Shown here: piece by piece, positions 1-37,180 of the stretch | Numbering within the stretch: position 1 is the stretch's first letter | Layout: every line of letters starts with the position of its first letter | Notes under the pieces: generated by a model | The model's input: only the letters and a program-made list of their open reading frames with translations | Database searches by the model: none | Told to the model about the DNA's origin: nothing | Translations under genes and position numbers: made by a program | IMG/VR virus record: IMGVR_UViG_3300031952_000064 | Span: 1 to 37,180 of that record | Direction: 5' to 3' (one strand) | DNA from: a virus | DNA length: 37,180 nucleotides

Positions 1-64
1 ATTCAACAGCTCAACAACAATTGTACCCATTTTCAGGAACTCTGCCATTGCTTCATTAGGCAAA
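1..64. repeat. Terminal direct repeat, left copy (assembly overlap)
   Basis: The first 64 bases are repeated at 37117-37180, with one difference (A at 25, T at 37141). Both copies lie in the same reading frame of the cement protein gene, and joining the ends restores one intact 164-codon frame. The simplest reading is an overlap at the ends of a circular or circularly permuted genome, unit length about 37,116 bp. The mismatch is synonymous (Gly GGT versus GGA), so it may be population variation. Confidence 0.93.
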
Positions 65-330
65 ACAATTGTTGGTGCAAGTGCATTGCCACCAGTGCCA
101 TTCAGTGCATACACCAGCGGGTTGACAAGGATGCCAGCAAAAGCACCAAGGCCACCTGCTTCAACATATCCATCAATGCCAACCAGCGCAGTGAAAGCAC
201 GCCCAATGACATTGTTAGCAGCGTCAGCACTCAAAATGCTGTTTGGTTCAGCACGCTGTGCGCCATCAAAAGCAAGGTCACCGACCATGCCAGTTGTTTG
301 ATTCAGTCTTACTGTGGATTGAAAAGGCAT
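1..330 (-). CDS. Structural cement (capsid decoration) protein, N-terminal 110 residues
   Basis: This is the front part of a gene that crosses the ends of the sequence; its remainder lies at 37180-36952. Joined across the 64-base overlap it gives 164 residues. The ATG at 330 follows AAGGGG at a suitable distance, the same ribosome binding site style as the fibre genes at 23481 and 23744. The protein is rich in Gly, Ala and Val and begins MPFQSTVRLNQTTG, resembling the gp24-type phage structural cement proteins encoded between scaffold and major capsid genes. That is exactly its position here: scaffold/protease upstream, major capsid gene downstream. Such proteins bind the outside of the capsid lattice. 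The assignment rests on position, length and general look; family certainty is moderate. Confidence 0.72.
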   Translation of the reverse strand, partial: MPFQSTVRLNQTTGMVGDLAFDGAQRAEPNSILSADAANNVIGRAFTALVGIDGYVEAGGLGAFAGILVNPLVYALNGTGGNALAPTIVLPNEAMAEFLKMGTIVVELLN

Positions 331-344
331 AATTTTTCCCCTTA

Positions 345-902
345 TTATTTCAGATAGCTGGCAACTTCACTTGAGGCAATTGCTAAATCAGCAACAGCAA
401 CAGGTGCAGAAGTTTTGCTTGCTTGCAGGAAACCTTGCAGGGTGGCTGACTCTTGTCCAGCTTCACACTTCAAGCCCAGTTTTTTCACGCCATACACAGC
501 AACATCGTCAGCAGTCATAGTGCTGTGATCGAAAGTGCCGATGTGGTGCGACAGCTTTGATGCAAGCGCATCACGGCCAGCAATCATTTTCATGATTGTT
601 TTGCCATCAAGACCAGTTTGCAGTTTTGCAACTTGGGCTTGCAGCATTTTGATTTGTGCATCTGCGGCAACAGCTGGCTTTTCAGCAGCAGCTTCAACGT
701 CTGCATCACACGCTGGCTTTTCAGCTTCAGCGTCTGCATCAGCAGCAGCAGGCTTGTCAACATCAGCAGGTGCATCAGCATCAAGGCTGCCATGCTCTTT
801 TTCTTCAAGCGGCTTCAGTTTTTCAAGGAAAGCGGCAATGGCATCAACTTTGGCAGCCAAGCCTTCAAGGGTCAATTCTGGTTTTGCAGTTTCTTCAGGC
901 AT
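345..902 (-). CDS. Nested scaffold protein from an internal start in the protease gene
   Basis: In-frame internal translation from the ATG at 902 would give a 185-residue protein, [19 protein letters not shown]..., equal to the acidic, Ala-rich C-terminal half of the protease/scaffold gene. The start is preceded by AAAGGAGG five bases upstream, one of the best ribosome binding sites in the window and better than that of the full-length gene. The layout matches lambda C/Nu3, where an internal start yields free scaffold in excess over protease. The internal product is inferred from the sequence, not shown. Confidence 0.62.
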
Positions 903-1457
903 GGTGGCCTCCTTTGTGTCAATCGAAAATGTGAAGTGGTCAAGCACAGCAACAGCTTTGCCCATCCTACCCTCATCAACCAAGGCAAGGTGATTGCCCC
1001 TAATGCTGCGCTGTATGGCGTCATAACGCTGGCCATTAAATATGCCAGAGGTGAAGTCATAAATACAGCGATACCCACAGGAAAGCTCTTTTTTTCCACT
1101 TTCAATTAAGTCTGCAAGTTTTTCTGAAAACACTTTGATGTTTCCTTTCAGGAAACCATCATCAAAAAATACATCTTCACCGATAACGCCATGTATCCCT
1201 TTTTTTTCTGCTGGTGTCAAGCCATCTTTTACACTGCCCAACAATTCATGATCGTCAATCCAAGGCAGCAATTTGAAACTATCAATGCATTCTTGTGATG
1301 ACAGCTCTACCTCTGGCCGATACACAGCAAAGATTTTGTCAGCAGCTTCACCCTCAAGGCCAAGCTGTGCGCCACTGTATGGGAACACGCCAACCTTTGA
1401 CAGCGGGTTTCCTTTTACTTCAAACCAGCCATTTTCATCTTCAATGCGGTCACTCAT
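345..1457 (-). CDS. Prohead protease/scaffold fusion, DUF2213 family
   Basis: A 370-residue protein. The first half resembles the DUF2213 head-maturation protease region, with conserved pieces such as [20 protein letters not shown] and [13 protein letters not shown]. The second half is acidic and very Ala-rich, with a predicted helical or coiled-coil stretch, as in capsid scaffolds. It is expected to shape the procapsid and then cleave scaffold and capsid proteins. The ATG at 1457 overlaps the stop of the gpF-like gene (ATGAGTGA, 8 bases), so translation is coupled. A second, in-frame start at 902 has its own strong Shine-Dalgarno and marks a nested scaffold. The gene sits between portal/gpF and cement/capsid, as expected for this role. 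Confidence 0.82.
908..915 (-). promoter_or_regulatory. Strong internal Shine-Dalgarno (AAAGGAGG) for nested scaffold
   Basis: The minus strand reads AAAGGAGG, then CCACC, then ATG (902-900), all inside the protease/scaffold coding region. A seven-to-eight-base match to the anti-Shine-Dalgarno at ideal spacing inside a gene, exactly at the protease-scaffold domain boundary, is unlikely by chance. Confidence 0.65.
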
Positions 1458-2409
1458 CTTGTTCACCTTCAATTTCGATTTCGTCATCATTGTCGATGAC
1501 TGGAATCATTGTGCATTTGCAGTTTGGCAACTGCGCTGGCAAACCGCGCTGGCCAGTGTCAGGGTCAATGATTGGTGGCTTGGTCATGCTGTAAATCCCA
1601 CCGTTTAAACCGCCTTCACTGACTGTCCTAATGTGGTGTTCTCTTGCTCTGAAACCACCACCGCTGTGCGACCACTCAAACTTAGTCACACCAACTGCTT
1701 TCATTCTTTCGCCATTGATTGTTGAGTATGCCTTGCGGGTCTGGTCGAGTGCAATATTTTTTGCACGCCTGTGTGTCATATCACCATCCTTTTCCAGCTT
1801 GTCATACAGGCCAGTCATGTCGCCACCCTTGGCTGCTGACTCTTTCAGGGTATTGGTGACTCTGGCCATATACTGTTCAGGGATAGATTTTATCAATGCG
1901 ACATTTTCAGCAAGGCTGCTTTTGATGGCCTTTCCCAAGTCACCAGTCATGAAGTCCATTTTGAAAGTCAGCTGGCCACTCAAATCTTTCAGGCTTCCTG
2001 CAAGGTTAACTGCGCTTTCCTTGTTCACTGCGCCCATCATATTTTGCGCCAGCGTCATTGCCTTGTGGTTGAATAACGATTCAAACCTTGCTGCAAGCGC
2101 CTTGGCATTAGCTGCTGCCTTCAATGCTGCGGCTTTGTTTCTTTCCTCTGCCTTTTTAGCAGCAGCCTTTTTCTTTTCAGCATCGTCATCATCTGCCGCA
2201 TCGCTTGACATCACCACGGCCAAGTCAGACTTCAACTGCCGCTGCGTCTGCGCCACCATCTGCTTCACCAGCTTGGTCAATGCTGCAATGTATCGTGACT
2301 CAATGGCAACGCTGTGCTTCAGTGGCCTGCCCTTAACAGCGCCATGCTTGCTGACTTGGCTGGCTTTTGCCTTGGTCAGTACAATCTGCTGTGGCTTCGG
2401 TTGCGCCAT
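1450..2409 (-). CDS. Phage head morphogenesis protein, Mu gpF-like
   Basis: A 319-residue minor head protein. The N-terminal third is highly basic, followed by an Ala/Lys/Asp-rich helical linker around residues 70-105. The C-terminal part carries the gpF-like features: a [16 protein letters not shown] segment, then [16 protein letters not shown], and near the end PNCKCTM. These Cys/His residues are typical of the SPP1 gp7/Mu gpF family, which is injected or acts in head assembly next to the portal. Its place directly after the portal gene (ATG at 2409, two bases after the portal stop) fits. Its stop overlaps the protease start. Confidence 0.87.
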
Positions 2410-2411
2410 TG

Positions 2412-4205
2412 TTATTTTTTGCCTTCATCAAGTGGAGGCACAAGCTCTGGCGATGACTCTTGATGTGCTGTCACGCTGTCATCATCTTCAGCATCAGGCT
2501 CAATTCCCATGAATGATTGCGCCTGCTCTGGTGTGAAACCATACGCTGCCTGCAATAGCATCAAGCCTTGGCTTTCACTGACAGTGCCTTTGGCCACCTT
2601 ACGCAGTATCCTTTCAATGCCCTGAAACTGCTTACCAGTCAGGTTGGTGATGATCTGATTGGCCACAGGTACTGCTGGCGCATCCTGTGCGACAGGCTCA
2701 CCGTTCAGCATGGTTGGCGCATCCTCAAGCAAATCAATATCAGGCTCAACATCAATCGACAGCCCATTAAAACCGCTGTCTTTGTCAGCAATCAATTTCG
2801 CTCTGATGTCATTGCCATCAATTGCACCTGTGGCTTGCAGGGCTTGTGCAGCCTGTGCTTTGCTCAACTGCACCGCTGCCAATTCTGTTTCTGTCATGCT
2901 ATCCAGCGGCTTCCACGATACCACCACACTCATATCAGGTATCTTGCTTAACTCTTCATCAGATTTGATGGCAAGCAGATGATGCCGTTCAATCAGTGGT
3001 TGCATTTCATTTGTCTGGATTGTTTCCAGATATTCATGGTAGCTGGCTTCCTCATATTCACCAGCAGCGCCAAAACCCTTGGGTGATGTGCCAAGCAATT
3101 TTGTTGCAGGTGTGTTGGCAATCGCTGCCACGATCTGGTATTGGGTCATGATAACTGCGTCAAGGTCTGCAAGGCTGGTGTCGATCTGCTGCAACTCTTC
3201 ACCATCACCAATCAGCTTCACGCCTTGGTTGTCACGGTAATATATCCAGTTGGCTAATTTTTCCTCAAATGCAATCTGGTCTGCAATCACAGCAGCCATG
3301 TCAACTTTCATCACGTTTGTTCGCTTTGTCAGCGCCAGCATTGGCGCTTCATTGGCTGTGCGCTCTGCTGCATAGACTCTCTCGAAAATGCGCTGTGGCA
3401 ATGGTATGCCTGCATAAATATACGATGGCTTCAGCACATCGGCCACATCGGTTGTGCGTATCACAACCAAGTGTGAACGATGATACCTGACACCATTCAC
3501 ACGCCAGAATGTAGGCTCATAGAAATGCCTGCTGGCAGGGTTTGCTGCTGCATCGGCATCCAGCTCTGGTGTCACCCAATATGGGTCAACCTGACTGAAA
3601 CCTTTGTATGAACCAACAGTGATGCCATCAATGTTAAATGGCTTTTGATAGTAGTCAGGGTCATCACTTTCAACATGAAAAATGGCAATGCGTATGCCAA
3701 ACACTCTGTTGAACTTGGCAAACTCAACCAACTGTTTTTTCATCTTGTGTTCAATGTCAATTTGCTTCAGCTTGTCAAGGGCTTCAACTGGTATTTCAAT
3801 GCCGCTGTTTGCTGTGATGTCATACCCTTTACGGATAGCATCGGAAGGAGCAAGGCTGCACGCTTTATCAACCAGCCAGTGCTGTGCAATGATGGCGCAC
3901 GCCTGATACCCAATGAAACCCTGTGAAACAAACCATGCAAAAAGGTTCTCAGGCATCACACCGTTTTGAATGCCAAAAGCATTGTTAATTGGAACTGCTG
4001 TGCTGGCATCCATTGCCACGCCATTCAGCATTGGCACTGGTGACTTTTTCTGAAAGGCATTTTGCAATATGTATTGGGTTGCTCTTGGCAGCGTCATCTG
4101 GCCAGCATGGGTTGAAAAAAAGCCACTGGTCAATGACTTTGAATCTGCACCAACAGCAGGGCTGGCAGCAGCGGTTTTTGATTTGAATGGCCACAACTTT
4201 TTCAA
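2412..4205 (-). CDS. Portal protein, DUF1073-type
   Basis: A 597-residue protein that follows the large terminase gene and precedes the gpF-like gene, the standard portal position. Recognisable stretches include PRATQYILQNAF near residue 40, the GFIGYQACAIIAQHWLVDKACSLAPSDA region, and TPATKLLGTSPKGFGAAGEYE around residue 370, typical of DUF1073-type portals. It forms the dodecameric DNA channel at the capsid vertex. The start codon is TTG: its TTGA overlaps the TGA of the terminase (frames coupled by 4 bases), and no better ATG lies nearby. The C-terminal 90 residues are acidic and probably flexible. Confidence 0.88.
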   Translation of the reverse strand: MKKLWPFKSKTAAASPAVGADSKSLTSGFFSTHAGQMTLPRATQYILQNAFQKKSPVPMLNGVAMDASTAVPINNAFGIQNGVMPENLFAWFVSQGFIGYQACAIIAQHWLVDKACSLAPSDAIRKGYDITANSGIEIPVEALDKLKQIDIEHKMKKQLVEFAKFNRVFGIRIAIFHVESDDPDYYQKPFNIDGITVGSYKGFSQVDPYWVTPELDADAAANPASRHFYEPTFWRVNGVRYHRSHLVVIRTTDVADVLKPSYIYAGIPLPQRIFERVYAAERTANEAPMLALTKRTNVMKVDMAAVIADQIAFEEKLANWIYYRDNQGVKLIGDGEELQQIDTSLADLDAVIMTQYQIVAAIANTPATKLLGTSPKGFGAAGEYEEASYHEYLETIQTNEMQPLIERHHLLAIKSDEELSKIPDMSVVVSWKPLDSMTETELAAVQLSKAQAAQALQATGAIDGNDIRAKLIADKDSGFNGLSIDVEPDIDLLEDAPTMLNGEPVAQDAPAVPVANQIITNLTGKQFQGIERILRKVAKGTVSESQGLMLLQAAYGFTPEQAQSFMGIEPDAEDDDSVTAHQESSPELVPPLDEGKK

Positions 4206-5659
4206 TTGAAAAACCCCTGTTTTTTTCTGGTCTGTAAAAACTCTTTGATGGCATCACACATTGGGTCGATCTGGTCATCGTGCTGGTGTGTGTTGTCTGC
4301 TGTGAATGCCTCGCACTCTATAATAAAATCTGATACCCAAGGCGCACTGGCAGGTATCATCACATTACCAATCTCAATGTGTGGCACAGCATCCTGCACC
4401 CTTGTGGTTTTGTCAATATTGCGCTGTATGCCGAAGATTGGCAAACGATGTGGCGCACCCTTCAAATCCTGAATCAAACCAGTGCCGCTGGCTTTATCTT
4501 CAACCATTATTTTGCTGCAACCTTCAGGCTGCCATTTTTCCCAAAAGGCCACCATGCGCCTTGCCAGCTCTGGTGCTTCCCACTTGCCACGCAACTGATC
4601 AAGCAAATATATGCGACCATCATCACCGTGACCCCAACACTGAAGCACACTGAAGTCATTATGTTCAGCAGTCTTTTGTGCGGTATCTGCAAAAATCATC
4701 GTGCGCTTGATAGCTGGCAAGACCGACCACCTGCCAAACCACTTACCCTGAATCAAATCACCGCCAACCACTATGGGTGTCTGCTGGTATAGCGACAACC
4801 AGTTTGCTGCACTCATGGCCTGCTTCCTTTCCAGTAGAAACTCAAGGCTTTTGTGTTCAGGGAATAATGGCTCACCTCTTTTCCTGTGAGTCTCATCATC
4901 TAAAGCCAGTGCAGCATGGCTCACCACCTTAACTGCATCACCGAACTTTTCCACAAACCTGCCGACAGGGTCATCAATATGCCAGCGGGTCAGGATAAAC
5001 AACAGGCCTGCATCATCTGAAAACCTGCTGAAAAAAACGTCTGTGAACCAATCCCATGTGCTGTTTCTAACGCTGGCGCTGCCTGCTTCCTTGCGCCCTT
5101 TGATGGGGTCATCTATCACGCCAAGGTCAAGCCCTTCACCATTGATGCTGCCCAACACAGTGGTGTTTCTGAAGCTGCCAATATGGTCGGCAAACTCAAG
5201 CTGGTCTTGGTTCTGCCTGTACTGGCCGCTGATACCAACCACTGTGCTGCTTTTGCCAAGGCGAGTGTCAGGAAAAACCTTTCTGTATTTCTCGCTTGTG
5301 ATCAGCCTTTGTAACTTCAGGTTTGCCCTGATGCCTAGTCTTTCACTGAAGCTGGCATACACTGTTTTCATGTCTGGGTTGTGGCCTGATGCCCATGCGA
5401 TGAACTCAACCACCTGCTCTGACTTGCCATGCTGTGGTGGCGCTTGGATAACCAGCTTTGGCCTTTTACCTTCACGCAGGTCAACATGAAACTGTTGAAG
5501 GTGGCCTGAGATCTCTTTCTGCCACCAGCCCTTTTTCATTTTTGGATTGATGTATTGCCTGAAAGCCCAGAAAGACCGTCTGGCCTCATGGACAGCCTTC
5601 AGCTCAACAAGATCAATTGTCGAAAACGTCTGTGTTAATACCGCGCTTGGCAAGCTCAT
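4202..5659 (-). CDS. Terminase large subunit (packaging ATPase-nuclease)
   Basis: A 485-residue protein that drives DNA into the prohead and cuts the concatemer. The Walker A motif APPQHGKSE is near residues 73-81 and a Walker B-like LGVIDDP near 179-185, followed by a coupling/motif III segment FILTRWHIDDP. The C-terminal RNase H-like nuclease shows MIFADTAQ, KIMVEDKASGTG and HDDQIDPM, giving acidic active-site residues. The start at 5659 was chosen over the upstream TTG because AGGA lies eight bases before it; the gene overlaps the small terminase gene by 47 bases. The C-terminal domain is of the kind found in headful-packaging terminases, in line with the circular sequence. Confidence 0.93.
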   Translation of the reverse strand: MSLPSAVLTQTFSTIDLVELKAVHEARRSFWAFRQYINPKMKKGWWQKEISGHLQQFHVDLREGKRPKLVIQAPPQHGKSEQVVEFIAWASGHNPDMKTVYASFSERLGIRANLKLQRLITSEKYRKVFPDTRLGKSSTVVGISGQYRQNQDQLEFADHIGSFRNTTVLGSINGEGLDLGVIDDPIKGRKEAGSASVRNSTWDWFTDVFFSRFSDDAGLLFILTRWHIDDPVGRFVEKFGDAVKVVSHAALALDDETHRKRGEPLFPEHKSLEFLLERKQAMSAANWLSLYQQTPIVVGGDLIQGKWFGRWSVLPAIKRTMIFADTAQKTAEHNDFSVLQCWGHGDDGRIYLLDQLRGKWEAPELARRMVAFWEKWQPEGCSKIMVEDKASGTGLIQDLKGAPHRLPIFGIQRNIDKTTRVQDAVPHIEIGNVMIPASAPWVSDFIIECEAFTADNTHQHDDQIDPMCDAIKEFLQTRKKQGFFN

Positions 5660-6053
5660 CTGCAATTTCCTGCTCAGTCATTTCTCTGGCTGGCGACATG
5701 GTGCGGTCTGTACTGGTGTGGTCAAGCACGCTGGTTTCTTTCCAGCCTGCCTGTGTTTTCAGGAAAAAGACCATGCTGGCCGTATCACCTGACTTTGCCT
5801 TGGTGATCAGGTTTTGCGCCACCATAGCAATGACTGTTGCTCGGCCTTTTTTATAGGCTTCGGAAACCTCTGGCTGGCGCTTGAACACCTCATGCATAGT
5901 TGTCTCGCTGCACCCAAAGTAATCACCCATTTGAGCCACTGTCATCATGGCTGCAAACCGTTCAACGTTGGCTGTCATCACCTCGTCAAAGACAAACATG
6001 GGTCGGCCACCCTTGTCCTTTTCAGGCTGCTCAGTTTCGCTGCCATCAGTCAT
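5613..6053 (-). CDS. Terminase small subunit
   Basis: A 146-residue protein with an N-terminal helix-turn-helix-like segment (MTVAQMGDYFGCSETTMHEVFKR) followed by a helical oligomerisation region and a C-terminal MTEQEIADEL motif. It would recognise the packaging site and stimulate the large subunit, encoded directly downstream and overlapping it. The start overlaps the methyltransferase stop by four bases (ATGA). The order methyltransferase, TerS, TerL is common in lytic phages and mobile head modules. Confidence 0.87.
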   Translation of the reverse strand: MTDGSETEQPEKDKGGRPMFVFDEVMTANVERFAAMMTVAQMGDYFGCSETTMHEVFKRQPEVSEAYKKGRATVIAMVAQNLITKAKSGDTASMVFFLKTQAGWKETSVLDHTSTDRTMSPAREMTEQEIADELAKRGINTDVFDN

Positions 6054-7363
6054 TCTTCTTCCCCATTCAGTGAATTGTAAGTCTCACCTGTTGATTCCAG
6101 CACCGCATCCTTCCCAGTGAAGTCCTGCCAGCGCTTAACGATCACATCACAGTATTGAGGGTCAAGCTCCATGAGCCACCCAACCCTGCCATTCTTTTCA
6201 GCAGCAATCATGGTTGTGCCGCTGCCACCAAAGGAGTCCAGTATGATATCGCCACCCTTGGTATTGTTGAGCATCAGATATTCAAACAGTGCGACAGGCT
6301 TCATGGTTGGGTGTTCACCATTCCTTGATGGCTTGTCGAACTCTAGGATTGTGGTTTGCTTTCGGTCTGTTGCCCATAGGTGGCCTGCGCCCTCTTTCCA
6401 GCCATACAGACAAGGCTCATGCTTCCAGTGGTAATCCTGCCTGCCCATAACGATGGATGACTTTTTCCAGATCAGGCACTGGCGAACAGTCCATCCAGAG
6501 TCGTGCGCTGCGCCTCTGAAATTGTATCCCTCGCTGTCAGCGTGCCAGATATAAAATACCGCACCACTTTTCATTGCGCTGTCTGCTGCAACATAAGCAT
6601 CACGCAAAAACTGACGAAAGCCACTGTCATCCATCTTGTCGTTCTGGATAGTCATGGCCTCCTTGGTCTTGCCAACATAGGCCACATTGTATGGTGGGTC
6701 GGTCAGCCACATATCAACCAGCGTATTGCCACACAGCTTTTGGATATCATCTATGCTGGTGCTGTCGCCACACAAAAGCCTGTGCTTACCCATCACCCAT
6801 ATATCGCCTGTCCTTGTGGTGGGGTCATCCTTAAGCTCTGGACAGGAATCAGGGTCGGTCTTGCCAGCAGTCAGCTCTATTGGCTTCATGGCCAGCAACT
6901 CTTCAGCAGTAAAGCCAAGCAGATCAATGTTGAAGTCACCCAAGGCCAGCGCCTCAATCTCTACGTTAAGCGCATCAATATCCCATCCAGCATTCAGTGC
7001 CAGCTTGTTGTCAGCAATAACGTATGCCTTGCGCTGAATCTCGGTCAGATACTTAAGCTCAATGCAAGGCACAGATTCAAGACCAAGTTTCTGTGCGGCC
7101 ATCACTCGGCCATGCCCTGCGATGATTCCATTTTCCCCATCAGTCAGGATTGGGTTGGTAAAGCCAAACTCTTTGATGCTTGCTGCAATTTGTGCCACCT
7201 GCTCTGGCGAGTGGGTGCGGCTGTTCATGGCGTATGGGATAAGCGATTCTGTCTTGGCCATTACGATCTGTGGGTTGGTTGGTGTCATGTGGATTTCCAG
7301 TTTTGGTTTATAGAATGCACTGCGCTGGCGGTCATCTGGCAGGTTGTATGGGTTGAAGGTCAT
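6050..7363 (-). CDS. ParB-domain DNA adenine/cytosine-N4 methyltransferase
   Basis: A 437-residue fusion. Residues about 33-115 form a ParB/Srx-like domain with the GHGR motif (IIAGHGRVMAAQKLG) and AYVIADNKLA. Residues about 180-430 form the N6-adenine/N4-cytosine methyltransferase: catalytic DPPY at 222-225, HPTMKP at 351-356, and the SAM-binding FGGSGTT at 378-384. DPPY before the SAM loop is the beta-class order. No restriction endonuclease gene lies nearby, so it is an orphan enzyme, probably protecting phage DNA from host cleavage; the target site cannot be read from the sequence. The start overlaps the preceding stop (ATGA), coupling it to the small-gene cluster and to terminase. Confidence 0.9.
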   Translation of the reverse strand: MTFNPYNLPDDRQRSAFYKPKLEIHMTPTNPQIVMAKTESLIPYAMNSRTHSPEQVAQIAASIKEFGFTNPILTDGENGIIAGHGRVMAAQKLGLESVPCIELKYLTEIQRKAYVIADNKLALNAGWDIDALNVEIEALALGDFNIDLLGFTAEELLAMKPIELTAGKTDPDSCPELKDDPTTRTGDIWVMGKHRLLCGDSTSIDDIQKLCGNTLVDMWLTDPPYNVAYVGKTKEAMTIQNDKMDDSGFRQFLRDAYVAADSAMKSGAVFYIWHADSEGYNFRGAAHDSGWTVRQCLIWKKSSIVMGRQDYHWKHEPCLYGWKEGAGHLWATDRKQTTILEFDKPSRNGEHPTMKPVALFEYLMLNNTKGGDIILDSFGGSGTTMIAAEKNGRVGWLMELDPQYCDVIVKRWQDFTGKDAVLESTGETYNSLNGEEE

Positions 7364-7575
7364 CTGGCAGCCCTTTCACGGTTGGTGTGTCGTATCACAC
7401 GCGCTGCATCATATTGTTGCTGAAAGCGCCTGCCATACTGCAATGCCAGCCCTGCTGTTGGGTATTCAAAGCCACTGCACCCAATCACACTGCCACCCAA
7501 TTCAACCACCCACCCAAACAGCCCTGTGGGGTTTGTGACTGGTGTGATGCTGTATGTGTTGTCTGGTGCTGTCAT
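7360..7575 (-). CDS. Hypothetical protein, 71 aa
   Basis: A short protein of unknown function, MTAPDNTYSITPV..., with a hydrophobic Gly-rich middle (GWVVELGGSVIGCSG) and a basic C-terminal third. Both ends overlap neighbours by ATGA, so it is translated between the 61-aa secreted-like protein and the methyltransferase. The gene is supported by this coupling and by codon use like its neighbours. Confidence 0.72.
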   Translation of the reverse strand: MTAPDNTYSITPVTNPTGLFGWVVELGGSVIGCSGFEYPTAGLALQYGRRFQQQYDAARVIRHTNRERAAR

Positions 7576-7757
7576 CTGGCCACACAGCGTGCAAGTGGGT
7601 GTGGTGTATATGGGTATCCTTCAGCCTTGGCTGCATCACCCTGTGTGGTGGCATCAGCCATAATCAATTGGGCTGCCACAGTGCATGACTGCATGGTTGA
7701 AAACTGTTGAAACTGTGCTGGCTGGTTGAATAGCATGACAATCAAAATGATTTTCAT
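7572..7757 (-). CDS. Small protein with N-terminal hydrophobic segment, 61 aa
   Basis: It starts MKIILIVMLFNQPAQ, a short hydrophobic run after a Lys, which could be a signal peptide or weak anchor; two Cys follow. GAGGAAA lies seven bases before the ATG, behind a leader resembling the CCAACC repeats seen before early genes. The stop overlaps the next start (ATGA). No family was recognised. An envelope location is inferred only from the N-terminus. Confidence 0.68.
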   Translation of the reverse strand: MKIILIVMLFNQPAQFQQFSTMQSCTVAAQLIMADATTQGDAAKAEGYPYTPHPLARCVAR

Positions 7758-7787
7758 TGTTGTTTCCTCATGGTGGTTGGCTGTGGT

Positions 7788-8045
7788 TCACAGTGAAGGT
7801 ATCACCAACCCAATGCAACAATCAAGGCCAGATGGTTCACACTGCAATATGGCAGCTTCAAGCGCCTGCCAGTCATCAAGGGTCATTGTGACAGTGTTGC
7901 CATCAATGGTTTCATTGGTCAGCACATAGGCTGTCTTGATGCGCTGAATGCCTGCCAGCATCCTTTGTGCCGCCACCCTGTCACGGTTGCTTGAATGGGT
8001 GTCTGACTGTTTTGGGTGCTTGGGTAGCAGGTTGCCTTGGGTCAT
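7788..8045 (-). CDS. Hypothetical protein, 85 aa
   Basis: Unknown function. The C-terminal half, TMTLDDWQALEAAILQCEPSG, looks like a helical motif common in short phage proteins; two adjacent Cys follow. GAAGG lies six bases before the ATG at 8045. It overlaps the preceding 78-aa gene by 65 bases in another frame. It belongs to the coupled block of small genes between endolysin and methyltransferase. Confidence 0.65.
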   Translation of the reverse strand: MTQGNLLPKHPKQSDTHSSNRDRVAAQRMLAGIQRIKTAYVLTNETIDGNTVTMTLDDWQALEAAILQCEPSGLDCCIGLVIPSL

Positions 8046-8217
8046 GGTATGCCTTCAGTCTGGTGATTCTGGTGTCAGCAGTGTCACATGGGTGGCGCTG
8101 GTCAATCTCATTGCCCTGTGCAAGCCATGCGTCAATGTCAGCTTGCATGGTTTCCCTGTCAATGCTTGCCTGTGATGGTGTGCGCTTTGGCTTTGTTTCA
8201 GCTCTTGCCCTTGCCAT
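7981..8217 (-). CDS. Hypothetical basic protein, 78 aa
   Basis: It begins MARARAETKPKRTPSQAS, strongly basic, then a predicted helix with the pattern DAWLAQGNEIDQRHP, seen in small phage DNA-associated proteins. The ATG at 8217 was chosen because AGGAAAA sits directly upstream; an upstream in-frame start would read through the membrane protein gene. It overlaps the preceding membrane protein gene by 20 bases. A nucleic-acid-binding role is only a guess from its charge. Confidence 0.62.
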   Translation of the reverse strand: MARARAETKPKRTPSQASIDRETMQADIDAWLAQGNEIDQRHPCDTADTRITRLKAYHDPRQPATQAPKTVRHPFKQP

Positions 8218-8359
8218 TTTTCCTTGCCCTTTGCTGCCTTTGTCTTTTCCTTGCGTGCCTGCCAATTGCTAAGTCAATCCACAGCAGCAAACCTGTTGCC
8301 AGTATAGCAAAAACAATGCAGCCAAGCACCAGCACAACAGGGTTGATGTTTTCACCCAT
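8198..8359 (-). CDS. Small single-pass membrane protein, 53 aa
   Basis: Starts MGENINPVVLVLG. A hydrophobic segment covers about residues 7-30 (VVLVLGCIVFAILATGLLLW), followed by a very basic cytoplasmic tail (RHARKRQRQQRARKNGKGK). This gives a clear N-out, C-in membrane topology by the positive-inside rule. The ATG overlaps the previous stop by one base (TGATG). Function unknown; its size, topology and nearness to the endolysin make a lysis or membrane-modifying role possible. Confidence 0.68.
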   Translation of the reverse strand: MGENINPVVLVLGCIVFAILATGLLLWIDLAIGRHARKRQRQQRARKNGKGKS

Positions 8360-8568
8360 CAGGCAGGCACATCAGGATGCAGCAGGTTAAAGCCACAAAC
8401 AATCAAGCTGCTTTTGTCAGTGCCAAACTTTTCAGCCAGTGTTTTCACCGCAAGCTGGTATTGCTCATCACACAATATGGCGCTTGGCAAAGAAAATGTG
8501 CCGCTGTTGTGTACTTGTTCACGCTGGTCATTCAGGTGCATGGTGTGGTAATGATACAAGGCAGTCAT
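8359..8568 (-). CDS. Hypothetical protein, 69 aa
   Basis: Unknown soluble protein, MTALYHYHTMHLNDQREQ..., with a helical middle (DEQYQLAVKTLAEKFG). The start overlaps the previous stop by ATGA and the stop overlaps the next start by one base, so expression is tightly coupled. No motif was recognised. Confidence 0.68.
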   Translation of the reverse strand: MTALYHYHTMHLNDQREQVHNSGTFSLPSAILCDEQYQLAVKTLAEKFGTDKSSLIVCGFNLLHPDVPA

Positions 8569-8861
8569 GATTGCACCACAGCAGTTGGGTTGCGATACAA
8601 TTGGCTTTCACACTTGTGCAGGCCGCCTGCCTTCAAAACCTTACGGCCAAACCAAGATGCCCTGCCCCATGCTATTCTGACTGCAACCAATTCAAATTGG
8701 ATGCCCTCATGTATCACCCTGTCACCAATCTTGAATGGGTTTGATTCAACAAAATGTTTCAACAACAGCAGGTTGATTTTGTCTTTGGTTTCAATAATCT
8801 CATCTTGCAGGGTTGTCAGCCTTTCTTTCAGTGCGGTCAATTCTGCCTTGTCATCATTCAT
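8565..8861 (-). CDS. Hypothetical coiled-coil protein, 98 aa
   Basis: Residues 1-40 form a clear heptad-like helix (ELTALKERLTTLQDEIIETK), and the rest looks like a small beta domain (FKIGDRVIHEGIQFELVAVR). That reads like a short SH3/KOW-type barrel. Start and stop both overlap neighbours through ATGA. Function not recognised. Confidence 0.72.
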   Translation of the reverse strand: MNDDKAELTALKERLTTLQDEIIETKDKINLLLLKHFVESNPFKIGDRVIHEGIQFELVAVRIAWGRASWFGRKVLKAGGLHKCESQLYRNPTAVVQS

Positions 8862-9052
8862 GGCTGCACCTCATCACGCTTGGCTGTGTCATCAGGTGCG
8901 CCTTCAGCTTCAGCCTGTGCCGCTGCCTTGGCCAGCTTGTCAGCCAGCACGCGCTGTGCATCATTCACAACCGCATTGCGTAATTTGCGCCACAACAGAT
9001 ACTTGCCCACCTGTTGTCTGTTACTCAATCGCCTTTGGCTTGTCTTGCTCAT
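8858..9052 (-). CDS. Hypothetical basic protein, 64 aa
   Basis: Begins MSKTSQRRLSNRQQVGKYLL, then a helical Ala-rich segment ending in an acidic tail. AAGGAAA lies nine bases upstream, behind a CCAACC leader. The first 32 bases overlap the end of the 52-aa membrane protein gene in another frame. No family recognised. Confidence 0.66.
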   Translation of the reverse strand: MSKTSQRRLSNRQQVGKYLLWRKLRNAVVNDAQRVLADKLAKAAAQAEAEGAPDDTAKRDEVQP

Positions 9053-9179
9053 GGTCTGGTTTCCTTGGTTGGGTTGGGTTTTCTTTCAGTGATTTTTTCA
9101 GCCTAACAATGCCAACAGTGTGCCACGCTATCATGCACCAGCCAATTGCAGCCATGCACCACCAAAAATTGTCACTCAT
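9021..9179 (-). CDS. Small membrane protein, 52 aa
   Basis: Starts MSDNFWWCMAAIGWC. A Trp-rich hydrophobic segment covers residues 5-24 and a charged, basic tail follows. The ATG lies inside the end of the preceding gene (ATGAGTGA, 8-base overlap). Two tandem small membrane proteins directly after the endolysin suggest holin, antiholin or spanin-like functions, but no lipobox or Rz-type coiled coil is visible. Confidence 0.64.
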   Translation of the reverse strand: MSDNFWWCMAAIGWCMIAWHTVGIVRLKKSLKENPTQPRKPDHEQDKPKAIE

Positions 9180-9369
9180 CTGCACATTGCCTTTTGTGGC
9201 CTTGTTCAGTGTAAAACTTTTTCACTTTTTTGTCATCAGCAAAATCATGGCCACACAGCACAGCCCATGCTTGCTGCTGCTTTTTGTATCGGTATCTGGT
9301 GAATGCCTCATCAATGGCAGCAAAGATGACTGCCAGCACAATACAAGCCCATATCAATTCACCAGTCAT
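9172..9369 (-). CDS. Small membrane protein downstream of endolysin, 65 aa
   Basis: One N-terminal membrane segment at residues 4-22 (ELIWACIVLAVIFAAIDEAF), then a basic stretch TRYRYKK and a hydrophilic, charged C-terminus with two Cys. The start overlaps the endolysin stop by ATGA. The position suggests a lysis accessory gene (second holin, antiholin or an atypical spanin component). This is an inference from context; no homology was recognised. Confidence 0.72.
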   Translation of the reverse strand: MTGELIWACIVLAVIFAAIDEAFTRYRYKKQQQAWAVLCGHDFADDKKVKKFYTEQGHKRQCADE

Positions 9370-9809
9370 GTCAGCGCCTCAAATGTTTCTTTGGTCAATT
9401 GGAAGTGCATTCCGTCAGGTGATGACCAGTTGCCGCCCCAATCAAAGCCAGCATCAGTGAAGCATTTGACAAAGGCTTTTGACAGGGTTGGTGGTGCATG
9501 GTATCTGTTCCACGCTGCATTGACATCAATGGCCACGCCCCATGAATGCAGGCTTGGGCTTGCACCGTTTCGCTTATTTCGGATATTGAAACAACCATCC
9601 CATGTTTTCAGCTCATTCACACAGCCTGATTTGATAAGGTTCACAAAGGCTGCTGACAATGGCTGCACCATTGCTTTGTTGCAGTAAAGCCTTTTCGGTA
9701 TCACGCCAATTTCCAGTGCTGTTGGCACATCCCAAAGGGTCATGGCGCTTTCCTTTTCAGGTGCGCCAAACTTATTAAAACAGTCAAGGTGCGTCAAAAG
9801 TTGTGCCAT
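9366..9809 (-). CDS. Endolysin, M15-family peptidase (VanY/L-Ala-D-Glu peptidase type)
   Basis: A 147-residue single-domain peptidase. Zinc ligands are in the expected order: SLHSWGVAIDVN (His88, Asp95) and DGMHFQL (His135), with a catalytic acid in the DG preceding the last His. M15 enzymes of this kind cut the peptide stems of peptidoglycan and are common phage endolysins. No signal peptide is seen, so a holin is needed for release; the recognised holin candidate lies about 11 kb away at 21005-21187. The ATG at 9809 shares one base with the phosphatase stop (TAATG), so the two are made from one message. Confidence 0.87.
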   Translation of the reverse strand: MAQLLTHLDCFNKFGAPEKESAMTLWDVPTALEIGVIPKRLYCNKAMVQPLSAAFVNLIKSGCVNELKTWDGCFNIRNKRNGASPSLHSWGVAIDVNAAWNRYHAPPTLSKAFVKCFTDAGFDWGGNWSSPDGMHFQLTKETFEALT

Positions 9810-10483
9810 TATAAAATCCTCAACTGGTTTGCATACCATGTGACCAGTGCAATGTATGCTGGTTCAACTGGTTCAGGAAAAGGGTTTCCATTTTCAAGGG
9901 CTTCAGCCAGTGTTTGCCCCATGCTGGCCATCATGTATGACATCACAAAAGCACCTGTTCTGTCATGGCCATGTTCACAGTGAATGTACACCACTGCACC
10001 CTGTTCAGTGTGCAGCAGGCTGGTCACCCAATTCATCATGTTCAGGTAGTCAAATTGGCTTGGCTCAACCAACTGGCAGTTGTCATCATCAGTGCAGTCC
10101 TGAATGGGAAACCACACCACACTGCCTGCATTGCCAGCAATCTGACTGCCATGCTGCACATCAATTTTCTGGCCTTGAAAAAATGGTGGCCAGTTGGGTG
10201 CAGGGTATAAGCTGTCAAAATCCTGTGCAAATGCTTTGAACTCATCACACAGGTGCTTGTGTTGCTTGGTGTCAACATCAATCACTGACACATCAATCAG
10301 TTTGCTTTTTGTCAGGTCAAAGCCAGCAATCAATTCAGCCAGCCTGTCAGCCAGTTGGCTGTATGCAAATGCGCCATGCTCATGGTGTAGCAGTGGCTCA
10401 TTGCCCCTGACCAGAAAGTTGGTGTGGCCTGCTGGTGTGTCGATAGTGTCAACCAGATATACAGTTGAAGGGTCAAAGCTCAT
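9809..10483 (-). CDS. Protein phosphatase, Cys-based dual-specificity/tyrosine type
   Basis: A 224-residue protein with the P-loop signature VVYIHCEHGHDRTG at about 164-177 (HCx5R: Cys169 nucleophile, Arg175), followed by a helix GAFVMSYMMASMG. The FPIQDCTDDD segment, about 40 residues before the P-loop, is placed where the general-acid loop lies in this family. It should hydrolyse phosphate esters, most likely on phosphotyrosine proteins, though some relatives use lipids or inositol phosphates. The ATG at 10483 overlaps the stop of the 52-aa membrane protein (ATGA) and the stop overlaps the endolysin start. Such an enzyme in a lysis-linked operon is unusual; the target is unknown. Confidence 0.85.
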   Translation of the reverse strand: MSFDPSTVYLVDTIDTPAGHTNFLVRGNEPLLHHEHGAFAYSQLADRLAELIAGFDLTKSKLIDVSVIDVDTKQHKHLCDEFKAFAQDFDSLYPAPNWPPFFQGQKIDVQHGSQIAGNAGSVVWFPIQDCTDDDNCQLVEPSQFDYLNMMNWVTSLLHTEQGAVVYIHCEHGHDRTGAFVMSYMMASMGQTLAEALENGNPFPEPVEPAYIALVTWYANQLRIL

Positions 10484-10638
10484 GGTGTCACCAGTTGGTT
10501 GGTTGTGTAAACAATGGCCGCTGCCAGTGCAATGATTGTGATGGCTGTGGCTGCTGTCACAAGGTGCGCTGCTAGTCTGGCATCCTTGACAAACAAGGTC
10601 AACCAGACAAAACACCACCACAGCTTGCTGCTTTTCAT
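10480..10638 (-). CDS. Small membrane protein coupled to phosphatase, 52 aa
   Basis: Starts MKSSKLWWCFVWLTLFVKD. Two hydrophobic stretches, about residues 6-17 and 25-45 (HLVTAATAITIIALAAAIV), are split by KDAR, so one or two membrane passes. The ATG lies one base after the preceding stop, and the TGA overlaps the phosphatase ATG (ATGA). Translational coupling suggests a functional link with the phosphatase, for instance anchoring it or acting in lysis. No family recognised. Confidence 0.7.
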   Translation of the reverse strand: MKSSKLWWCFVWLTLFVKDARLAAHLVTAATAITIIALAAAIVYTTNQLVTP

Positions 10639-10639
10639 A

Positions 10640-10870
10640 TCATTCTGCCTTGCCATAATTCATTGCCAACAAAGCTGATATTGCCCTATCAAGCCAAAAG
10701 ACATCACCAGCATACAGTGTGGCAGCATCAGTTGATGGCACAAGTTTTCCCTTGTATGCGCTGTGTGCTTCACTGGTGATTTTGGCAATGTCTGCTGCTT
10801 GGTCACGCAATGCAACAGATATTGCATGGCGCTCAACCAGTTTTTTCATCACTTCATTTTCAGTTGTCAT
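10640..10870 (-). CDS. Hypothetical protein, 76 aa
   Basis: Starts MTTENEVMKKLVERHAISV and is predicted largely helical, with a DVFWLDRAISALLAMN segment near its end. It is the first gene behind the promoter at 10914-10942, with a GGGCTG hairpin and then GAGGA before the ATG at 10870. It therefore leads the operon containing the phosphatase and endolysin. Function unknown. Confidence 0.75.
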   Translation of the reverse strand: MTTENEVMKKLVERHAISVALRDQAADIAKITSEAHSAYKGKLVPSTDAATLYAGDVFWLDRAISALLAMNYGKAE

Positions 10871-10889
10871 GGGTATTTCCTCAGTTGTT

Positions 10890-10905
10890 GGGCTGCAATC
10901 AGCCC
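10890..10905 (-). promoter_or_regulatory. 5' leader hairpin GGGCTG-loop-CAGCCC
   Basis: A perfect six-base inverted repeat with a four-base loop lies just downstream of the -10 box and upstream of the Shine-Dalgarno. The same stem is found at 18838-18853 and 20366-20381 in the same position relative to promoter and gene. It could stabilise the 5' end of the transcript or bind a protein. It has no U-tract, so it is not a terminator. Confidence 0.65.
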
Positions 10906-10913
10906 ATGTGTTC

Positions 10914-10942
10914 AATATAGTGCCGCGTCACAGGTATGTCAA
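10914..10942 (-). promoter_or_regulatory. Sigma70-type early promoter P7
   Basis: The minus strand reads TTGACA (10942-10937), a 17-base spacer holding GTGACGCG, and TATATT (10919-10914). It is the best match to the sigma70 consensus among seven related promoters in the window. A perfect 7-3-7 palindrome abuts the -35 box upstream. It should drive the operon starting at 10870 (phosphatase, endolysin, perhaps onward to methyltransferase and terminase). Confidence 0.83.
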
Positions 10943-10948
10943 CACCTT

Positions 10949-10965
10949 TTGCAAAATATTTGCAA
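10949..10965. promoter_or_regulatory. Operator-like palindrome upstream of P7
   Basis: TTGCAAA-ATA-TTTGCAA: perfect seven-base arms with a three-base centre, six bases upstream of the -35 box and directly after the stop of the sigma4-like gene. Related AT-rich palindromes sit at the same place before promoters at 13.1 and 20.4 kb. Candidate binding site for a dimeric regulator or an UP element. Confidence 0.65.
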
Positions 10966-11607
10966 TTATTTTTTGGCAAAGCTGATGCTGACCCCAAGGC
11001 TGGTGTCATATTCAATTGTATGCCCAAGGTCAACATGGTGTTGCAGCCTGCTGATGTTGTTTGGGTGGCGTAATTTTCTAAGCGCCTTAGCTTCAATCTG
11101 CCTGACTCTGGCAGGTGTCACACCCATCACATCACCAGTTTGGCCAAGGGTCATGTCATGAAAAAACCGCAACCTGATTGCCTGCTGTTCACGGGCTGTC
11201 AGGGTTTCAATGGCCGCTGCAATGGCCGCTGTGGTTTCTGACTCTTGCACATGGTCAAGCAATGGCTGGTCATCATAGGTGTCACCACCAAGCATAAGGC
11301 TGGCCACCTGTTCATGTGATAGGTCAAGGTCAGCAAAGTTGGTTTCAAGTGGTCGCACCTGTTCACTTGACCAAAGCTCATCAGGCAGGCAGCCAAGCAC
11401 ATCACACAAGCCACGCGCTGCAACTGTCAGGCTGCCATCTGGCTTGATTGGGCTGGCCTTCAGGTTTATCAGGTCATTAACACCAGCGTATGGCAGGCCA
11501 TTGGCTTCACACCACTTGCCACCAGTTTCACCGCCAGCGGCTTTGATGGCTGCCAGTATGCGGTTGTTTCTGACCTTGATGGTCAGCTTGTAATCTTTGA
11601 CGGTCAT
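10966..11607 (-). CDS. Sigma region 4-like regulator with N-terminal XRE-like HTH
   Basis: A 213-residue protein. Residues about 14-80 look like an XRE/lambda-repressor fold (NNRILAAIKAAGG, then KWCEANGLPYAGVNDLINLK). Residues about 134-190 closely match sigma70 region 4: LTAREQQAIRLRFF, then the HTH MTLGQTGDVMGVTPARVRQIEAKALRKLRH, equal to the -35 recognition helix and flanks of RpoD. Region 2 (for -10 binding and melting) is absent, so it is not a complete sigma factor. It could bind RNA polymerase or TTGACA boxes and redirect transcription; related proteins are encoded by other lytic phages. The ATG overlaps the SSB stop (ATGA), and promoter P7 lies at its 3' end. Confidence 0.8.
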   Translation of the reverse strand: MTVKDYKLTIKVRNNRILAAIKAAGGETGGKWCEANGLPYAGVNDLINLKASPIKPDGSLTVAARGLCDVLGCLPDELWSSEQVRPLETNFADLDLSHEQVASLMLGGDTYDDQPLLDHVQESETTAAIAAAIETLTAREQQAIRLRFFHDMTLGQTGDVMGVTPARVRQIEAKALRKLRHPNNISRLQHHVDLGHTIEYDTSLGVSISFAKK

Positions 11608-12083
11608 TGCTGCATCCTCAGTTGTTGCGCCATCCTTGGCGCTGGTTTTGGCTGGCTTGAGAATGGTATTTCATCATCAAACTGGTCAAACTCTGGCTGC
11701 TGGCTGGCTGCACCCATCCTGTCACCTTGGCTGGCAGCGTGCTGTGCCTGTGGTGATGGTGACAGCAGTTGAAAGGCATCAGCCATTATTTCTGTCACAT
11801 AGTGGTCAACACCATCTTTTTGCCATTTGCGTGTTCTCAATTTGCCTTCAACATAGATTTTGCAACCCTTGGTCACATAACTGTTTGCCACTTCAGCCAG
11901 CTTGCCAAACACTGTGACCTTGTGCCATTCAGTGCGATCTTGCTGCTGGCCTGTCTGTTTGTCTTTCCATTTTTCGGATGTGGCAACACTGAAGTTGCAC
12001 ACACTTGAACCATTGGCCATCACACCGCCTTTTGGTTCATTGCCCACATTGCCAATGATGATTGCTTTGTTTATTCCACTCAT
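11604..12083 (-). CDS. ssb: Single-stranded DNA-binding protein
   Basis: A 159-residue SSB: the N-terminal OB fold (MSGINKAIIIGNVGNEPKG, SVATSEKW, TEWHKVTVFGKLAEVA, KIYVEGKLRTRKW) covers about residues 1-105. A Gln/Pro/Ser-rich linker follows. The classic acidic tip is not at the extreme C-terminus: DFDDEIPF-like residues (DQFDDEIPFSS) occur internally at about 135-145 and the protein ends RMAQQLRMQQ. The start at 12083 overlaps the preceding stop (ATGA). It protects single strands and works with the annealing protein and exonuclease nearby. Confidence 0.93.
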   Translation of the reverse strand: MSGINKAIIIGNVGNEPKGGVMANGSSVCNFSVATSEKWKDKQTGQQQDRTEWHKVTVFGKLAEVANSYVTKGCKIYVEGKLRTRKWQKDGVDHYVTEIMADAFQLLSPSPQAQHAASQGDRMGAASQQPEFDQFDDEIPFSSQPKPAPRMAQQLRMQQ

Positions 12084-12346
12084 AATGTTTGCCCTTTGAT
12101 GGTTTGGTTGATGGCGTATTGCTTGACCTTGGTTTTGCCTGAACCATAGCGGGTTGGCACAGTCACCCATTCTGAATTGATGTGCCACCCTCTTTCTTTC
12201 AGGTCTGTCACACGCCTGTGAAAACTTGCAATGCCCAATTCACCAAGCGCCTGCACCGCTGTGATTGTTTTGCCTGTCATCAGGTATGCCAGCAGCGCCT
12301 TTGCCTGTGCTGCCCCGTCACGCTCAAACAGGTCAGGCTGTGTCAT
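12080..12346 (-). CDS. Helix-turn-helix protein, 88 aa
   Basis: It contains AKALLAYLMTGKTITAVQALGELGIASFHRRVTDLKERGW, a typical HTH_55-like fold (AQ-x-LL...I.a..A...LG...l..RI..L...G). This family is common in phage replication/recombination clusters. It then ends in a short basic strand region. It starts inside the exonuclease stop (ATGA) and its own stop overlaps SSB. DNA binding is likely; its precise role is not known. Confidence 0.8.
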   Translation of the reverse strand: MTQPDLFERDGAAQAKALLAYLMTGKTITAVQALGELGIASFHRRVTDLKERGWHINSEWVTVPTRYGSGKTKVKQYAINQTIKGQTL

Positions 12347-13035
12347 ACCATGCCGCCTTTCTGCATCGCTCTGAAGCAGGCTTTGGTTGCTGTAACATCG
12401 TTTCTGTTGTACTCGACAATCTCAGCAAAGCGCCCATCAGCAAAAGCCTGCGCCACCTTGCTGCCATCAATGTCACCCTTGGGTGATGGCACACCAAGCG
12501 CCACACAAAGTTTGTCAAGGGTGATTCTGTTTCCAAAGCCTGCCCACACCTGCATGGTATCGATAGCATCCTCTGACCATGCTTTTGCATCAAAAGGCAG
12601 CATGGATTTCTTAAACTTCACGCCATTCACAACGCACCGCTGTGCAATGAATCGAAGGTCAAAGGAAAGGTTGTGACCAACATAAATGGGTGCGCTGTAT
12701 CTTCCTGCACCGCAGCTGTTTGCCACCTGCTCAATATACTCAAGCAGGCCAATTAGGGTGCTGGTTTCGTCAACAACAGGGCTGGCAAAGGTTGCGATGT
12801 GTTCATTATCGCCAAACACAACACTTGCGCTGGCACACAATATTCGGCCAAAGCCACCATCCAATCCTGTCTTGCCAATAACCTCTGTGCGCTTTTCTGC
12901 AATGTCGGCATCAATCTTAGCAGGGTCTTTCAGCCTTGAGTCAGGCTTCACGCTGGCCAGCAGATATTGAATCTGGTCAGGGTTGTCGCATGGCAGGGTT
13001 TCGATATCAATCACAATGATTGGTCTTGTTGTCAT
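12343..13035 (-). CDS. DEDDy 3'-5' exonuclease
   Basis: A 230-residue exonuclease of the DnaQ/PolB-exonuclease type. Exo I is VIDIETL (Asp10, Glu12), Exo II is VGHNLSFDLRF (Asp126) and Exo III is EYNRNDVTAT (Tyr209, Asp213), the full DEDDy set. It degrades DNA from 3' ends, so with the annealing protein and SSB it can supply single strands for recombination. It is the first gene behind promoter P6 (13074-13102), with a CCAACCAACCAAC leader and GAGGA before the ATG. The next gene overlaps its stop. Confidence 0.88.
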   Translation of the reverse strand: MTTRPIIVIDIETLPCDNPDQIQYLLASVKPDSRLKDPAKIDADIAEKRTEVIGKTGLDGGFGRILCASASVVFGDNEHIATFASPVVDETSTLIGLLEYIEQVANSCGAGRYSAPIYVGHNLSFDLRFIAQRCVVNGVKFKKSMLPFDAKAWSEDAIDTMQVWAGFGNRITLDKLCVALGVPSPKGDIDGSKVAQAFADGRFAEIVEYNRNDVTATKACFRAMQKGGMV

Positions 13036-13073
13036 GGTAGTTTCCTCAGTTGGTTGGTTGGTGGTACTGGCTA

Positions 13074-13102
13074 ATAATGGTCAAACTGTTTGCTGGTGTC
13101 AA
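13074..13102 (-). promoter_or_regulatory. Sigma70-type early promoter P6
   Basis: TTGACA (13102-13097), 17-base spacer, CATTAT (13079-13074). It belongs to the same family as P1-P5 and P7 by its upstream AT-rich palindrome, though its spacer lacks GTGACGCG. It drives the exonuclease-HTH-SSB-sigma4 operon. Confidence 0.75.
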
Positions 13103-13108
13103 CACCTT

Positions 13109-13125
13109 TTGAAAAATATTTTCAA
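13109..13125. promoter_or_regulatory. Operator-like palindrome upstream of P6
   Basis: TTGAAAA-ATA-TTTTCAA: perfect seven-base arms, three-base centre, six bases before the -35 box, immediately after the stop of the 161-aa gene. Same size and position as the palindrome at 10949-10965, with compensating changes in both arms. Confidence 0.62.
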
Positions 13126-13611
13126 TTATTTTTCAGGCTTAAAATCAAGCCCTCTTTGAACAATGCCAACCAATTCACTGACTGGCTGTGGCTTGAAGGT
13201 GGCCAGTGGTGGCAGGTCAAACACAATGCCATCATCAACCACAGTCACTTGGGTGCAAGGTGAAACTGCTGACAGAAAAGGTGTGATGCCCTCCCTGTGG
13301 GTGATGCGTACAACATACTGGCCTCGCATTTTATCTTTCTGACCGCTGTGCAGAATTGCCCATCCTTTGCCATCACCAGCCAGCCTGACCAGCTTGCCCA
13401 TTCTGGCCTGTGGGTCAAACATCACATCAACCCTGTCATGGTGCAGAATCTTGCATTGCTTGGCCAGTGAAGGTGATATTGCCAGCCTGAAGGTTTGTGT
13501 GCCGCCTTTCTTTGTGTTGGTTTCTGTGGATATTGTCACGCCATCCTTTTGCAATGGTGCGTGCCTTGTGCGGGTGTTTTTGATCTGTTCAAATGCTGAA
13601 AAAAATGCCAT
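13126..13611 (-). CDS. Hypothetical protein of the recombination cluster, 161 aa
   Basis: Starts MAFFSAFEQIKNTRTRHAPL; a mixed alpha/beta protein with a QTFRLAISPSLAKQCKI segment and a KDKMRGQYVVRITHREG strand pattern. The ATG at 13611 was chosen because AGAGG lies about nine bases upstream. It sits between the annealing protein and the exonuclease, so a role in DNA metabolism is plausible by context, but no family was recognised. Confidence 0.75.
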   Translation of the reverse strand: MAFFSAFEQIKNTRTRHAPLQKDGVTISTETNTKKGGTQTFRLAISPSLAKQCKILHHDRVDVMFDPQARMGKLVRLAGDGKGWAILHSGQKDKMRGQYVVRITHREGITPFLSAVSPCTQVTVVDDGIVFDLPPLATFKPQPVSELVGIVQRGLDFKPEK

Positions 13612-13689
13612 GATGTGTGACCTCTTTGATGTGGTAGTCAATCGGGTGACTGACTGATGTCAGGGCAATGCCCTTTGGTTGGGGTGGTG

Positions 13690-13727
13690 AAAGGGTGGCA
13701 GGCTTCAGGCTTGTCACCCTTTTTTTT
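13690..13727 (+). terminator. Rho-independent terminator facing the plus strand
   Basis: On the plus strand AAAGGGTG (13690-13697) pairs with CACCCTTT (13715-13722), and the arm continues into eight T's (13720-13727). On the minus strand the stem is followed by only three T's, so it is oriented to stop plus-strand transcription although all recognised genes are on the minus strand. It could block antisense or read-around transcripts. Confidence 0.6.
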
Positions 13728-13729
13728 GC

Positions 13730-14551
13730 TCAGTAATTGTCAGGGCTGGCTTGGTTGGCACTGTCAAGGGTTGGGTCATATTGTGTCGGGTCAACACCTT
13801 CAGTGGCAGCACCCTGTGGCATTTGCTTCAGCTTGTTTTCAAGCGCCAACAATGCAGCAGGGTATGTGGTGGCAGGCATAGCAGCCACACTGGTGATTTT
13901 GAAACGCTTGCAAAATGCCTCTTTGTCAGATTGGGTATTATCCAGCAGCGCATTCAGTTTGTTGAATTGATCTGTGTCAATGGTCAGGTTGCTTGGTGGT
14001 GGCTTTTGTGATGATGTCAGGCTGGCTGGCTTTTCGGTTGTCTTATCAGTTTGGCTGGCATCATCATCATTCAATGGCTGTTCGCCCTTGTGCCACAAAT
14101 CAAGTGCAGCACCAAAACGCATTGCAGCGTTTCTTAATGCGTCACCAATCCTTTCTTTCATTGCATCACCACCTGTCTTGCCCTGTGCGTCACCATAGCC
14201 AAGTCTAGTGACACCACACACTGTAAGCTCAATCCACATACCGCCATCTTTGTCAATGACAGGGTAACCATCAGCGCCAACAGCCAGCGGTTTCCAAACC
14301 CACTGTGGGTCACAATCCAGCAGCCTGTTTGTCAGTGCAGCATGGCCAACATAGTCAAGGTGAACAACATCAGGGTGATGCCATGCACCACAAATTGTGC
14401 AGCGTTTTCCTTTCTTAAAATCTGCCTTCACCTCATCTGTTTGTTTCTTTGTTGGCTTTGGCAGCTTGCTGATTTGACTGTCAGCAAATGGCTTTCTCAG
14501 CAAACTCAAACCACAATGCGGCTCTGTTGATGTTGTTTCAATATCGGTCAT
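13730..14551 (-). CDS. Rad52/Erf-like single-strand annealing protein
   Basis: A 273-residue protein. The first 165 residues resemble phage Rad52-type annealing proteins: LSLLRKPFADSQISKLPKP, then WVWKPLAVGADGYPVID, WIELTVCGVTRLGYGDAQGK and GGDAMKERIGDALRNAAMRFG. The tail carries SSAP family signs GDAMKE and RNAAMRFG. A CTICGAWHH insert may hold a metal. The C-terminal part is Ser/Thr/Gln rich with a second helical unit (FCKRFKITSVAAM). It would anneal complementary strands in phage recombination or concatemer formation, with SSB and exonuclease. GAGGAAA, itself overlapping the previous stop, precedes the ATG. Confidence 0.82.
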   Translation of the reverse strand: MTDIETTSTEPHCGLSLLRKPFADSQISKLPKPTKKQTDEVKADFKKGKRCTICGAWHHPDVVHLDYVGHAALTNRLLDCDPQWVWKPLAVGADGYPVIDKDGGMWIELTVCGVTRLGYGDAQGKTGGDAMKERIGDALRNAAMRFGAALDLWHKGEQPLNDDDASQTDKTTEKPASLTSSQKPPPSNLTIDTDQFNKLNALLDNTQSDKEAFCKRFKITSVAAMPATTYPAALLALENKLKQMPQGAATEGVDPTQYDPTLDSANQASPDNY

Positions 14552-14561
14552 GGCGCTTTCC

Positions 14562-14837
14562 TCAGTTGGTTGGTTGGTTGGCATTCAAAAAATCTTCAAG
14601 GTCATCACACAGTTTTTCAAACTGGTCAGGCAGCGCCACCACCACTTTCATTGGGTCAGTGTTTGATGCCATAAAATCAGCATGGCTTTTGTATATTGCC
14701 AAGCACGCCATTGATGGCTTTGCACCATCATCAGTTGACACTTCAGTGTGGTATGTGAAGGTGCAGAAAAAGCCAGCATCTTGCAGTTTCAACACATTCA
14801 AAAAGATGTTTGCAGCATGGTGGTTTGGTGTTGTCAT
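14562..14837 (-). CDS. Hypothetical protein, 91 aa
   Basis: MTTPNHHAANIFLNVLKLQ..., an alpha/beta protein with a DGAKPSMACLAIYKSHADF strand-helix and a final acidic helix (FEKLCDDLEDFLNANQPTN). The ATG at 14837 was preferred to the GTG at 14846, because the GAGTGA ribosome site precedes it. Its last residues are the in-frame reading of the CCAACCAAC leader of the next gene, and its TGA is part of that gene's GAGGA. Function unknown. Confidence 0.75.
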   Translation of the reverse strand: MTTPNHHAANIFLNVLKLQDAGFFCTFTYHTEVSTDDGAKPSMACLAIYKSHADFMASNTDPMKVVVALPDQFEKLCDDLEDFLNANQPTN

Positions 14838-14842
14838 TTTGG

Positions 14843-14986
14843 TCACTCGGTTGGTTGGTTGGGTTGTTCAGCTTTAACAATAGCAAAACCTTTTGCACAT
14901 TGCAACCCATCCTTGGGCTTTTGTTTTGGTCTTTCTTTGGCTTTCTTTGGCTTTCTTTGGCTTTCTTTGGCTTTCTTTGGCTTCAT
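14843..14986 (-). CDS. Small Lys-rich protein containing 10-bp repeats, 47 aa
   Basis: An open frame from ATG 14986 gives MKPKKAKESQRKPKKAKERP..., a Lys/Gln-rich protein ending GFAIVKAEQPNQPTE. The first half is read from five copies of a 10-bp repeat. No convincing Shine-Dalgarno precedes it. A second frame from ATG 15002 enters the same repeats (42 aa, stop at 14874). Which one is used is unclear. Confidence 0.4.
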   Translation of the reverse strand: MKPKKAKESQRKPKKAKERPKQKPKDGLQCAKGFAIVKAEQPNQPTE

Positions 14987-15002
14987 CAGGATGCACTGGC
15001 AT
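14874..15002 (-). CDS. Alternative small Lys-rich frame through the repeats, 42 aa
   Basis: ATG 15002 lies 14 bases after the stop of the preceding gene and gives MPVHPDEAKESQRKPKKAKE... ending in a Cys-rich tail CKRFCYC. It shares DNA with the 47-aa frame in a different phase. Loss of one 10-bp repeat would join this start to the tail of the other frame. Weak evidence for expression because no clear ribosome site is visible. Confidence 0.3.
   Translation of the reverse strand: MPVHPDEAKESQRKPKKAKESQRKTKTKAQGWVAMCKRFCYC
14931..14980. repeat. Five tandem copies of a 10-bp repeat
   Basis: Plus strand CTTTCTTTGG five times without error, followed by CTTC. As 10 is not a multiple of three, copy-number change shifts the reading frame of the overlapping small genes. 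Long identical tandem repeats are prone to polymerase slippage and to assembly collapse. Confidence 0.95.
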
Positions 15003-15016
15003 TGATGGCTTGGCAA

Positions 15017-15196
15017 TTAAATGCCAAGCTCTTTGCAGACTCTTTCAATTGTTTTGTATCCCATGCACAGTTGCCGCCTGCTGGTTGCCCTTGTGTATGT
15101 GCAGGCAGGGTGCTTGGCTGTGTTTGCTCTTGCAATTGCAATGTGTGCTGCTGCTCTTGCCACTTCCATTTTTTGATAATCGGTTGCCTGTTTCAT
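15017..15196 (-). CDS. Hypothetical protein, 59 aa
   Basis: MKQATDYQKMEVARAAAHI..., helical and Ala-rich at first, then basic with two Cys, ending GYKTIERVCKELGI, which resembles a short HTH. CCAACCGAGGA precedes the ATG at 15196. Unknown function; perhaps a small DNA-binding protein. Confidence 0.7.
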   Translation of the reverse strand: MKQATDYQKMEVARAAAHIAIARANTAKHPACTYTRATSRRQLCMGYKTIERVCKELGI

Positions 15197-15222
15197 GTTT
15201 GTGTCCTCGGTTGGTTGGGTTC

Positions 15223-15411
15223 TTATTGAAGGTTGAGCCACTCGGCCAAGTCGCCAAGCTGGACTACTGTGTTATGTGCGCTGCCTGCGTCTGCCCAATT
15301 ACGCTTTTCTGTGCTGGCCAGCTCTGCCTTAAGGTGCGCCAGTATTTTCTCGGCAAGCTGGATGGATGCCTGTGTGTGGGCTGCGTGTTTTTCTGCTGCT
15401 GTTGTGTTCAT
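15223..15411 (-). CDS. Hypothetical helical protein, 62 aa
   Basis: MNTTAAEKHAAHTQASIQLAEKI..., nearly all helix, ending VQLGDLAEWLNLQ. It is the first gene after promoter P5, with GAGGAGA seven bases before the ATG. Base usage is less skewed than in neighbouring small genes. Function unknown. Confidence 0.72.
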   Translation of the reverse strand: MNTTAAEKHAAHTQASIQLAEKILAHLKAELASTEKRNWADAGSAHNTVVQLGDLAEWLNLQ

Positions 15412-15437
15412 GTTGCGTCTCCTCAGTTGGTAGAGCC

Positions 15438-15466
15438 ATAATAGTACCGCGTCACCATAGAGTCAA
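15438..15466 (-). promoter_or_regulatory. Sigma70-type early promoter P5
   Basis: TTGACT (15466-15461), 17-base spacer with GTGACGCG, TATTAT (15443-15438). The spacer is identical to that of the promoter at 18862-18890 over its full 17 bases. An AT-rich tract follows upstream. It drives the gene starting at 15411. Confidence 0.8.
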
Positions 15467-15496
15467 CCAATTCTGGCAAGATATTTTCATTTATTT

Positions 15497-15781
15497 TCAG
15501 TGTGGCTTTCTGGCCTCAAGCGCAGCCTTGGCAGCTGCCTGCTGTGCAGCAACCTTGTCAGCCATCTGTTCATCGGATGGGTGGGTGGCTTCATTGTGGT
15601 GAATTGGCGCATCTGAAGTTTCAGCAACACAACCCTTCACAATCAGCCTGAACAGGGCTGGCCGATGAATGCACCAGTTTCTCAGGGTTTGTGGGCTGAT
15701 GCTTGTCATGGCTGTCACTGTGGCAAGGTTTTTGATGCCAATGGATTTGGCAACTGCACTGGCTGACATTGAAGTGGTCAT
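15497..15781 (-). CDS. Small helix-turn-helix regulator, 94 aa
   Basis: Residues about 8-50 contain a phage-type HTH: KNLATVTAMTSISPQTLRNW followed by HRPALFRLIVKGC, a pattern common to small phage and prophage DNA-binding proteins. The C-terminal half is Ala/Gln-rich. AGGAA precedes the ATG after a CCAACC leader. It is the best candidate in the window for a repressor acting on the repeated early promoters, but this is inference. Confidence 0.72.
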   Translation of the reverse strand: MTTSMSASAVAKSIGIKNLATVTAMTSISPQTLRNWCIHRPALFRLIVKGCVAETSDAPIHHNEATHPSDEQMADKVAAQQAAAKAALEARKPH

Positions 15782-15820
15782 GGTGGTGATTCCTGTTGGT
15801 TGGCTTGTCTGGCAATGGTA

Positions 15821-16405
15821 TCACAACCAGTCAGCATTTTGCTGCATTTTCTTAAACATAGCCTTAAAGCCAGCACGCAGCAATTGCAGCTCATCAATCG
15901 ACCACTTGTATGGCTGGCTGCTGGCCTTCAGCCTGTCAACTTCAGCCTGACCAATCTTTGCCACTAAGTTGGCCTCATACCCTGCACCACCACCATTGCC
16001 TGTCAGGTTTCCACTGTGGTGGTTGTTGCATGGCGCACACTGTCTGTGAATGTTGGCAAGGTCAAACCTGATGGCAGGATTGTTGCCAAGCGGCCTGAAA
16101 TGGCCAGCATGGTGCTGGCAGTCACGATACTTGCCACAGCTTATACAAGGAAGCCTAGCAATCTGGTCACGCAACCTGACAACAGCATTGCAATCAATCT
16201 GTGTTTTATCTAGCAACCACTTCAGGTCACGCACTGGTTTTTTCTTTGGCCTTGGCGGTGGCATCATGCGCTGCTGTTGTTTGTGTTTGGTTTGTGCAAT
16301 CACACATTCAAAACCACACACTGATTGCATTGGCCTTTCAGGTGTGAATATCTGTTTGCACCATTTGCATTTTTTTGGCTTGTATTGCTTTGGCTTTTCA
16401 TTCAT
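15821..16405 (-). CDS. ninG: NinG/Rap recombination protein
   Basis: A 194-residue protein matching the lambda NinG (Rap, Holliday-junction/D-loop endonuclease) pattern. The N-terminal zinc pair is CKWCKQIFTPERPMQSVC...C, then a basic Pro-rich linker. A second cluster CISCGKYRDCQHHAGHFRPLG and RQCAPCNNHHSGN form the HNH-like core, followed by a C-terminal helical part. It should resolve recombination intermediates together with the annealing protein. The ATG at 16405 is used here; a GTG at 16417 directly after the DUF1367 stop is an alternative. Confidence 0.92.
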   Translation of the reverse strand: MNEKPKQYKPKKCKWCKQIFTPERPMQSVCGFECVIAQTKHKQQQRMMPPPRPKKKPVRDLKWLLDKTQIDCNAVVRLRDQIARLPCISCGKYRDCQHHAGHFRPLGNNPAIRFDLANIHRQCAPCNNHHSGNLTGNGGGAGYEANLVAKIGQAEVDRLKASSQPYKWSIDELQLLRAGFKAMFKKMQQNADWL

Positions 16406-16417
16406 AACAAATATCAC

Positions 16418-16876
16418 TCACGCAAAATCAATGATGGATTGCACCCATGCTTCAAGCTCATCGCGTGTTTTATCTATTGCTATCTTTTGCAGGCCATAGT
16501 CAATGGTCAAGCTGTATAGTTGCGAAAATGCAACCTCATCCATACTGGCGAAGCTGATAGACTTTGCTTCAGCACGCACCTCGCCTTTAAGATTGACAAC
16601 CAAATCATAATGGCCGCAAGCAATAGCGATGTCCTTTCGGAATCGCTCACGGTTTTTTAATACTGGTGACCCCTTGTAATCGACAGGAGCAGGGCTGAAC
16701 AACTCATAAAGAATATCCAGCAGAGCAAAGTATTTTCTGTGAAATTTGATGTTTCTCGGTCTACTGAATGAACACTTGAAGGTTTCACCATCGGACAGAG
16801 TGTTAATGATATCGGCATCTGATTCGCTTGCTGGAAGCAGAGTGCCATACCTTTTGTTCAAATATATATCAGGCAT
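16418..16876 (-). CDS. DUF1367-family phage protein
   Basis: A 152-residue protein starting MPDIYLNKRYGTLLPASES, with FSRPRNIKFHRKYFALLDIL and ERFRKDIAIACGHYDLVVN typical of DUF1367. Members occur beside NinG-type genes in lambdoid phages, where they may assist recombination; the biochemical role is unknown. The ATG at 16876 lies within the end of the DUF1376 gene (8-base overlap). Codon and base use are more even than in neighbouring early genes, suggesting a separate origin. Confidence 0.85.
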   Translation of the reverse strand: MPDIYLNKRYGTLLPASESDADIINTLSDGETFKCSFSRPRNIKFHRKYFALLDILYELFSPAPVDYKGSPVLKNRERFRKDIAIACGHYDLVVNLKGEVRAEAKSISFASMDEVAFSQLYSLTIDYGLQKIAIDKTRDELEAWVQSIIDFA

Positions 16877-17696
16877 CAGGATGGCCTTCTGGCATTGGTA
16901 TGTTGAACACATCAACATCGCCTTCAATCGTCAAACCCTCGCGCCATGTCTTGTCGGTGTGTTTTTCAATGAAGCCTTCAGCCCATGAACGGTCATTGTG
17001 GTCAGCAATGAAACCCAAGGTGCTTGGCTTGGCCTTGGCCAGCCATTCAGCCTTGAAACCCTGCCAGCCTTCACCAGCACACACTGTGATGGCCTGTGCC
17101 ACTGTGATGCCTGCCTTGACAGCTTCAGTGTGCATCAGCGCCATTGCTGTGGTTGTCAGTGGCTTGCCTTTGGCCTTGCGTACTGCCAGCCAATCCTTTG
17201 CCACTTGTTCTGGCACTTGATAATCAGCCATCAATGTTTTCAACCAATCAACACAAGGCAGCTTGCTGCCTGTCTTTTTCTTTTGTATTGGTTCTGGTTC
17301 TGGTTCTGGTTCTGGTTGGTTGGTTTTCGTTGAACCAACTAGCAACGTCTGCTCAACGCCTGTTGGCTTTGGCTGCTTTGCTAAAGCCCTTGCAGCAGCA
17401 CTGGCCTTGCCTGCATCGCTGTTTTTTGCTTTTTTCAAATAGTATTTTGCTATTTCAACATCACAGCGGTCATTGCGCCAGCCATCATGATGCAAGGTGA
17501 AAAACTCTGACAGGATGGCTGAAACCACCTTTGCTGGCATCTTCAGCTTTCTGGCGACTAATGCAGGGTCATTTTCAATGGGCAGCTCGGTGTCAAAGTA
17601 CCTGTCGATCAGCAGCCTATAGGTCAGGTTTTCAGTGGGTGACAGGTGATGTGTTGACCTCACATAGTCACCAATGTGGAAAGGGTAATAATTCAT
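16869..17696 (-). CDS. DUF1376-family replication-associated protein
   Basis: A 275-residue protein. Residues 1-95 match DUF1376 (YdaU-like): MNYYPFHIGDYVRSTHHLSP, LTYRLLIDRYFDTELPI and LKMPAKVVSAILSEFF, a winged-helix fold found at the N-terminus of phage replication initiators. An EPEPEPEP stretch and basic linker follow. The C-terminal part (DWLKTLMADYQVPEQVAKDW) resembles the DNA-binding end of such proteins. No helicase or primase gene is seen, so this protein may recruit host helicase to the phage origin. First gene behind promoter P4, after five CCAA repeats and AAAGG. Confidence 0.83.
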   Translation of the reverse strand: MNYYPFHIGDYVRSTHHLSPTENLTYRLLIDRYFDTELPIENDPALVARKLKMPAKVVSAILSEFFTLHHDGWRNDRCDVEIAKYYLKKAKNSDAGKASAAARALAKQPKPTGVEQTLLVGSTKTNQPEPEPEPEPIQKKKTGSKLPCVDWLKTLMADYQVPEQVAKDWLAVRKAKGKPLTTTAMALMHTEAVKAGITVAQAITVCAGEGWQGFKAEWLAKAKPSTLGFIADHNDRSWAEGFIEKHTDKTWREGLTIEGDVDVFNIPMPEGHPDA

Positions 17697-17705
17697 AGCA
17701 CACCT

Positions 17706-17725
17706 TTGGTTGGTTGGTTGGTTGG
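17706..17725. repeat. Tetranucleotide repeat (CCAA x5 on the coding strand) in a 5' leader
   Basis: Five perfect TTGG units on the plus strand, between promoter P4 and the ribosome site of the DUF1376 gene. It is the longest example of the CCAACC leader found before most early genes. A tetranucleotide tract in this position could vary in length and alter translation. Confidence 0.85.
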
Positions 17726-17735
17726 TGGGTTTGGT

Positions 17736-17764
17736 AAGGTATGACAGTGCGCCACCACTGTCAA
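17736..17764 (-). promoter_or_regulatory. Sigma70-type early promoter P4
   Basis: TTGACA (17764-17759), 17-base spacer, TACCTT (17741-17736). The -10 box is weak and the spacer has GTGGCGC instead of GTGACGC. Assigned because its -35 and spacing match its sister promoters and the DUF1376 gene follows. Confidence 0.6.
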
Positions 17765-17782
17765 CACCTGTTCAACACTTGT

Positions 17783-17974
17783 TCATCTTTCATCAATATC
17801 ATTGCACTGGCTGCATTTGTAAAAGGTGATAAAATCATCACCACACCAGCCCTTTGAATCAAAGTGCCAATCATGGTCACCTTTTTCACAATCGGTTTCT
17901 GGTTCATCATCAGGCAGGCCATCAATCAAGTGCAGGTCATAGGCTTCACCCATCTGGCTTGGCAATTTTTTCAT
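17783..17974 (-). CDS. Hypothetical acidic Cys-containing protein, 63 aa
   Basis: MKKLPSQMGEAYDLHLIDG..., acidic, with three Cys in the last half including CSQC, plus GDHDWHFDSKGWCGDDF. The CxxC and nearby His/Cys suggest a small zinc-binding protein. ATGA overlap with the preceding stop. Function unknown. Confidence 0.75.
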   Translation of the reverse strand: MKKLPSQMGEAYDLHLIDGLPDDEPETDCEKGDHDWHFDSKGWCGDDFITFYKCSQCNDIDER

Positions 17975-18225
17975 GGTGCTTTCCTTGCTTCAAGCATTGC
18001 ATCAGCCAGATGGTATGACCATTCTGCAATTGCGACATCTGATGGGCTGTTGCCAGTTGCCTGACTGTATGCAACAACATTTGCTGCCATTGCTTTTGCT
18101 GCAAAGTAGTCACGCATATCCATGCCAGCTCGAAACTGACCATGCTCTTTTATGCTTGATGATTCCGTGAATAAATAAAACTCCTGTGCAGTTACATCGT
18201 TTGGAAACGCTGGTTGATTTTTCAT
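17971..18225 (-). CDS. Conserved phage hypothetical protein, 84 aa
   Basis: Contains MRDYFAAKAMAANVV and WSYHLADAMLEAR, the signature of a small phage protein found across many tailed phages and prophages with unknown function. Coupled at both ends through ATGA (start 18225, inside the stop of the membrane protein gene). Confidence 0.8.
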   Translation of the reverse strand: MKNQPAFPNDVTAQEFYLFTESSSIKEHGQFRAGMDMRDYFAAKAMAANVVAYSQATGNSPSDVAIAEWSYHLADAMLEARKAP

Positions 18226-18404
18226 TTGCACACCTCATTGGCATTGTGGTTGAAGTCAGGCCAAGCACCAGCAGCCACATTGTCACAATATACTTGCTGC
18301 TGTTGCTGTTCATCTTGAAAGTCAAAGTGGCCAACAGTGGCCAACAGTGCCAGCAGGCACAGCACAAAAAGTGCTGCCCTGATGTTTCCATTGCCCCTGT
18401 TCAT
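18222..18404 (-). CDS. Small membrane or secreted protein, 60 aa
   Basis: MNRGNGNIRAALFVLCLLALLATVG...: a basic N-terminus and hydrophobic segment (residues 9-27) followed by a Gln-rich, hydrophilic part with two Cys. It could be a signal-anchored periplasmic protein. The start overlaps the preceding stop (ATGA). No family recognised. Confidence 0.74.
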   Translation of the reverse strand: MNRGNGNIRAALFVLCLLALLATVGHFDFQDEQQQQQVYCDNVAAGAWPDFNHNANEVCK

Positions 18405-18811
18405 GCGTCACCTGCCAAGGCCAGTGCCATCAAATCTGCTTTGCTCATCAGGTTTTTTTCTATGCATCGCATGGACATTAGTGTTGCAAGGGTGTCGTAA
18501 AGCCTGTTCAAGCTGCCAAAGTCGGTGTCGCTATAAATGCACCAGCCTATTGAGAATCCGCTGACAGTCGTTGATGATACTATTGGAGCGATCTCATCAG
18601 TGCCTTCCTTGGGTTCGCCAAACACATTGTGTTCGCTGTCAGCAGGCCACAAGTCCACACAAAGCAGCGGATCGCCAGCGCAGTGGCTTCGCCAGTGTGT
18701 CGTATGGCAGAAACCTTCTGCGGCCATATCTTGCAGCAATTCAAAAATATCAGCCAGCACTCGGCCAGCAGGATATTCGCAGCGGTTGTTCATTTCTAAT
18801 TCATCGTTCAT
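18401..18811 (-). CDS. Hypothetical protein, 136 aa
   Basis: MNDELEMNNRCEYPAGRVL..., an alpha/beta protein with LQDMAAEGFCHTTHWRSHC and a final helix. It is the first gene after promoter P3; CCAACCGAGGA precedes the ATG. Base use is more balanced than in neighbouring genes (for example TCG and CGA codons are present), hinting at different ancestry. Function unknown. Confidence 0.75.
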   Translation of the reverse strand: MNDELEMNNRCEYPAGRVLADIFELLQDMAAEGFCHTTHWRSHCAGDPLLCVDLWPADSEHNVFGEPKEGTDEIAPIVSSTTVSGFSIGWCIYSDTDFGSLNRLYDTLATLMSMRCIEKNLMSKADLMALALAGDA

Positions 18812-18837
18812 GGGTAAGTCCTCGGTTGGTTGGTCAA

Positions 18838-18853
18838 GGGCTGCCACCAGCCC
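18838..18853 (-). promoter_or_regulatory. 5' leader hairpin GGGCTG-loop-CAGCCC
   Basis: The same six-base stem as at 10890 and 20366, but with loop CCAC (plus strand) instead of CAAT. It lies between the -10 box and the CCAACC/GAGGA leader. Conserved stem with changed loop supports a selected RNA structure. Confidence 0.65.
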
Positions 18854-18861
18854 ACAACCAC

Positions 18862-18890
18862 ACTATAGTACCGCGTCACCATAGAATCAA
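18862..18890 (-). promoter_or_regulatory. Sigma70-type early promoter P3
   Basis: TTGATT (18890-18885), 17-base spacer with GTGACGCG, TATAGT (18867-18862). The spacer is identical to that of P5. A GTGCAA-5-TTGCAC palindrome (18897-18913) lies just upstream, reaching into the end of the preceding gene. Confidence 0.8.
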
Positions 18891-18896
18891 CCATTT

Positions 18897-18913
18897 GTGC
18901 AATTATTTTGCAC
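18897..18913. promoter_or_regulatory. Operator-like palindrome upstream of P3
   Basis: GTGCAA-TTATT-TTGCAC, perfect six-base arms, six bases from the -35 box. Half sites share TTGC/GCAA with the palindrome before P7 but with wider spacing. It overlaps the last codons of the gene ending at 18903. Confidence 0.5.
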
Positions 18914-19163
18914 TTTCTTTTTCAGCAATGTCAGACAGCAGGGTTTCAATGCCAGCCTGATACCCTGCCAGCTTCAGATTGGTCATGGCATCATCAATTT
19001 TTTTCAGGGCTGCCAAGCTGTGGGTGTGCCTGTCTTGCATTGACTGGCTTGGTATTGTGCCACTATTGGCCAACATTGCCATTGCCTCAAATCGGCACAG
19101 GCAAACCCTACGCAACCCATCTGCCATACGCTTCAGTGCATCAAGATCAATCTGGTCAGTCAT
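18903..19163 (-). CDS. Hypothetical protein, 86 aa
   Basis: MTDQIDLDALKRMADGLRR..., helical throughout, with CLCRFEAMAMLANSG and a final ETLLSDIAEKESAK. AAAGGAAA precedes the ATG at 19163, which lies 8 bases inside the previous gene. Function unknown. Confidence 0.73.
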   Translation of the reverse strand: MTDQIDLDALKRMADGLRRVCLCRFEAMAMLANSGTIPSQSMQDRHTHSLAALKKIDDAMTNLKLAGYQAGIETLLSDIAEKESAK

Positions 19164-19326
19164 GGGCAGGTTTCCTTTTGGTCGCGCCTGTGGTGGCCTG
19201 TGCAGCCATCCTGATGGCTTGGTGTGATGCCTTGGGTGCAAAGATGCCGCGCACTTCAAACAAGCCTTGCTGCACTTGTCTGGCACGCTGTGCAGCCTTG
19301 CGTTCTGCTGGTGTCATGGGTTTCAT
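19156..19326 (-). CDS. Small basic protein, 56 aa
   Basis: MKPMTPAERKAAQRARQVQ... then GLFEVRGIFAPKASHQAIR: this pattern (TPAERKxAxRxRxxxxG-x-x-x-V-x-G-I-F-A-P) recurs in short phage proteins and may be a nucleic-acid-binding or ribbon-helix fold. AAGGAAA precedes the ATG at 19326. It is the first gene after promoter P2. Confidence 0.75.
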   Translation of the reverse strand: MKPMTPAERKAAQRARQVQQGLFEVRGIFAPKASHQAIRMAAQATTGATKRKPAHD

Positions 19327-19373
19327 TCAGTTTTCCTTGGTTGGTTTTTTTTGGGTTGCTTTCCCACAATTGC

Positions 19374-19403
19374 ATTGTGCCTGTGTCGCGTCACTGATGT
19401 CAA
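19374..19403 (-). promoter_or_regulatory. Sigma70-type early promoter P2
   Basis: TTGACA (19403-19398), spacer containing GTGACGCG, and CACAAT (19379-19374) at 18 bases. Upstream TGAAA...TTTCA is an imperfect palindrome. The -10 match is moderate. Confidence 0.62.
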
Positions 19404-19423
19404 CAGGTTTGTGAAAGTATTTT

Positions 19424-19720
19424 TCAGTGTGGCCAATCAATCATGGGTGGCCATTCAACCTGCATGGTGGTGTGGTTGGCTGGCAGCTTTTTGGTCTTGC
19501 GATACTTGACCAAGGTGGCGTGCCTGCCTGCATTGAATGCGCCATTGGTCAGTGCATCAAGTATGCTGTCACCTTCACTGCCATACCCAATCAGCAGCGC
19601 ACCTGTCTTGCTGCTGTACACCCTGCAATAAAATTGTGGGCTGTCATCACCTGTTGGCCTGTGCCATGCTTCAAGCCTGTACCCACTTGGCAGGGTGGTT
19701 TCAATGCGTGTGACATTCAT
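19424..19720 (-). CDS. Hypothetical protein, 98 aa
   Basis: MNVTRIETTLPSGYRLEAW..., a beta-rich N-terminal half (QFYCRVYSSKTGALLIGYG) and a helical middle (DSILDALTNGAFNAGRHA). The ATG at 19720 overlaps the previous TGA (ATGA). Function unknown. Confidence 0.74.
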   Translation of the reverse strand: MNVTRIETTLPSGYRLEAWHRPTGDDSPQFYCRVYSSKTGALLIGYGSEGDSILDALTNGAFNAGRHATLVKYRKTKKLPANHTTMQVEWPPMIDWPH

Positions 19721-19947
19721 GCTGCCACCACTGTTATCAGGCATTCATCAAACCAGAATGCAGCAATTGGTTTGCCATCAGTTGGGGTCAGCCTTTTCTT
19801 GATTTTATAGTAAGGGCTGACACCATCATCATTGGGTTTGTTGGGTTCAAACCCACAGGCCACAGCAATCAAGGTGGCCATCAATTCAACATCATCACAC
19901 TCAATGTTTGCAGTGGTGCTGCCATATTCATTCACATTAACTTTCAT
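19717..19947 (-). CDS. Hypothetical protein, 76 aa
   Basis: MKVNVNEYGSTTANIECDDV..., a small alpha/beta protein with two Cys. The ATG at 19947 follows AAAGGAAA and the CCAACC-type leader; an earlier TTG-type start is less likely. Function not recognised. Confidence 0.73.
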   Translation of the reverse strand: MKVNVNEYGSTTANIECDDVELMATLIAVACGFEPNKPNDDGVSPYYKIKKRLTPTDGKPIAAFWFDECLITVVAA

Positions 19948-19989
19948 TTTGCTTTCCTTTGGTTGGGTGGCCATCCTTGGCCAGTTGGG

Positions 19990-20334
19990 TCAAAAGTTGA
20001 AGTCATAGAAGTATTTTGGTTTATCTGCCAGCACATAAATATTGCCATCTGCATCCTGCCAGCGCCTTTTGGCTTTGCTGTACCTGATGGCCAGCGTGCC
20101 AGCTTCAGGGTTGCTGCTGTATGTGTATCGCTGCACATTCTGGTTGCTGCAATGGGCTGAAAAGCCACCAGCATGAAACACCAATTCATCTTTGTTCAGC
20201 AGCTCACTGTGGTTCATTGGCCTGATGGTCAGCTTGTTTGGGGTGTTCACCTTGATGACCTCAAATGGGTGAATGTCTGACCAGCCATGAAGGTTTGCAA
20301 AGGGCTTCATGTTGGTAGGGTTGATTGCTGTCAT
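19990..20334 (-). CDS. Hypothetical protein, 114 aa, first early gene
   Basis: MTAINPTNMKPFANLHGWSD..., probably beta-rich (HPFEVIKVNTPNKLTIRPM, AGTLAIRYSKAKRRWQD). The C-terminal DADGNIYVLADKPKYFYDF suggests a small barrel. It is the first gene behind the tandem promoters at 20390-20418 and 20486-20515, so likely expressed first after infection. GAGGA lies eight bases before the ATG. A host-takeover role is possible but unproven. Confidence 0.75.
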   Translation of the reverse strand: MTAINPTNMKPFANLHGWSDIHPFEVIKVNTPNKLTIRPMNHSELLNKDELVFHAGGFSAHCSNQNVQRYTYSSNPEAGTLAIRYSKAKRRWQDADGNIYVLADKPKYFYDFNF

Positions 20335-20365
20335 GGTCAAATCCTCAGTTGGGTTGGGTGGTTCA

Positions 20366-20381
20366 GGGCTGCAATCAGCCC
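20366..20381 (-). promoter_or_regulatory. 5' leader hairpin GGGCTG-loop-CAGCCC
   Basis: Stem and loop identical to the one at 10890-10905; flanking bases (CCCATGTG) are shared too. Lies between P1 and the first early gene. Confidence 0.65.
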
Positions 20382-20389
20382 ATGTGCAA

Positions 20390-20418
20390 AGATTAGTGGC
20401 GCGTCACATCAATGTCAA
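20390..20418 (-). promoter_or_regulatory. Sigma70-type early promoter P1
   Basis: TTGACA (20418-20413), 17-base spacer with GTGACGCG, TAATCT (20395-20390). Strong -35, weak -10, followed by the conserved leader hairpin. Upstream palindrome at 20425-20441. Confidence 0.7.
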
Positions 20419-20424
20419 CAGGTT

Positions 20425-20441
20425 TTGCAAAGTATTTTCAA
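20425..20441. promoter_or_regulatory. Operator-like imperfect palindrome upstream of P1
   Basis: TTGCAAA-GTA-TTTTCAA, the same 7-3-7 layout as before P6 and P7, six bases from -35. One arm matches the P7 site and the other the P6 site, giving a hybrid with a single mismatch. Confidence 0.58.
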
Positions 20442-20485
20442 TTATTTTTCAGGGTATATTGCCAGCAAAAAAGCAATCATCTTTC

Positions 20486-20515
20486 AGAATAGCACATTTT
20501 TTTTGACCTGTGCAA
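20486..20515 (-). promoter_or_regulatory. Extended -10 promoter in tandem with P1
   Basis: TTGCAC (20515-20510), 18-base A-rich spacer, and TGCTATTCT (TGn extension before TATTCT, 20491-20486). It points toward the first early gene and lacks the family motifs of P1-P7, so it may be the immediate-early promoter. Confidence 0.58.
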
Positions 20516-20582
20516 GCCTTTCTGCAAAGATTTTTCACTGTTTTTGCATACAGTGCTGGCTGGCGCATAACATACAGCCCTC

Positions 20583-20599
20583 AATTAGCTTGGCTAATT
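20583..20599. promoter_or_regulatory. Perfect 7-3-7 inverted repeat
   Basis: AATTAGC-TTG-GCTAATT, with perfect seven-base arms. It has the same geometry as the palindromes before P6 and P7 but a different sequence, and lies 17 bases from the late terminator. Candidate binding site for a dimeric protein. Confidence 0.5.
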
Positions 20600-20615
20600 T
20601 AGGATAAAAAGCCAT

Positions 20616-20652
20616 AAAAAAAGCCCATGACCAGTCAGGCCACAGGCTTTTT
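20616..20652 (-). terminator. Rho-independent terminator of the late operon
   Basis: On the minus strand AAAAAGCC (20652-20645) pairs with GGCTTTTT (20625-20618) and runs into seven T's. The loop contains a further paired TGGCC/GGTCA. It lies 18 bases after the last late gene. The A-rich left arm also makes it a possible plus-strand terminator. Confidence 0.85.
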
Positions 20653-20669
20653 CAGTGCTTCAGGATGGG

Positions 20670-20927
20670 TCAGGCTGGTTTCACATCAGGCTTCAACAGC
20701 AGGTATTGTGGCACTGGTGCTGACTTATCATCAACAGCGGTCACGCCATCCCAGATGATGCCAGTGGGCGCATTGGCACAGTTGGTGAAGTGCAGCAATT
20801 GGCGACCAGCACCACAAGGCGCATCAACCAATTCAAAGCCAACACCATTGGCCAGTGCAACACCGTCAAAATGGTGGCCTTTATGACTGAAGGCAACAGT
20901 GATATTCACAACAGGTGGTTTGCTCAT
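20670..20927 (-). CDS. Hypothetical protein at end of late operon, 85 aa
   Basis: MSKPPVVNITVAFSHKGHHF..., beta-rich, with FELVDAPCGAGRQLLHFTNC. AAAGGAAA lies upstream of the ATG. Last gene before the terminator, after the holin. Function unknown; its position suggests a late, possibly lysis- or virion-associated product. Confidence 0.74.
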   Translation of the reverse strand: MSKPPVVNITVAFSHKGHHFDGVALANGVGFELVDAPCGAGRQLLHFTNCANAPTGIIWDGVTAVDDKSAPVPQYLLLKPDVKPA

Positions 20928-21004
20928 GGGTCAGTTTCCTTTGTTGGGTTGGGTATCACAGCACACGCTGTGGCCTGCAATGATACACAACACCAAAGGG
21001 CTTG

Positions 21005-21187
21005 TCAGTGCTTGTCAGGCAGCGTGCCAAGTAATCCAACCACCAGCAAGCCAACCTGCACAAAGCCATCAACAGCGCCCACTGGTGCGCCCAACATGGT
21101 TGCAATCAATGCAAGGCCACGCCATGTGCTTGGTTCTTTTGCTCTGCTGATGATGTAAGTTGCCACTGCTTTTGTTGGTTTGTTCAT
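21005..21187 (-). CDS. Holin candidate, 60 aa
   Basis: MNKPTKAVATYIISRAKEPSTWRG... then LALIATMLGAPVGAVDGFVQ and VGLLVVGLLGTLPDKH. The SREPSTWRG-like motif before two hydrophobic segments is characteristic of a family of small phage holins. It would form membrane lesions that release the endolysin. GAGGAAA precedes the ATG at 21187. It is expressed with tail genes, away from the endolysin at 9.4-9.8 kb. Confidence 0.75.
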   Translation of the reverse strand: MNKPTKAVATYIISRAKEPSTWRGLALIATMLGAPVGAVDGFVQVGLLVVGLLGTLPDKH

Positions 21188-21200
21188 GTTGTTTTCCTCA

Positions 21201-21512
21201 TCATTTGAAAATTGATTTTGCCAGTGTTGCAAGGTCAGCATGGGTCACAGCCCATATTGTGGCACAAGCACCAGCAAAGCTGGCCAGCCATTTGACAAAC
21301 TTGACCAGCCCTGTGCCTGTGTTCCATGCCTCAACCAGTGCAGCAGTGGCCTTGGCTTGTGCATCCTGTGATGCTGCCAGCTTTTCCTGTGCTGCTGCCA
21401 ATTCAACTTGTGATGCAGCAAGGTCAGCCACATCAGCACGCAATTCAGCAAGCTGTGTTGCAATGTCAAAATCATTCAAGCGCCTGTCATGTTCACGGCC
21501 AAAGTCACCCAT
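21201..21512 (-). CDS. Coiled-coil membrane protein, 103 aa, possible holin partner
   Basis: A long coiled coil at residues about 15-65 (AELRADVADLAASQVELAAA) leads to a C-terminal membrane segment (KFVKWLASFAGACATIWAVT). The layout, helix then C-terminal anchor directly upstream of a holin, recalls XhlA-type or tail-lysis accessory proteins. GGGGTG lies before the ATG. Function inferred from topology and position only. Confidence 0.72.
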   Translation of the reverse strand: MGDFGREHDRRLNDFDIATQLAELRADVADLAASQVELAAAQEKLAASQDAQAKATAALVEAWNTGTGLVKFVKWLASFAGACATIWAVTHADLATLAKSIFK

Positions 21513-21552
21513 TTTTTCACCCCACTTGGCCGCTTGGCCAGACTACTGGTTG

Positions 21553-23481
21553 TCACAATTCAATTGCTGTCACTGTCAGGTTTCTGACTCTTGCATTACC
21601 GCCACCCTGTGCAGACACACCCAAGTCAAGCCACACAGCAGTGTTCAGGGTCAAGCCTGACACATACGCCTGAATGCTGAAAGGAAACCTGCACAAAGGA
21701 TTTGCCAGTGTCACAATTGGGTTTTCACCCCTGATATTTGCACTACGGGTTGTGCCTGTCAGTGCCGCGCCATTGGCTGGTGCTGCACCTGTGCCTGTCC
21801 TGATTTGCGCTGTGACTGCATTGCCGCTGCCACTGTTATCCATGTCACCACTGATGGTCACCAGCACCTTGCCTGACCTTGTGGGTGTGATAGTGCCAGC
21901 CAAGCCCATCATCACGCCTGTGGCGCTGGTGGTCACAGTAGGGTCAGCAGGCAGTGATTGTGTTGCCGCCTTATCCATTTGTGTCATGACAAAAGCTGTG
22001 GTGGCAATCTGTGTGGTGTTGGTATTTGCAGCAGCGGTTGTTGATGTTGGCGTGCCAGTCAATGCTGGTGAAGTAAACAAAAAAGCCTTGATGTTTGTCC
22101 ATGTGGCTTTGACCTGTGCAAAGCTGGCCGCGCTGTCAAGGTATGTGACAACATCAGCATTGACTGGTGTGGCCTTGGTTGCGCCTGCATTCATCAAAGT
22201 GCCGAGGCTGGCATTTGTCAGGATGGCCTGATACACAGAATTGAAGGCAGTTTGCAGTGTGGTTTTCACTTGCAGCCAAGTGGTTTTGACTTGTGCAAAA
22301 CTGGCTGTGCTATCACCCACCCCAATCAAATCTGCATCAACTGGTGTTGCTTTGGCCGCTGCACTGTTCAGCAGCGTGCCTGTTGAAGCATTGGTGACTG
22401 GTGCTTGAAAGTCAGTGCCAGCCACAGCAGCAGTCAGGCCGCCTGCTGATGCCTTTTGAATAGCTGCACCAGTGGTGGCTGGCAAAAAGTCAGTGTTGGC
22501 AACAGCAGCAGAAAGGCCGCCTGCACCATTGGCTTTCTGCACTGCACTGCCAGTGGTTGGTGCAACAAAGTCTGTGCCAGCAACAGCATTGGCAAAGCCA
22601 CCTGAACCATTGCCCTTTTGAATTGCAGCACTGGCTGATGGTGTGTCACCAGTATTTGTGCCAGTGCTTGTGCCGCTGCCACTTGGGTACAGTGTGTCAA
22701 AATATGTTTTCAGTGTGGCCTTGATGTTTGCCCATGTCACTTTGACCTGTGCAAAAGCCGCTGCACTATCTGCAACACCAATCAAATCTGCATCAACTGG
22801 TGTGGTTTTTGCGCTGGCAGAATCTAACAAAGCACCAGTGCTGGCATTGGTCACTGGTGCTTGAAAGTCAGTGCCAGCCACAGCATTGGCAAAGCCACCG
22901 CTGCCATTGCCTTTTTGCACGCCTGTGCCTGCTGATGGGGTGTCACCTGTGTTGGTGTTGCTGGTGTTGTTGATGACAGTTTGCTGTGCATCAGTCACAT
23001 ATCTTTTGTTCAGGCTGTCAGGCACATCAACAGTGGTCAAACTCACAACACCTGTTTGTGTGTTCACGCTTACCACTGAATCTGTGTTGTCAACTTTTGC
23101 CCACGCTGTGCCAAGGCTTACAGGCCAATCACCCACAACCCAACCAGTGATGCCGTTCACATTGTAATTGCCAGCCACATTGGTGATGAAAAACCACCCC
23201 TCGTTTGCTGGTGCTGCTGCTGGTATTGGCAAACCATTGATGGCCAAGTCACTGCTGGTCACAATGCCTGTTGTGCCATTGAATGTGCCTTTGAACTTCA
23301 ATGCACCAAGTATGCTGTCAGGCAATTCATTGATTGGCACTTTGGTGCTGCTATCCAATGACGCATACCCATTGGCAACACCCTTGTCAATCAAGTCTTG
23401 TTTGCTCAATTCAAGTGCATCAACTTCAGCTTGTATTGCTGCAATTGCTGCTGTGTCTGTTGGGAATAGATTACCACTCAT
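21553..23481 (-). CDS. Tail fibre/receptor-binding protein with internal repeats
   Basis: A 642-residue protein. Residues about 1-60 form a short helical head; then come repeated modules. GNGSGGFANAVAGTDF occurs at about 191 and 290 with weaker copies near 315 and 340. PVDADLIGV..DS.A.FAQVK occurs near 228 and 380, with a variant at about 438. ALTGTPTSTTAAANTNTTQIATTAFV follows, as seen in many phage fibres, and the last 130 residues form a distinct beta-rich tip. It probably trimerises and binds the host surface. AAGGGGCAAAATT precedes the ATG. The repeats are also visible in DNA and could recombine. Confidence 0.85.
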   Translation of the reverse strand: MSGNLFPTDTAAIAAIQAEVDALELSKQDLIDKGVANGYASLDSSTKVPINELPDSILGALKFKGTFNGTTGIVTSSDLAINGLPIPAAAPANEGWFFITNVAGNYNVNGITGWVVGDWPVSLGTAWAKVDNTDSVVSVNTQTGVVSLTTVDVPDSLNKRYVTDAQQTVINNTSNTNTGDTPSAGTGVQKGNGSGGFANAVAGTDFQAPVTNASTGALLDSASAKTTPVDADLIGVADSAAAFAQVKVTWANIKATLKTYFDTLYPSGSGTSTGTNTGDTPSASAAIQKGNGSGGFANAVAGTDFVAPTTGSAVQKANGAGGLSAAVANTDFLPATTGAAIQKASAGGLTAAVAGTDFQAPVTNASTGTLLNSAAAKATPVDADLIGVGDSTASFAQVKTTWLQVKTTLQTAFNSVYQAILTNASLGTLMNAGATKATPVNADVVTYLDSAASFAQVKATWTNIKAFLFTSPALTGTPTSTTAAANTNTTQIATTAFVMTQMDKAATQSLPADPTVTTSATGVMMGLAGTITPTRSGKVLVTISGDMDNSGSGNAVTAQIRTGTGAAPANGAALTGTTRSANIRGENPIVTLANPLCRFPFSIQAYVSGLTLNTAVWLDLGVSAQGGGNARVRNLTVTAIEL

Positions 23482-23492
23482 AATTTTGCCCC

Positions 23493-23744
23493 TTAACCCA
23501 AAACAATTGCGCCAATGTCACCAACAGCACGCACCCACAATGTTTCTGTTGCGCCAATGCTGATTGGGATTGGTTGCGAGTAAATAGAAAAACCACCTTC
23601 AGTGTCAGATGGCGTGCCAGCTTCAACATCACGCACAAGGCCAACCAGTGGTGTATTGCCAACATTTTGCATTGCGCCCGACCATGCACCATCTTGCACA
23701 TTTTGAAAACCTGCATTCAATATAACTGGTTGATTTGTTGCCAT
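23493..23744 (-). CDS. Small fibre-associated protein, 83 aa
   Basis: MATNQPVILNAGFQNVQDG..., beta-rich, without Cys. It lies between two fibre genes and has the same AAGGGGCAAAAAT ribosome site as the fibre gene that follows, suggesting matched expression. It may be a fibre chaperone or small virion protein. No family recognised. Confidence 0.68.
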   Translation of the reverse strand: MATNQPVILNAGFQNVQDGAWSGAMQNVGNTPLVGLVRDVEAGTPSDTEGGFSIYSQPIPISIGATETLWVRAVGDIGAIVLG

Positions 23745-23756
23745 GATTTTTGCCCC

Positions 23757-24608
23757 TTAAAATATCAGAATATTGGCTTGGCCAATGTCAATGCGGTTTG
23801 CGCCATCACCAAAAACAATCTGCAATTGTGTTGCTGTTTTCAATGTTGGCGGGTTTGTGCCATTTGATGCGGATTTGATTGCACCATTTGCACCGCCATT
23901 GTTTGCAGTGCCAAGTGCAGATACACAATATTCACCAACAATTGGATTGGTGAAGTTGATAGTAAAAAGCCCTTCACTGTTTCTGACAACGCTGGTGACA
24001 TTGAATGGCGTGCCATTGATTACAACATTGTCAGCATTGTCAATGCCAAAGGATACTTTGGCTTGGCAGAATGGGTTGGCTGCTTTTGATGCTGCAACTG
24101 CCAAATCAGCATAGGCTGTTGACGCTGCTGCTGTGCTGTTGGTCAGTGGTGGCTTTGTTGGCACTGTTGGCGTGCCAGTCAATGCTGTGTCATTACGTTC
24201 AATCAATCTGTTGTATGGGTCAATCAATGACCAGTTGGCAGTGACAGTTGGCAATGCAGTGTTTGCATTGGTCAGGCTTTGGTATATGTTGAAACCGCTG
24301 CCAGCGTCATACAACACCAAAGCATTTTTTGCATAAGGGTATGGCACGCCACCATTGTCTGCTGTGGTAATAAACAACGGCACGCCACTGACCTGATATT
24401 GTTTTTGGTTCAATGACATCAAATAGAAAAGATAATTCATGTCACTACGTTCAATCAGCAAGCCTGTGGTGTTTGGGTCTTGACTGTATCGAAGTGGCCA
24501 CCCTTGGTCAAAACTGACTTCACCGCTGATTTGCAGCGGCTCTGGCACTGCTGGTGACTTGTCACCATTCAGCGCAAAAGGTATTTTCACAAAAATCTGG
24601 TCAGCCAT
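23757..24608 (-). CDS. Tail fibre protein, 283 aa
   Basis: The N-terminal 90 residues (MADQIFVKIPFALNGDKSP, WPLRYSQDPNTTG, DMNYLFYLMSLNQKQY) probably attach to the baseplate. A Thr/Pro-rich connector TALTGTPTVPTKPPLTNST parallels that of the larger fibre, and the C-terminal part is beta-rich with NGGANGA. It follows the DUF2612 gene, at the normal place for fibre genes. Confidence 0.8.
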   Translation of the reverse strand: MADQIFVKIPFALNGDKSPAVPEPLQISGEVSFDQGWPLRYSQDPNTTGLLIERSDMNYLFYLMSLNQKQYQVSGVPLFITTADNGGVPYPYAKNALVLYDAGSGFNIYQSLTNANTALPTVTANWSLIDPYNRLIERNDTALTGTPTVPTKPPLTNSTAAASTAYADLAVAASKAANPFCQAKVSFGIDNADNVVINGTPFNVTSVVRNSEGLFTINFTNPIVGEYCVSALGTANNGGANGAIKSASNGTNPPTLKTATQLQIVFGDGANRIDIGQANILIF

Positions 24609-24611
24609 TTT

Positions 24612-25280
24612 TTAATACTCCACTCTTGCAAAATTGCCATCAAAAAAGTTGCGCCCAAAGTCAGCAAAACCAAAGGCAAATGTGTTGGCCAATAAAATAT
24701 TCAATTCAACACCTGCTGGCCTTGGCAGAATGTCAAACGCTTCAAGTGCATACAGCAGCGTGCTGGTTGGGTTGTAAGTGTCAAAAAAGTATGTGGCTGT
24801 CATGTCATAGTTGTCAATGACATACGCGCCACCCTCGCCAAAAATATCAGCCAACATTTTGTTGATACCTGTCACACAGCAATCACTGGTCAGTTGGTAG
24901 TATCTCAACCGCAACAGAATGCGGCTTTCCTCAACTGTCAAACCAGCTTGGCCGCTGCCATTGCTGCCAAAGTTGCCATCAAAAAAGTTTGTGCCAAACG
25001 CACTGAAACCCCAAGCTGGATAACCAACAGGGCTTGGGTTGGTGGTGATGAACAAAGGCAGGTTCAGAATGATTGCCCACACCTGCAAGCCATCCTCATC
25101 ACAGGTTTGCAAATCAAAAATTGCAGGTTCAAACACATCAAAAGCGCCAACAATCCATTGGTCATACCATGCCTGCTTTGATTCAACCAAAGTTTTCAGG
25201 GCTGGTGCTTGGTCATATTGCCACAGAATGGCACGCTGCAAATCAATTGAAAAATCAAAATGCTTGACGGTTTCTGTCAT
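24612..25280 (-). CDS. DUF2612 baseplate protein
   Basis: A 222-residue protein that closes the baseplate cluster and links to fibres (gpI-like role). It contains QAWYDQWIVGAFDVFEPAIF and TSDCCVTGINKMLADIFG, typical of this family. Two near-identical segments, FSAFGTNFFDGNFGS (about residue 90) and FADFGRNFFDGNFAR (C-terminus), look like a duplicated surface element. The start overlaps the baseplate J gene (ATGA). Confidence 0.84.
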   Translation of the reverse strand: MTETVKHFDFSIDLQRAILWQYDQAPALKTLVESKQAWYDQWIVGAFDVFEPAIFDLQTCDEDGLQVWAIILNLPLFITTNPSPVGYPAWGFSAFGTNFFDGNFGSNGSGQAGLTVEESRILLRLRYYQLTSDCCVTGINKMLADIFGEGGAYVIDNYDMTATYFFDTYNPTSTLLYALEAFDILPRPAGVELNILLANTFAFGFADFGRNFFDGNFARVEY

Positions 25281-26476
25281 AGCAGCGTCACTGCAATGTT
25301 TGATTCTGTGATGGTGGCCTTTTCATCAATGCCAATGGGCAGCAGGTTCAGCCACACTGGTGAACCAGACAGCAGCGCCACATCAAGCTGTGTCAGAAAA
25401 AGGGTTGGTGCAACAAAGTTGATTGCCCCTGCCAATTCAAATGAACTGACCTGTGTGCCAAGGGTAAAACCGTTTTCACTATTCACAAGGCCAGCGGCAT
25501 AATTCAGAATGGCTTGTTTCACCACTGCGATTAGGTCGCCAATGCCACCAGTATTTTTCACAAACACCCTGCACATCACTGGCACTGGTGTTGGTCTGTC
25601 AAACTTGATGGTGTAGGTTTGGCCTGTGATGGGGTCAACAATTGGCACGCTGGTTGCGCCATTCATATCACAGCCCAATGATTTTTTGTTCAGTATGACC
25701 TTGGCAACATCGTCATCTGTTGCGCCATCAACACAAGCCCACATTGAATGCGCCACCAAGTTGATGCCATCAATGACCACTGGTGCATTGGTGAAGTTTT
25801 CCCTGAATGACACAGATTTTGTGTCAGGCAATTCATTCAGGCCGCTGTATATGGCCTCACCCAAGGCCACGCCTTGCAGCGCAAGGGTCACCCTACGCCT
25901 ACGCCTTGACAGCTCATCAGATTCAACTGCTGAACCACCCGCGCCTGCTGTGGGGTTTGTCACGGTTTCCCACCCTATAGCACCAGTCACAACCACTGTC
26001 AGGGTGTTTGGGTTGCATTCAATCTGGCCAGTGTTGACTGCCAGAAAGTCACCCACGCCTTGGCCTGCAATATCCAGCAGCACAGATGACACCAGTGCAA
26101 ACTGTTCACCGCTGGTGCTGACTGCTGCCAGTGCGCCTGATGGTATGATTGCCCCTGCCACACCTGTCAGCAGCACGCCTGTCACTCTGGTCTTTGTGGC
26201 TGGCACACGCCTGCCACCAGTCAATGCCCATATTGCATCAAGAAAAACACCTTCAGCCACATTGGGATTGATCTGGTTGGCAATCAAAGCTGTGTTTGTC
26301 AGTGCGCCAACCCTTGCCAGTGTTTCTGCTGTTATCAGCACGCCTTGTGGGGTGTCTGGTGTGGTCACCAAGTCAGCACCAAAGGCTGCTTTGAACTCTG
26401 CAATGACCTCATCTTGCAAGCCAGCAGTGTCAACAACAAAAACACCATTGCTGGTTGTGAATGTGTAGTATGCCAT
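25277..26476 (-). CDS. Baseplate J-like wedge protein
   Basis: A 399-residue protein with the baseplate_J pattern: an N-terminal helix around FKAAFGADLVTTPDTPQG, then NQINPNVAEGVFLDAIWALTGGRR, a beta domain, ESDELSRRRRRVTLA near residue 185, and a C-terminal LTQLDVALLSGSPVWLNLLP segment. It forms the ring of wedges around the hub. One-base overlap (TAATG) with the gp25-like gene before it and ATGA with DUF2612 after it. Confidence 0.92.
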   Translation of the reverse strand: MAYYTFTTSNGVFVVDTAGLQDEVIAEFKAAFGADLVTTPDTPQGVLITAETLARVGALTNTALIANQINPNVAEGVFLDAIWALTGGRRVPATKTRVTGVLLTGVAGAIIPSGALAAVSTSGEQFALVSSVLLDIAGQGVGDFLAVNTGQIECNPNTLTVVVTGAIGWETVTNPTAGAGGSAVESDELSRRRRRVTLALQGVALGEAIYSGLNELPDTKSVSFRENFTNAPVVIDGINLVAHSMWACVDGATDDDVAKVILNKKSLGCDMNGATSVPIVDPITGQTYTIKFDRPTPVPVMCRVFVKNTGGIGDLIAVVKQAILNYAAGLVNSENGFTLGTQVSSFELAGAINFVAPTLFLTQLDVALLSGSPVWLNLLPIGIDEKATITESNIAVTLL

Positions 26477-26817
26477 TACAAAATGCCCTCACCAAAGATG
26501 GTCAGAATTGTTGCCTGATACACCAGCACATCATCAACAATGTCAGAATTGAACTGCAACACATTCACCACGCCTTCAACCTGTGCAAGCGCCTTGCGTG
26601 CTGCAAACTCATATTGTGCCAGATTGCGCCTGCTATACCACACAGTCTGAAAATCAGGTATGCCAATGGTGATGTCAAGCACGCATTCAGCCAGCACCGT
26701 TTTCATGATGTGTTCACAGTTTTGAAGCACTGCCTGAATGCCTGACACAATGGCAATGTTGCCTGCACCGTCAAGGTATAGGTCATTGCGCTCATTCACT
26801 GCAAAAGTTGTGGTCAT
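26476..26817 (-). CDS. Baseplate wedge protein, gp25/gpW-like
   Basis: A 113-residue protein with DLYLDGAGNIAIVSG followed by AVLQNCEHIMKTVLAECVLD and an IGIPDF...VWYSRRN motif, as in gp25-like wedge subunits (GxPxxxxx) of contractile systems. It links sheath and baseplate. TAATG overlaps couple it to spike and J genes. Confidence 0.86.
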   Translation of the reverse strand: MTTTFAVNERNDLYLDGAGNIAIVSGIQAVLQNCEHIMKTVLAECVLDITIGIPDFQTVWYSRRNLAQYEFAARKALAQVEGVVNVLQFNSDIVDDVLVYQATILTIFGEGIL

Positions 26818-27575
26818 TAGTTGTTCACCGCTGTTTTTCCAGCAATCAAAGTGCCAGTGCCGTGGTCATGCGCTTTCAACAGTTTTGTGCCTGCCATGAC
26901 ATCAATCAAGCCTGTCACAGTCTGATTGCTGGTGATGTTGCCGTCAACCTGCAAATCACCTGTCATGTGGGTTGTGGGTGTGGTCAGGGTCACGCTGCTG
27001 GTGGCATTGACTTCAACAATGGGTGATTCAATAACCACCCTTGGTGCTGTCACCTTCACCCTATCTGGCCACAGGGCAATTCTGACTGTGCCATCAAGGG
27101 TTTGCCACACTGCATTTTCCATGTCTTCACCATCAATGGTGAAACCTGACAGAATATCAGGTATGAAAAAGCCATCATTGAAACTGTGCATTCTGTGGGT
27201 GTTTGGCTCTTGTTCAGTGCCGCCTTGCAAATATAATGACATATCCCTATCGGTTGCTTTTATCCAGCCAAGGTCACCAGCTTTCAAGTTGAAGTTGAGC
27301 ATGAAACCGCCACCGCCACATTGAAAAACTGGCACGCTGGCAATTTGCGCCCTGTTCAATGACTCACCATTTGTGGCCACAATTTTAATCATGGGCTGCA
27401 CAGTGGCAATGTTGCTCACTCTGTCAAAAGCAATCACCTTTGCTGGCATACAGTCATCAGTGTTTTGCAGCGCCTTGCCCATAAATTGTTTCAACATACC
27501 AATCATGCTGCTGTCATTCACAGGGTTGCGTGATGGTTCAGCGCCTTCAATAGGTTTTTGTGGTTGGTCACTCAT
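26817..27575 (-). CDS. Baseplate central spike, gp138/gpV-like
   Basis: A 252-residue protein. Residues about 40-130 match the gp138-type OB domain (AKVIAFDRVSNIATVQPMIK, GGGGFMLNFNLKAGDLGWIK), and the C-terminal part is a beta-helical spike (TLDGTVRIALWPDRVKV, then IVEVNATSSVTLTTPTTHMT). It forms the membrane-piercing needle. The ATG at 27575 overlaps the hub gene stop (ATGA). Confidence 0.88.
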   Translation of the reverse strand: MSDQPQKPIEGAEPSRNPVNDSSMIGMLKQFMGKALQNTDDCMPAKVIAFDRVSNIATVQPMIKIVATNGESLNRAQIASVPVFQCGGGGFMLNFNLKAGDLGWIKATDRDMSLYLQGGTEQEPNTHRMHSFNDGFFIPDILSGFTIDGEDMENAVWQTLDGTVRIALWPDRVKVTAPRVVIESPIVEVNATSSVTLTTPTTHMTGDLQVDGNITSNQTVTGLIDVMAGTKLLKAHDHGTGTLIAGKTAVNN

Positions 27576-28513
27576 ATTCTTTTGCACTCTGCCATGTAAT
27601 AGAAAGGCACATCACGGCTGGCCACTTCAAATGAAAGTTTGTAGATTTGATATTCACCATTCAATGCTGGTGTGCTGGTGCTGACAATTTCCAAAGCGCC
27701 ACCAAGTCTGGTTTTTGGGTCAATCAGAAACTTGACTTTGCAGCCCTGTTCTGTGAACTCTGGTTTGCCAACCATACCACTATCAATATTCAAAATGCGC
27801 TTGAAGTTTGGCAAAGGCAGGTTGATGTCTTTGACAACCAGCTCACCATCATCAATATATGCACTCACACCACCAGCATCACCAAGGTCATCAACCTGTT
27901 GAAGTTGTGCGCCTGTGAAACTGGTATTGGTCAGATTTTTGTTTGTTGCTGACCAATTCAAATTGACACCCAAACTTTTTGCAACCTTGGCTGCTTTGTC
28001 TTGCAGGCTTTCAACTGGCAAACCAGTTTCACTGACAATTTTGCCTTTTTTGCTGTCAAGGGTCAGGGCTTTGAATGCAACCCATATATCCATTTCAGAC
28101 TCACCACCAGACACAGAAACATCACCACCACTGCCTGCTGCATCCTCTTTTGGCTTTGGTGGCGCTGCACCAGCCTTGGTTGGTTTTTCCTCTTTCACAT
28201 CACACTTTTGCCCCAATGTGCAATATGCAAAATCACCTTCAAACAATTTGAAAGTGCCTGTTGATTCACGGCCAACTTCAAGCACCATTCTTTTTGGTGT
28301 GTTGTTTTTGTTGAATGGGCTGCACTCTGTCAGCAGCCAGTCACGGGTTTCACGGTCAAGGTTTGCAATGGCAATTTCACAAGTGTTTTGGGTTGGGCTG
28401 GCATACTTTGTGCCATTGGCTTTGATGGCCAAGCCCTCATACACTTTCAACTGGCCACGCACTTCAATGCCAACTTTGACAATGCGCTTGTCAAGTTTCA
28501 CAAAATCGTTCAT
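27572..28513 (-). CDS. Baseplate hub protein, gp27/gpD-like
   Basis: A 313-residue protein with DKRIVKVGIEVRGQLKVYE at the start and SPTQNTCEIAIANLDRETRD. A flexible Ala/Pro/Gly/Ser insert spans about residues 115-145, followed by a second domain (VAKSLGVNLNWSATNKNLTN). This is the usual hub layout of small contractile tails and matches its position between the plug protein and spike. Start overlaps the plug gene by ATGA. Confidence 0.8.
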   Translation of the reverse strand: MNDFVKLDKRIVKVGIEVRGQLKVYEGLAIKANGTKYASPTQNTCEIAIANLDRETRDWLLTECSPFNKNNTPKRMVLEVGRESTGTFKLFEGDFAYCTLGQKCDVKEEKPTKAGAAPPKPKEDAAGSGGDVSVSGGESEMDIWVAFKALTLDSKKGKIVSETGLPVESLQDKAAKVAKSLGVNLNWSATNKNLTNTSFTGAQLQQVDDLGDAGGVSAYIDDGELVVKDINLPLPNFKRILNIDSGMVGKPEFTEQGCKVKFLIDPKTRLGGALEIVSTSTPALNGEYQIYKLSFEVASRDVPFYYMAECKRI

Positions 28514-28794
28514 GGGTAATAGTACAAAAACTGTGTTGTGCCAAAGCTGGCAGGGTTGACCAGCTCACCATTCATTGTGTTGAAAAAAAAGTTTCTGCCA
28601 ATCAGCCTTGACTGTGGCCAGATAATCCATTGACCAGAAACGGCACGCGCACCTTGCACAATCACTTTGTCATTTTCGCTGATGGTGACCAGCACGCTGC
28701 CAGCTCTTGTGGCAATCCTGAAGTTGTACAAGATGTTATCAAGCACAACATTGAATGATTGGTTTTCTGCTGTTGATAGTGGTATCAGTCTCAT
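28510..28794 (-). CDS. Baseplate plug protein, Pam3 gp18-like
   Basis: A 94-residue protein, MRLIPLSTAENQSFNVVLDN... ending NPASFGTTQFLYYYP. These features match the small plug protein at the centre of simple contractile baseplates (cyanophage Pam3 gp18 type), which seals the tail tube below the tape measure. Lies between a Dit-like protein and hub genes, as expected. Confidence 0.8.
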   Translation of the reverse strand: MRLIPLSTAENQSFNVVLDNILYNFRIATRAGSVLVTISENDKVIVQGARAVSGQWIIWPQSRLIGRNFFFNTMNGELVNPASFGTTQFLYYYP

Positions 28795-28797
28795 ATA

Positions 28798-29364
28798 TCA
28801 CCCAAGAAAATCAGCAAGTGCGCTGCTTTCTTCAACTGGTGGTGCAGTGGGTGTGGCTGCCGCTGATGGTGTTGTTGCATTCACTTGGCCACGGTCTTTT
28901 GTGCTGGCATTGCTTTTGGTTTCAACTTTTCGCGCTGGCAATGGTTCAAATGTTGCTTCAACTAAAATGCACTCTTTGAACTTCAGCGCAATGGTGATGG
29001 TGTCCCACATGGCAGCATCTTCACTGTGTGGCATATCAACAATCATCATGTTGTCATACCCACCTGTCTTTGTGTATATGGTGAACAGGGTGGCATCTTT
29101 GTATGCTTTTTTCAGTTGGTCATACATATCATTGTATGTGGCTGGTGACAGTATCACAGACAAGTCAATCTCAACTGGCAAAATCACCCTGTGGTCAGTC
29201 ATCACACTGCCATTTTCTAATGGGTGTTCCATGTTTTTGCTTGGCTCAGTGACATTCACACTGATTGGTCTGGCATCAAGGAAAATCTGCTGCCAGTTTT
29301 GATCCCAAACACCAACAAAATCTGCATTGCTGGTGCGCTGTGTGATGTTTGATATTATGCTCAT
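28798..29364 (-). CDS. Dit-like baseplate/tail protein
   Basis: A 188-residue protein, immediately downstream of the tape measure. The first 140 residues are a beta fold (FVGVWDQNWQQIFLDARPIS, VILPVEIDLSVILSPATYND, MMIVDMPHSEDAAMWDTITI); the rest is a Pro/Ala/Thr-rich tail. Similar proteins connect the tail tube to the baseplate hub in Pam3/AP22-type tails. ATGA overlap with the tape measure. Confidence 0.76.
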   Translation of the reverse strand: MSIISNITQRTSNADFVGVWDQNWQQIFLDARPISVNVTEPSKNMEHPLENGSVMTDHRVILPVEIDLSVILSPATYNDMYDQLKKAYKDATLFTIYTKTGGYDNMMIVDMPHSEDAAMWDTITIALKFKECILVEATFEPLPARKVETKSNASTKDRGQVNATTPSAAATPTAPPVEESSALADFLG

Positions 29365-30785
29365 ATCCTGACACCGTTATCACTGCCAGCAATGGCATCA
29401 TTCATTTGCTTTTCAAGGTGCTGGCTGAATGCGCCTGCAACACCTTCAGCATCAGTGGCCTGTGTATTGATGACCACAGTGCCAGTTTGCACGCTGGTGT
29501 TGGTGTTTTGTGCGCCTGCTGATGGTGGCACACCGCTGGCTGCATTGTAGGGTGAACCATCAGCCTGTGCAGCGGCCTGCTGGCCTGCTGCTGCTGCATC
29601 CTGTGCTTGGCTGCCAGTAGGGTTTGGCGCTTCACCACCACCACCACCAAGCCATGTGGGTGCATTGTCTTTCAGGGCTTGCCAGCCTGCTTTCATCTCA
29701 TCCCATTTTTCCATTAGTGCGCGCCATTTATCCATGATGGCCTCAATGAAACCTATCACCTGATTTTTCATATCTTTGAAACTGCCAAGGTGCTTGCCCA
29801 ACAGCGAATTGCCGCCATTCATCCACACTTGAAAATCTTGATACACCAAAGCAATGGCTGCACCCATAGCGGCCAAGGCAGCAATCAACAGCAGCAGCGG
29901 CCATGTGGCAGCAATCCAGCCAATGGCCATTGATGCAAGGGCTGGCAGAATCATTGCAGTGACAACCAAGGCAATGGCAATCAAGCCATATTCAACACCC
30001 TTCAGCAGTGCTTGGTGGCCTTTGAAGTACAAAAACATATCAGTGAATGCTTCAGCAACCCACTGAATGGCAGGCAACACAGCCAGTGCCAGCGCCCTGT
30101 ACACTTGCTGCAATGACCTGCCAACACCATCCATTGCGTCATCATATTCTGCAAGCTGCTTTTGATTTTCCTCAGTCAGCACACCAAACTTTTTCTGTGC
30201 AGCAACCAACTTTTCAGTGTCGCCTGCTGCATCACGCAACATATCAATGGTGACAGAATCCATGCCAAGTTTTGCGCCTTGCCCTTGCGCTTCCTCAGAT
30301 GTCATTTCTGAAAACTTTTTTGACAGTTTTGGCAGCATATCCATTGCTGTGGTCAAGCCTTTCTCATCAATGCCCATTTCTTTCAGAAAGGGTGTGGCTT
30401 TTGATTTTCCTTTGACTTTGAACACTTCAATGTTTGTGGCAAGTGTTTTAAGTGTGCCTTGGAAACTTTCAGCATTACCACCAGCATCTTCAACAGCCCT
30501 GCCCCATGCGTCAAGGTCACCCACAGGCACATTCATGCGCTTGGCAGCTTCACCCAAGCCAACCATGTTTTCTGTTGCTTCATGAACTTTTGAAGCAATC
30601 GCACCAATGGCAAATGCACCAGCAAAGCCAGCAGCCATACCTTTGAATGATGCAGCAGTGTCACCTGCAAACTTGTTCAGGTGGCCTTTTGTGCTGGCAG
30701 CTTTTTTGTCAACCTTGTCAAAAGCCTGCACAGCATCAGTTGGGTCACCCAACAGTTTGTATATGAACGCACTGACAAAACTCAT
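29361..30785 (-). CDS. Tail tape measure protein
   Basis: A 474-residue protein with long helical regions and a hydrophobic stretch near residues 265-315 (GLIAIALVVTAMILPALASM, IAATWPLLLLIAALAAMGA), then a low-complexity Gly/Ala/Gln region. Size predicts a short tail, about 70 nm at the usual 1.5 angstrom per residue. It follows the tail chaperone pair, immediately after the chaperone T stop. SFKGMAAGFAGAFAIGAIAS near residue 50 is typical of tape measures. Confidence 0.9.
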   Translation of the reverse strand: MSFVSAFIYKLLGDPTDAVQAFDKVDKKAASTKGHLNKFAGDTAASFKGMAAGFAGAFAIGAIASKVHEATENMVGLGEAAKRMNVPVGDLDAWGRAVEDAGGNAESFQGTLKTLATNIEVFKVKGKSKATPFLKEMGIDEKGLTTAMDMLPKLSKKFSEMTSEEAQGQGAKLGMDSVTIDMLRDAAGDTEKLVAAQKKFGVLTEENQKQLAEYDDAMDGVGRSLQQVYRALALAVLPAIQWVAEAFTDMFLYFKGHQALLKGVEYGLIAIALVVTAMILPALASMAIGWIAATWPLLLLIAALAAMGAAIALVYQDFQVWMNGGNSLLGKHLGSFKDMKNQVIGFIEAIMDKWRALMEKWDEMKAGWQALKDNAPTWLGGGGGEAPNPTGSQAQDAAAAGQQAAAQADGSPYNAASGVPPSAGAQNTNTSVQTGTVVINTQATDAEGVAGAFSQHLEKQMNDAIAGSDNGVRI

Positions 30786-31339
30786 TCACTTACCCTTTTT
30801 TTTGTAGTGTTCATTTGCAAGCCATTCATTATACCTTGGGATAACGATTGATTCCCATATCAGAAAGGCATCTTCAATGCTGTACACTGTTCTCAATTCA
30901 TTCAGGGTTGCTTTTCCACTGCTGATAATTGTGCCTGTAATGCCGTCAATATTTTGGTAATCTTTTGTGGGAGCATCACAGACCATCTTTGAAAGAAAGG
31001 CGCAAGACTCCCTTGTACGAAAAAACCAAGGTTATATTCCAGCATCTCAGTTTCAACTTTGAAACCAAGGTTGAAGTCACCACCAATATGATTGTCAATC
31101 AGTGCTTGTGTTGATAGCAATTGTTCACTGCCATCAGGTTTCACAATCGCCACATAAGCCATCATTTTCAAATACAGTGCGTGATTTTTGTCATAGTCGC
31201 CAACCATCGGTGTGCCAGTTGGTATGTACTGTGTCAGAATCTCACGCCCTGCACTGCCATAGGGCAGCTTTGATATTGTGAATGTTTTTTCAACGCCATC
31301 TTCAGACGATACCACAAGGGTTTTCGGTTGTATCAACAC
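30786..31339 (-). CDS. Tail assembly chaperone G-T, -1 frameshift product
   Basis: Predicted 184-residue fusion: 107 residues of the G frame (31339-31019), then a -1 shift at T_TTT_TTC and 77 residues in the T frame, which is open from 31019 to its stop at 30786. The T part (VCDAPTKDYQNIDGITG, AFLIWESIVIPRYNEWL) has no ribosome binding site of its own. Such G/GT pairs upstream of tape measure genes chaperone tape measure and tube assembly. Confidence 0.78.
30902..31339 (-). CDS. Tail assembly chaperone G
   Basis: A 145-residue protein between tail tube and tape measure, the classic chaperone position. It begins with GTG at 31339 (AGGTGA upstream) and shows TFTISKLPYGSAGREILTQ, like the N-terminus of other myovirus chaperones. 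It binds the tape measure during tail assembly. Its 3' part is overlapped by the T frame, reached by frameshifting at 31019-31025. Confidence 0.82.
   Translation of the reverse strand: MLIQPKTLVVSSEDGVEKTFTISKLPYGSAGREILTQYIPTGTPMVGDYDKNHALYLKMMAYVAIVKPDGSEQLLSTQALIDNHIGGDFNLGFKVETEMLEYNLGFFVQGSLAPFFQRWSVMLPQKITKILTALQAQLSAVEKQP
31019..31025 (-). promoter_or_regulatory. -1 ribosomal frameshift slippery site T_TTT_TTC
   Basis: Codons GGT TTT TTC of the G frame create the canonical X_XXY_YYZ heptamer T_TTT_TTC in the correct phase. After slippage the next codon (CGT at 31019) enters the T frame, which is open to 30786. Confidence 0.8.
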
Positions 31340-31354
31340 AAGTTTTCACCTCAA

Positions 31355-31804
31355 TTAAAATGATCTTTTTACATCCTCAAACGTGAAGCTGTATGCTTTT
31401 GTTTTCAATCTGCCAGCACTGGCCACGCTGTCAGCAGGCATACCATCAGTGATGATACCGCTGGTCAGTGTGACTGTTCTGCCATCACCATATATGCCTG
31501 TCAGTGTGATGATGTCACGCGCACCGCGCTTGCCTTTGGCCACTCGGTTTGCGTCATACAGTATGCCAAGGTTTATGTCATCAAAACTTGATGGCACAAC
31601 ACTCAAGGTGATTTTGATGGGTGTGGCTTTTGACCACTTCACCAAGTCACCATTCACACCCATTGCAGTCTCAGCAATGGCGATTGACGGTATATCAAGT
31701 GGGTCGCCATCATCAGCAAAAATGGTGACAGGAAAGCCAGCAGGGTATGTCTGGTCAGCAATCAACCACAGTGAAAGGCCAAAGCCTGAAATATCATTTG
31801 CCAT
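31355..31804 (-). CDS. Tail tube protein, DUF3277
   Basis: A 149-residue protein, [20 protein letters not shown]..., with [20 protein letters not shown] and [20 protein letters not shown], the DUF3277 pattern. It forms the inner tube of the contractile tail. It follows the sheath gene; GAGGATAATGAC precedes the ATG. Confidence 0.88.
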
Positions 31805-31829
31805 GTCATTATCCTCAAAAAGTTGATTA

Positions 31830-33428
31830 TCAAATCAGCACATGGCTGCCTTTAATTTTGCGTATGGCATCATCTTTGCTGTACACCAAACGATATTGTG
31901 CAACATATTCAATGCCGCTGTTGGTTGGCACTTCAACAATCTCACAGTCAAGCCAGTACCCACCACTTTCAACTTCACGCCAAGCATCAGGTGAACCAGT
32001 GAAGGTGGAAATAAAAGTTTTGTGTGTTGTGTTCAAACGCTTGCCAATACTTATCACGCCATTGTTCAAACCCAATGCAACAACAGATTGAACACCAGCA
32101 ATGACAGTGGCGCGCCCTTGACGGTTTGCACTGATTTTGCCAAGTGCCAGCAATAGATTCATCAACTGAACTGCCACAACATCCTTCAGCCATATCTCAT
32201 TGACATACACATTCATGTCAATTGGGTCTTTTGCAAACTGGCCTTGCAATTTGCCGCGCTGATAAAAAGATATTTTTCTGCCAGCCTGCTGTGTTGAACC
32301 ATAGTAATTGATGCCGCCACCATCAAGAGCATTGCTTTCAGCTTCATCACTTACTGTTGCAGGCAAGGTTGCTTGCTGAAACATATAATTCTGGCTCGCA
32401 TCTTGTCTGTTCCATGCCGTTGATGCCAAAATCGCCATTGGCAAATATTGCGGCCATGAACCATACCCGCCATGATATACAACAAAATCATTGTAAGAGT
32501 ATTGAATTGGACTATTAAGGCTCAATGCAATACCGCCAATCAAGTCATATAAAAGTGGCGACAGTGCTGATAGTTGTGACACATCAACGCCAACGCTATA
32601 CAAAAACATATTGTTGTATGAATAGTTGATTGTCGCCACATCAACAATTTGTTCAGCGGTCAGGCTTTGGTCAAGGAAAGCAAAGCTGCCAAAGTTGTTG
32701 TTATCCAGTGCAGAATGTTCAAAAGTTTGTGCTGGTGTTTGTGCGCCAATACCAGCAGACACCCTGCCCAAGTTGTTTGTGTCGCTGTTGTTTCCTTGAT
32801 TCCACATTGACAACCAACCAATCTGGCTGATGTCTGTGCCAATGTTGCTGCCATATATATCAATATTGATGCGTGCATTGTTGATGCCAGTTGCACCACC
32901 AGTGATTTGAAACAAGCCATCACCAGCAGCGCCCCATGTCACAGTTGCGCCCGTGAATTGTGCGCCCACCTGTGCATTGATGGCTGCCTGTATAATGCTG
33001 GCAACATCAGTCAAGCTGGTGGCTGCTGTGAAGTCTATACCGCTGATAAAATGCGCCACACCACCAATGTCAAGATTGAAGCTGCCGTCAGTGACAGCAA
33101 CCCACTGTGCCAGTGTTTTTGATGACTTCACGCCAATCAGGTATGGCGCAACATCAACATCAGGCCAGCGTGCAAAGCTGATTTTCCTTGGCCGCGTGAT
33201 TTGCTTGCTGATGAAAGAAAAATACCATGTTGCAATGTTGCATTCTTCACCATTGGTATTGTTGAAGTATTTGCACACCTCATCAGCACTTGTGAACTCA
33301 ACTTGTGTGTCAACAGGCAGCAGCGGATTGTTTGTAAAAAATCTGCCAATCAATTCGCGTGTTGCAACTTGTGCAACACCGCCAACGCCAGAAACGATGT
33401 CAACATATTTTTTCATTGGAATAGTCAT
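31830..33428 (-). CDS. Contractile tail sheath protein, DUF3383
   Basis: A 532-residue sheath subunit. The start [18 protein letters not shown] (ATG at 33428, AGAGG upstream) and segments such as [40 protein letters not shown] and [20 protein letters not shown] match DUF3383. The two insertion regions and C-terminal handshake domain are in the usual order. Contraction drives the tube through the envelope. Length is normal for this family. Confidence 0.92.
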
Positions 33429-33432
33429 TTTT

Positions 33433-33972
33433 TCACACCTCTTGTATTTCGCCAGTGATTCTGACAACAGGGTTGGCCTCATCAAGCAAGACCTGTCTGT
33501 ATGTCAAAGTAAAATCAAAAGATGGCACTTGTTCGTGCCGCCCTTTGTCATCAATAAAATATTGCACACGCAATGGCTCAATTCTCAAAATACCAATGCC
33601 TGCCGCCCTGAATGCGTCAACTGCCTTTGAAGTTTGCAGTATCATGGCCGCTGCGTCAACAAAGTCAAACGCTGTGAACTCTTGTGGGGTTTGCGGGTTT
33701 TGAATGGCCAGACAGTCAAGCTGGTAGGTGCTTTCAAGCCAGTATGATTGGCGCTGCACAACCACATCATTGTTTTCATCAAAATATGATTCATTTTCTG
33801 GCCAGCCATATCTTTTTGAATCAATCCGATGAATGGCCAGAATGGGCTTGGTTGGCACGCCTTGCTGTGTTGGCTGAAAAGATTGCTGCACATATACATC
33901 AAGGCCACGGTCATTGCACCCATCACGCACAATGGCAAAGATAATGGCAAACACTTGGTTGTCAGTCATCAT
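33433..33972 (-). CDS. Neck/tail terminator-like protein (LIC_12616/gp12-like)
   Basis: A 179-residue protein upstream of the sheath gene, with AFDFVDAAAMILQTSKAVDAF, AAGIGILRIEPLRVQYFIDD and a final QVPSFDFTLTYRQV strand pair. This is the layout of the neck terminator proteins that cap the tail. ATGA overlap with the preceding neck gene. Confidence 0.76.
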   Translation of the reverse strand: MMTDNQVFAIIFAIVRDGCNDRGLDVYVQQSFQPTQQGVPTKPILAIHRIDSKRYGWPENESYFDENNDVVVQRQSYWLESTYQLDCLAIQNPQTPQEFTAFDFVDAAAMILQTSKAVDAFRAAGIGILRIEPLRVQYFIDDKGRHEQVPSFDFTLTYRQVLLDEANPVVRITGEIQEV

Positions 33973-34349
33973 ACAAATTGACCTGCTTGACCAAGGTCAA
34001 TGGCCATGACCTGCACCCAACCATCAATGCCAAACCAGTCAAAGTTGCTGGTCAGTTGAAAGCGCCTGTTCTGCCATTCAATCTGGTCACCAGTGAAGTC
34101 ACGGGAAAGATCAATCAAGTCTGTGCTGACAAAAATCTGCACATAGTTTTTCTGAAAGTCTAGGCCATAGGCTTGATACACTGACCTGTTGACAGCCTGA
34201 ATGCTGCCCATCAATTCAACTGGTTCAGCAAAATCTGTTTCCCACTCACCAATGGCATTCAATGTGCGCCCTGAATCGGCAAACCATTTGAAAGGAAACT
34301 TGCCAATGACAGAAAATGCTTGGTTCAGCAGATTGCTTGATGGTATCAA
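33969..34349 (-). CDS. Head-tail connector/neck protein, 126 aa
   Basis: A beta-rich protein, MIPSSNLLNQAFSVIGKFPF... with VYQAYGLDFQKNYVQIFVS and IEWQNRRFQLTSNFDWFGID, resembling small collar proteins of AP22-type phages. Start is TTG at 34349; GAGGG lies eight bases upstream and no nearby ATG gives a better choice. Located in the neck gene cluster. Confidence 0.74.
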   Translation of the reverse strand: MIPSSNLLNQAFSVIGKFPFKWFADSGRTLNAIGEWETDFAEPVELMGSIQAVNRSVYQAYGLDFQKNYVQIFVSTDLIDLSRDFTGDQIEWQNRRFQLTSNFDWFGIDGWVQVMAIDLGQAGQFV

Positions 34350-34359
34350 TTGTCAGCCC

Positions 34360-34926
34360 TCACTTGTACACATCAGTCATTGTCACCTTGTGAGTGATGG
34401 CATTACGCATGATGCCAGAATCAACCAGCGGTTTGGCTGCTGTGCCTGACAATGTATCATTGATGCCCAAGGCAACCAAGTGTGCAGCCTGCAACACCTG
34501 TGACTTTTTGGTGATTTTGATGCCTGCTTTTTTCCATGCACGCAACTGCAATGTGACTGGTGACAGTGGTGGTGTTTGAATCTTTGCAATGGTCTTTCTG
34601 GTATCGCCAGCAGCCTTCAGGCCAAGCTGTTCAAATACCTGCAACCAAGTCAGCTTGCCATCAGCAACATCAGCACTGCCCTTGGCAAACTGCTGTTGCC
34701 ACTTTGTGGCATTGGCCACACAAGTTGGCCTCATGAATGGCCTTGGTGGTATGCCTTGCCTTGGGCTGCCAAACTCTTGAATGACTGCCACATACGCAAC
34801 AGGCACGCCATTGTCATATTTTGAATCTTCAAAAAAGCCCACATTGACGGTCATGCCTTTCATGCCTTCAAGGTGTTTGACAAAGGCATCAAGCTGTTTT
34901 GTGTCTTGTGTCACTGAAACTTTCAT
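34360..34926 (-). CDS. Tail completion/neck protein, HK97 gp10-like
   Basis: A 188-residue protein. MTVNVGFFEDSKYDNG, VAYVAVIQEFGSPRQGIPPR and PFMRP (a signature of the gp10-like family) are clear. The C-terminal part ends with LVDSGIMRNAITHKV, also typical. It joins head and tail or completes the tail end. Confidence 0.84.
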   Translation of the reverse strand: MKVSVTQDTKQLDAFVKHLEGMKGMTVNVGFFEDSKYDNGVPVAYVAVIQEFGSPRQGIPPRPFMRPTCVANATKWQQQFAKGSADVADGKLTWLQVFEQLGLKAAGDTRKTIAKIQTPPLSPVTLQLRAWKKAGIKITKKSQVLQAAHLVALGINDTLSGTAAKPLVDSGIMRNAITHKVTMTDVYK

Positions 34927-34944
34927 GCCCTGCCAAGCCCTTTG

Positions 34945-35385
34945 TCAGAAAAACACACCGCCAACTTTCCTGAATGCTGACTTTTCTGGCAACCCGCCAA
35001 CATATATGCCACCAGTGCCTTTCAATCCCAACAGGGCTGCAAGCTGTGCGCCATAGGGTGTCAAGTAAAGCCAATATTGAAACTGTGACTTGACTGGTGG
35101 CGCAAGGTTGGTGACATTCACAGCGCCCACGCCTGCACCTGTTGTGATGCCTGTGGCCTGTCCTGCTGCTGCATTATAGCCAAGGGTGGTCATGTGGGCT
35201 GTGCAAAGGTTCAAAGCCTGTTGGCGACAATGGCCAGCCAGCACGCCAAAGTTGGCAGGGCTGACAAAACAGGTGGCCATATCCCAATATGCCTCAAGGG
35301 TTGCATCAGGGTATTTGTTCACATCAGAAAATGCAGGATACAAAACCCTGAATGCTGCCACATCAAATGTCAGCACCGCTGCCAT
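34945..35385 (-). CDS. Head-tail connector, DUF4054
   Basis: A 146-residue protein with FRVLYPAFSDVNKYPDATLE at the start, AHMTTLGYNAAAGQATGITT, and SQFQYWLYLTPYGAQLAALL near the end, matching DUF4054 adaptor proteins that dock under the portal. Follows the unknown 123-aa gene by one base. Confidence 0.88.
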   Translation of the reverse strand: MAAVLTFDVAAFRVLYPAFSDVNKYPDATLEAYWDMATCFVSPANFGVLAGHCRQQALNLCTAHMTTLGYNAAAGQATGITTGAGVGAVNVTNLAPPVKSQFQYWLYLTPYGAQLAALLGLKGTGGIYVGGLPEKSAFRKVGGVFF

Positions 35386-35386
35386 A

Positions 35387-35758
35387 TCACTTGGCCTTTT
35401 TGCGGCTGTTGGTCACTGGTGCTTTTTCTTTGTCAGCAAAGTCATCAGGTGTGATGGGTGCTGACTCATCTTTTGGTTTCATGTTGCGTGCAACTTTGTC
35501 AGCAGCAACTTCAACATCATCCTCAACAATATAGCCATTGGCCTTGTGTTGAAGGTATGCGTCACAGGTGTTCAGCAATTCAAGCTGGTGCTTTGTGACT
35601 TCAGTGGCAACACCTTTTGGTGTTTGAAAATGATTGTTGCTGATACCAGCGCCACCTTTGATGACACAGATTTGTTCAGCAATCGGCAAATCAGCACCGC
35701 CTTTTTTGAAAAGGCTGTACGCTTGACTGTTTGAAAGTGTTGAATATACAAATGGCAT
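35387..35758 (-). CDS. Hypothetical head-cluster protein, 123 aa
   Basis: MPFVYSTLSNSQAYSLFKK... with AEQICVIKGGAGISNNHF, a helical middle and a Lys/Asp/Glu-rich tail. It lies between major capsid and DUF4054 genes, after a terminator. CCAACCACAAGGAAA precedes the ATG. Likely virion associated by position; family unknown. Confidence 0.76.
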   Translation of the reverse strand: MPFVYSTLSNSQAYSLFKKGGADLPIAEQICVIKGGAGISNNHFQTPKGVATEVTKHQLELLNTCDAYLQHKANGYIVEDDVEVAADKVARNMKPKDESAPITPDDFADKEKAPVTNSRKKAK

Positions 35759-35790
35759 TTTGTTGTTTCCTTGTGGTTGGTTGAAACTGA

Positions 35791-35823
35791 AAAAAAGGGC
35801 TGGCTGTTACACCAACCCCTTTC
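35791..35823 (-). terminator. Terminator/attenuator after the major capsid gene
   Basis: Minus strand GGGTTGG pairs with CCAGCCC (one G-T pair), closed by an eight-base loop and followed by seven T's. It sits 15 bases after the capsid stop, so it could end most transcripts from the high-copy capsid gene and lower expression of downstream genes. Confidence 0.7.
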
Positions 35824-35837
35824 AGATGTGGCCGCTA

Positions 35838-36938
35838 TTAGCAGCCAGACTTACGCACAACAGCGTATGGTCGTTTGGTCATGATGCCAGCAGTTGCATT
35901 GGTATATGCTTCCTCATAACTTTTTGCCATTTGCATGACACCCAAAGTCATAAACTTGGCTGGCACAACCTGCACAAATGTGCGGTCATCATCACTGCCT
36001 GAATCTGCAACAGTCTCAGCGTACAAATAAAACACATTTGCACCGCCATTGGCTGCATTCAATTCAGGTGCAGAAACAATACGCACCCTTGGGTAAGTTT
36101 TTGACAGCCAATCACGCACACTGATACCAAAGTCAGATGTGACTGACAGGTAATCAACTGATGCAGTGGCAATGCCAAGTGTGATGTCAACACGCTCAGG
36201 GTCAATCAAATCTTGTGACTGGTTGCGTAGTGTGGCCAGTGCGCCACGGATGTCTGCACAAATCTCAAGGAAAGTTTTTGTTGACCAAGCTGAATTGCCT
36301 GAACCACCATTTGGCAGGTTGCCATAAGCTGGCAATGCAGGGTCATTCAGCAATCCATAAGTGCGATTTGCACCATTGTTGAAACCATAAAAGCCAACAC
36401 GGTTGCGCTGAATCTCAAGGGCTGATGCAGCGGCTTGACGCTTGCTGTCTGAACTTGAAACACGCATTGCTGATGCACGCGCTTCCTCAAGTCGGCCAAC
36501 TTGCATACCTTCCTCAAACCGTACCACTTCACGGGTTTCAAAGTTGGTGTTCCATGATGACAAAGGTACATTGGTGTAATCACCGTATGGCACAGCATTG
36601 CCAACTTGTTCCATGACACCCTGTACAATCTGTTCAGATTGCCAGTCACCTTGCACAGTGATACCAACAAAATCATCAATGCGCCTTGCAGCGGTCATGA
36701 CTTGCACAAAGCCAGTCAACCATGCCTGCAAAAATTGCACAGGTGTGGTCACACTTGGTGTGGTCAAAGGTGCAGTCAATGCGCTATCGGCTGCAAACTC
36801 AGCAGCCATTTTGTTCAGTGATTTTTCATCAAACGCAATGCCCAAACGGGCAAGGTCTTTGTAATTTTCAATCTGTGTGAATGTCAGCGGTTTGATTTTA
36901 CGCGCTGCAATATGGCTCAATTCATTGTGTGAACGCAT
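35838..36938 (-). CDS. Major capsid protein, DUF2184
   Basis: A 366-residue protein, MRSHNELSHIAARKIKPLTF..., with FLQAWLTGFVQVMTAARRID, RNRVGFYGFNNGANRTYGLL and FGISVRDWLSKTYPRVRIVS, the DUF2184 family of HK97-fold capsids. AGGGAG precedes the ATG. Placed after the cement protein gene and before connector genes. It builds the icosahedral shell. Confidence 0.9.
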   Translation of the reverse strand: MRSHNELSHIAARKIKPLTFTQIENYKDLARLGIAFDEKSLNKMAAEFAADSALTAPLTTPSVTTPVQFLQAWLTGFVQVMTAARRIDDFVGITVQGDWQSEQIVQGVMEQVGNAVPYGDYTNVPLSSWNTNFETREVVRFEEGMQVGRLEEARASAMRVSSSDSKRQAAASALEIQRNRVGFYGFNNGANRTYGLLNDPALPAYGNLPNGGSGNSAWSTKTFLEICADIRGALATLRNQSQDLIDPERVDITLGIATASVDYLSVTSDFGISVRDWLSKTYPRVRIVSAPELNAANGGANVFYLYAETVADSGSDDDRTFVQVVPAKFMTLGVMQMAKSYEEAYTNATAGIMTKRPYAVVRKSGC

Positions 36939-36951
36939 AGTGAATGCTCCC

Positions 36952-37180
36952 TTAGTTTGTCAATTGAATGAATGCCAAACCAGCAGCAGGCACGTTTTGG
37001 CGCACCACCTTAGTGTTTGGAACAAGTGTGCGGCCAACTGTTGGTGTTGTACCAGCAATGGCATACAGCTCACCAGTTGCTTGGTCAAACTCAACATTGT
37101 CACCAATTGCGCCTGCATTCAACAGCTCAACAACAATTGTTCCCATTTTCAGGAACTCTGCCATTGCTTCATTAGGCAAA
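36952..37180 (-). CDS. Structural cement protein, C-terminal part
   Basis: The remainder of the gene that begins at 330. The last 21 codons before the right end repeat those at the left end; beyond them the frame continues AGAIGDNVEFDQATGELYAI and ends at 36952 with ...AFIQLTN. The intact protein is 164 residues. Its stop lies 13 bases before the capsid start. Confidence 0.8.
   Translation of the reverse strand, partial: LPNEAMAEFLKMGTIVVELLNAGAIGDNVEFDQATGELYAIAGTTPTVGRTLVPNTKVVRQNVPAAGLAFIQLTN
37117..37180. repeat. Terminal direct repeat, right copy
   Basis: Matches positions 1-64 with one change (T at 37141 versus A at 25), synonymous in the cement protein. Confidence 0.93.

What the first reader, a model, noticed from the sequence alone, without database searches (positions are those of the whole stretch)
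9366..10638. Protein phosphatase sandwiched by translational coupling between a membrane protein and the endolysin
A HCx5R phosphatase (9809-10483) overlaps a 52-aa membrane protein gene at one end (ATGA) and the M15 endolysin at the other (TAATG), downstream of the strongest early promoter. Phosphatases are not usual parts of lysis cassettes. It may counter a host kinase-based defence, alter host signalling, or time lysis.
Basis: partly seen in the sequence, partly recalled or inferred. Interest (0 to 1): 0.75.

Follow-up and report, generated by a model that had tools for sequence, protein, structure and literature searches.

The report
Roaming phage phosphatase beside lysis gene
The phage does carry a real phosphatase gene squeezed between a small membrane-protein gene and the cell-wall-cutting gene, but relatives show it is a rare travelling cargo gene that sits elsewhere in other phages, so it is probably a host-modifying enzyme rather than part of the lysis machinery.

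Summary
The layout is confirmed. On the minus strand a 52-aa membrane protein (10480-10638), a 224-aa HCEHGHDRTG phosphatase (9809-10483) and an M15 endolysin (9366-9809) are joined by ATGA and TAATG overlaps, below the best sigma-70-like promoter in the window. The "sandwich" itself is not special: at least 21 of about 70 junctions in the genome overlap this way, and the endolysin has its own GAGG ribosome site.

The phosphatase belongs to a small, sharply bounded family: seven further viral contigs and two Andreprevotia genomes, 38-49% identical, with P-loop HCEHGHDRT invariant. Phage dN/dS is 0.08-0.14, and AlphaFold (pLDDT 83) gives a PTP/DSP fold with no close structural relative. Elsewhere it sits in T4-like tail regions (five contigs), in a jumbo phage, and next to a GH64-like gene. 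Only one other phage has it in the same SSB-to-terminase interval, beside different putative lysis genes. None of 69 endolysin relatives carries it nearby, and no viral relative has M15. The three-gene order is therefore unique here.

Best reading: a mobile cargo phosphatase that modifies a phosphorylated host target, not a lysis part. The target is unknown; counter-defence is neither supported nor excluded. The promoter has an 82%-identical twin at 20.4 kb.

The parts
9809..10483 (-). Cys-based phosphatase of the PTP/DSP superfamily, 224 aa, P-loop HCEHGHDRTG (Cys169, Asp174, Arg175)
9366..9809 (-). M15 peptidase endolysin, 147 aa; ATG overlaps the phosphatase stop by 1 nt (TAATG), own Shine-Dalgarno GAGG
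   Evidence: Pfam Peptidase_M15_4 E 6.6e-15; PHROG endolysin hits; 69 relatives in IMG/VR; junction
10480..10638 (-). 52-aa small membrane protein, possible holin-like; stop overlaps the phosphatase start (ATGA)
   Evidence: one predicted TM segment, no significant family hit
10640..10870 (-). 76-aa ORF, first gene of the operon, function unknown
   Evidence: ORF with good SD behind the promoter; no family hit
9172..9369 (-). 65-aa single-TM protein downstream of the endolysin (possible lysis accessory)
   Evidence: ATGA overlap with the endolysin, one TM segment
9021..9185 (-). 54-aa ORF with hydrophobic N-terminus, follows and overlaps the 65-aa gene
   Evidence: ORF and hydropathy
10914..10942 (-). 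sigma-70-like promoter TTGACA-17-TATATT of the operon
10860..10985 (-). promoter/leader region with an AT-rich palindrome-like box and leader hairpin GGGCTGATTGCAGCCC; twin of 20320-20455
   Evidence: 82% identity to the twin; exactly two copies of the motifs, none of 100 shuffles reaches two
20320..20455 (-). twin promoter/leader region, upstream of the 116-aa ORF 19990-20340
10966..11607 (-). sigma-70 region 4 protein just upstream of the operon promoter (position of a late regulator)
   Evidence: Pfam Sigma70_r4 E 1.8e-18

Best explanation
The gene encodes a cysteine-dependent phosphatase of the PTP/DSP superfamily, from a small family that moves as cargo between unrelated tailed phages (and is in two Andreprevotia genomes). 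In this phage it came to lie in the compact operon that also carries the endolysin, so it shares that operon's promoter and overlapping starts, but it is not a working part of lysis. Proposed chemistry: Cys169 attacks the substrate phosphate, Arg175 holds it, and the invariant P-loop Asp174 serves as acid/base, as Asp165 does in MptpB, since Asp132 of the preceding loop is not invariant. Proposed role: it acts in the host cytoplasm on a phosphorylated host molecule, most likely a protein, to favour the phage. Shown: gene, motif, family, purifying selection among the closer members, predicted fold, scattered genomic positions. Inferred: catalysis, Asp174 as the acid, intracellular action, substrate class.
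For: Full-length homologs at 38-49% identity in seven viral contigs and two bacterial genomes, at 340 bits or more, against 33 bits or less for other DSPs with the same motif. HCEHGHDRT is invariant in 10 of 10. dN/dS is 0.08-0.14 in phage pairs. AlphaFold model pLDDT 83, pTM 0.86, matching PTP/DSP enzymes. Contexts differ: five T4-like contigs beside tail sheath and tube genes, with a MUG113/T5orf172 (GIY-YIG-type) ORF in L017, L023 and L026; a 205-kb phage; L113 between SSB and ParB/terminase; Andreprevotia beside GH64. No copy near 69 endolysin relatives and none in 30 whole records. No M15 in any viral relative. Absent from 50,697 named phages and 72,556 plasmids by tblastn.
Against: One relative (L113, a 48-kb phage) has the gene in the same SSB-to-terminase interval, about 1 kb after a membrane-protein gene and a DUF5675 gene, so a positional link to that genome region in two phages is possible. 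No activity, substrate or host is known. Many of the viral contigs are fragments. The window copy is the most divergent member (branch 1.44).
Confidence: 0.68

Rival explanations
1. Lysis-timing or lysis-regulating phosphatase: it is made with the small membrane protein and the endolysin and sets when or how lysis occurs.
For: Overlapping genes in one operon below one promoter. One other phage (L113) has it about 1 kb from a membrane-protein gene and DUF5675, in the same SSB-to-terminase interval.
Against: Apart from L113, no other viral relative shows such a neighbourhood: five T4-like members lie in tail regions and the jumbo-phage member lies among nucleotide- and RNA-related genes. No endolysin relative has it. 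Such overlaps are common in this genome, and the endolysin has its own ribosome site.
Confidence: 0.1
2. Counter-defence enzyme (a special case of the best explanation): it removes phosphates placed by a host or prophage kinase-based defence such as Stk2 or KKP.
For: Kinase-based defences exist (Stk2; KKP, where the phosphatase PfpC neutralises the toxic kinases, PMC11341870). Patchy distribution with conserved catalytic loop fits a conflict gene.
Against: No linkage to known counter-defence genes was seen, no target is known, and strong purifying selection in the phage members gives no sign of an arms race.
Confidence: 0.2
3. RNA or nucleotide phosphatase: it removes 5' phosphates from RNA or small phosphates, as baculovirus BVP and capping-enzyme RNA triphosphatases do.
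For: The best sequence-profile match in the PDB with the nine-member alignment is BVP (E about 6e-4), then mRNA capping enzyme; they share HCxHGxxRTG. BVP is also among the top fold matches. In the 205-kb phage the gene lies near a KptA RNA 2'-phosphotransferase and a phosphoribosyltransferase.
Against: The P-loop has Asp (GHDRT) where BVP and capping enzymes have Asn. Matches are limited to the P-loop and following helix and are weak. Other PTP/DSP enzymes score equally in fold comparison.
Confidence: 0.15
4. Lipid or inositol-phosphate phosphatase of the MptpB (ALP) type.
For: The P-loop HCxxGxDRT resembles ALP HCXXGKDR[TA]G and myotubularin HCSDGWDR, with an Asp important in catalysis (PMC3091653). 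PTP-like phytase is the top hit of the first, 4-sequence profile. Pfam Y_phosphatase3 is a weak hit.
Against: The landmark Lys of the ALP motif is His here. The phytase hit drops to E 0.07 with the wider profile. Most bacterial hosts lack phosphoinositides (general knowledge).
Confidence: 0.1

Closest known systems
Dual-specificity phosphatases (Pfam PF00782, PTP superfamily)
   Same: HCx5R(T) P-loop, strand-loop-helix core; all nine aligned members hit DSPc
   Different: Window copy just under the Pfam cut-off (32.8 against 33.5 bits); about 140 N-terminal residues with their own conserved blocks (NYLVRGNEPL, WPP, WYPVQGCTD..NC) match no library
Atypical lipid phosphatases, MptpB/LipA type (PMC3091653)
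   Same: HCxxGxDRT with Asp in the P-loop
   Different: Lys of HCXXGKDR is His; no overall sequence match
Baculovirus RNA 5'-phosphatase BVP (1yn9) and capping-enzyme RNA triphosphatases
   Same: HCxHGxxRTG; best PDB profile hit with the wider profile
   Different: Asn-Arg replaced by Asp-Arg; match confined to about 50 residues; E about 6e-4
PfpC phosphatase of the KKP prophage module (PMC11341870)
   Same: A phage-encoded phosphatase connected with phosphorylation-based defence
   Different: Phosphatase partner of two Ser/Thr kinases in a toxin-antitoxin set; no kinase gene was recognised near the window gene
SIW14-like phosphatase of an uncultured Caudovirales phage (A0A6J5RU40)
   Same: A phage protein with the same general fold
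   Different: 14% identity, TM-score 0.36; not the same family

Membership tests
Cys-dependent PTP/DSP superfamily | HCx5R[ST] phosphate-binding loop | tested here: met
   HCEHGHDRT in 10 of 10 members
Cys-dependent PTP/DSP superfamily | PTP/DSP fold | tested here: met
   AlphaFold model pLDDT 83; leading PDB matches are PTP/DSP enzymes, though TM-scores by query length are only about 0.3-0.47
Cys-dependent PTP/DSP superfamily | phosphatase activity dependent on the Cys | not testable with these tools
   needs a purified protein
Pfam DSPc (PF00782) | gathering score of 33.5 bits | tested here: not met
   32.8 bits, E 7.1e-8; so placed in the superfamily, not filed as a DSPc member
Atypical lipid phosphatases (MptpB-like) | HCXXGKDR[TA]G with strictly conserved Lys and Asp | tested here: not met
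   Asp present, Lys replaced by His in all members
BVP/capping-type RNA 5'-phosphatases | HCTHGxNRTG loop | tested here: not met
   HCEHGHDRT: Thr to Glu and Asn to Asp
Phage lysis-cassette component | recurrent linkage with endolysin or holin in independent genomes | tested here: not met
   0 of 69 endolysin relatives nearby, 0 of 30 whole records, no M15 in 7 viral relatives; one looser case near DUF5675
Anti-defence protein | restores phage growth against a defence system | not testable with these tools
   infection assays needed

The most novel reading that the evidence does not exclude
A previously undescribed family of phage cargo phosphatases that switches off host or prophage phosphorylation-based antiviral defences, carried by T4-like, jumbo and small tailed phages.
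Probability: 0.2. Interest if true: 0.72.

Novelty: new variant of a known kind. Interest (0 to 1): 0.42.

Why it matters
It defines a compact, sharply bounded family of phage phosphatases not matched as a family in Pfam, PHROGs or NCBIfam and absent from the named phages searched, with one invariant active-site loop and a conserved N-terminal region of its own. Repeated retention in unrelated phages suggests that removing a phosphate from some host molecule helps infection, and a single Cys mutant would test this. It also warns against reading gene overlap with an endolysin as a functional link.

Tried and rejected
Single-sequence search of IMG/VR with the phosphatase found nothing; a catalytic-motif scan was needed. 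Structure prediction with four sequences failed (pLDDT 43); nine sequences gave a good model. tblastn against named phages and plasmids gave no match. Rescanning with the wider alignment and with the WYPVQGC motif gave no new members, so the family looks exhausted in IMG/VR for members bearing these motifs. A broad draw of 369 genomes of the same bacterial class gave only the known Andreprevotia genome. Rejected: an RNA feature or an open-frame artefact (full-length homologs, dN/dS 0.08-0.14); the longer GTG start at 10621 (homologs begin at the ATG at 10483); a strong RNA-phosphatase or lipid-phosphatase assignment (matches confined to the active-site loop). A search for the promoter pattern in IMG/VR gave nothing. 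Paper searches for phage-encoded dual-specificity phosphatases gave nothing relevant. The literature library is open-access only, so 'undescribed' means not found here.

Full report
WHAT IS THERE. The window is an IMG/VR virus record of 37,180 bases. All three genes of the finding are real ORFs on the minus strand: a 52-aa protein with one predicted transmembrane segment (10480-10638), a 224-aa protein with HCEHGHDRTG and Cys169 (9809-10483), and a 147-aa M15 peptidase (9366-9809; Pfam Peptidase_M15_4 E 6.6e-15, several PHROG endolysin hits). The junctions are ATGA and TAATG. A 76-aa ORF (10640-10870) precedes them, and TTGACA-17-TATATT at 10942-10914 is the best sigma-70-like site of the window.

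THE OVERLAPS ARE ORDINARY. Of 70 adjacent minus-strand junctions, 21 have 1- or 4-nt overlaps (the automatic gene choice missed the 52-aa/phosphatase junction, so the true count is higher). The endolysin has its own GAGG eight bases before its ATG. The sandwich alone is therefore not evidence of a functional unit.

FAMILY. Pfam DSPc matches the C-terminal third just under its cut-off (32.8 against 33.5 bits, E 7.1e-8). No PHROG or NCBIfam model matches well. A catalytic-motif scan of IMG/VR and profile scans found full-length homologs in seven viral contigs and two Andreprevotia genomes, 38-49% identical. HMM scores separate the family cleanly from other phosphatases with the same motif (340 bits or more against 33 or less; the window scores 322). 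Two further scans gave no new members. Named phages and plasmids have none, nor do other genomes among 369 of the Andreprevotia class and 43 of its family. The P-loop HCEHGHDRT is invariant in all ten, and dN/dS in phage pairs is 0.08-0.14. With nine sequences AlphaFold gives pLDDT 83 and pTM 0.86, and the model matches PTP/DSP enzymes with no close relative.

CONTEXT. In five T4-like contigs (L017, L023, L026, L111, L112) the gene follows the tail sheath gene, near the tube gene; in three of them a MUG113/T5orf172 ORF lies next to it. In a 205-kb phage it is among nucleotide- and RNA-related genes including KptA. In L113 (48 kb) it lies between SSB and ParB/terminase, as in the window; SSB, ParB, NinB and small terminase are also related (47, 69, 35 and 32%), but the neighbouring genes are a membrane protein and DUF5675, not M15, and about 1 kb away. 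In Andreprevotia it is beside a GH64-like gene. Conversely, 69 relatives of the endolysin (up to 70% identity) have no copy within the held flanks, and 30 of those whole records have none. No viral relative of the phosphatase carries M15. The three-gene order is unique to this sequence as far as these collections show; several contigs are fragments.

MECHANISM. By the chemistry of the superfamily, Cys169 is the nucleophile and Arg175 binds phosphate. Asp132, in the loop where PTPs carry their acid, is replaced by Ser in one member, whereas Asp174 inside the P-loop is invariant. In MptpB-type enzymes the P-loop Asp is essential for catalysis (PMC3091653), so Asp174 is the likelier acid here (inference). 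The Lys that defines that family is His here, so membership is not claimed. The best reading is a host-modifying cargo enzyme; substrate class is open, with protein first, RNA or nucleotide second, lipid or inositol third. KKP and Stk2 show that kinase-based defences exist (PMC11341870), but nothing in the sequence ties this protein to them.

PROMOTER. The operon's promoter and leader are 82% identical to one other place, 20455-20320, upstream of another minus-strand gene: same AT-rich box, same TTGACA, same spacer motif TGTGACGCG, same leader hairpin GGGCTGATTGCAGCCC; two copies of each motif against none in 100 shuffles reaching two. The two operons are probably controlled together. A sigma-70 region 4 protein lies just upstream, the place of lambda Q (general knowledge), so whether the operon is early or late is open.

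VERDICT. Observation confirmed; lysis coupling not supported as function; a rare, new family of cargo phosphatases within a known superfamily. Interest is moderate.

Noticed in passing
window 10985-10860 and 20455-20320, minus strand: Twin promoter/leader regions, 82% identical, with a shared AT-rich palindrome-like box and leader hairpin, heading two separate operons.
   Followed up: partly
window 10966-11607: Sigma-70 region 4 protein right upstream of the lysis-operon promoter, in the position of lambda Q.
   Followed up: no
window 8198-8359, 9021-9185, 9172-9369, 10480-10638: Three or four small membrane-protein genes lie around the endolysin; which one is the holin is unclear.
   Followed up: partly
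L125 11485-18316 (Andreprevotia lacus): The bacterial homolog sits by a GH64-like gene, an RNase T2, a phage-sheath-like gene and a PLAT/PI-PLC protein, possibly a set of secreted or injected enzymes.
   Followed up: partly
L112 3989-4665: The phosphatase copy is split near its C-terminus by a frame change: sequencing error or decay.
   Followed up: no
L107 493-8613: The 205-kb phage has KptA RNA 2'-phosphotransferase, a phosphoribosyltransferase and an AAA_33 kinase near the phosphatase.
   Followed up: no
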